Shown here in pieces: positions 1-34,098 of a stretch of DNA of 34,098 nucleotides. Within the stretch, counting starts at the first letter, position 1; every line of letters begins with the position of its first letter. The position numbers and the translations under genes were made by a program. The notes below the pieces were generated by a model. It worked only from the letters and a program-made list of their open reading frames with translations. It was not told where the DNA came from and searched no databases. This DNA comes from Candidatus Cloacimonadota bacterium (GTDB lineage: Bacteria > Cloacimonadota > Cloacimonadia > Cloacimonadales > Cloacimonadaceae), in NCBI GenBank assembly GCA_029561955.1, contig JAKQWO010000054.1, forward strand, positions 1-34,098. The letters are read 5' to 3'.

Positions 1-715
1 TATCATCCAAGAGCTGAATCAGCATATCCAAATGGCTATAAAGGCGGGTCAACTCCTCCTGGATGTCATACTTATCCACATAGATAGCGGTTTCCACGAC
101 CAACCGCTGTTCCAATCCTTCCCGACTTTCTTTGCTTAAAAGCTCCTCCAACCGCTGTTTCAGCTTCTCATAGAGCTCTTGCTTGAAAGGTTCGATAAGC
201 TCTTGAATCTCAATCAAAGCCACTTTGATCTTAGTAGCCGATTTGTAAAACTCCTTTTTGATCTCTTCTCCTTCTTTAATTGCTCCTGTCAGAAAAGACT
301 TAATAGCTTGATCCAGAGTGGATTCCAGAGCTTCAATCAAGGCGGAGTCCGTTTCCAGATTATTGGGTGTTTGGATCACTCCAGGCTCCGCAAGGACATA
401 TTGTAGAGGAATTGGATCATCAGTCTCCAGCAAGCTTTGAGCCTGATTGATCAGCTCCTTATACTTGGTCAAGCGGACTTTATCGAGCTGCATCGGGGGC
501 TCACGATGATCGATATAGTTAATCCGTAAATCCACAGTTCCACGCAAGAGGTGCTGAGACACTTTGGAGCGCACTTGGTTTTCAAAAAAGTTAAGCTCAC
601 GGGGAGCATTGATCTTTAGATCCAAATAACGTCCATTAACGCTCTTAATTTCAATTTCTATATCCAGGTCTGGGTTTGAGAATTTGGCTCTTCCATAGCC
701 GGTCATGCTTTTCAT
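1..715 (-). CDS. yicC: YicC/YloC family endoribonuclease, 3'-truncated by window edge
   Basis: The protein opens with MKSMTGYGRA, the hallmark N-terminus of the YicC/YloC family, and stays open to base 1. About 238 residues are visible; family members are near 290 residues, so roughly the last 50 are missing. The visible end (region around DKYDIQEELTRLYSHL) matches the conserved YicC C-terminal domain, which in E. coli reads similarly before the final NTLxSK segment. Members are stress-related endoribonucleases; E. coli YicC acts on small RNAs. The ATG at 713-715 is preceded by an AAAGGA ribosome-binding site at about 724-729. It lies 118 bp downstream of miaB on the same strand, with a hairpin in the leader. 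The family call is secure; the physiological target here is unknown. Confidence 0.93.
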   Translation of the reverse strand, partial: MKSMTGYGRAKFSNPDLDIEIEIKSVNGRYLDLKINAPRELNFFENQVRSKVSQHLLRGTVDLRINYIDHREPPMQLDKVRLTKYKELINQAQSLLETDDPIPLQYVLAEPGVIQTPNNLETDSALIEALESTLDQAIKSFLTGAIKEGEEIKKEFYKSATKIKVALIEIQELIEPFKQELYEKLKQRLEELLSKESREGLEQRLVVETAIYVDKYDIQEELTRLYSHLDMLIQLLDD

Positions 716-756
716 ATTGTAAATCCTTTATAAAGAATAGATAGGGTAGAGGTTTT

Positions 757-793
757 CACATCGTTTTGGGCTGCAGCAGCTTGCCCCGATGTG
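757..793 (-). other. Hairpin in the miaB-yicC gap (yicC leader)
   Basis: CACATCG (757-763) and CGATGTG (787-793) form a perfect 7-bp inverted repeat. An inner GGGC/GCCC pair (768-771 with 783-786) continues the stem after a four-base bulge. No U-run follows on the minus strand, so it is not a standard terminator. It lies about 30 bases upstream of the yicC ribosome-binding site, so it could be a leader structure. A second imperfect hairpin (GTTTACATAA with TTAT..GTAAAC, 799-826) follows the miaB stop. Function unknown. Confidence 0.5.
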
Positions 794-833
794 TCCGAGT
801 TTACATAACGTGCATTATCCGTAAACATGCGGC

Positions 834-2120
834 TCACTCGCAGATAAGAGTCCCAGCGGTGGCATCTATCACTTTGGCCTTGCTCAGGCCACCTATTTTG
901 TCTGCACCACCACTGAGTACGGCAATTTTAAAATCCCGAGTCTTGCCTGAAACCATGTCGTCTGACCTGCGGCTAAAATTCTCCACATAGACCGCCACAG
1001 TTTTACCGATCTGTCCGCGAAACTTCTCAAGCGTTATCTTTCTCTGAAGACAAATCATGGCCTGCAATCTTCTCAGACGCACCTCTTCAGGAACCTGATC
1101 CTCATAGGAAGCCGCCGCAGTGCCTTCGCGTTCGCTATATTTGAAGCAGAATGCGTAGTCAAAGCGGATTGCTTCCATAACACGAAGGGTATTCTCAAAC
1201 TGCGCCTCGGTTTCAGATGGAAAGCCCACCATGAGGTCAGTAGTAATGGCAATGCCTGGAATAGCAGCACGGAGCTTGTCAATGAGCCCCAGATAGTGAT
1301 CAACACCATAGGAGCGGTTCATCTTTTTCAGCAACTGATCGTCACCAGCTTGCAGCGGTAAATGTATATGCTCGCAAACCTTAGAGCATTCTGCCATAAC
1401 GGATATGAGCTCATCGGAGAGGTCTTTGGGATGAGAGGTGACAAAACGCAAACGCCAGAGCGATTCTATATTATTGAGCTTTCTCAAGAGATCGGGGAAG
1501 CGGTATCCATCAAATTGATAGGAGTTCACGTTCTGTCCTAAGAGTGTAATATCATGCAAGCCAGCCTCTGATGCAGATTTCGCTTCCTCATATATATCAT
1601 TTACTGGGCGGCTGCGTTCACGTCCTCTCACATAAGGCACGATGCAGTAGCTGCAGAAGTTGTTACAGCCGCGCATCACAGTTACAAAGCCGCAATTCTT
1701 ATCTTGTCTAAAAGGCATAACATTTGGATAGACCTGCGTTTTATCCATTTGCAAAGCATCTTCAGCGCAGGACTCAGCATCTTCCAAGATATGGGGGAGG
1801 TGTTGATATTGATCCACACCCACCACAAAGTCTATGCCCGGCTCAATTTCTATCAGCCTCTTCCCCATTCTCTGCGCCATGCAGCCGATCACACCGATCT
1901 TGATCTCCGGATTGGATGACTTGCGATGCTTCTCATTGGCAATACGTCCTAAGACACGCTGTTCAGCATGATCACGCACAGAGCAGGTATTGAAGATAAT
2001 CACTTGAGCATCATCAATATCCGTAACCGGTGAATGTCCCGCAGAAATCAGAATGGAGCTCACTAACTCACTATCCGCCACATTCATCTGGCAGCCGTAG
2101 GTTTCGATTATGAATCTCAT
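834..2120 (-). CDS. miaB: tRNA-2-methylthio-N6-dimethylallyladenosine synthase MiaB
   Basis: This is a radical-SAM methylthiotransferase that adds the 2-methylthio group to i6A37 in tRNAs reading codons starting with U. At 428 residues it is the usual length. The N-terminal UPF0004 domain carries the three auxiliary-cluster cysteines at about C10 (YGCQMN), C46 (NTCSVRD) and C80 (IGCMAQ). The radical-SAM motif CNNFCSYC follows at 152-159, and GRERSRP just after it is typical of MiaB. A TRAM domain occupies roughly the last 60 residues. It starts 13 bp after the stop of the glycosyltransferase-phosphatase fusion and is probably cotranscribed with it. A second methylthiotransferase (mtaB) lies at 20.0-21.3 kb; the NTCSVRDHAEQR stretch here separates the two. 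Confidence 0.96.
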   Translation of the reverse strand: MRFIIETYGCQMNVADSELVSSILISAGHSPVTDIDDAQVIIFNTCSVRDHAEQRVLGRIANEKHRKSSNPEIKIGVIGCMAQRMGKRLIEIEPGIDFVVGVDQYQHLPHILEDAESCAEDALQMDKTQVYPNVMPFRQDKNCGFVTVMRGCNNFCSYCIVPYVRGRERSRPVNDIYEEAKSASEAGLHDITLLGQNVNSYQFDGYRFPDLLRKLNNIESLWRLRFVTSHPKDLSDELISVMAECSKVCEHIHLPLQAGDDQLLKKMNRSYGVDHYLGLIDKLRAAIPGIAITTDLMVGFPSETEAQFENTLRVMEAIRFDYAFCFKYSEREGTAAASYEDQVPEEVRLRRLQAMICLQRKITLEKFRGQIGKTVAVYVENFSRRSDDMVSGKTRDFKIAVLSGGADKIGGLSKAKVIDATAGTLICE

Positions 2121-2133
2121 ATTCTTTCAACAC

Positions 2134-4044
2134 TCATTTGCTTACAATGTATCCTAACGATATGCCATAATAGCAGATAACGCATTCTGTCATCTCGTAT
2201 CTCTCAAGGATGACCTTGACAAAGTGCAGTGCAGATTCGAGGATAAAGAGATCCATCCCCGTAGCTTCAAATCTCTTTGCCTTATCATCTGAATACCTTA
2301 GAAAACGTATGATCTCATTGATCTGGGAAAGCCGCACCTTCTTGGCATGTCCCTTCCAGGGAAGCTGATAGTGGAAATTGTAAGCTGCAGCAGCGATATA
2401 GGTAGCAGTTAACCCTGTGACCACCAAGCTATGCTGATGCTCATTCTCAAGGTTTGGAAGCATCTGATACATAAGACTATAGAACGATCTATAGTAAGTA
2501 TCTTTCAAAGAAAGCAGCCCTAACTCTATCCCTTTCCGTTCGATATAAGCAGAGCCCCAGGCAAGCTCAGTACTCATTCCTCCAATATCCACCACCAAGG
2601 GCTTGGCTACAGATGGCAACGAAGCCTTCGCAGCCGCATATGCAGCAGCAGCTTCCTGATGTTGTTTTAAAACTTTGACTTTCAAATCATAGTGCTTCAG
2701 CAACCATTCAGAGACTTCAGAAAAGTTTTCACGCACGCGAGCCACGGACGTTGAGATAGCCTGCTTTTCTGATTTTATCTGCTTGTCAAAGCCTATCAGC
2801 GTCTTCATGATAGCTTTAAACTGGCTACAATTATCGTAGCCCAGCCCCATATACAGCCCAGTTGTATAATGCGCTGTATGCAAGACCATCTCTGTATCAG
2901 GATTGTAGACCAGGTAGTTTAAGTTATTGGAACCTATATCAAATACGCTCTTCAGTTTACTCTGCTTACCGGCAAGCGCAAAGTAGGTTCCCACGATGCT
3001 TGCCGCAATGCTTTCATTTCGGTTTCTAAAAGATGCTGATGGAGCATATCCTTCTGGGGCGGCAGCAAATAAAGACTTCCATGCCTTGATGGATGCCATC
3101 TTTGGGGGCACCTCAACCGCAGCCTTATAGCGAGCCAGACCTTTGATTAAGACCTTCTCTTCTGGATAGTTCTGTCTAGGTCGATACAAGATTGGCTTAC
3201 CAAACTGACTTGCTTCCGCGAAAGTAGAATAGCCCGGCTTGGTGAGCAGAACGTCACACCTTGCAATGAGATCCAGCCAATCTGAGGACCGTGACGCATA
3301 TCTATGGTTGTCACAATCCACATCCTGATTGGAGCTAATCACCACACCATTAAAGGCCTTACAGATTTTATCCATCTCCATCACCATGCCTTTCTCACCG
3401 CCAAAGCTGCAAGCCAGAATACGGTCTTTTGCGTCTATCTGATACAGCTCTCTAATATCTTCATAGACATCCTTTCTTTTGGCCAACAAGCCCACCTTTT
3501 GCGCTTTTGGGAAGGCAGCCATACTCTCCACCGAGCTGAAGGGAAGCCGGAAGGATGCTTTGACGCGTGCATAGAGACCGTAGATGGTATTGATCAGAGG
3601 TCGCAGCTCCTTACCCTTATCAAAGACATGATTGTAGATAAAGAACCAATCGAAATTGGATATGGCAAAAACCGGCACCCCAGCATAATCACAGGCTTCA
3701 ATCGCCAAAAAGGGAATATCCAGCAGAGCAAAATCAATTTCCTGCTCTCTGAGCCAACTAACCTCCCTCTCCACAATCTCATTCCGCCTTGAAAAGAGAG
3801 AAATCAGCTCATCTTTGGTTGCTTTGACATCCGTCTGCAATCCCGTAGAATGCACCACACCAAAGTCGCACGCCACATCCTCTTTGGAGCAAAAGGGGCT
3901 ATTAAGACAATCGAAGAGAAAGTCCGGCCTATCACAACGCAGGAAGACGCTGAGCTGATACTTGATCAATTCATCCGCCAAAGCAGCCATGCGGGATGCA
4001 TGACCGAAACCATGGGATGAGACGTAGATTGCGACCTTTAACAT
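2134..4044 (-). CDS. Fusion: GT-B-like glycosyltransferase + Ppx/GppA-like phosphatase domain
   Basis: This 636-residue protein joins two domains rarely seen together. Residues 1 to about 350 look like a GT-B glycosyltransferase: YVSSHGFGHASR at 7-18 resembles the glycine-rich start of MurG-like enzymes and the N-terminal domain of plant arabinokinases, and LLTKPGYSTFAEA at about 266-278 is the GT28-type donor-binding region. Residues 367-636 resemble the ASKHA-fold Ppx/GppA exopolyphosphatases: FDIGSNNLNYLVY (368-380) is phosphate loop 1, STSVARVREN (about 431-440) matches the ATxAxRxAxN region, and VVDIGGMSTELAWG (484-497) is phosphate loop 2. No frameshift separates the halves. It sits 6 bp after the NusG-II protein and 13 bp before miaB. 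Substrates are unknown. Domain calls come from motifs only; I am confident of the Ppx half and fairly confident of the glycosyltransferase half. Confidence 0.8.
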   Translation of the reverse strand: MLKVAIYVSSHGFGHASRMAALADELIKYQLSVFLRCDRPDFLFDCLNSPFCSKEDVACDFGVVHSTGLQTDVKATKDELISLFSRRNEIVEREVSWLREQEIDFALLDIPFLAIEACDYAGVPVFAISNFDWFFIYNHVFDKGKELRPLINTIYGLYARVKASFRLPFSSVESMAAFPKAQKVGLLAKRKDVYEDIRELYQIDAKDRILACSFGGEKGMVMEMDKICKAFNGVVISSNQDVDCDNHRYASRSSDWLDLIARCDVLLTKPGYSTFAEASQFGKPILYRPRQNYPEEKVLIKGLARYKAAVEVPPKMASIKAWKSLFAAAPEGYAPSASFRNRNESIAASIVGTYFALAGKQSKLKSVFDIGSNNLNYLVYNPDTEMVLHTAHYTTGLYMGLGYDNCSQFKAIMKTLIGFDKQIKSEKQAISTSVARVRENFSEVSEWLLKHYDLKVKVLKQHQEAAAAYAAAKASLPSVAKPLVVDIGGMSTELAWGSAYIERKGIELGLLSLKDTYYRSFYSLMYQMLPNLENEHQHSLVVTGLTATYIAAAAYNFHYQLPWKGHAKKVRLSQINEIIRFLRYSDDKAKRFEATGMDLFILESALHFVKVILERYEMTECVICYYGISLGYIVSK

Positions 4045-4050
4045 ATATTC

Positions 4051-4425
4051 TCAATAGAGCACATGCGGAGCCTCTCCATCCTGGCTCTTGATTTGGATAA
4101 CTAATTTATTCGGCAGGCAGATGATAGGCAATTTGTTGCTGCTGCCTTGCTTTACGCAGCGTTTATCAGGGCAATCGGCATGGACCATGCTCACTTTGCC
4201 GGCTTTGATCTGAAAAGTATTATGCTCATCCACCCTGATAACTCTATCTACATCAAGATGATACTCACCCCAGAGTCTATCGTCTTTATACACACTCACC
4301 ACAGAGTTATCTTTGGTCTTAAACACGTTTATCGCAGAAATTGTGCCGAAAGCCAAGATCAGGACGATCAACACAATGTCGGCCAGCTTAAGCTCTGATG
4401 CTACAGCCTTTAAGTGCTTCAACAT
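4051..4425 (-). CDS. Membrane-anchored NusG domain II protein
   Basis: This 124-residue protein has one predicted N-terminal membrane segment (about 14-36, ADIVLIVLILAFGTISAINV). A small beta domain of the NusG domain II family follows. Typical features are the VSVYKDDRLWGEYHLD start, the DCPDKRC segment and the closing PIICLPNKLVIQI strand. Such proteins are stand-alone extracytoplasmic domains of unknown function and are not transcription factors in the NusG sense. The paired cysteines in DCPDKRC and PIICLPN are conserved in the family and might form a disulfide or bind a ligand. It begins 3 bp after the AmrS-like gene, with GGAAGG about 9 bases before the ATG. The operon context suggests an envelope or redox role, but this is inference. 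Confidence 0.8.
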   Translation of the reverse strand: MLKHLKAVASELKLADIVLIVLILAFGTISAINVFKTKDNSVVSVYKDDRLWGEYHLDVDRVIRVDEHNTFQIKAGKVSMVHADCPDKRCVKQGSSNKLPIICLPNKLVIQIKSQDGEAPHVLY

Positions 4426-4428
4426 CCT

Positions 4429-5421
4429 TTAAAACCTTCCCCACACCGGTTCTTTGCATTTCTCACAGGCCCCATCCTCCAAAAGCATCTTCACATTATT
4501 AGGACGTCTATGGATGATGGTTTGACCGCATTTATCGCAAATCGTATCAGTAAAAGACCCCCAACCGATATTTCCTGAATAGACCCAGCGCAGATGCTGT
4601 TTCGCCAGCTTTACCGCGTCCAAGACATCCTGCGATGTGGTGCGAGGTATATCACATTTATAATCCGGATGATAAGCGGAAATATGCAGCGGCATCTCAG
4701 GACTGATCTCCGCCATCGTCTCGGCCAATTTCTTGATCTCGGATGCGCTATCATTGAGCCCTGGAATCAGGAGATTGGTCACTTCCACGTGCACCCCATG
4801 TTCATTCGCCCTTTTAATGGTATTTAAAACAGGTTGCACCCTACCACTGCAATGCTTTCTGTAAAAGTCATCGTTGATAGATTTTATATCGATATTCATC
4901 GCATCAATCTTGGGCAAAATCTCAATCAGAGGCTCATCCAGAATAAATCCATTGGTGATCAGGACAATCTTCACCTCAGGGATTTCCACTGCCAGATCAT
5001 GGATAAACTCATACCATGTAAACGGCTCAGTATAGGTAAGCGCAATTCGATGCGGCAGGGATGGATACTCCGCAAAAATAGATTTGATGACCTCAAAGGA
5101 AAAGTCCATCGTAGGCTGATCTTCCTGGCTGATGGGATGATTCTGGCAGAAAAAGCAGCGCAAATTGCAGCTATTTGGTCCTGCAGAAATGATTTGTGAA
5201 CCTGGATGGTAGTGATACAGAGGCTTCTTTTCGATCGGATCCACAGAAATTGAGATGCTTTTTTGATAGTTGATGGCGTAAAGCTTGCCTGCGGAATTGA
5301 GCCGAGATCGGCACAGACCTCTCTCCCCCACCTTAATCAGGCAGTTTTGCGGGCACAATTCACAACGAATCGCATCACCTTCCTTAGACCAATACATCGC
5401 CTCCCTGATCAGTTTAGCCAT
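4429..5421 (-). CDS. amrS: AmrS-like radical SAM protein (AmmeMemoRadiSam type / PFL-activase-like)
   Basis: The 330-residue protein carries the radical-SAM motif CNLRCFFC at 85-92. An N-terminal cysteine cluster (C20, C23, C27, C37, in CELCPQNC) precedes it. A C-terminal zinc-ribbon-like pair CDKC...CEKC also fits the AmmeMemoRadiSam system enzyme, often annotated as pyruvate formate-lyase activating enzyme homolog. The stretch SISVDPIEKKPLYHYHPG is very typical of this group. The usual partners (AMMECR1 and Memo proteins) are not in this window. The start overlaps the end of kdtA by 13 bp, and the NusG-II gene follows at 3 bp, so it is inside an operon. The reaction is not known with certainty. 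The family assignment is strong; a glycyl-radical activase role is the main alternative. Confidence 0.86.
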   Translation of the reverse strand: MAKLIREAMYWSKEGDAIRCELCPQNCLIKVGERGLCRSRLNSAGKLYAINYQKSISISVDPIEKKPLYHYHPGSQIISAGPNSCNLRCFFCQNHPISQEDQPTMDFSFEVIKSIFAEYPSLPHRIALTYTEPFTWYEFIHDLAVEIPEVKIVLITNGFILDEPLIEILPKIDAMNIDIKSINDDFYRKHCSGRVQPVLNTIKRANEHGVHVEVTNLLIPGLNDSASEIKKLAETMAEISPEMPLHISAYHPDYKCDIPRTTSQDVLDAVKLAKQHLRWVYSGNIGWGSFTDTICDKCGQTIIHRRPNNVKMLLEDGACEKCKEPVWGRF

Positions 5422-6656
5422 TTTAATACTCCCTTTAAATGATTGTCCAGGCTTCCCTTAAGCGAGACAAGTAGATCCTTGCCATTTTGTCCCATTTTCA
5501 AGCGCCTATCATCACTCTCAAATAATGGCCTCAGAGTGTCAAGAAGATTATTCGCATCTGAGATTTGAATAGCCCCTGCCGCCTGCAATTGTTCCACCGA
5601 TTCTGCACAGGAACAATGGTATGGCCCCATGATGATCGACTTACCATAATAAGCCGGTTCCATCGGATTATGCCCACCAAAATCGTAAAAAGAGCCACCC
5701 ACCAAAGCCAGATCGCAGATGGAATAAGCTTGGTTGAGAAAGCCCAAACTATCAATGATCAAGATATCGGCCTCTCGTGAGTCAAAATCATCATCCGACA
5801 TCAGTTTAGCCTCATATCCTGCACACAGCTTTTGCACCTCAGCCACTCTATTGGGATGACGAGGTGCTAAAATGAGCTTCAGATTTGTTTTTATCTCAAG
5901 CAGTTGCGGCACGATCTCCAGGATCAGTGCCTCTTCTTTGGGGCGGCTACTGCCAAAGCACAGAATAAAATCATCAAGCTGAAATCCCCATTTCGCCCTA
6001 GTCTCTTCAAAAGGATAATCTTGAGGCGAAAGCGCATATTTGAGGTTACCAGCCACCTCTATCTCTACATCAAAAAGCTCTCTGAAGCGCCGAGCATCCA
6101 ATTCACTCTTTGCCATGATCAGCTTAATGCTTGCTCCAACATAGGCCAATAGCGCCTTTAGTGTCTTCAGGCGTCTGCGAGTCTTCTCCGAAACCCGGGC
6201 ATTTAAAAACAGCACCGGTACGCCAGTCTTCTTGGCTTGAAGTAAAAAGTTAGGCCAGATTTCCGTTTCCACTATACAGATCAGCTTGGGCGCAATCTGC
6301 TCAAACTGCTTCGCCCTCAAGGACGGCACATCAATCACACTCAGGTAAGCCTTGATCTCAGGATGAATCTTCTTAGCGGCTTTCAGCCCGTTCACCGTAG
6401 TAGTTGTAATGGTAATCTCTTTGGCCGGAATATGTTCGACGAGCGCCAGCACAAAGCTACGTACCGCATTGATTTCCCCTAAAGATGCAGCATGAATCCA
6501 CACGCCCCCTTTTTCCACCTCATATGCTGCATCCAGTGCAGATTCATAGCTTATCCTCTTTAAAAAGAAGCGCAGGACAGGATAAAGAAGCCTATATACT
6601 GCTTCAACTAACACATTGAAAATGGAGAGGATAACATGCTGGATAAAGTGAACCAC
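5409..6656 (-). CDS. kdtA: 3-deoxy-D-manno-octulosonic acid (KDO) transferase
   Basis: KdtA/WaaA transfers KDO from CMP-KDO to lipid IVA at the cytoplasmic face of the inner membrane. The 415 residues match family length. A hydrophobic N-terminal anchor (about 5-32) precedes GVWIHAASLGEINA at 51-64, whose Glu61 corresponds to the catalytic base. The ITTTTVNGL and ETEIWPNFL motifs follow, and ALVGGSFYDFGGHNPMEPAYYGK contributes the nucleotide-sugar site. Its presence implies a KDO-containing LPS and so a diderm envelope. The start is GTG (6654-6656) with AAAGGG about 6 bases upstream. That ribosome-binding site lies directly after the U-tract of the tRNA-Asp terminator, so either some readthrough occurs or a promoter overlaps the terminator region. 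Confidence 0.94.
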   Translation of the reverse strand: MVHFIQHVILSIFNVLVEAVYRLLYPVLRFFLKRISYESALDAAYEVEKGGVWIHAASLGEINAVRSFVLALVEHIPAKEITITTTTVNGLKAAKKIHPEIKAYLSVIDVPSLRAKQFEQIAPKLICIVETEIWPNFLLQAKKTGVPVLFLNARVSEKTRRRLKTLKALLAYVGASIKLIMAKSELDARRFRELFDVEIEVAGNLKYALSPQDYPFEETRAKWGFQLDDFILCFGSSRPKEEALILEIVPQLLEIKTNLKLILAPRHPNRVAEVQKLCAGYEAKLMSDDDFDSREADILIIDSLGFLNQAYSICDLALVGGSFYDFGGHNPMEPAYYGKSIIMGPYHCSCAESVEQLQAAGAIQISDANNLLDTLRPLFESDDRRLKMGQNGKDLLVSLKGSLDNHLKGVLKWLN

Positions 6657-6673
6657 AAAAACCCTTTAAAAAC

Positions 6674-6699
6674 AAAAAAGGGACACCGGGCGGCGTCCC
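6674..6699 (-). terminator. Rho-independent terminator after tRNA-Asp
   Basis: On the minus strand GGGACGCC and GGTGTCCC (arms within 6680-6699) form an 8-bp stem with one G-U pair and a GCCC loop. Six U residues follow (6674-6679). It begins 8 bases after the tRNA CCA end. It would end the tRNA transcript, and possibly the thiolase-kat-pyrG transcript, before kdtA. Confidence 0.85.
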
Positions 6700-6706
6700 A
6701 AAGTAC

Positions 6707-6784
6707 TGGCGGGAGTGACGAGACTCGAACTCGCGGCCTTCTGCGTGACAGGCAGACGTTCTAACCAAACTGAACTACACCCCC
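6707..6784 (-). tRNA. tRNA-Asp (anticodon GTC), CCA encoded
   Basis: The minus strand folds as a full cloverleaf. The acceptor stem GGGGGTG pairs with CACTCCC, with one G-U pair. The anticodon arm CTGCCTGTCACGCAG gives anticodon GTC, and the T-arm loop contains GTTCGAG. The discriminator is G and CCA is encoded. The core is close to E. coli tRNA-Asp, including the G73 identity base. The G34 anticodon is a queuosine target, and queA is present in this window; aspS is also here. It stands alone in the 286-bp gap between pyrG and kdtA. Confidence 0.97.
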
Positions 6785-6819
6785 GCTTTAATATGTCATA
6801 ATCAGAGTGTTGGGTCACC

Positions 6820-6845
6820 ATTTTATAATACTGCCTTTTTGTCAA
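6820..6845 (-). promoter_or_regulatory. Possible promoter for tRNA-Asp
   Basis: A perfect TTGACA (6840-6845) and a TAAAAT (6820-6825) lie upstream of the tRNA on the minus strand. The spacer is only 14 bp, shorter than the usual 16-18, so the pairing is doubtful although the -35 hexamer is striking. The first transcribed base would fall about 30 bases before the mature 5' end. Confidence 0.35.
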
Positions 6846-6942
6846 GAGAAAACTGAAGTTATCCTGCATCTTTCACAAAGAAACGCTAAAGGTAAATTCT
6901 GATGAGAGCGGTATCTGGATTATATATCATGAGGTTAGCTTG

Positions 6943-8559
6943 TCAGCGTGCTTTGATGGCTCCGCTTGCAAATTTAAGCGCTGCGGCCTCAAATTCCCAA
7001 ATCAAAGGATGTGGCCTTTGAGGACGAGACTTAAATTCCGGCTGAAATTGCACTCCCACAAAGAAGTCATTGAAAGTGTATTCCATGATCTCAATCAAAC
7101 AACCATCCAGCGATCTTCCGGTGACCACCATGCCACCTTTCGCCAAAATTTCTTCATAAGCGTTGTTGATCTCATAGCGATGGCGGTGGCGTTCTTGGAT
7201 CAAATCTTTGCCGTAAGCTTGATGCGCCAAGCTTCCTTTGGTGAGCACACAGTCAAATGCACCCAGGCGAATCTTGTTTTTCACCAGTGCTTTGTATTTC
7301 TCATCGGTCTTGTGGTGCACCACCGGCTCGGAACACTGAGCATCAAACTCAGCACTATTGGCATCTCTCAATCCGCACACATTGCGAGCAATGTCGATAA
7401 TTGCCCCATGCAGCCCCAAGCAAATCCCCAGATACGGGATATTGTGCAGACGTGCATATCTTGAGATGGCCAGCTTTCCGGCTATTTCCTTGATGCCAAA
7501 ACCTCCCGGCACGAGGATGCCATGCACTCCCTTCAGGCTCTGCTTTAGCTCACTATCACTGATCTGCCGCTCGGAATCCATCCATTTAATCTTCAACTTG
7601 CAGCCCAAATGCGAAGCCGCATGTTGCAACGCCTCTTCCACGCTCTTATACGCATCCTGATGTCGCACATATTTGCCACAGATGGCGATGCACAGATCCT
7701 TATCGGCCTTTTCCGTGGCTTCGATAAAGCTTTTCAAACCCTCTAAACGTGGCTCTTTGTAGTCAAGATTAAAGTGATTGCAGATGATCTCAGCCAAGCC
7801 AGATTCTTGATAAACCAAGGGCACTTTATAGACGAAATCCACGTCTATGGCATTGATCACGTTTTGGCGCTGGACGTTTGTAAAAAGGGCTATTTTCTTA
7901 AATACATCTTCGGCAAATCTCTTCTCACTGCGACAAAACAGGATATCCGGCTGAATACCTATCTCACGAAGTTTGTAGACACTATGCTGCGTGGGCTTGG
8001 TTTTGAGCTCGCCCGCTGCTTTGATATAGGGAACGTAGGTAAGCAGCACGCAAAGGCAATTTGCCGCCCCCTTCTCCAAGCGTATTTGACGCACCGCTTC
8101 CATGAAGGGCAGACTTTCGATATCACCCACCGTTCCACCGATCTCCGTAATGATCACATCAAAAGCTTCATCCCGCAGCGTCATGCGTCTGATGATCTCA
8201 TTGGTCACATGCGGGATGACCTGTACCGTATTACCCTTATAAACGCCATCGCGCTCGTTTTTAAGCACGGTTTCGTAGATCAGCCCTGCGGAACAACTGG
8301 ATTCCCGTGTGAGAGATTCATCCACAAAGCGCTCATAGTGTCCCAGATCAAGGTCTGTCTCTGCCCCATCATCGGTCACAAACACTTCTCCATGTTGGAA
8401 GGGGCTCATGGTGCCGGGATCTACATTGAGGTAGGGATCAAACTTTTGCAGGGTAACCTTGTGACCGATGTCTTTGAGCAGCATCCCAATTGTAGCAGTG
8501 GCGATGCCCTTTCCAAGCGAGGAAAGGACACCGCCCATTACGAAGATATATTTTGCCAT
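6943..8559 (-). CDS. pyrG: CTP synthase with altered glutaminase catalytic site
   Basis: PyrG converts UTP to CTP using ATP and glutamine-derived ammonia. At 538 residues it is full length. The synthetase half is canonical: GGVLSSLGKGIA P-loop at 9-20, DPYLNVDPGTMSPFQHGEVFV at about 41-61, and KTKPTQHSV at about 186-194. The C-terminal class I glutaminase keeps the nucleophile Cys380 (GICLG) and Glu508. However, the near-universal QFHPEF reads QFQPEF, so the catalytic His is Gln506. The usual Gln after GICLGx is His384. The nearby VEGK motif is also altered (GGFGIKEIAGK). Both substituted codons are clear (CAG and CAT). The enzyme may be ammonia-dependent or use a rearranged catalytic site. 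It starts 11 bp after kat with a weak ribosome-binding site, suggesting coupled translation. Confidence 0.95.
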   Translation of the reverse strand: MAKYIFVMGGVLSSLGKGIATATIGMLLKDIGHKVTLQKFDPYLNVDPGTMSPFQHGEVFVTDDGAETDLDLGHYERFVDESLTRESSCSAGLIYETVLKNERDGVYKGNTVQVIPHVTNEIIRRMTLRDEAFDVIITEIGGTVGDIESLPFMEAVRQIRLEKGAANCLCVLLTYVPYIKAAGELKTKPTQHSVYKLREIGIQPDILFCRSEKRFAEDVFKKIALFTNVQRQNVINAIDVDFVYKVPLVYQESGLAEIICNHFNLDYKEPRLEGLKSFIEATEKADKDLCIAICGKYVRHQDAYKSVEEALQHAASHLGCKLKIKWMDSERQISDSELKQSLKGVHGILVPGGFGIKEIAGKLAISRYARLHNIPYLGICLGLHGAIIDIARNVCGLRDANSAEFDAQCSEPVVHHKTDEKYKALVKNKIRLGAFDCVLTKGSLAHQAYGKDLIQERHRHRYEINNAYEEILAKGGMVVTGRSLDGCLIEIMEYTFNDFFVGVQFQPEFKSRPQRPHPLIWEFEAAALKFASGAIKAR

Positions 8560-8570
8560 TGGCGTTTATC

Positions 8571-9815
8571 TTAGCATAGAGGTTTCAGCTCGGCCAAGGA
8601 TTCCTTGATGGCATTCACCGTGTAGGCAAGGTCTTCATCGGTATGACGATAGCAGATATAGCCGTGGTGATATGGCTGCAGGAATACTTTACGACGGATG
8701 AGCTGGGTATAGAACTCAGTCCTGAGTTTCTTATACAAACCATTTTCATCTCTGGGGAATGTGATGTAGGGCATCCAAGGCCCACCGCTGAACTCGGCAT
8801 TGATGCCGGAGTCGTCCACTACCTTCTGTACGTCCGCGGCAAACTTCTCGCCTTTCTGAGCCACCACTTCCAGCATATTATCACGCTGCAACATCTCAAT
8901 GGTCTTCAGAGCTGCGATCTGTCCATCACTATTGGGGAAGAAGGTGGATGAGAGGAACACGTTATCTGCGATCACGCTCATGATCTCACGCTTACCCACC
9001 AAGGCGGCGATTGCATAGCCGTTGGCCATAGCTTTCCCAAAGGTTGCCAAGTCTGGAGTTACGCCATAGAGCGCTTGGGCTCCACCGATGTGGCAACGGA
9101 ATCCGCTACGGATTTCGTCAAAGATCAGCACGCATTCATATTTGTCAGCCAATTTGCGCAAGCCTTCCAGATAGCCGGGTTTGGGCATCTGCACAGGATC
9201 AGCTCCGATGTGTCCAACGGGTGTCACAATGATCGCGGCCATGTTACCGGCGTTGGCTTTACAGATGTCTTCCACCATGTCCAGATCGTTGTAGTGGAAT
9301 TCGATGGTGTCTTCATAAAGCTTTTTGGGGATGCCGCCTCTAACTTCCACGCACCAGTCGTGCCAGCCATGATAGCCGCAACGTGCTATTTTCAGTTTGC
9401 CGGTATAAGCTCTGGCAACTCTGATGGCGATGGTGGTGGCATCCGAGCCGGTTTTGACGATGGAAGCCATCTCGCAGCAGGGAATCAGCTCTTGCAGCTT
9501 CTTCACGAGGGTGTTTTGCACGCTCTGGGTGAGTGAGAAGCAAAAGCCTTTGTTTTTGATCTGCTCATACACAGCCTGATCAAGTTCTTCCTCACGATAG
9601 CCAATGATGATGGGGCCATAACCGCAAAGATAGTCGATATATTCGTTGCCATCAACGTCTATGATGCGTCCACCTTTTCCACTTTCGAAAAAGATGGGAT
9701 ATTCACCTTCCACAAAGTTATAGGGTCTTCTGATGCCAGCCACGCCACCGGGAACCAGGGTCTTGACTTCGGCATACATTTCCATGCTCTTGTCTAATTT
9801 CAGTTTTTCTGCCAT
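8571..9815 (-). CDS. kat: 3-aminobutyryl-CoA aminotransferase (class III, PLP)
   Basis: This is a 414-residue class III aminotransferase of the glutamate-1-semialdehyde-aminomutase-like group. FDEIRSGFR (232-240) carries the PLP-ring aspartate, and TFGKAMANGY (258-267) carries the Schiff-base Lys261. From memory, the segments PGGVAGIRRPYNFV, KTGSDATTIA and PYHHGYICYRHTDEDLAYTV match the characterised Kat of Ca. Cloacimonas acidaminovorans very closely. That enzyme moves the beta-amino group of 3-aminobutyryl-CoA to 2-oxoglutarate, giving acetoacetyl-CoA. The adjoining thiolase, which would cleave this product, strongly supports the role. The gene starts 16 bp after the thiolase stop, with AAGGAG about 12 bases before the ATG. 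A generic glutamate-1-semialdehyde aminomutase is the main alternative and is less likely. Confidence 0.88.
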   Translation of the reverse strand: MAEKLKLDKSMEMYAEVKTLVPGGVAGIRRPYNFVEGEYPIFFESGKGGRIIDVDGNEYIDYLCGYGPIIIGYREEELDQAVYEQIKNKGFCFSLTQSVQNTLVKKLQELIPCCEMASIVKTGSDATTIAIRVARAYTGKLKIARCGYHGWHDWCVEVRGGIPKKLYEDTIEFHYNDLDMVEDICKANAGNMAAIIVTPVGHIGADPVQMPKPGYLEGLRKLADKYECVLIFDEIRSGFRCHIGGAQALYGVTPDLATFGKAMANGYAIAALVGKREIMSVIADNVFLSSTFFPNSDGQIAALKTIEMLQRDNMLEVVAQKGEKFAADVQKVVDDSGINAEFSGGPWMPYITFPRDENGLYKKLRTEFYTQLIRRKVFLQPYHHGYICYRHTDEDLAYTVNAIKESLAELKPLC

Positions 9816-9831
9816 TTGATTCGTTTTCTCC

Positions 9832-11028
9832 TTACATTTTCCATAGGGTGGCTATTCCCATGCCGCCACCAATGCATAATGAAGCCAGGCCTCTCTGCAG
9901 ATTGCGCTTTTTCATCTCGTGCAGGAGGGTTACAATAATACGGGCGCCACTGGCACCGATAGGATGTCCGAGGGAAATAGCTCCCCCATTAACGTTTACG
10001 ATGTTGGGATCAATCTTGCCAACGCCTCCCAGCTCCAAACCTTTCAGCACCGCAAGACTCTGAGCTGCAAAAGCTTCGTTGAGCTCGGCAAGCTCGACGT
10101 CTTTCAGCTCCCAATTCGCTTTTTCCAGCACTTTCTTGATGGCCGGGACGGGACCAAAGCCCATGACGGAGGGATCCACACCGGCGGAAGCAAAATCCAC
10201 CAAGGTTGCCATGATCGGCAAGCCCAACTCATTGGCTTTTTCTTCGCTCATCAAAAGCAGCAAAGCAGCACTATCGTTGATTCCGGATGCGTTGGCCGCA
10301 GTCACGGTTCCATCAGGAATAAAGGCTGGACGCAGCTTGGCCAAACCAGCAGCAGTCACACCGGCGCGAGGCATTTCATCTTTGTCGATGATCAGCGGAT
10401 CGCCTTTTCTCTGAGGCACTTCCACCGGCACGATCTCCTCCTTGAAACGTCCGCTATTCATTGCAGCTTCGGTTTTGTTTTGGCTTGATGCCGCAAAAGC
10501 ATCCTGCTCTTCTCTGGTGATTTCATACTTCTTGGCTAGGTTTTCCGCCGTGATGCCCATGTGATAGTTGTTAAAGATATCACTCAGTCCGTCACGGATC
10601 ATCAGGTCAACCATGTCCTTGTTGCCCATTCTTCCACCCCAGCGCATATCCATGGATGCATAGGGGATTTGGCTCATGTTTTCAGCTCCACCGGCTAAAA
10701 TGATGTCCGCTTCACCACAGGCAATGCTCATCGCTGCCAATGTGATGGCTTTCATTCCTGAACCACACACTTTGTTTACCGTAAAGGATGGGATGTAGTC
10801 TGGAATTCCACAATGGATAGACGTTTGGCGCGCAAGGTTTTGACCTTGTCCTGCACCACACACGTTGCCCAAAATTACTTCATCGATCATCTCTGGTTTA
10901 ACACCAGTCTCGGCGAAAATGGCTTTGGCAACAGTTACAGCTAACTTTACAGCGGAGATGTCTTTAAACACTCCACCGAAATTACCAATCGCAGTTCGTT
11001 TGGCACTTACCACAACCGTTTTTCTCAT
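9832..11028 (-). CDS. Acetyl-CoA C-acetyltransferase (thiolase)
   Basis: This is a 398-residue thiolase, the usual length. The acyl-accepting nucleophile is Cys88 in NKVCGSGMKAI. The C-terminal catalytic elements are GGAISLGHPIGASGARI (His) and SLCIGGGMGIA (Cys). With Kat directly downstream, the likely direction in this organism is cleavage of acetoacetyl-CoA to two acetyl-CoA during amino-acid (lysine) fermentation, feeding acetate and ATP production. Reverse use for synthesis cannot be excluded from sequence. The ATG has GGAGGA 4-5 bases upstream. It is the first gene of the thiolase-kat-pyrG run, and a -10-like TACAAT lies 30 bases upstream of the start. Confidence 0.95.
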   Translation of the reverse strand: MRKTVVVSAKRTAIGNFGGVFKDISAVKLAVTVAKAIFAETGVKPEMIDEVILGNVCGAGQGQNLARQTSIHCGIPDYIPSFTVNKVCGSGMKAITLAAMSIACGEADIILAGGAENMSQIPYASMDMRWGGRMGNKDMVDLMIRDGLSDIFNNYHMGITAENLAKKYEITREEQDAFAASSQNKTEAAMNSGRFKEEIVPVEVPQRKGDPLIIDKDEMPRAGVTAAGLAKLRPAFIPDGTVTAANASGINDSAALLLLMSEEKANELGLPIMATLVDFASAGVDPSVMGFGPVPAIKKVLEKANWELKDVELAELNEAFAAQSLAVLKGLELGGVGKIDPNIVNVNGGAISLGHPIGASGARIIVTLLHEMKKRNLQRGLASLCIGGGMGIATLWKM

Positions 11029-11057
11029 GATTCCTCCATGTTCTTTTATTGAGTTTT

Positions 11058-11063
11058 ATTGTA
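11058..11063 (-). promoter_or_regulatory. Possible -10 element for the thiolase-kat-pyrG operon
   Basis: TACAAT on the minus strand (one mismatch from TATAAT) lies about 30 bases upstream of the thiolase ATG. I could not find a convincing -35 hexamer at 16-18 bp, so the call is weak. Confidence 0.33.
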
Positions 11064-11254
11064 TCTCATAGTAAATAAAGCAGTTACCTTAGGTGAATAC
11101 CCGCAGAAACTCTTTGCATGCCAGAATATTAAAAGGCATTTTTTGGTCAACAACTTTGATGCTTTTTCTGAGGATGGGCTTGAGGATATCTGTTTTTCTA
11201 CGAACGAACATGTATTAGCACGAATGGGGACGTCACAGCTTCGGTCTATCATGT

Positions 11255-11463
11255 ATGGTCGGTCGCCGAACCGACCATCCTTTTAGTCGGAGGTTTCCAA
11301 GCCGCCGCCATCAAACGCAGTTTGATTCCTTCCGTCGCTTCAGCGGTCAGTGGTTTTCCGTTTGGTCGCTACAGCGAACGACCGTACAGATATCCCGCTG
11401 CAAGCCATCCGAAGTTGGCGTTAGCAACTAACAACTCTTCTGACTACTGACGACTGACTACTG
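11255..11463. repeat. Cluster of short perfect palindromes and a direct repeat
   Basis: The stretch holds ATGGTCGGT/ACCGACCAT (11255-11263 and 11270-11278, 6-nt loop); ATCAAAC/GTTTGAT (11310-11316 and 11320-11326, 3-nt loop); GGTCG/CGACC (11364-11368 and 11379-11383), with an alternative TCGCT/AGCGA; and GTTAG/CTAAC (11420-11432). TGACTACTG then occurs twice (11441-11449 and 11455-11463). Such density suggests a mosaic intergenic repeat, not a gene. Confidence 0.65.
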
Positions 11464-11474
11464 CGGCGCAGCAG

Positions 11475-13883
11475 CTACCTCACCACCGTCACCTTCTTAC
11501 TACTCACCTTCCTGCCATTCACCACCAGATTCATCAGGTAAATTCCACTGGAGCACTGCCTGTCATCTGCATCCCTGCCATCCCAATATGTAAACTGCTC
11601 GCCCATTTTACCGGCATCAAGTGCGATAGTATTCACCTTCTGCCCTTTGACGTTATAGATAGCTACACTTGCATTCTCGGCTTTATCCAAGTTGACCTTG
11701 ATATTGGTAAAGAATTTGAAAGGATTGGGATAGGCTTCCAGGCTTACCGCAGGGGCAGCCTGTGTGCTGGGATCGTCTACTCCAATTTGTCCCTGCCACT
11801 CATAGGCTCCCAGATCTATCTGACTACCGTAAATCCTCGGATCGCCCGCCAAATCATAAGCTGGTAACTGAAACCAATCGGGGAGTCCAAAGCCGCCAAA
11901 ATCTGTGGTACCCGCATCAATACAAGGCGAGTTCATGCCCAAAGCATAAGCGTTGTCGTCATCCCAAGCATGAAATTCAGGATTGAGGCATATATTGGTG
12001 CCGTACCACTCAACATCAGTTTCATAACTTAAGGGAGTGGTGTAAACAATAGTGTCCTCAAGATTATTAGCTGGACCAACCATACAATTTAGAAACTGTA
12101 ATTTGGCTTCCGGCGGGATATCTGGTTGAAAAAGAGAACTTGTGAGGCGGAAATTAACTTTAGATGGGTTGCTGATTATACTATTGATAAAGGAGGTGGT
12201 TTTAGAATCGTCTCCCACAATAAACATAGATCCGTGGCCATCGGTTGTTATGTTGTTGGCAAAAGTGCAGTTGATAAAATAGGTCTTAGTTTCCGCAGGC
12301 CATACATGAGATGCCAAGACCACCAAGCCATAATATGGTAATTCAGGAGCCTGCCTTGTCGCTCTACAATTGGTGATCTCCATATTTTGGAAGATATAAT
12401 CCCCTCCATTCCTTTGGCTATCCTGAGTTCGTGTGCAAAGCACAAAGCCAGCCAAGAAAGGGTAAGGTCCCGGCTTGGTATTGCGAACGCGGATGTTGTC
12501 CCCAAATACATTCCCTCCCCATAATTCTAACCCACTGGTAAACATGCAGTTATCTATGGTAATGTTTCTTAGGATCAACCGCTCGGGATAGAAGATAGAT
12601 ACCAAGCTAAGTTGTCGATCATTTTCATTGTACGGAACAAAGATATCTCGAAAACTGATGTTCTCCAGAGTAATACTGGGCTTGTCTAACTCAGCATGGT
12701 TTTGATAATTATCACGTTTATTATTGAATATAATTAAGTCGCCTTTGACAGGCGTGGGCACCATCTGCCCTTGAAAAGTAATGTTCTTGAGCATGACCTC
12801 TTTTTCTGCATCATAACCTAAGATAAAAGCAGTAGGTGCTCCTACTTCGAACAGTACACCTGCTTCACTTTCCCCAACGATGCTCACGTAACTACGGACA
12901 TTAAGGGGAAAATGCTGATCTTCGGCATATCTGCCATTGGCCAAATGGATAGTTCCTGGATTCTGCGCATTCGCTCCTATCCTATGCAAGGCAAGGGCAA
13001 TTGTTTTAAGCGGTTGGTCGCTCGATAAGCCAGAGCTGTTATCGTCACCATCGGGGCTCACATAGAGATCAGCCCAGTGTTGCTGCAACACCGTCTCGTT
13101 ATAATAAAAGCTGTAGCTCATCTCTATATGGTGGTAATGGTTTTCTATGAGCACACATTCCTTGAAATATTCGACATCCTGAGATATAGTATATTTATCC
13201 AAATATACATCTATATGGGAAATGGAATAGGTAACAATAAAGATATCGTTGCTCGAACCTCCAATGTTATTGTAAATGCTGCATCTGTTAGCAGAATCAA
13301 ATTGCAAGCTATACAGAATATCGTAATAACCATCCATCAACGTTCTAAATATAAAACCACCAGGACCCGTATCGCCCCAGTTGTCATAAATTTCAGTACC
13401 TGCCATATATGCATGGCTGTCGAAAAAAGATATCCCACCACCTCCATTTGACCAATTATCGTGAATGCTGCAATTTATTACAGCCACATTGCTAATGTAA
13501 GCGTAAATGCCGCCTCCTGAAACAGATTCTGGAGAAATATGAGAGCTCCCACTTCCATTTGTCAGGCTTAATCCTTGGATGGATACCTCCGAAGACTTCA
13601 CTCCGATGCAGCTTCCGCTTTGGTTGCCATTGATAATCGTTTGTGAGACATAACTGCTATCAGAGGTGCATAATTCCAAGCTGCCGAGAGTGAGGTTTTT
13701 GTTTTCGATCCACACATTTTCATAATACGTCCCTGGATGCACCAAGATGGTATCCTGTTCTGTAGCCGCATCTACCGCTGCCTGTATGCTGCTGAAAGCT
13801 TGCGAGCCATCTAGGGCTACTTGCAGGATATCGGCACCCAAGCTCAACGGGAGTAATAGTAGTATCAGAAGCATGTTTTTCAT
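11475..13883 (-). CDS. Exported right-handed beta-helix protein with C-terminal sorting domain
   Basis: This is an 802-residue secreted protein. MKNMLLILLLLPLSLGAD is a clear signal peptide, and GAGGAAACC directly precedes the ATG at 13881-13883, so I prefer this start to an in-frame ATG 45 bases upstream. Two parallel beta-helix blocks follow. The first has repeated GGGIYAY / NCSIHDN / GGGGISFF type rungs. The second opens with a DUF1565-like YVSPDGDDNSSGLS...PLKTI segment. A DLAGDPRIYGSQIDLGAYEW motif is common in such proteins. The last 85 residues (AYPNPF...GQKV...GIYLMNL...) form a type-IX/FlgD-like sorting domain. It is probably a surface or extracellular carbohydrate-binding or adhesion protein; no catalytic residues are evident. 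It follows the amidotransferase-like gene by 69 bp, separated by a 13-bp hairpin. Confidence 0.88.
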   Translation of the reverse strand: MKNMLLILLLLPLSLGADILQVALDGSQAFSSIQAAVDAATEQDTILVHPGTYYENVWIENKNLTLGSLELCTSDSSYVSQTIINGNQSGSCIGVKSSEVSIQGLSLTNGSGSSHISPESVSGGGIYAYISNVAVINCSIHDNWSNGGGGISFFDSHAYMAGTEIYDNWGDTGPGGFIFRTLMDGYYDILYSLQFDSANRCSIYNNIGGSSNDIFIVTYSISHIDVYLDKYTISQDVEYFKECVLIENHYHHIEMSYSFYYNETVLQQHWADLYVSPDGDDNSSGLSSDQPLKTIALALHRIGANAQNPGTIHLANGRYAEDQHFPLNVRSYVSIVGESEAGVLFEVGAPTAFILGYDAEKEVMLKNITFQGQMVPTPVKGDLIIFNNKRDNYQNHAELDKPSITLENISFRDIFVPYNENDRQLSLVSIFYPERLILRNITIDNCMFTSGLELWGGNVFGDNIRVRNTKPGPYPFLAGFVLCTRTQDSQRNGGDYIFQNMEITNCRATRQAPELPYYGLVVLASHVWPAETKTYFINCTFANNITTDGHGSMFIVGDDSKTTSFINSIISNPSKVNFRLTSSLFQPDIPPEAKLQFLNCMVGPANNLEDTIVYTTPLSYETDVEWYGTNICLNPEFHAWDDDNAYALGMNSPCIDAGTTDFGGFGLPDWFQLPAYDLAGDPRIYGSQIDLGAYEWQGQIGVDDPSTQAAPAVSLEAYPNPFKFFTNIKVNLDKAENASVAIYNVKGQKVNTIALDAGKMGEQFTYWDGRDADDRQCSSGIYLMNLVVNGRKVSSKKVTVVR

Positions 13884-13910
13884 GGTTTCCTCGCTTTTTT
13901 GGATTGATAG

Positions 13911-13941
13911 AGGCAGGAAGCGATGCACTCGCTTCCTGCCT
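13911..13941. repeat. Perfect 13-bp hairpin between two secreted-protein genes
   Basis: AGGCAGGAAGCGA (13911-13923) is an exact inverted repeat of TCGCTTCCTGCCT (13929-13941) with a 5-nt loop. It lies between the stop of the exported amidotransferase gene and the ribosome-binding site of the beta-helix gene. No U-run follows on either strand. It may be a terminator of unusual form, an mRNA-stabilising 3' structure, or a translation-control element. Confidence 0.75.
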
Positions 13942-13952
13942 AATCGATTGAT

Positions 13953-16259
13953 CTACTTCATCATAATCATTTTGTGAGTGTGGGAATCATCATTGGTCTT
14001 GATGCGAAAAAAGTAAATGCCGCTGCTCACAGAGCAATTTGATTTATCTATACCGTTCCAGTCAAGCGTGGACTTGCCAGCAGGATAGTGTTTGGAACCA
14101 AAATCAAAAACTTTTTGACCTTTGATGTTGTATATCTGGACAGTAGCTTCTGCTTCTTTACTCAGGACGAATGATATGCTTGTGTTGGGATTGAAGGGAT
14201 TGGGATAATTTGTGACGTTCTTCACTCTGGCAATGGGTTTGCAACCATTATCAGCATCCGTGCGAGAGAGATTAACAAAATAAACACCACCTTTTTCGGG
14301 AATAATCCTACTGGTAACAAAGGAATAATCTGCCTCATCTAACAACTGGTAATTTTGATGATGAGAGTGTGGAGCCTTGCTATCGTAAACAACCTCAATC
14401 ACAAGCGGAGCCGGATTGTCATAATCCGGATAGGCAAGAATCTGACAAGGTAACTCATCAATACTTGCTGCACCGATGCAGACACCATTTTGCTTTACAC
14501 CAATCTCTTTCACGGAATCTGCATTGTCCACATCGATTATGTCTACGACAACATAATCGGGTGCGTCTTCCCATTGGAAACATGTAACCCCACTTGTCCC
14601 TTTGGAGCTGGAAGCGGGAGCATTGGAGCGATTCCAAGTAAATTGATTTAAGTTTCTACTAAAGGTCACTATATAGCCTTTTCCAAATTCCATATTCTTG
14701 TTTTTTGTACTCCAAGTGTAAGTTGAATCAGGAATTACCGGGTTCTCTGCTTTTCCTTGACCTAATGGAGAGACATGATAGTACCATTTTTCGCCTCTAA
14801 CTTCTTTCACATCATAAAATGCAGTTCCAAAAGCATCTGCAATGTTTTGAGATGATAACAAGGTGTAGCTAACCCAGTATGGTTGATTTGCTACTATGTT
14901 GGTAAGAACCGGATTATTATGTGCTATAAAGTCAGCGTTACTGATAACAAACGATGGGGAGCCATTATGAATAGACGGGGAGTCAGAAGTAAAATGAAGT
15001 TTATACAACTCTTTTTGGCTTAGGGTAATATCAGGAATCCACCCATTATATTGATCATAGACTATTGATCGAACATATTGGTCATAGTAGTCTATTTGGT
15101 GCCAGCCTCCACGATTGATGAAATGGTTAAAATCGGAGAGCTTTGATGCTGGATTAATCTTCAAAATTGGAAAGCCAGTCCAATTGACTCCCTCGTGGAA
15201 AGCCAGCCTATGCGTAAACACTTCACGCGTAGCAGTACTGAAGTTTGGCATTCTTACTATGTTTCCCGTTGAAGAAATAAATACCAATTCATTATCATCT
15301 AACTGATGCTTAACCGAGTTGCCGCTTTCCCAAGGAATCGTGGAACTTGGGTCTTGGGTAGGAAATTCACTCATGAAGCCTGAATATATCCTGTTTCTCA
15401 TGACTTCATTAGTTTCATAGAAATAAGCCAATGGGTGTTCGCTATCATTTGTTTTCCTATAACCATAAAGGTCTACTCCATCACTTAGGATGAAGTTTCT
15501 ATTTTGGCTATCGTTCGTCTGTCTAACCACATCAAGTGCTTTACGTATCCCCCTAAGGATATCACCATTCTCTTTATGGATATTTAGCATAATCAATGAG
15601 AAATAGGCTTCTGAATCTATTTCCGTTTGCAGAGGATGCGTAGTGAGCCAAGTTGAATCTGCTATAGCAATTGAATCTACAATTGCATCTCTATTCACCG
15701 TGCCGTTGTGCATGAAGGTAAAGTCCCTGCCTCCATAGGTCATGATAAAGGGATGCGGATCGGAGATGTTCGAAGGACCACTTGATGCTGTTCGAACATG
15801 ACCCAGGAGTATTCTTGCTTTTCTATAATTCCTTATCAAACTAACTGCTTGTGAAAACCCTGGGTCACTGTAAGCTGGAGAGCTTCCCCTGAATTCATTC
15901 CAAGGCTGGATATTGGGAGTTGGATCCGTATAGTCATATAAAACTAGAGCCCAGCCATGTCGATTAGTCATTGACTGTTGCTTTAGTTTATTTATGCAAG
16001 GGTTGGTAAATTCAGAAAAGAATGTTGGATTTGGTGTTGCAGACAGGTTATAACCATTTAATCCTATCAGAGCCATCATTCGACATGCAGATAGAAACGA
16101 AACAGACATAGTAATCAATACGGCTAATAAAACAATTTTAGCACAGTCCAAACTAACTATAGTACAAATGGATAGCCCATGACTAAATCTTGAATCTAAC
16201 CCCGTTTTGGGCAGATCCTGGAGGGGGGGGGCGACAAATACGACATGATTTGTTCTCAT
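13953..16259 (-). CDS. Exported class II glutamine amidotransferase-like protein with C-terminal sorting domain
   Basis: The 768-residue reading frame has a signal-peptide core (KIVLLAVLITMSVSFLSA) ending at Cys59. The following domain resembles class II (Ntn) glutamine amidotransferases of the YafJ type: HGW (101-103), GHVRTASSG (153-161), DPHPF (167-171) and HNG (184-186). In this fold the nucleophile is an N-terminal Cys, so cleavage before Cys59 would expose it. LSAC is also a possible lipobox. The last 90 residues (YPNPFNPNTS...GQKV...GIYFFRI) are a type-IX-like sorting domain. The ATG at 16257-16259 has GGAAGG 9 bases upstream, but a C9 run lies in codons 10-13. A TTG at 16149-16151 would give a neat 22-residue signal peptide but has no ribosome-binding site. 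The substrate is unknown; a peptidoglycan or peptide amidase is possible. Confidence 0.78.
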   Translation of the reverse strand: MRTNHVVFVAPPLQDLPKTGLDSRFSHGLSICTIVSLDCAKIVLLAVLITMSVSFLSACRMMALIGLNGYNLSATPNPTFFSEFTNPCINKLKQQSMTNRHGWALVLYDYTDPTPNIQPWNEFRGSSPAYSDPGFSQAVSLIRNYRKARILLGHVRTASSGPSNISDPHPFIMTYGGRDFTFMHNGTVNRDAIVDSIAIADSTWLTTHPLQTEIDSEAYFSLIMLNIHKENGDILRGIRKALDVVRQTNDSQNRNFILSDGVDLYGYRKTNDSEHPLAYFYETNEVMRNRIYSGFMSEFPTQDPSSTIPWESGNSVKHQLDDNELVFISSTGNIVRMPNFSTATREVFTHRLAFHEGVNWTGFPILKINPASKLSDFNHFINRGGWHQIDYYDQYVRSIVYDQYNGWIPDITLSQKELYKLHFTSDSPSIHNGSPSFVISNADFIAHNNPVLTNIVANQPYWVSYTLLSSQNIADAFGTAFYDVKEVRGEKWYYHVSPLGQGKAENPVIPDSTYTWSTKNKNMEFGKGYIVTFSRNLNQFTWNRSNAPASSSKGTSGVTCFQWEDAPDYVVVDIIDVDNADSVKEIGVKQNGVCIGAASIDELPCQILAYPDYDNPAPLVIEVVYDSKAPHSHHQNYQLLDEADYSFVTSRIIPEKGGVYFVNLSRTDADNGCKPIARVKNVTNYPNPFNPNTSISFVLSKEAEATVQIYNIKGQKVFDFGSKHYPAGKSTLDWNGIDKSNCSVSSGIYFFRIKTNDDSHTHKMIMMK
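16223..16231 (-). repeat. Homopolymeric C9 tract (G9 on plus) near a start codon
   Basis: Nine C residues on the coding strand fall 28 bases after the ATG of the exported amidotransferase-like gene. With 9 C the frame is open through the signal peptide; with 8 or 10 C it reaches a stop within about 25 codons. This is the layout of a slipped-strand phase-variable switch, though a read error in the homopolymer is also possible. Confidence 0.7.
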
Positions 16260-16750
16260 TGTCCTGTTCCTTCCTTTATCGTTATTTTGGCTCCACTCTT
16301 AGTGGTCCCGAAGTCAACTCTGCTAACGGTAACTTATATGTCAAGAACTATTTTGCCGTGAGTCTTGTTTCTCTAAGATATCGTCCGATATTGACAGAAA
16401 ACAGATGCCAAAACCTCTGCTCTTTCTTCTTCTCACGTCGCCTGAAAATGCAAGTCAAAAATCAACAATTGACTTCAGGATATATTTCAGTATTCTAATA
16501 CATCACTTTTCGCCCCCTCCCAAATCGTCTATCTATGCACCTCTCCTCATCCTCTCCCAATCTACATCTTTGTAACGAACCCAAAGACAAGCAGTTAGGC
16601 CTGAGATTAAATAGTTGGTGAAAGGAGTGGGCAGAGGTGGCCTACCGGGTTCAAAAGTCAATTTTGACTCGGGCAGCAGAATTGCGCAAGCATAAGACAA
16701 CTGCCGAATCCGGACACTGTGGTTTATTCATCTGCTGTCCACTTGTCTTT

Positions 16751-16872
16751 AGTGATTCATCAGTCACTTCTCCCTCCTTCTCCCGCAGGGAGATACGCCG
16801 GAGCCTCTCGGGAAAAACCCGAGGATCACCGAGTAATCACCGGGCGGGTAAGTAAGGAAGAGGTAAGAAAGG
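16751..16872. repeat. Dispersed palindromic intergenic repeat, copy A
   Basis: About 122 bp align by eye with 28415-28537. The two copies share the 19-mer CCGAGTAATCACCGGGCGG and the block CCCGCAGGGAGAT. The core is a perfect hairpin CTCGGG-AAAAA-CCCGAG (16807-16823). The outer arms (CCGC-type and GCGGGTAAG) are degraded here relative to copy B. Confidence 0.8.
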
Positions 16873-17021
16873 TCACACCGGGGCTACTGCATCTTTTGGG
16901 TTTGAGAGCGAAAAACTACAGAAATGTGGTGGCTTAAATAGCTGCTTTTTGAGAATTGTCTTGAGGAAAAAAGGCCGATGTTTTTGAAATAATTGCCCTC
17001 AGCCCTCTAAATCTGCAAAAG

Positions 17022-17038
17022 AAAATGCCGTTTTTGAT
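17022..17038. repeat. 17-base motif shared with dnaN leader, copy 1
   Basis: AAAATGCCGTTTTTGAT occurs exactly here and at 28311-28327. It is AT-rich, so chance is possible, but both sites lie within a few hundred bases of a copy of the palindromic repeat. Confidence 0.5.
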
Positions 17039-17076
17039 ACCCCTCAAAGCCGCTGCTTATGCGCCATCCCTGCCCC

Positions 17077-17098
17077 GCTCCTGCTTGGCTCCTGCTCG
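17077..17098. repeat. Near-perfect 11-base tandem repeat
   Basis: GCTCCTGCTTG is followed directly by GCTCCTGCTCG, one mismatch. It is non-coding, and no function is apparent. Confidence 0.5.
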
Positions 17099-17214
17099 GT
17101 AGAGCACGAACCGTATAGGATACCAGTAGGTTACGAGTTTGGGCGAAGCAGGTGCACAGAAACAGGTGAACCTTTTCAAAAAAGCAAATGTATTGCAAGG
17201 ATCGGGTCGGAGTC

Positions 17215-17246
17215 AAATAAAATAACGCCTACTAAAATAGTAGGCG
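17215..17246 (-). terminator. Rho-independent terminator of the dnaN-to-peptidase operon
   Basis: CGCCTACT and AGTAGGCG form a perfect 8-bp stem (17226-17246) with a 5-nt loop. On the minus strand it is followed by TTATTTTATTT (17215-17225). It begins 34 bases after the stop codon of the peptidase-like gene, so it closes that transcription unit. Confidence 0.82.
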
Positions 17247-17280
17247 ATTGGCATGAAAATGAGGGGAATTTTGAACGATA

Positions 17281-20016
17281 TCACCAGCGATGTTTCATCT
17301 TCCTGTTTCCGAGGATGAAGTCTATGGATTCCGTGGAGATAACGAGTGAGGGGATAATCTTTTTATCTTTGTTGTAAGACACGCGCAGTCCCAGATCCAA
17401 GCTTCCCATATAACCCAAGGACAATTCGCCGATCAGCTCAATACCACCGGCCCAACGGTCTAAGGTGGGCTCTTTATCTCCGGTGATGGCACCATCATAA
17501 AAGATACCCAAACAGATGTCTTCCAAAAAGATATTAGGATTCCAGATGCCTTCCCTGATCTTGATGATGGGTGCATATATCGTATTTCTGAAGGTCGTCC
17601 CTTTATTGTGATCCCAACTCTTGGAGTAGCCGCGAATATTGCTAAAGACTTGATCCGTGCGGGCATCGGGATCAAAGGCTATCGCTACCTTTGAATTGAA
17701 TTCCATCCATGAAGTAAGCTTTTGCTTGAGAGCCATATTTGCCTGCCAGCCCAAGCGGTCTCTGTCTGAAGCCCAAAACTCTGTAGTTTCATACATGAGG
17801 GCATTAACTATGGATATCTTGCCGCTGCCCCAGCCAAACGATGTGCCAATGTAAGGATACCAGATTTTGCGCTCAAAGCCATCGGTCGCAGTCAGGCCAA
17901 ATCCTGTCCAGACGCCTTTGATACCTCGGTTCATCCGGGTGAGCAGTTGGATGCTTTGATCCAAAGATATGCTACCCTTGCCCAAACTGGAATAGCTGAT
18001 ACTTTGGCTGATAGGGCGGAAGAATTCGTTTTGTAAGGCCGCTTCGAAGCCAAACTTTTTGCTCTGAATATCATAGAGCAGGGTGGCCATCCAGAGAGGG
18101 AAGTCGCCCAGGATATCATTGCCGGCAAGGACAACTCCCAAGTTTTGGATTTCGCCTTTCTCGTCGGGCTCAATAATGGGAAATCTGAGCATCCTGGGCC
18201 AGAGCATATGGCCGATATTTGCCGCATAGCCGCCCCGGAAGACGGGAAATTTATCCAAAATCATAAGGTCTTTACCCGCTTCCAGCTTTTCGTATGCGGC
18301 GGAGCTCTCTTCTCTGGGAAGGTTGTAAAGTGTGCTTTGCAAGGGATCACTGTAGACATCTACCCCATCACCATTTAGGGCGAGAAAATAGTTCGATCCA
18401 TCAGGTGCGGTGCAATAGGAGCTGATGTAATCAAAATCGCCCAATTTACTCACACGGCCTGTGTTTAGTTCGAAGGAATAGCAGCCCTTGTGGGTGTTGT
18501 AGACTGATTCATAGATAATCTGGGAATTGGAAACCTGCACCACATTTTCTGCATAAGGTGTGCTCACTAAGGGTTTAAGATTGAAGTCGCTAAGGCGCAG
18601 CTCGTAGATATCCGTGTTTTTCAAAAAAGCTTTACCGCTGAGGATGAGCCTGCCATCGAGATAGTGCAGGCTGTTGACCAGCAAATCCAATCTGGTTAAA
18701 AGCGTCCTCTGCTTGGTGTTGATATCGTAGAGGAATAGGAAGCTTTTATCGTGGAATTCATCGTCCTCGCTAAGATAGAGGGTGCTACCATCGTTTGAGA
18801 TGCAAAAACTGCGAATGGGGCCAGTAACCAGCTTTTCTTCAGAGCCGCTGTAGAGGTCTTTTCGCCAGATCTGGCTCACCACTCCTAAGCCGTTATATTC
18901 ATTATTGCCAAAGCCCTGCTTCATTTCTTGGCGGGAATAATAGAGGTTGCTTCCCTGAAGCTTAAAGCCGGCAGGGAAATCGGTATCTTGGCTGACGATG
19001 GTCTCCAAACGGGCACCATAGCCGGGACCGAGCACTCTCACTAAAGAATAGGAGCCAAAACCGCTAAAGGGGCCGGTTTTAGCCCTTTTGTAGGCGGTGT
19101 AGTAGAGAGAATTATCGTGGTAGGTGAGGTTTGACTTATCCCAACCATCGGTAGTGACAGGCATCCTGGGCAAAGATACGGGCTTACTGATCTCGAATGC
19201 CTGCCATTCACGCCAGAGCTCGATCAGGCTTTTGCCAAAGGCCTTTTTGTAGGCCTCATCCAGAGAGAGATTTGAATAGATGGGGTTGAGGTAAGAAAAG
19301 AGTGAGGAGCCGGTAAAGTCATACAAAATAGGGAACTTGTCTGCGCCATAGGTATCAGCCAAATACTTGTAGAAACTGCCGCCAAAAATATAGTGGTTGG
19401 CCAGAGAGTAGTCACTGCTGTTGTATCCCGCCTTGGTGATGGAGGGTAGTTTGCCTTCCTTGGCCAACGATGTGATGATGGACGAATAATAGCCGCCGTT
19501 CATTCTACCGGTAAATCTATCCATGCCGGATTCGCCGTAGACGGTGATGGCTTCGCTCATCCAATTGGGCTGATAGAGGTTAGGATAGAGCATATTGCCA
19601 AAGATGCTCCGGAGGATGGCCGGTTCGCCGCTGGATTTGGTGATCTGCGCCATATGTATATATTCATGCACACCAACCATTTGCCACCAGTCCTCGCCTA
19701 CCGAAAGTTCGCCCTCACTTGGTGGATAGGCAAAGACGGCGATCTTGATGCCCACGGGATTGGTGTAGCCATTCACGATGTTGCCCATATCCTCGATCAC
19801 AAAAGGAATCTGTCCCATTTGGTTGCCGGTGAGCCTTTCCACATAGGGACGGTAGTATTCCATTGTCTGGAGTAGGTTTAGGGCGGCTGATTCCCAGCCC
19901 TTGCGATAGAAAATCTTAAAATAGGGATTGCTGATGCTCTCATAGCTGATCCAAGCTGGCAAAAGCAGTGGCAGGAATAGAGTAATGAGGACGAGAAAAT
20001 GCTTAACTCTATACAT
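17281..20016 (-). CDS. Exported gluzincin-like (HExxH) protein with propeller and C-terminal barrel-like region
   Basis: This is a 911-residue protein with a signal peptide (MYRVKHFLVLITLFLPLLLPAW). Residues about 25-170 resemble the peptidase MA-like gluzincin fold: VHEYIHMAQ gives HEYIH at 117-121, and NWMSEAITVYGE offers Glu155 as the third zinc ligand. Residues about 285-590 contain repeated YLSEDDE / LFLYDINT / LHYLDGRLILSG segments typical of a TolB-like beta-propeller. From about 600 to the end, alternating hydrophobic strands, ending in an aromatic residue (HRW), suggest an outer-membrane barrel. Similar proteins are known in Bacteroidota-like lineages with unknown roles. The ATG has AAAGGAG 5 bases upstream, and the gene starts 11 bp after mtaB. 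Proteolytic activity is inferred from motif only. Confidence 0.82.
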   Translation of the reverse strand: MYRVKHFLVLITLFLPLLLPAWISYESISNPYFKIFYRKGWESAALNLLQTMEYYRPYVERLTGNQMGQIPFVIEDMGNIVNGYTNPVGIKIAVFAYPPSEGELSVGEDWWQMVGVHEYIHMAQITKSSGEPAILRSIFGNMLYPNLYQPNWMSEAITVYGESGMDRFTGRMNGGYYSSIITSLAKEGKLPSITKAGYNSSDYSLANHYIFGGSFYKYLADTYGADKFPILYDFTGSSLFSYLNPIYSNLSLDEAYKKAFGKSLIELWREWQAFEISKPVSLPRMPVTTDGWDKSNLTYHDNSLYYTAYKRAKTGPFSGFGSYSLVRVLGPGYGARLETIVSQDTDFPAGFKLQGSNLYYSRQEMKQGFGNNEYNGLGVVSQIWRKDLYSGSEEKLVTGPIRSFCISNDGSTLYLSEDDEFHDKSFLFLYDINTKQRTLLTRLDLLVNSLHYLDGRLILSGKAFLKNTDIYELRLSDFNLKPLVSTPYAENVVQVSNSQIIYESVYNTHKGCYSFELNTGRVSKLGDFDYISSYCTAPDGSNYFLALNGDGVDVYSDPLQSTLYNLPREESSAAYEKLEAGKDLMILDKFPVFRGGYAANIGHMLWPRMLRFPIIEPDEKGEIQNLGVVLAGNDILGDFPLWMATLLYDIQSKKFGFEAALQNEFFRPISQSISYSSLGKGSISLDQSIQLLTRMNRGIKGVWTGFGLTATDGFERKIWYPYIGTSFGWGSGKISIVNALMYETTEFWASDRDRLGWQANMALKQKLTSWMEFNSKVAIAFDPDARTDQVFSNIRGYSKSWDHNKGTTFRNTIYAPIIKIREGIWNPNIFLEDICLGIFYDGAITGDKEPTLDRWAGGIELIGELSLGYMGSLDLGLRVSYNKDKKIIPSLVISTESIDFILGNRKMKHRW

Positions 20017-20027
20017 AAAGTGCTCCT

Positions 20028-21314
20028 TTAAATGACATCACATAATATCTTGTATTGCTGGATGTTAGTTGGCTTTAGTTTTATAAGTGTTCCCAAAGGA
20101 AATTGCTCTGTCGTCATCACTCTGACGTAGTGGTCGGAAAGGACTTCGCTGCCCTCTGCGCTTGATACTTCCACCACGCCGCGTAGCGTGATCTGTTCAT
20201 CCATCAGCTTTTGAATGTAAGCCTTGGTTTTGATCTGGGAAAGGTGTAGCAGCTCGGAAACACGTGTTCTTTTGATGCTTTTGGGGATTTGATTGGGTAG
20301 ATCAAAAGCCTTGGTGTGCGGGCGTTTGGAAAAGGGAAATACATGCAGATAAGCCAGTGGCAGGGAGTCTATAAGCGCATAGGTGGCTTGAAAGTCATCT
20401 TCCGTCTCACCCGGGAAGCCAACAATCACGTCCAATCCTATAGCAGCGTCTGGAACTTTAGCCAATACTTTGTGGATAAGTGAGCCAAAATCTGCGGCTT
20501 GATAGGGACGCCCCATGCTCTTTAAAATGGCGTCAGAGCCGGATTGCAGTGGGAAATGGAAGTGAGGTGCCACGACGCTGCTATCTGCCAGCTCATCTAC
20601 CAGCTTGTCCGTGATATAAAAGGGTTCCAAGGAGGAAAGCCGCAGGATATCGAGTCCTTCTATCTGCTTTAGCTTTGCCACCAGCTCGGCTAAGTCCTCT
20701 TCCCCATCTCGATAAAGAGCCAGGTTCACTCCCACTAAGACGATCTCCTGATAGCCGTTTTGCACGAAGCGTTTGGCTTGCTCGATCACATCTTGAATTT
20801 TGGCACTTCTGGAGGGACCACGGGCATGAGAAATGGCGCAATAAGCACAAAAGAGTCCGCAGCCATCCTGTATCTTTTGGAAGGCACGGCTGTTTTCAGG
20901 CATCTGATCAACTGCAGGATCTGGCTTGGTAAATGTTTCTGCCTGAGATGCAGGTGCAAAGTGGTGGCTTAGTCCGGCCAGATACTGTGGGATCAAATAC
21001 TTATGCTGATTGTCGACGATGAGGTCTACCTCGCCCAAAGCCTTGACTTCATCGGGATTTAACTGAGCAAAACAGCCTGTTATCGCCACTTTGACATTGG
21101 GATTCGCTTCCCTTCTCTGGATGGCTTTACGGATGAGGTTGCGGCTTTTGAAATCCGTCCTGCCAGTCACGGTACAGGTGTTGACCACATAGACATCTGC
21201 CTTTTGATCAAAGGGGACACAACTGAATTCATCACCAAATGCGGCTGCGATGCAGGCGGATTCAAAGGTGTTGGTCTTGCAGCCCAGGGTGGCGATAGCG
21301 ATGCGCTTTTTCAT
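20028..21314 (-). CDS. mtaB: tRNA (t6A37) methylthiotransferase MtaB
   Basis: MtaB converts t6A37 to ms2t6A37 in tRNAs reading ANN codons. The 428 residues show auxiliary-cluster cysteines at C12 (TLGCKTN), C47 (NTCTVTG) and C81 (ITGCFAQ). The radical-SAM motif CGLFCAYC is at 152-159, in the KIQDGC...ARGPSRS context typical of MtaB and distinct from MiaB. A C-terminal TRAM-like segment follows. The start overlaps the stop of purN by 4 bp, suggesting translational coupling, and the peptidase-like gene follows at 11 bp. Confidence 0.94.
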   Translation of the reverse strand: MKKRIAIATLGCKTNTFESACIAAAFGDEFSCVPFDQKADVYVVNTCTVTGRTDFKSRNLIRKAIQRREANPNVKVAITGCFAQLNPDEVKALGEVDLIVDNQHKYLIPQYLAGLSHHFAPASQAETFTKPDPAVDQMPENSRAFQKIQDGCGLFCAYCAISHARGPSRSAKIQDVIEQAKRFVQNGYQEIVLVGVNLALYRDGEEDLAELVAKLKQIEGLDILRLSSLEPFYITDKLVDELADSSVVAPHFHFPLQSGSDAILKSMGRPYQAADFGSLIHKVLAKVPDAAIGLDVIVGFPGETEDDFQATYALIDSLPLAYLHVFPFSKRPHTKAFDLPNQIPKSIKRTRVSELLHLSQIKTKAYIQKLMDEQITLRGVVEVSSAEGSEVLSDHYVRVMTTEQFPLGTLIKLKPTNIQQYKILCDVI

Positions 21315-21916
21315 GACTCCTGTTTGAGACGTTCTATAATGGCATCGGCGTAAATCTGATGCTCAATATCAAGCACCTTTTGGGCTATTTCTTCGCTATT
21401 GGTGCAGTTGCGTATGTCAATTGGCTCTTGCTTAACAATTTTGCCAGCATCATAGATAGGGCTCACCTCATGCACGGTAGCTCCACTTTGCTCTTCCCCA
21501 GCGGCAAAAACAGCTTCGTGCACCCTCATTCCATACATCTTGTCTCCGCCATATTTGGGCAGCAAAGAGGGATGGATATTAAGCACGGGCACTTTCACAC
21601 GTGAGAGAAAGTCTGCAGAAAGTAGCTTGAGAAAGCCAGCTAAGGCGATGAGTTCTATCTGATGCTCTTTGGCCAGCCTAATAACTTCTGCTTCATAGGA
21701 TTGCATATCTTTGGAAGAGACGTAGACAAAGGGAAGTTTAAGCTCTTGGCACAGCTCCCGCACAGGTGTCTGCTCCCTGTCGCCGATCACCAAAGCCACT
21801 TCGGCAGGATACTCCCGCTCTTTAAAATGCTGTTGTATGGCTCTGAGGTTTGAGCCGCGTCCATGTCCACCCGTAAGAACGGCTATTCTATGGGTTTTAA
21901 ATGCAGTTCTTTCCAT
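21311..21916 (-). CDS. purN: Phosphoribosylglycinamide formyltransferase
   Basis: PurN transfers a formyl group from 10-formyl-THF to GAR in purine synthesis. Of its 201 residues, GRGSNLRAI (about 20-28) binds the phosphate of [15 protein letters not shown] supplies the catalytic Asn and His, and IYDAGKIV supplies the catalytic Asp. The loop [16 protein letters not shown] is of the type seen in Bacteroidota-like enzymes. The gene begins inside the last 34 bases of aspS in another frame. I keep the first ATG because GAGG lies about 12 bases before it and because the N-terminal strand (RIAVLTGG) starts right after. Confidence 0.93.
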
Positions 21917-23664
21917 TGTACTTCAGAAACCTCATCCGGTGCTCCACTCATCAAATCTGCGGCTTTGAGGGTTTTGGGGAAAGCGATAACATCTCGGATG
22001 GATTCTGCATTGCTTAGGATCATCACCAGCCTGTCTAAGCCGGGTGCGATGCCTCCGTGGGGCGGTGTTCCATAGCGCAGTGCTTCCAAGAAAAAGCCAA
22101 AACGCTCCTTCAGCTCTTCCTCGCTAAAGCCTAAGACCTGAAAGATCTTCTTTTGGATGTCGTAACGGTGGCATCTGATGCTGCCGGAGGAGAGCTCCAT
22201 GCCGTTACAAACCATGTCGTAAAGCTGGCCCTGGATGTCGCCAATCTTGGAGGGATCATCAAGCCATTCGATGTGTTCGTTTTTGGGCAAACTGAACATA
22301 TGGTGAGCGGGTTCCCATTTCTGCAGCTCTTCGTCATACTGGAAGAGCGGGAAATCCGTGATCCAAGCAAAAGCGTAGGTGTCTTTGGGGATGAGGTTTT
22401 GCAGCTCGGCGCAGTGGTTGCGCACGGCAGCTAAGACCTTGCAGCTCATATCGTAGCTATCGGCTGCAAAGACGATGAGATCACCATCTTGGGCATCGAG
22501 CCGCTTGATCAGAACTTTCGCTTCAGGCTCCAAGATAAACTTGGAAATACCGGCTTCAAGGTTGCCTCCCTGATACTTAGCATAGGCCAAGCCTTTACCA
22601 CCTTGATGTTTGGCCAGATCAACCAAAGAATCTATCTGCTTGCGGCTGAAGCTGGCAGCTTCAGGGATGGAAATTGCCTTGATCACACCACCGGAAGTCA
22701 AAGCGGAGGAAAAGACCGTAAACTCACTCTCTGCAAAGATGTCCGAGAGGTCTCTGAGTTCCATTCCAAAGCGCAGATCAGGTTTGTCGCAACCAAAACG
22801 CTCCATGGCTTCCTGGTAGCTGAGCCTCACAAAGGGAGTTTCAAGCTCGACGTACAAAACCTCCTTGAAGATAGCAGCCATCAAGCCTTCCATCAGCTCA
22901 AATATCTCTTCCATGGAGACAAAGCTCATCTCCAGATCAAGCTGGGTAAACTCTGGCTGCCTGTCTGCTCTAAGGTCTTCGTCTCTGAAGCATTTGGCGA
23001 TCTGGTAATAGCGATCCATGCCGCCGATCATCAGCAGTTGCTTGACCATCTGAGGTGATTGGGGCAGGGCATAAAACTTGCCGGGATGCACTCGGCTGGG
23101 CACCAGATAGTCTCTGGCGCCCTCAGGAGTGCTTTTCATCAGAATTGGGGTCTCGATCTCATAAAACTGATGCCGGTTTAAATAGGTGCGGATAACTTGC
23201 ATCACCTTGTGGCGTATGATCAGGATCTCTTGCAGCCTGGCACGCCTCAGATCAAGGTAGCGGTAAGTGAGGCGCAGGTCTTCATCTGGAAGTGCTTGTT
23301 CATTAAGCTGGATGGGCAAGGGCATGGAATCGGAGAGCAGGAATACTTCCTGCGCTTTCAATTCAATTTGTCCGGTCTTCATGTTTATGTTCACGTTGCC
23401 CTCTTCACGTGGACAGACCACCCCTTTGAAGGCTACCACATATTCATTGCGCAGCTTTTCCGCTTTGCTGAAGGCAGCGGCGTTGTCCGGATGAATCACG
23501 ATCTGCAGGATACCGGAGACGTCTCTGAGATCGATGAAGATCAAGCCGCCCAAGTCTCTACGTTTATGAACCCAACCCATCACGGTGACGAGTTTGCCTT
23601 CATCGGCGAGCTCAAGTTCAGCGCACCGGTGGCTGCGAGTGAGATTGCTAAAGTTATCCAACAT
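21883..23664 (-). CDS. aspS: Aspartate--tRNA ligase
   Basis: This is a 593-residue bacterial-type AspRS. The N-terminal OB anticodon-binding domain includes [19 protein letters not shown]. Class II motif 2 is [18 protein letters not shown], and motif 3 is [13 protein letters not shown]. The insertion between motifs 2 and 3 corresponds to the bacterial GAD domain. It charges tRNA-Asp, whose gene lies at 6.7 kb. The gene starts 12 bp after the PotD-like gene and overlaps purN by 34 bp. Whether it is discriminating or also charges tRNA-Asn cannot be told here. Confidence 0.97.
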
Positions 23665-23676
23665 TTGTTTATCCTT

Positions 23677-24720
23677 TTAGTTTAGTTTGATGTGTTCGAA
23701 GAGGTCGTTGATCTTGACGGCATCATTGCCCAGATATCGAAGCATATGGCATTTCTGCATATACTCTTCGGTCAAATAGATGTCTGTATTTTGTGTCACA
23801 CTCTCGTCCATCAGGTCATAAGCTGCTTTGACGGGTGTGGGATACTGAACATACTCTGCGTTGCGCTTGGCAACTTCTGCTCTGAGCAGGAAGTTTACAA
23901 ACTCATAGGCCAAGTCTTTGCTTTGGGAAGACTTGAGGATCACGATGTTGTCCATCCACAGCGTGGTGCCTTCCTTCGGGAAGATAAAACCGAGGTCTGG
24001 ATTTTGTTCCATCTGTTGCAGAGCATCGCCATTGTAGGCTTGAGCCAACCAGGTAGTGCCATCTGCGACCTCATTCTTGTAAGAATCACTGTCAAATTGG
24101 GTGATGTTTACATCCCATTCTTCCAGGTATTTCTTGGCTGCTGCCAGAGCTTCGTCTGTGGAGTTATTGACGTCATAACCGGCCGTCGTCAAGGCCGCTC
24201 CCACCACTTCACGAGCATCGTCCAGCATGGTGACCTTGCGTTTATCCTTGAAGAAAGGATCACCCAAAATCGTCCAGCTCTGTCTCTCAACGATCTCCTG
24301 CGGCAGATGCTTCTTGTTGTACATCAGGCCAGTAGCGCCCCAGAAGTAGGGGATGCTGTATTCGTTGCCAGGATCAAACTCAGCGGCTTTTTCCAAGAGC
24401 TGAGTGTCCAGATTGGCATAGTTTGAGAGCTTGGATTTGTCCAGCTTTTCAGCCAATCCTTTTTCAATCAGGATACTCACATGGTCTCCGGTAGGAAAGA
24501 CGAGGTCAAAGCTTTGACGGCTTCCCCTGATCTTGGTGATCATGTTTTCGTTGGAATCATAGGTACTATACTTGATCTGACAGCCGAATTCCTTTTCAAA
24601 TTCGCTGATCAGTTCAGGGTCGATGTAATCGCTCCAATTGAAGACATATAAGACGGGCTTATTTGAACATGAAAATAACAACATGCTCAAAAGGGCGATG
24701 ATAAGTATACGGATTTTCAT
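23677..24720 (-). CDS. potD: PotD-like polyamine ABC transporter substrate-binding lipoprotein
   Basis: The 347-residue protein has a lipoprotein signal peptide with lipobox LFSC (Cys18). The mature start VLYVFNWSDYIDPELISEFEKEFG is the standard opening of the spermidine/putrescine-binding family. FWGATGLMYNKKHLP and LWMDNIVILKSS follow as family-typical segments. No ATPase or permease genes (potABC) occur in this window, so its partners must be elsewhere or fused. It lies 3 bp after the MFS gene and 12 bp before aspS. Specificity among polyamines is not resolved; I use the gene symbol for the family. Confidence 0.88.
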   Translation of the reverse strand: MKIRILIIALLSMLLFSCSNKPVLYVFNWSDYIDPELISEFEKEFGCQIKYSTYDSNENMITKIRGSRQSFDLVFPTGDHVSILIEKGLAEKLDKSKLSNYANLDTQLLEKAAEFDPGNEYSIPYFWGATGLMYNKKHLPQEIVERQSWTILGDPFFKDKRKVTMLDDAREVVGAALTTAGYDVNNSTDEALAAAKKYLEEWDVNITQFDSDSYKNEVADGTTWLAQAYNGDALQQMEQNPDLGFIFPKEGTTLWMDNIVILKSSQSKDLAYEFVNFLLRAEVAKRNAEYVQYPTPVKAAYDLMDESVTQNTDIYLTEEYMQKCHMLRYLGNDAVKINDLFEHIKLN

Positions 24721-24723
24721 GGG

Positions 24724-25977
24724 TTACTCCTTTTCGATTTGTAGTATTGTATCTAAATCTTGAGCTTGGGCAATCCCTTTGGAGAGGGATACGGTTTGCA
24801 GCAAAATCCATCCCAAGACAAAGAATAGTAGCAGCGAGAGGATGGAATATCTGATGTCTCCCGTTTTATGGGCGATCCAGCCATAGAGGATGGGACCAAA
24901 GATGGATGAGATTCTGCCGGTGAGGGTGTAAAAACCGAAGAATTCCGCCTGTTTATTCAGTGGCGTGAGCTGGGAAAGCATGGTGCGACTATTTGCCTGA
25001 GAGCTGCCAATAGCCAGACCGGCAAGCAAACCCACGAAGTAATACTCTGTCGCACTCCTGCAAAAGAAAGCCCAGATTACCACCGCGATCCAGATCAGGA
25101 TACTGAGAGAAAGCGAGGTCTTGGTGTTGGTAACATCGGTGAGCTTGCCAAACACAGCCGCCCCTGCAATGGAGGTAAACTGCGCCAAGATAAAGTATAT
25201 GATCATATCCTGAGTGGTCATGCCAAAACGGGTAATGCCATAGATGGAAGCGAAGACTATCACCGTAGTGATGCCATCGTTGTAGATAAAGAAGCTGATG
25301 ATGAAGCGCAGAAGATTGGGTAGTTTGCGCAGGTTTCGCATAGACCACCAGACACGCCTAAAGCCAATCTTGAGGTAATTGCTGCGCTGCGAGGGATGCT
25401 TGAGCTCTTTGAGCCAAAAGAATGTGAAGAGAGAAAAGAGAAAGTGATGCAAGGCAATCATGGGAAAGATCAGCCTTACATTGATCTTGAGCAGCACCAA
25501 AGATACCAGCAGCGAGACCAAGCCGCCCACATAGCCAAAAGCCCAGCCGTAGCCTGAGACCTTGCCGATCGTTTCTGGTGTGCTCACCTCCGGTAAAAAG
25601 GCATCATAAAAGACGTTGGCGCTATTGAAGCCAAAGTTTGCGATGATGAAGAAGATCATTCCTTTCTGCACATCCCCCGGCCCCACAAACCACAACAGTG
25701 CGGTGAAGATCACGGTGAGCCAGCAGTTGAGAAAAAGCATGCGCTTCTTGCCTCTGGAATGATCCGCTACGGCACCCATAATAGGTGCACTGAGTGCCAC
25801 CAAAGTCATGGAAATCCCGATCGCTCTACCCCAAAGCATCTCACCATAGCCCTTGTCGCCCTGCACCACATTTCCGATAAAGTAGGCACTATAGACCACA
25901 GAGACAATGATGGTGGTAAAGGCTGAATTGGCAAAGTCATAAAACATCCAGCCCCAAGTGCTTTTGGCCAGCTTCAT
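24724..25977 (-). CDS. MFS transporter, UMF1/Atg22-like family
   Basis: The 417-residue, highly hydrophobic protein fits 12 membrane helices. Its opening, WGWMFYDFANSAFTTIIVSVVY, is characteristic of the UMF1 (Atg22-like) group of the major facilitator superfamily, some of which are linked to amino-acid efflux in yeast vacuoles. GAVADHSRGKKRML matches the MFS loop 2-3 motif. The ATG overlaps the recF stop by 4 bp, and the stop is 3 bp from potD. The substrate is unknown. Confidence 0.88.
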   Translation of the reverse strand: MKLAKSTWGWMFYDFANSAFTTIIVSVVYSAYFIGNVVQGDKGYGEMLWGRAIGISMTLVALSAPIMGAVADHSRGKKRMLFLNCWLTVIFTALLWFVGPGDVQKGMIFFIIANFGFNSANVFYDAFLPEVSTPETIGKVSGYGWAFGYVGGLVSLLVSLVLLKINVRLIFPMIALHHFLFSLFTFFWLKELKHPSQRSNYLKIGFRRVWWSMRNLRKLPNLLRFIISFFIYNDGITTVIVFASIYGITRFGMTTQDMIIYFILAQFTSIAGAAVFGKLTDVTNTKTSLSLSILIWIAVVIWAFFCRSATEYYFVGLLAGLAIGSSQANSRTMLSQLTPLNKQAEFFGFYTLTGRISSIFGPILYGWIAHKTGDIRYSILSLLLFFVLGWILLQTVSLSKGIAQAQDLDTILQIEKE

Positions 25978-27050
25978 GCGCTCCTCCCGAAGCCTTCAAG
26001 CTGCGTAAGCTCAGGCCAAATCTCTGCCACATCTGGCTTTGGACTGGCTACAAAGACCTGCAAGCCATCATCAACCAAGCTCCTCACCATCCGGCTATGC
26101 TCTGCATCCAGCTCTGCAAAAATGTCGTCAAAAAGCAGGATGGGCTTGATGGATGTGTGGTTTTGCAGCAGGGACGCATGCGCCAGCTTCAGGGCAATTG
26201 CCGCCATTCTCTTCTGCCCTTGAGAGGCGTAGTCTTTCATGGATTTACCATCCAAGCTGATCTCATAATCATCCAAATGTGCACCCACCAAGCTGCGTTG
26301 CCAAAGCTGTTCACGTGTTTCCAACTTCTGTAGTATCGAGAACAGCTCCTCGTCACTCAAGCCTTGGAAATCCTTAAACTGCGCTTGATAGGAAAAGTGT
26401 GGATTTGCTTTAACGGAATGGATGATGCTTGGCATCTGCTCAAATTGCTGATTTAAAAGCCCTAAATAACGCAAACGGTAGCTCAGCACCTCTTTATTTG
26501 CCTTGATCAAGCCGGAATCCCAGATGCGCTTTTGTTGCGGGTCATACTTGGTTTTCAAGAGGGCATTTCGCTGTGCGATCACATGCAGAAAACCACGTAA
26601 AACACCGATATAGGCTGGGAAAAGCTGCGATATAGCCAGATCAAAAAACTGACGTCTCTTGCGAGGTGAACCGCAAATCAAGCTGAGGTCTTCCGGTGCT
26701 AGATAGATGATCTTGATGTATTCAAACAGAGTGCTGAGCATCCTGAGCGGAGTTCCATCCAATTTTAGCAGTTTCCCGCTGGCGGTAAAGCTGATCTCCA
26801 GTTCCATAGTGCTCCCACTATCCAAGCTAAAGGTTGCCTTGAGCTTCCATCCAGCGGCATCATAATGGGTAATCTGTTCATCCTTGTGAAACCTTAGCGA
26901 CTTCCCAATACCGCAATAGGCAATGGCTTCCAATAGATTGGTCTTACCACTGCCATTGGGGCCGACAATCAAGTTGCCCAAAGGGTTTAGCTCAAAGCTG
27001 CAGCTTTGGTGGTTTCTATAGTTTAGGAGCCTTAACCTGTCTATGATCAA
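25974..27050 (-). CDS. recF: DNA replication/repair protein RecF
   Basis: RecF is an SMC-like ATPase that helps load RecA at gaps. At 358 residues it is the usual length. The Walker A motif GPNGSGKT is at 30-37. The ABC signature region SQGQKRMAAIALKLA and Walker B ILLFDDIFAELDAEHS are near the C-terminus. It follows dnaN by 4 bp, the classic dnaN-recF order, but dnaA and gyrB are not adjacent. It overlaps the MFS gene by 4 bp. Confidence 0.95.
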   Translation of the reverse strand: MIIDRLRLLNYRNHQSCSFELNPLGNLIVGPNGSGKTNLLEAIAYCGIGKSLRFHKDEQITHYDAAGWKLKATFSLDSGSTMELEISFTASGKLLKLDGTPLRMLSTLFEYIKIIYLAPEDLSLICGSPRKRRQFFDLAISQLFPAYIGVLRGFLHVIAQRNALLKTKYDPQQKRIWDSGLIKANKEVLSYRLRYLGLLNQQFEQMPSIIHSVKANPHFSYQAQFKDFQGLSDEELFSILQKLETREQLWQRSLVGAHLDDYEISLDGKSMKDYASQGQKRMAAIALKLAHASLLQNHTSIKPILLFDDIFAELDAEHSRMVRSLVDDGLQVFVASPKPDVAEIWPELTQLEGFGRSA

Positions 27051-27054
27051 TCAC

Positions 27055-28215
27055 TTAAGCCCTAAGTGGCATCAGCAAGTGGATGATCTGCTGGTTGGGA
27101 GGATCAGTTTCATTGGTCACGAGCATCGGTTCTTTGGCTGTGCCAAGCCTGATCACGACGTTCTCGGTATCCAGAGCTTCCAAGATTGAGATCATATACT
27201 TGAAGTTGAAGGAGATGTTGGTAGGTTCGCCATTATAGACATAGTTTTGCACATATTCTTTGGCATCACCGGTTTCTCTATCGAAGGAACTGACTTCAAA
27301 CTGGGTGTTATCAATCTCAAACTTGACTCTAAACACATCATCCGGAGCCACCAAAGACACTCTGCGCAGGGTCTCAAGTAGCTCTTTGGCCTTCATTTCC
27401 AGGCGATTGGGCAGCTCTACGACAAATGCCTTGCTATAATCTGGATATCTGGAATCAAGGATCTTGGAGATGATCACAAAATTGCCATAGAAGAAGACGA
27501 TCTGGGAGTCGCTAAAGCTGATGCCGAGGTCTTTGACATTGGAATTGTGGATCAATTGTAGGAAGTTGAGCGTCTTGACGGGAATCACTTTCTCTACATA
27601 ATTATCACTTTCGCTGCTCGGTTCTACATTGTGTGTGGGCATTTCCAAATCAGACGACTCAATGGCTTTGATGGTGATTTCAGAAACCTTCCGGCCATCT
27701 GTGGCAGCCATGAGGTGACGGTCTCTGTAAATCTTCCAGCAAACACCGGTTAGGACGGTTCTCTGCACATCCAAAGACACTGCAAATGAGGTCTTGCGCA
27801 CCATTCTCATGAATAGCTCAGCATTGATGGTGTTTATTTGATGGGCTTCCGGCTGGGCAAGTATCGGGTAAAGAGTTGGGTCTGCAGACAGGATTTTAAA
27901 GTCGATCTTGTTGCCTTGGATAATCAAAAGTTCTTCATTCTTCCAAAACTCGATCAGCCCCTCGGGCATGGCAGCGATGATCTCGTTGAAGCGTTTGGCA
28001 TTCACGGCCACGGTTCCACTCTCGATCACGGTGGCTTTGAAAGTGACAATCACGTGAAGCTCAAGATCTGAGGCTTTGATCGTCACATTGTTTGACTCCG
28101 CATCTACATCGATGAGGTAGTTCAGCATGATCGGCGAGGTGTTTTTGGTACCTACAACCGTTGATAAGTGCTGAATGTAAGGCTGTATATCCTTCTTTTC
28201 AATTGACAGTCTCAT
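27055..28215 (-). CDS. dnaN: DNA polymerase III beta subunit (sliding clamp)
   Basis: At 386 residues this is the normal length for the ring-forming clamp, which has three topologically equal domains. Diagnostic segments are INAELFMRMVRKTSFAVS at domain junction 1-2, TGVCWKIYRDRHLMAATDGRKVS, and the C-terminal VTNETDPPNQQIIHLLMPLR, which corresponds to the MPMR-type tail. The ATG has GAGGATACC immediately upstream. It is the first gene of the run ending at the 17.2-kb terminator; a 427-bp gap precedes it. No clear DnaA boxes are in that gap. Confidence 0.95.
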   Translation of the reverse strand: MRLSIEKKDIQPYIQHLSTVVGTKNTSPIMLNYLIDVDAESNNVTIKASDLELHVIVTFKATVIESGTVAVNAKRFNEIIAAMPEGLIEFWKNEELLIIQGNKIDFKILSADPTLYPILAQPEAHQINTINAELFMRMVRKTSFAVSLDVQRTVLTGVCWKIYRDRHLMAATDGRKVSEITIKAIESSDLEMPTHNVEPSSESDNYVEKVIPVKTLNFLQLIHNSNVKDLGISFSDSQIVFFYGNFVIISKILDSRYPDYSKAFVVELPNRLEMKAKELLETLRRVSLVAPDDVFRVKFEIDNTQFEVSSFDRETGDAKEYVQNYVYNGEPTNISFNFKYMISILEALDTENVVIRLGTAKEPMLVTNETDPPNQQIIHLLMPLRA

Positions 28216-28310
28216 GGTATCCTCTATTATTTCTTACTATGTTAGTCAAGGATTTTTACTTTTCCATTTTCGTCAACCAAAAAAACAAAACAGACGGCAG
28301 AAAGACGGTA

Positions 28311-28327
28311 AAAATGCCGTTTTTGAT
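28311..28327. repeat. 17-base motif shared with 17022-17038, copy 2
   Basis: AAAATGCCGTTTTTGAT, identical to the copy in the 17-kb gap. Here CGGCA at about 28295 pairs with TGCCG in the motif and is followed by TTTTT, giving a weak plus-strand terminator-like shape. Confidence 0.5.
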
Positions 28328-28414
28328 GTCCAGATTAGATGCTTGAACCGCATGGATAGCCACTTTCAACTCTTGCGGTGCAGATGCCTTTTCCTTTTGT
28401 TTGTTTTGTGTGTT

Positions 28415-28537
28415 ATTGATTCATTACCCACTTCGCCCTTGCTTACCCGCAGGGAGATGCCGTGGAGATACTCGGGTTTTTCCCGAGAGGCTCCGAGTAA
28501 TCACCGGGCGGCTAAGCAAGGAAGAGGTAGGCAAGGG
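28415..28537. repeat. Dispersed palindromic intergenic repeat, copy B
   Basis: About 123 bp align with 16751-16872. The outer arms are well kept: CCTTGCTTACCCGC (28437-28450) pairs with GCGGCTAAGCAAGG (28508-28521), with one mismatch over 14 bases. The core is a perfect hairpin CTCGGG-TTTTT-CCCGAG (28471-28487). The nested arms suggest a folded, MITE-like or REP-like element with no coding capacity. Confidence 0.8.
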
Positions 28538-28642
28538 ACATGTCTCCGGCAGGATCAAGTTTACCTCCCTCCCTATATCTTCCTTCGTGTATTTAAGAGG
28601 GAGTCAGGGTGGCAGACAGGGGCGCAATAAATGGCTTAAGTA

Positions 28643-29350
28643 TCAGTCACCAAGCACTTTCAAGCTTCCATAATTGATGCTCACCATCCTCCCCACATCC
28701 ATGAGCAGATTGCCTCTTTTATCCAAACGGATGATTTTACCTTGGATGCTTGTTCGGCCTTGTTCTACAATGCCCATTTTGCCCTTGCCGTAGAGGTGTT
28801 CGTTGCAATAGTCCAGATATTCAAAGGGGTTTTTCAGTAGATGTCTGTCGTTGTAAACCTCATGGATAAAAAGCTGCATCAGCTTCTCGTTGGATACCTC
28901 AAAGCCTAAGATTTCTTTTAGGGAGATAGGGTTGGGAACAGCTCTGCTGGCTTCGATTCTATTGTTTGTATTTAATCCCAAGCCGATCACATAGGTGTTA
29001 TCCGCTAGATGATATCTACACAAAAGCCCAGCTAACTTTTTGTCTTGAAAATAGATGTCGTTTGTCCACTTGATGCTGAGCTCTGAGATCACGTAGAGTC
29101 GATTTAGAAGCTTGTGCAAGCAATGTCCCGCAAACAAGGCAAAGGAATCCACCGTCTCTTCGTGATGGAGAGCAAAGGTAAACCACAAGCCACCTCGGGG
29201 CGAGCACCAACGCTGCCCACTGCGCCCTATGCCTGTAGTTTGGGATAGTGAGCGCACGTAGATATCTGTATTTGGCTGGCTGATACCGCGAATCCTCTCG
29301 TATTCAACCATGGTGCTTTGTACTTCATCAAAAAGAAAATGCACTTTCAT
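28643..29350 (-). CDS. birA: Biotin--[acetyl-CoA-carboxylase] ligase (no DNA-binding domain)
   Basis: The 235-residue protein matches the catalytic and C-terminal domains of BirA. TTGIGRSGQRWCSPRGGLWFT corresponds to the biotinyl-AMP loop GRGRxGRxWxSPxGG. KWTNDIYF matches KWPND, and KLAGLLCR the KLxGILxE segment. It lacks the N-terminal HTH of E. coli BirA, so it is a ligase but not a repressor. GRSGQRW differs somewhat from the usual GRGRRGR. The ATG overlaps the end of queA by 1 bp. Confidence 0.92.
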   Translation of the reverse strand: MKVHFLFDEVQSTMVEYERIRGISQPNTDIYVRSLSQTTGIGRSGQRWCSPRGGLWFTFALHHEETVDSFALFAGHCLHKLLNRLYVISELSIKWTNDIYFQDKKLAGLLCRYHLADNTYVIGLGLNTNNRIEASRAVPNPISLKEILGFEVSNEKLMQLFIHEVYNDRHLLKNPFEYLDYCNEHLYGKGKMGIVEQGRTSIQGKIIRLDKRGNLLMDVGRMVSINYGSLKVLGD

Positions 29351-30393
29351 TATTCGATAAACATGGCGTCGCCATAGCTGAAAAAGCGGTAACGCTCTTT
29401 GATCGCCTCTTGATAGGCTTTTTTGATCAGCTCAATGCCACAGAAGGCGCTGATCATCATCAACAGGCTGGATTTTGGCAGATGGAAGTTTGTGATCAGA
29501 GCGTCTACCGCTTGCATCCTGACGCCGGGATAGATGAAGATGTCTGTCCATTTGGAGCCAGATTGCAATTGCCCATCCTGCCAAAAGCTTTCCAGAGTCC
29601 GAGCCGAAGTGCTGCCCACGGCTATCACTCTGTTCCCCTGCTGCTTTGCCAAGTTTACCTTCTGGGCGACTTCTTCACTGATGGTGCAGTATTCTGCGTG
29701 CATTTTGTGATCATCAATCCGCTCCGTCTTCACGGGCAGAAAGGTGCCCATACCAACATGTAGGGTGACTTTGACGATACTTATACCCTGGTTTTCCAGT
29801 TCTTTAAGCAGAGGTTCGGTAAAGTGTAAACCCGCAGTGGGAGCAGCAACGGAGCCTTTTGTTTCTGCGTAGACAGTTTGATAGCTTTGATGATCCTGAC
29901 TCTGGTCTGCGCGCTTGATATATGGCGGGAGAGGAACATGTCCAACTTTGTTTAGCTCATCCCAAAAGTCCTGTTCGCTTTTGAAACTGATCTTTCTCAA
30001 TCCATGCTCATCGGGCTGAGAGACGAATCCCTTCAAACCCTCAGAAAAGTCCAGCCACTGCTCCTGTTTGAGCCTCTTGCCCGGATGAACCATACACATC
30101 CAAGTGTCGCTTTCCACCTCATTTATGAGCAAGACTTCAATGACGGTTCCGTTTTCCTTTTTACCAAAGAGCCTGGCAGGGATAACCTTGCTGTCATTGA
30201 GCACTAACAGGTCGCCAGAACGCAGCAACTGAGGCAACATGTTGAAGCTCAAGTGGTTGATGGAGCAGTTTTGCCTCTTCAGGTGCATCATTCTGGAGGC
30301 GTCCCTTTGGGCTAAGGGATGTTGAGCAATGAGCTCCGGAGGGAGCTCATAGTCATAGGTCGACAGGTCTAAAAGATCAGGCTGTTCAGGCAC
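29350..30393 (-). CDS. queA: S-adenosylmethionine:tRNA ribosyltransferase-isomerase QueA
   Basis: QueA adds the cyclopentanediol precursor (epoxyqueuosine step) to preQ1-modified tRNAs. At 347 residues it is full length. YDYELPPELIAQHPLAQRDASRMM is the family opening, and GSVAAPTAGLHFT and LHVGMGTFLPVK are conserved active-site segments. Its targets include tRNA-Asp(GUC), found at 6.7 kb. It overlaps birA by 1 bp and starts 4 bp after the DUF3108 gene. Confidence 0.96.
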   Translation of the reverse strand: MPEQPDLLDLSTYDYELPPELIAQHPLAQRDASRMMHLKRQNCSINHLSFNMLPQLLRSGDLLVLNDSKVIPARLFGKKENGTVIEVLLINEVESDTWMCMVHPGKRLKQEQWLDFSEGLKGFVSQPDEHGLRKISFKSEQDFWDELNKVGHVPLPPYIKRADQSQDHQSYQTVYAETKGSVAAPTAGLHFTEPLLKELENQGISIVKVTLHVGMGTFLPVKTERIDDHKMHAEYCTISEEVAQKVNLAKQQGNRVIAVGSTSARTLESFWQDGQLQSGSKWTDIFIYPGVRMQAVDALITNFHLPKSSLLMMISAFCGIELIKKAYQEAIKERYRFFSYGDAMFIE

Positions 30394-30397
30394 ACGT

Positions 30398-31156
30398 TTA
30401 TTTGACTTTGTAGGGAACGTTGTAAGCTTGCTTGAGCTCAGCTACAAAAGAACCAAAGCTCACAGCACTCTCCATCTTCACAGGGATTTTATACTCATCG
30501 TCCGTGATCCAGATGGTGATTTTACCAGTTTGTTTAAACACAGCTCCGCTAACGAGTTTGGGCTCGATCACCAAACAATTGATGTCACCAAAGATGGTCT
30601 TTATCTTCTCGCGTCTATGCACGATGATTTCCGTATTCATCGTTCTACCATCAGAAGTGATGTTTACTCTCAACCTCTGCCCCGGTTTGAGGCTTTGACC
30701 GCGGACATAATAAAAAGCGCTCAGCACGTCCTGGCTGTTGGCCAACATCTTCATATCTTCGGATTTATAAACGCCCTTTTTGAAGCTGTATTTCTGATAA
30801 TTGGTGGTATTTGTGCTGTGATCAAAGGTGTGGATGCGGCGCTGTCTATACTTCCCTTCCTGAAGATTTTTGGTGTATTTGATAGGCAGCAAGGTCTCTT
30901 TATCCCACCAAGAATCCACTCTATCCCTCACCTTGAAGAAGGCATCGAAAAAAGGATAGGTTCTCGCCTCAGTGCTCAGATTCCAGGCGCTACGACCGTT
31001 CATGCTGGAAGACTTTGCCTCCAAAATGGCTTCCGCCGCACTTACGATTCCATATTTAACGGAAAATACAAGCTTTTCACCATCTCGAAATGCCACATTT
31101 GCACTAAGTGGTAAAAGGCAGATTAACGCGATTAGGATTAACAGTAGGTGTCTCAC
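30398..31156 (-). CDS. DUF3108 family exported protein
   Basis: This 252-residue protein has an N-terminal signal peptide (MRHLLLILIALICLLPLSA). Its body matches the DUF3108 family: GEKLVFSVKYGIVSAAEAILEA at the start, DVLSAFYYVRGQSLKPGQ in the middle, and IPVKMESAVSFGSFVAEL near the end. Members are periplasmic or outer-membrane-associated beta-rich proteins of unknown function. It overlaps the SDR gene by 4 bp and precedes queA by 4 bp. Confidence 0.88.
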   Translation of the reverse strand: MRHLLLILIALICLLPLSANVAFRDGEKLVFSVKYGIVSAAEAILEAKSSSMNGRSAWNLSTEARTYPFFDAFFKVRDRVDSWWDKETLLPIKYTKNLQEGKYRQRRIHTFDHSTNTTNYQKYSFKKGVYKSEDMKMLANSQDVLSAFYYVRGQSLKPGQRLRVNITSDGRTMNTEIIVHRREKIKTIFGDINCLVIEPKLVSGAVFKQTGKITIWITDDEYKIPVKMESAVSFGSFVAELKQAYNVPYKVK

Positions 31157-31902
31157 AATGAACCTCCATTTATGATTATTTCTTGTCCTGTCAGATTGCC
31201 TAATTCATCAGACAACAGGACATTACAAAGTAAAGCAAGCTCCGCTTTGCTGATCAGCTTACGCGTGGGAGTCTTCTGCTTGTATGCTTCAAAATAGTCT
31301 TGTCTAAACTTCAAATACCCTCCCTGATAATCGGTCTCCAAGTCGCACTCAATAGGCCCGGGAGAAAGGCAATTGATCAGGATGTTATCGGCGGCGTTTT
31401 CCAGGGCGATGCTCTTGGCCAAGTTCACCATCGCCATTTTGGCAGCAGCATAGGCAGCACCGTAGGCTAAGCCTGTCTGCGTCACCACAGAAGTAAAAAG
31501 CACAATCCTGCCGAATGCTCTGGCCTTCATCTCTGGCAGCAAGGCTTTGATGATGTTGAGGCTGCCGATGAGGTTGACGTCAATAGTGTGGGAAAAGAAC
31601 TCCACATCACACTCTGCCACGCTTTTGGAGTCTGATGAGCGGATGGCAGCAGCGTGGATGAGACGGGTTGCATTGCCGCCAAAGTGTTGCTTGGCTGCAT
31701 TCAGGGCAGCGGAGATAGCATCGGCATCCATCAGATCGCATGAGAGCTTCATATGCTGTTCGTTATCCTTGATGTCTTGTAACCTGTCGCTTCTTTTATA
31801 GTAGAGGAGCAGCTTGGGATACTCTTTCAAGCCCGGATACTGAGCCAGATAGGATCCCATCTGCCCATTGGCGCCTGTGATGATAAGAAAGTCCTGCTTC
31901 AT
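31153..31902 (-). CDS. SDR family oxidoreductase
   Basis: The 249-residue protein is a short-chain dehydrogenase. The nucleotide-binding TGANGQMG is at the N-terminus. The LFTS...YAAAK segment supplies the catalytic Ser, Tyr and Lys, and NCLSPGPIECDL and GQEIIINGGSL are typical C-terminal SDR segments. The substrate is unknown. It overlaps coaBC and the DUF3108 gene by 4 bp each, so it is co-translated with them. Confidence 0.9.
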   Translation of the reverse strand: MKQDFLIITGANGQMGSYLAQYPGLKEYPKLLLYYKRSDRLQDIKDNEQHMKLSCDLMDADAISAALNAAKQHFGGNATRLIHAAAIRSSDSKSVAECDVEFFSHTIDVNLIGSLNIIKALLPEMKARAFGRIVLFTSVVTQTGLAYGAAYAAAKMAMVNLAKSIALENAADNILINCLSPGPIECDLETDYQGGYLKFRQDYFEAYKQKTPTRKLISKAELALLCNVLLSDELGNLTGQEIIINGGSL

Positions 31903-33068
31903 AGCTCTTTGATCTGATCAATGATTTTGTGGGCAACCAGCTCTTTGGGGCCATCAAGTTGGATGGGATTATCCTGATCTTTGGCCTTGATAACGGTGAT
32001 GGCAGTGTCGTCCTTGCCTGATGTAGAAAGGAAGTTGGCACAGATCATGTCCAGCTTCTTCGCCTGAAGCTTCCTCTTGGCATTTGGAATCAGATCATCA
32101 CTCTGGGCAGCAAAGCCGATCAGCTTCTGCCCCATCGGTTTATGTTCAGATAAATACGCCAAGATGTCCTGAGTGGGCTCCAGCTCCAGATGCAAAGCTT
32201 CAGTGCTCTTCTTGAGTTTACCTTCAAAAGCTTGCGCCGGACGGTAATCTGAAACTGCGGCACATTTGATGATCCAATCCTGAGCTTTCTGGCGCTTGGT
32301 CACTTCAACGTGCATTTGATCAACCGTAGGTGCAGATACTATCTCATCCAGATAGTTGGGGATAGCATACTTCAGGCTTCCGTATACAAGGCTCACCTTC
32401 GCTCCGCGCAAAGACAATGCTCTACAGAGTGATAGGCCCATCTTACCGCTGGAGTTGTTGGTGATCTTGCGCATGGCATCTATGGGCTCTTCCGTAGCGC
32501 CCGCTGTGACCAAAACCCTTATCCCTTCGAGGTCTCGACCATAATGCAGATAACAATTGATAGCGGCAACCACTTCTTCATTGGGAGGATACTTCCCCTT
32601 CCCAGAGTAACCGCAGGCCAAATGACCACTTACAGGCTCCAAGACATAGTCTCCCCTATCTTTAAGTGTCTTCAGATTGGCTTGGGTAGCGGGATGGTTA
32701 TACATATTTACGTTCATGGCAGGCACCCAAAGCTTGGGCTTGGTATGGGCTAGGAGCGTGGTAGAAATCAAGTCATCAGCAATGCCATGAGCCGCTTTGG
32801 CCATGATGTTTGCCGTTGCGGGGGCGATCACCACCAGATCTGCCCAGTCCGCAAGATGGATATGAGCAATTGGGTCGGGATCGGTGAACATGTCGCTGTG
32901 CGTGCTCTGGGCCGTAATCGCCGCAAAGCTGAGCTGGCTCACAAAACGCAGAGCGTTGGCACTGAGGATGGTCTTCACAGTGTGCCCAGCTTGGCTGAGG
33001 CGGCTCGCCAAGTCTACAGCTTTGTAGGCTGCTATGCCGCCGCTTACGCATAGTAGTATCTTGCTCAT
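31899..33068 (-). CDS. coaBC: Bifunctional phosphopantothenoylcysteine decarboxylase/synthetase
   Basis: CoaBC makes 4'-phosphopantetheine in coenzyme A synthesis. I place the start at the ATG 33066-33068 (389 residues), because AAAGGT lies upstream and the protein then begins MSKILLCVSGGIAAYK. A longer frame adds 10 lysine-rich residues without a ribosome-binding site. The N-terminal CoaC flavoprotein half shows HLADWADLVVIAPATANIMAK with the active His, PAMNVNMY, and the catalytic Cys in LACGYSGKGK. The CoaB half begins at VLVTAGATEEPID and includes NNSSGKMG and the Lys-containing AAVSDYRP. It overlaps the SDR gene by 4 bp. Confidence 0.94.
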   Translation of the reverse strand: MSKILLCVSGGIAAYKAVDLASRLSQAGHTVKTILSANALRFVSQLSFAAITAQSTHSDMFTDPDPIAHIHLADWADLVVIAPATANIMAKAAHGIADDLISTTLLAHTKPKLWVPAMNVNMYNHPATQANLKTLKDRGDYVLEPVSGHLACGYSGKGKYPPNEEVVAAINCYLHYGRDLEGIRVLVTAGATEEPIDAMRKITNNSSGKMGLSLCRALSLRGAKVSLVYGSLKYAIPNYLDEIVSAPTVDQMHVEVTKRQKAQDWIIKCAAVSDYRPAQAFEGKLKKSTEALHLELEPTQDILAYLSEHKPMGQKLIGFAAQSDDLIPNAKRKLQAKKLDMICANFLSTSGKDDTAITVIKAKDQDNPIQLDGPKELVAHKIIDQIKEL

Positions 33069-33072
33069 GGTC

Positions 33073-33222
33073 TTACCTTTCACTTTCTTTTTCTTCATTT
33101 TGCCAAATGCTATATTTTGTCAATCCATATTGTAACAAGGCCATAGCATATGCTCGAAAACCTCTCTGTAACTCAGTCTCCGTGATGTGCTTGGTGTCAG
33201 AGGTCTTCACACTTTGATACAT
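33073..33222 (-). CDS. Small unknown protein (49 aa) upstream of coaBC
   Basis: A 49-residue frame starts at ATG 33220-33222 with AGGAAAAGGG about 10 bases upstream, and stops 4 bp before coaBC. The protein is charged, with a central helical stretch (FRAYAMALLQYGLTKYSIW). I recognise no family. In many bacteria rpoZ (RNA polymerase omega) precedes coaBC, so it may be a positional or divergent omega; I see no clear omega motif, so this is speculation. It begins 32 bp after the GH13 gene. Confidence 0.55.
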   Translation of the reverse strand: MYQSVKTSDTKHITETELQRGFRAYAMALLQYGLTKYSIWQNEEKESER

Positions 33223-33254
33223 TTGCAAATCCCTTTTCCTGCAAACTAAATAGC

Positions 33255-34098
33255 TCAATCCTTCACTTTTAGCACCAATGCCGCATCTGGATGCAGCACC
33301 AAAGCATCACCTTTCACAGAGCATCTACCTAAACCAAAGAGTTGCTCTTGGGAGTGGTTGGGAATACTGAATGGAACATCTGAGATGTTGATGTAGACTT
33401 CGATGATGCTATCCGAATCATACCTCTTGAAGGCCAGCAGCTCAGCTTCCGTTTCCAGCCAGGTAAAAGCACCGGTCTGCAGGACAGGACTCTGTTTTCT
33501 GAGATTTATCAGGGCTTTCAGATGAGTTCTATGCTCTCTGGCTGCTGCATCAGCTTCCCATTTCCAATCGAAAGGGCGCCGATTATCCGGATCACTTTCG
33601 CCTTGCATCAGGATTTCGTCTCCATAATAAACGTGAGGCGTGCCCAGGAAGCACATCTGAAACACCAACGCCGCTTTCAACCTCGATATCTTACCCTTGC
33701 CCAAAGTGGCAATTCGCCAAGTATCGTGCGAACCCAAAAGGTTCATCATAGCAGCACTTGCATGGTGCGGATACCTGGCCAAACCTTCAGATATCTTCGC
33801 TTTAAAGTCCAAAGCGCTGATGTCCTGCAAGAAGAAATACCCCAAGACTAAGTCCTTGAAATAGGCATAGTTCATCACGGAATCAAAGTAGCGATGATTG
33901 ACCCAGCCACGCGCATCATACCAGATCTCGCCCACCAACCAACTATCCTTTTTGATAGACCTCACGTGGCTGCGAAAGAGCTGCCAAAACCAGTAGGGCA
34001 CCTCATCCGGCACATCCAAGCGAAATCCGTCTATGCCAATATGTTGCAACCACCAAGTAGCAGTCTGCAAAAGGTGCTCCACCAGGCTCTGGTTGACC
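33255..34098 (-). CDS. GH13 (alpha-amylase family) glycosidase, 5'-truncated by window edge
   Basis: About 280 C-terminal residues are visible, open to the last base. GFRLDVPDE holds the catalytic Asp (conserved region II), LVGEIW the catalytic Glu (region III), and LLGSHDT the transition-state Asp (region IV). The GSHDT and YYGDEILMQGESDPDNRRPF segments resemble neopullulanase/cyclomaltodextrinase-type members of GH13. A beta-domain follows the barrel. It is likely intracellular glycogen/maltodextrin hydrolysis, but the N-terminus, and so any signal peptide, is not visible. Confidence 0.92.
   Translation of the reverse strand, partial: VNQSLVEHLLQTATWWLQHIGIDGFRLDVPDEVPYWFWQLFRSHVRSIKKDSWLVGEIWYDARGWVNHRYFDSVMNYAYFKDLVLGYFFLQDISALDFKAKISEGLARYPHHASAAMMNLLGSHDTWRIATLGKGKISRLKAALVFQMCFLGTPHVYYGDEILMQGESDPDNRRPFDWKWEADAAAREHRTHLKALINLRKQSPVLQTGAFTWLETEAELLAFKRYDSDSIIEVYINISDVPFSIPNHSQEQLFGLGRCSVKGDALVLHPDAALVLKVKD

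Follow-up and report, generated by a model that had tools for sequence, protein, structure and literature searches.

A predicted exported class II amidotransferase-like protein of Candidatus Cloacimonadota with its predicted nucleophile at the signal-peptide boundary

Introduction

Most known class II amidotransferase domains supply ammonia in the cytosol. The window analyzed here, a stretch of 34,098 nucleotides from a Candidatus Cloacimonadota genome, encodes such a domain in an unusual setting, between a signal peptide and a C-terminal sorting domain. This locus raises a simple question: can the cut that accompanies export also free the catalytic cysteine, or is this residue instead the site of lipidation? 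The best explanation, to which we give a probability of roughly 0.7, is an exported cell-surface Ntn hydrolase of the class II fold whose nucleophile would be freed by the export cut and which would act on a gamma-glutamyl amide.

Layout of the gene

The features of the gene are listed below with their positions in the window.

13953..16259, reverse strand: coding sequence, 768 aa, of a predicted exported Ntn hydrolase resembling class II amidotransferases (open reading frame)
16266..16277, reverse strand: Shine-Dalgarno region (AAAGGAAGGAAC) 5' of the ATG (sequence; start kept in the relative L010 of genome G002)
16086..16259, reverse strand: signal peptide, residues 1-58, last residues VSFLSA (hydrophobic core IVLLAVLITM; Ala at -1; layout conserved in relatives)
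16083..16085, reverse strand: Cys59, predicted N-terminal nucleophile, at +1 of the signal-peptide cut (aligns to Cys1 of the class II domain)
15240..16085, reverse strand: catalytic Ntn (class II glutamine amidotransferase) domain, residues 59-340 (Pfam GATase_4; AlphaFold2; Foldseek)
15792..15800, reverse strand: HVR, residues 154-156, with the Arg expected to bind the glutamine carboxylate (His and Arg invariant)
15747..15755, reverse strand: HPF, residues 169-171 (conserved)
15702..15710, reverse strand: HNG, residues 184-186, the oxyanion-hole Asn-Gly (near-invariant)
15615..15617, reverse strand: Asp215 within EIDSE, presumed ligand of the glutamine amino group (the same in all 21 aligned relatives)
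14220..15239, reverse strand: middle region, residues 341-680 (matches no family; modeled with low confidence)
13965..14207, reverse strand: type IX secretion C-terminal sorting domain, residues 685-765 (Por_Secre_tail and TIGR04183 above cut-off; SprA and PorU in the genome)

Both ends of the protein are recognized by Pfam, as GATase_4 (E 4.5e-15, 55.7 bits for a cut-off of 23) and Por_Secre_tail (E 2.5e-10, 40.9 bits for a cut-off of 27). The amidotransferase gene is present in one copy in its genome, and the sorting tail has about 87 other matches there. The signal peptide consists of a long n-region of about 39 residues followed by KIVLLAVLITMSVSFLSA and Cys59. A good Shine-Dalgarno sequence, AAGGAAGG, lies just 5' of the start codon, and the same start position is found in a 61%-identical relative from genome G002, of the same genus. 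An internal start at Met51 or Met61 was rejected, because the signal peptide would then be destroyed or Cys59 lost, and because the G002 relative retains the upstream start. Nine consecutive G (C on the coding strand) at positions 16223-16231, within the n-region of the signal peptide, are missing from this relative and possibly mark a slippage (phase variation) site or an assembly error. The neighboring genes mtaB, aspS, purN, pyrG and thiolase are housekeeping-like and give no clue to the function of the amidotransferase.

Fold and active site

The Ntn fold proposed in the initial annotation is borne out by structure prediction. The AlphaFold2 model of the domain starting at Cys59 reaches a pLDDT of 85.7 and a pTM of 0.88, and its best Foldseek match is EgtC in complex with glutamine (4zfk; E 4e-13, TM 0.61/0.74), followed by SPO2029, PurF and GlmS. 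By model and structural matches, the domain has the alpha-beta-beta-alpha fold of these enzymes. A profile built from nine relatives matches PDB entries 3mdn and 1te5 as well as PurF. The middle region of the full-length model is too poor to be read.

The motifs HVR, HPF and HNG are located where they had first been placed, and a fourth signature of the class, Asp215, was found in addition. Across 21 aligned relatives sharing roughly 30% identity with the window protein, residues C59, H154, R156, P170, F171, G186, D215, N255 and D260 do not vary, and N185 is kept in 20 of them. R156, N185-G186 and D215 are taken, from established knowledge of the class II family, to provide glutamine binding and the oxyanion hole, and the domain thus combines a Cys at its first position with the Arg, Asn-Gly and Asp of a glutamine site. 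This active-site set is also fully or almost fully kept in nearly all the members found in a second phylum, Neomarinimicrobiota.

The same conservation bears on the proposal that the domain is a non-catalytic surface binding module whose fold and active-site residues are slowly being lost. Four relatives (L019, L035, L023 and L034) lack the Cys or other residues, and there are truncated copies from which the catalytic half has been deleted. Such a drift is nevertheless difficult to reconcile with an active-site set that is invariant or nearly so among divergent sequences of about 30% overall identity in both phyla, and a binding module is quite improbable.

Two more specific assignments were rejected. 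The EgtC equivalog model (TIGR03442) gives 37.3 bits for a cut-off of 218.65, and an amidotransferase in the strict sense, delivering ammonia to a synthase domain, finds no such domain in the protein, its neighbor being a beta-helix protein. EgtC, an Ntn hydrolase of ergothioneine biosynthesis, hydrolyzes a gamma-glutamyl amide without ammonia transfer. Since it is the best structural match, and since no synthase domain is attached to the window protein, hydrolysis would be more likely here than amide transfer, and the leading candidate for its function is that of an extracellular glutaminase or a gamma-glutamyl hydrolase.

A predicted nucleophile at the signal-peptide boundary in two phyla

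The window protein was said to have a signal peptide ending exactly before Cys59. This is confirmed (FLSA|C59), and the search for homologs of the same layout established it as a family trait in two phyla. Matches were obtained in 62 of 125 genomes of Cloacimonadota (E 1e-6), ordinary cytosolic class II enzymes among them, and in 45 of 199 genomes of Neomarinimicrobiota (E 1e-12); the relatives retrieved by sequence are Candidatus Cloacimonadota and Neomarinimicrobiota metagenome-assembled genomes. Among 98 related frames, the first position of the domain is occupied by Cys in 95 and by Ser in 3, these frames having been chosen by alignment to position 1, which biases the set to Cys and undercounts losses. 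The hydrophobic region ends at a median distance of 7 residues before this position, and within about 12 residues of it in all but two or three frames; the exceptions are L031/L113, L066, whose N-terminus looks incomplete, and L095, which is too short to judge. Among 38 further sorting-tail proteins encoded in the window's genome, none has a Cys at the +1 position of its predicted signal-peptidase site. The position of the nucleophile at the boundary is therefore not due to chance. In the same order, class II relatives that are cytosolic (the GlmS-like L029 and the PurF-like L030) start with Met-Cys, as usual.

In three proteins of Neomarinimicrobiota (L166, L171 and L172), a Ser replaces Cys1 directly after the signal peptide (VFA or LQG), and the remaining active-site residues are intact, which suggests a possible Ser-nucleophile version of the enzyme. 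Serine cannot be lipidated and can serve as an Ntn nucleophile. The Cys at position 1 is missing in L019, L023, L034 and L035. Active-site residues are lost in L019 and L035, the latter carrying a Ser at the Cys position and lacking other residues as well. In L031/L113 and in L035 (genome G042), the amidotransferase domain is fused behind an exported GLUG-like region of about 300-400 residues. Because the Cys of L031/L113 lies behind some 300 residues, and given the losses in L019 and L035, a free N-terminal Cys may not be required in some members, or these may be inactive.

One cut or two

The initial annotation held that a single cleavage both exports and activates the enzyme. To what extent this applies can be read from the residue that precedes the Cys, which in 94 members is A (33), G (6), S (5), D (21), E (14), N (4) or P (11). 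A single cut is plausible for the window protein and about 40 relatives having A, G or S before the Cys, but it is not a general rule, given 39 members with D, E or N, 11 with Pro, and one in which a domain of about 300 residues intervenes. In these cases a second cut would be needed, most simply self-processing as in PurF.

The 37 Cloacimonadota members with an acidic residue or Asn before the Cys (D 20, E 13, N 4) follow a precise pattern. In 34 of them this residue comes directly after a small residue compatible with a signal-peptidase site, and the X of such A-X-C members is always D, E or N. Only 5 of 38 other cargoes have D, E or N at +1 (Fisher 1.5e-15 against the A-X-C members, a value to be read with the caution that relatives are not independent), the sites of these cargoes being called with a rough home-made predictor. 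The tree requires 8 switches between the A|C and A-X-C states, at least 5 of which are forced by well-supported branches; the window protein (SA|C) is itself the sister of L046 (SAD|C), with a support of 100. No propeptide extends beyond the signal peptide in the window protein, whereas relatives carry 1, about 2 (L014), about 7 (L091, QNVECEE|C) or about 300 residues (L031/L113, with a weak GLUG match and E before the Cys) ending with D, E or N. Cloacimonadota members whose export cut does not fall at the Cys itself thus share a D, E or N before this residue.

Glu is found before Cys1 in several GPRATs. In these class II enzymes, the autocatalytic loss of a short propeptide exposes the N-terminal Cys (PMC7056826). 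The D, E or N of the A-X-C members fits the residue pattern expected from self-processing at X|Cys; alternatively, its role would be to block lipidation. A Neomarinimicrobiota clade (L173-L175, L178-L183, L185 and L190) has a Pro immediately before its catalytic Cys (LFP|C, LYP|C), a site suited to neither of the two signal peptidases.

These observations also allow a reading in which signal peptidase has no part in activation: the precursor would fold outside and the domain would always free Cys59 by a self-cut at X|Cys, whatever the nature of X. The variability of X (A, G, S, D, E, N, P), the variable distance from the export signal (0, 1, about 2, about 7 and about 300 residues in the series including L014, L091 and L031) and the precedent of self-processing PurF-type enzymes (PMC7056826) are consistent with it. 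However, A, G or S at -1 together with a usual c-region forms an ordinary signal-peptidase site in 44 members, and removal at such sites would occur at the membrane, before folding is complete. A self-cut as the only route is rather unlikely.

Possible lipidation of the cysteine

It had also been pointed out that Cys59 fits a lipobox, and this part stands: LSAC is a genuine match to the strict motif [LVI][ASTVI][GAS]C, and the lipoprotein signal peptidase LspA is encoded in the genome. The protein could accordingly be a lipoprotein, Cys59 being lipidated by Lgt and LspA cutting before it, with the domain reduced to an inactive, membrane-anchored binding module. The strict lipobox occurs in 10 of the 94 members, including the window protein and its G002 relative, but it is not conserved in the family. 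It is excluded in 50 of the 94 by D, E, N or P at -1, residues that no lipobox allows, so that about half of the family cannot be lipidated at the Cys; this half includes a 52%-identical relative (L106/L046) with SAD|C. The conserved active-site residues likewise argue against an inactive module.

The other exported proteins of the genome provide a control, based on a sample of 40 N-termini. No lipobox stands at the signal-peptide end of the 36 other sorting-tail proteins with a recognizable signal peptide; their signal peptides end with A or G, and the sole lipobox-like match lies inside the hydrophobic core. A Leu at -3, which gives a site a lipobox-like look, occurs in 10 of 38 predicted signal-peptidase sites of cargoes (rough predictor). 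SignalP might well call the window sequence a lipoprotein. Taken together, the family pattern, the type IX tail, the 36 cargoes and the Ser1 relatives make lipidation of the window protein itself appear unlikely, and the inactive lipoprotein as a whole improbable.

Predicted export by the type IX system

The C-terminal domain had been described as type-IX-like, and this holds with both Por_Secre_tail and TIGR04183. The genome encodes SprA (475 bits summed, for a cut-off of 200) and PorU (592 bits, for a cut-off of 420), so that the sorting tail has a machinery to serve. With its Sec signal peptide and a sorting domain above cut-off, the window protein has the makeup of a type IX cargo, and a type IX secretion system has been proposed for Cloacimonadota (PMC11285876).

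A beta-helix partner gene

The gene directly downstream is described by a further feature.

11475..13928, reverse strand: downstream partner, encoding a predicted exported protein with a right-handed beta-helix and a sorting tail, probable start ATG 13883 (DUF1565 and Por_Secre_tail; most long-form relatives have a homolog at this place)

The pairing of long forms of the amidotransferase (700 aa or more) with this downstream exported beta-helix gene is new here. A hand tally finds a partner homolog directly downstream of about 38 of 49 intact long forms, nearly 80%, and of 0 of 41 short forms. The contingency test, on 41 long forms with and 11 without a partner, gives a p value of 2e-16; this tally took in two truncated copies and one ambiguous match, and the contrast is independent of them. 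The pairing was observed in both phyla, at L106, L107, L109, L113, L193 and L205-L219 as well as at 11475-13928 in the window. The partner profile was restricted to the beta-helix body, a region of about 550 residues hardly covered by Pfam, and the sorting tail was left out; the window amidotransferase obtains no significant score with it. With this body-only profile L220 and L221 no longer match, and L223, which is ambiguous, was left out of the count. Six long forms without the partner are followed by a different exported protein, also beta-helix-like by sequence.

Since beta-helix genes of the partner family are present in 108 of 125 genomes of the phylum, the adjacency must have some chance component. 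This does not apply to genome G000, where the beta-helix gene beside the amidotransferase is the only match. In the window's genome, no other relative of the partner body was found at the thresholds used.

Amidotransferase remnants also adjoin the partner gene, at L010 (G002:C40), L225 (G009:C59), L226 (G009:C15) and L095/L108. In two genomes the catalytic part is deleted in frame, and the signal peptide, the Cys and the first residues are joined to the sorting tail; the others are truncated. The remnants in G009 and G002 lie ahead of the partner and retain the signal peptide and first residues, either fused to the tail or ending short of it.

Proposed mechanism and known systems

Sequence and model show the domains, the active-site residues, the layout, the spread of the family and the pairing of the genes; from these data we infer the cuts, secretion, activity and substrate of the preferred reading, the surface hydrolase. 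The precursor would cross the inner membrane by the Sec pathway in an inactive state, Cys59 having no free alpha-amino group. Signal peptidase I would cut SFLSA|C59, creating at once the nucleophile and its general base; in the A-[D/E/N]-C relatives, the same cut would leave one residue, which the enzyme would then clip off itself in the manner of PurF-type enzymes. Once folded, the enzyme would leave the cell by the type IX system, PorU removing the tail and anchoring the protein, which would hydrolyze at the surface the gamma-glutamyl amide of free glutamine or of a gamma-glutamyl compound, probably acting together with the beta-helix neighbor. The protein is probably a glutamine-cleaving enzyme activated by export. 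The fuller proposal is more tentative and somewhat short of even odds: membrane crossing would be the activation step throughout, signal peptidase creating Cys1 with or without self-removal of one acidic or Asn residue, and the long form would be surface-active with a dedicated beta-helix partner.

The closest structures, EgtC (4zfj, 4zfk, 4zfl) and GATase_4 proteins (1te5, 3mdn), share the fold, the Cys nucleophile and the Arg, Asn-Gly and Asp set. They differ in being cytosolic, in their Met-Cys start and in the lack of a signal peptide or sorting tail, at about 18% identity. The propeptide-bearing PurF/GPRAT enzymes of Bacillus subtilis and Arabidopsis (GPRAT2) share the class II domain and free their Cys autocatalytically (PMC7056826), but they are intracellular or plastidial, fused to a synthase domain, and have neither a Sec signal nor a sorting tail. 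Exported Ntn hydrolases, such as the choloylglycine hydrolase/penicillin V acylase group and the AHL and penicillin G acylases, have the Ntn fold in common, some being exported and freed by cleavage, and yet these Cys- or Ser-Ntn hydrolases form separate families without the HVR/HNG glutamine site. Type IX cargoes, gingipains and others, likewise combine a Sec signal and a C-terminal sorting domain with a PorU sortase in the genome. A literature search, with most subscription journals outside its scope, returned nothing joining "glutamine amidotransferase" and "type IX secretion" and no secreted class II amidotransferase. Their sequences mark the window protein and its relatives as a real branch of the class II Ntn family, an unusual one in that it appears to be exported.

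Significance

If this reading is true, two uncultured phyla possess a secreted family whose nucleophile lies at the export cut, an arrangement that would tie activation to secretion and protect cytosolic glutamine from an unregulated glutaminase. Relatives in which Cys1 is preceded by 0, 1, about 2, about 7 or about 300 residues would constitute a natural series for studying how Ntn enzymes free their nucleophile, and within the very large type IX secretomes of Cloacimonadota a small fraction would gain a testable function.
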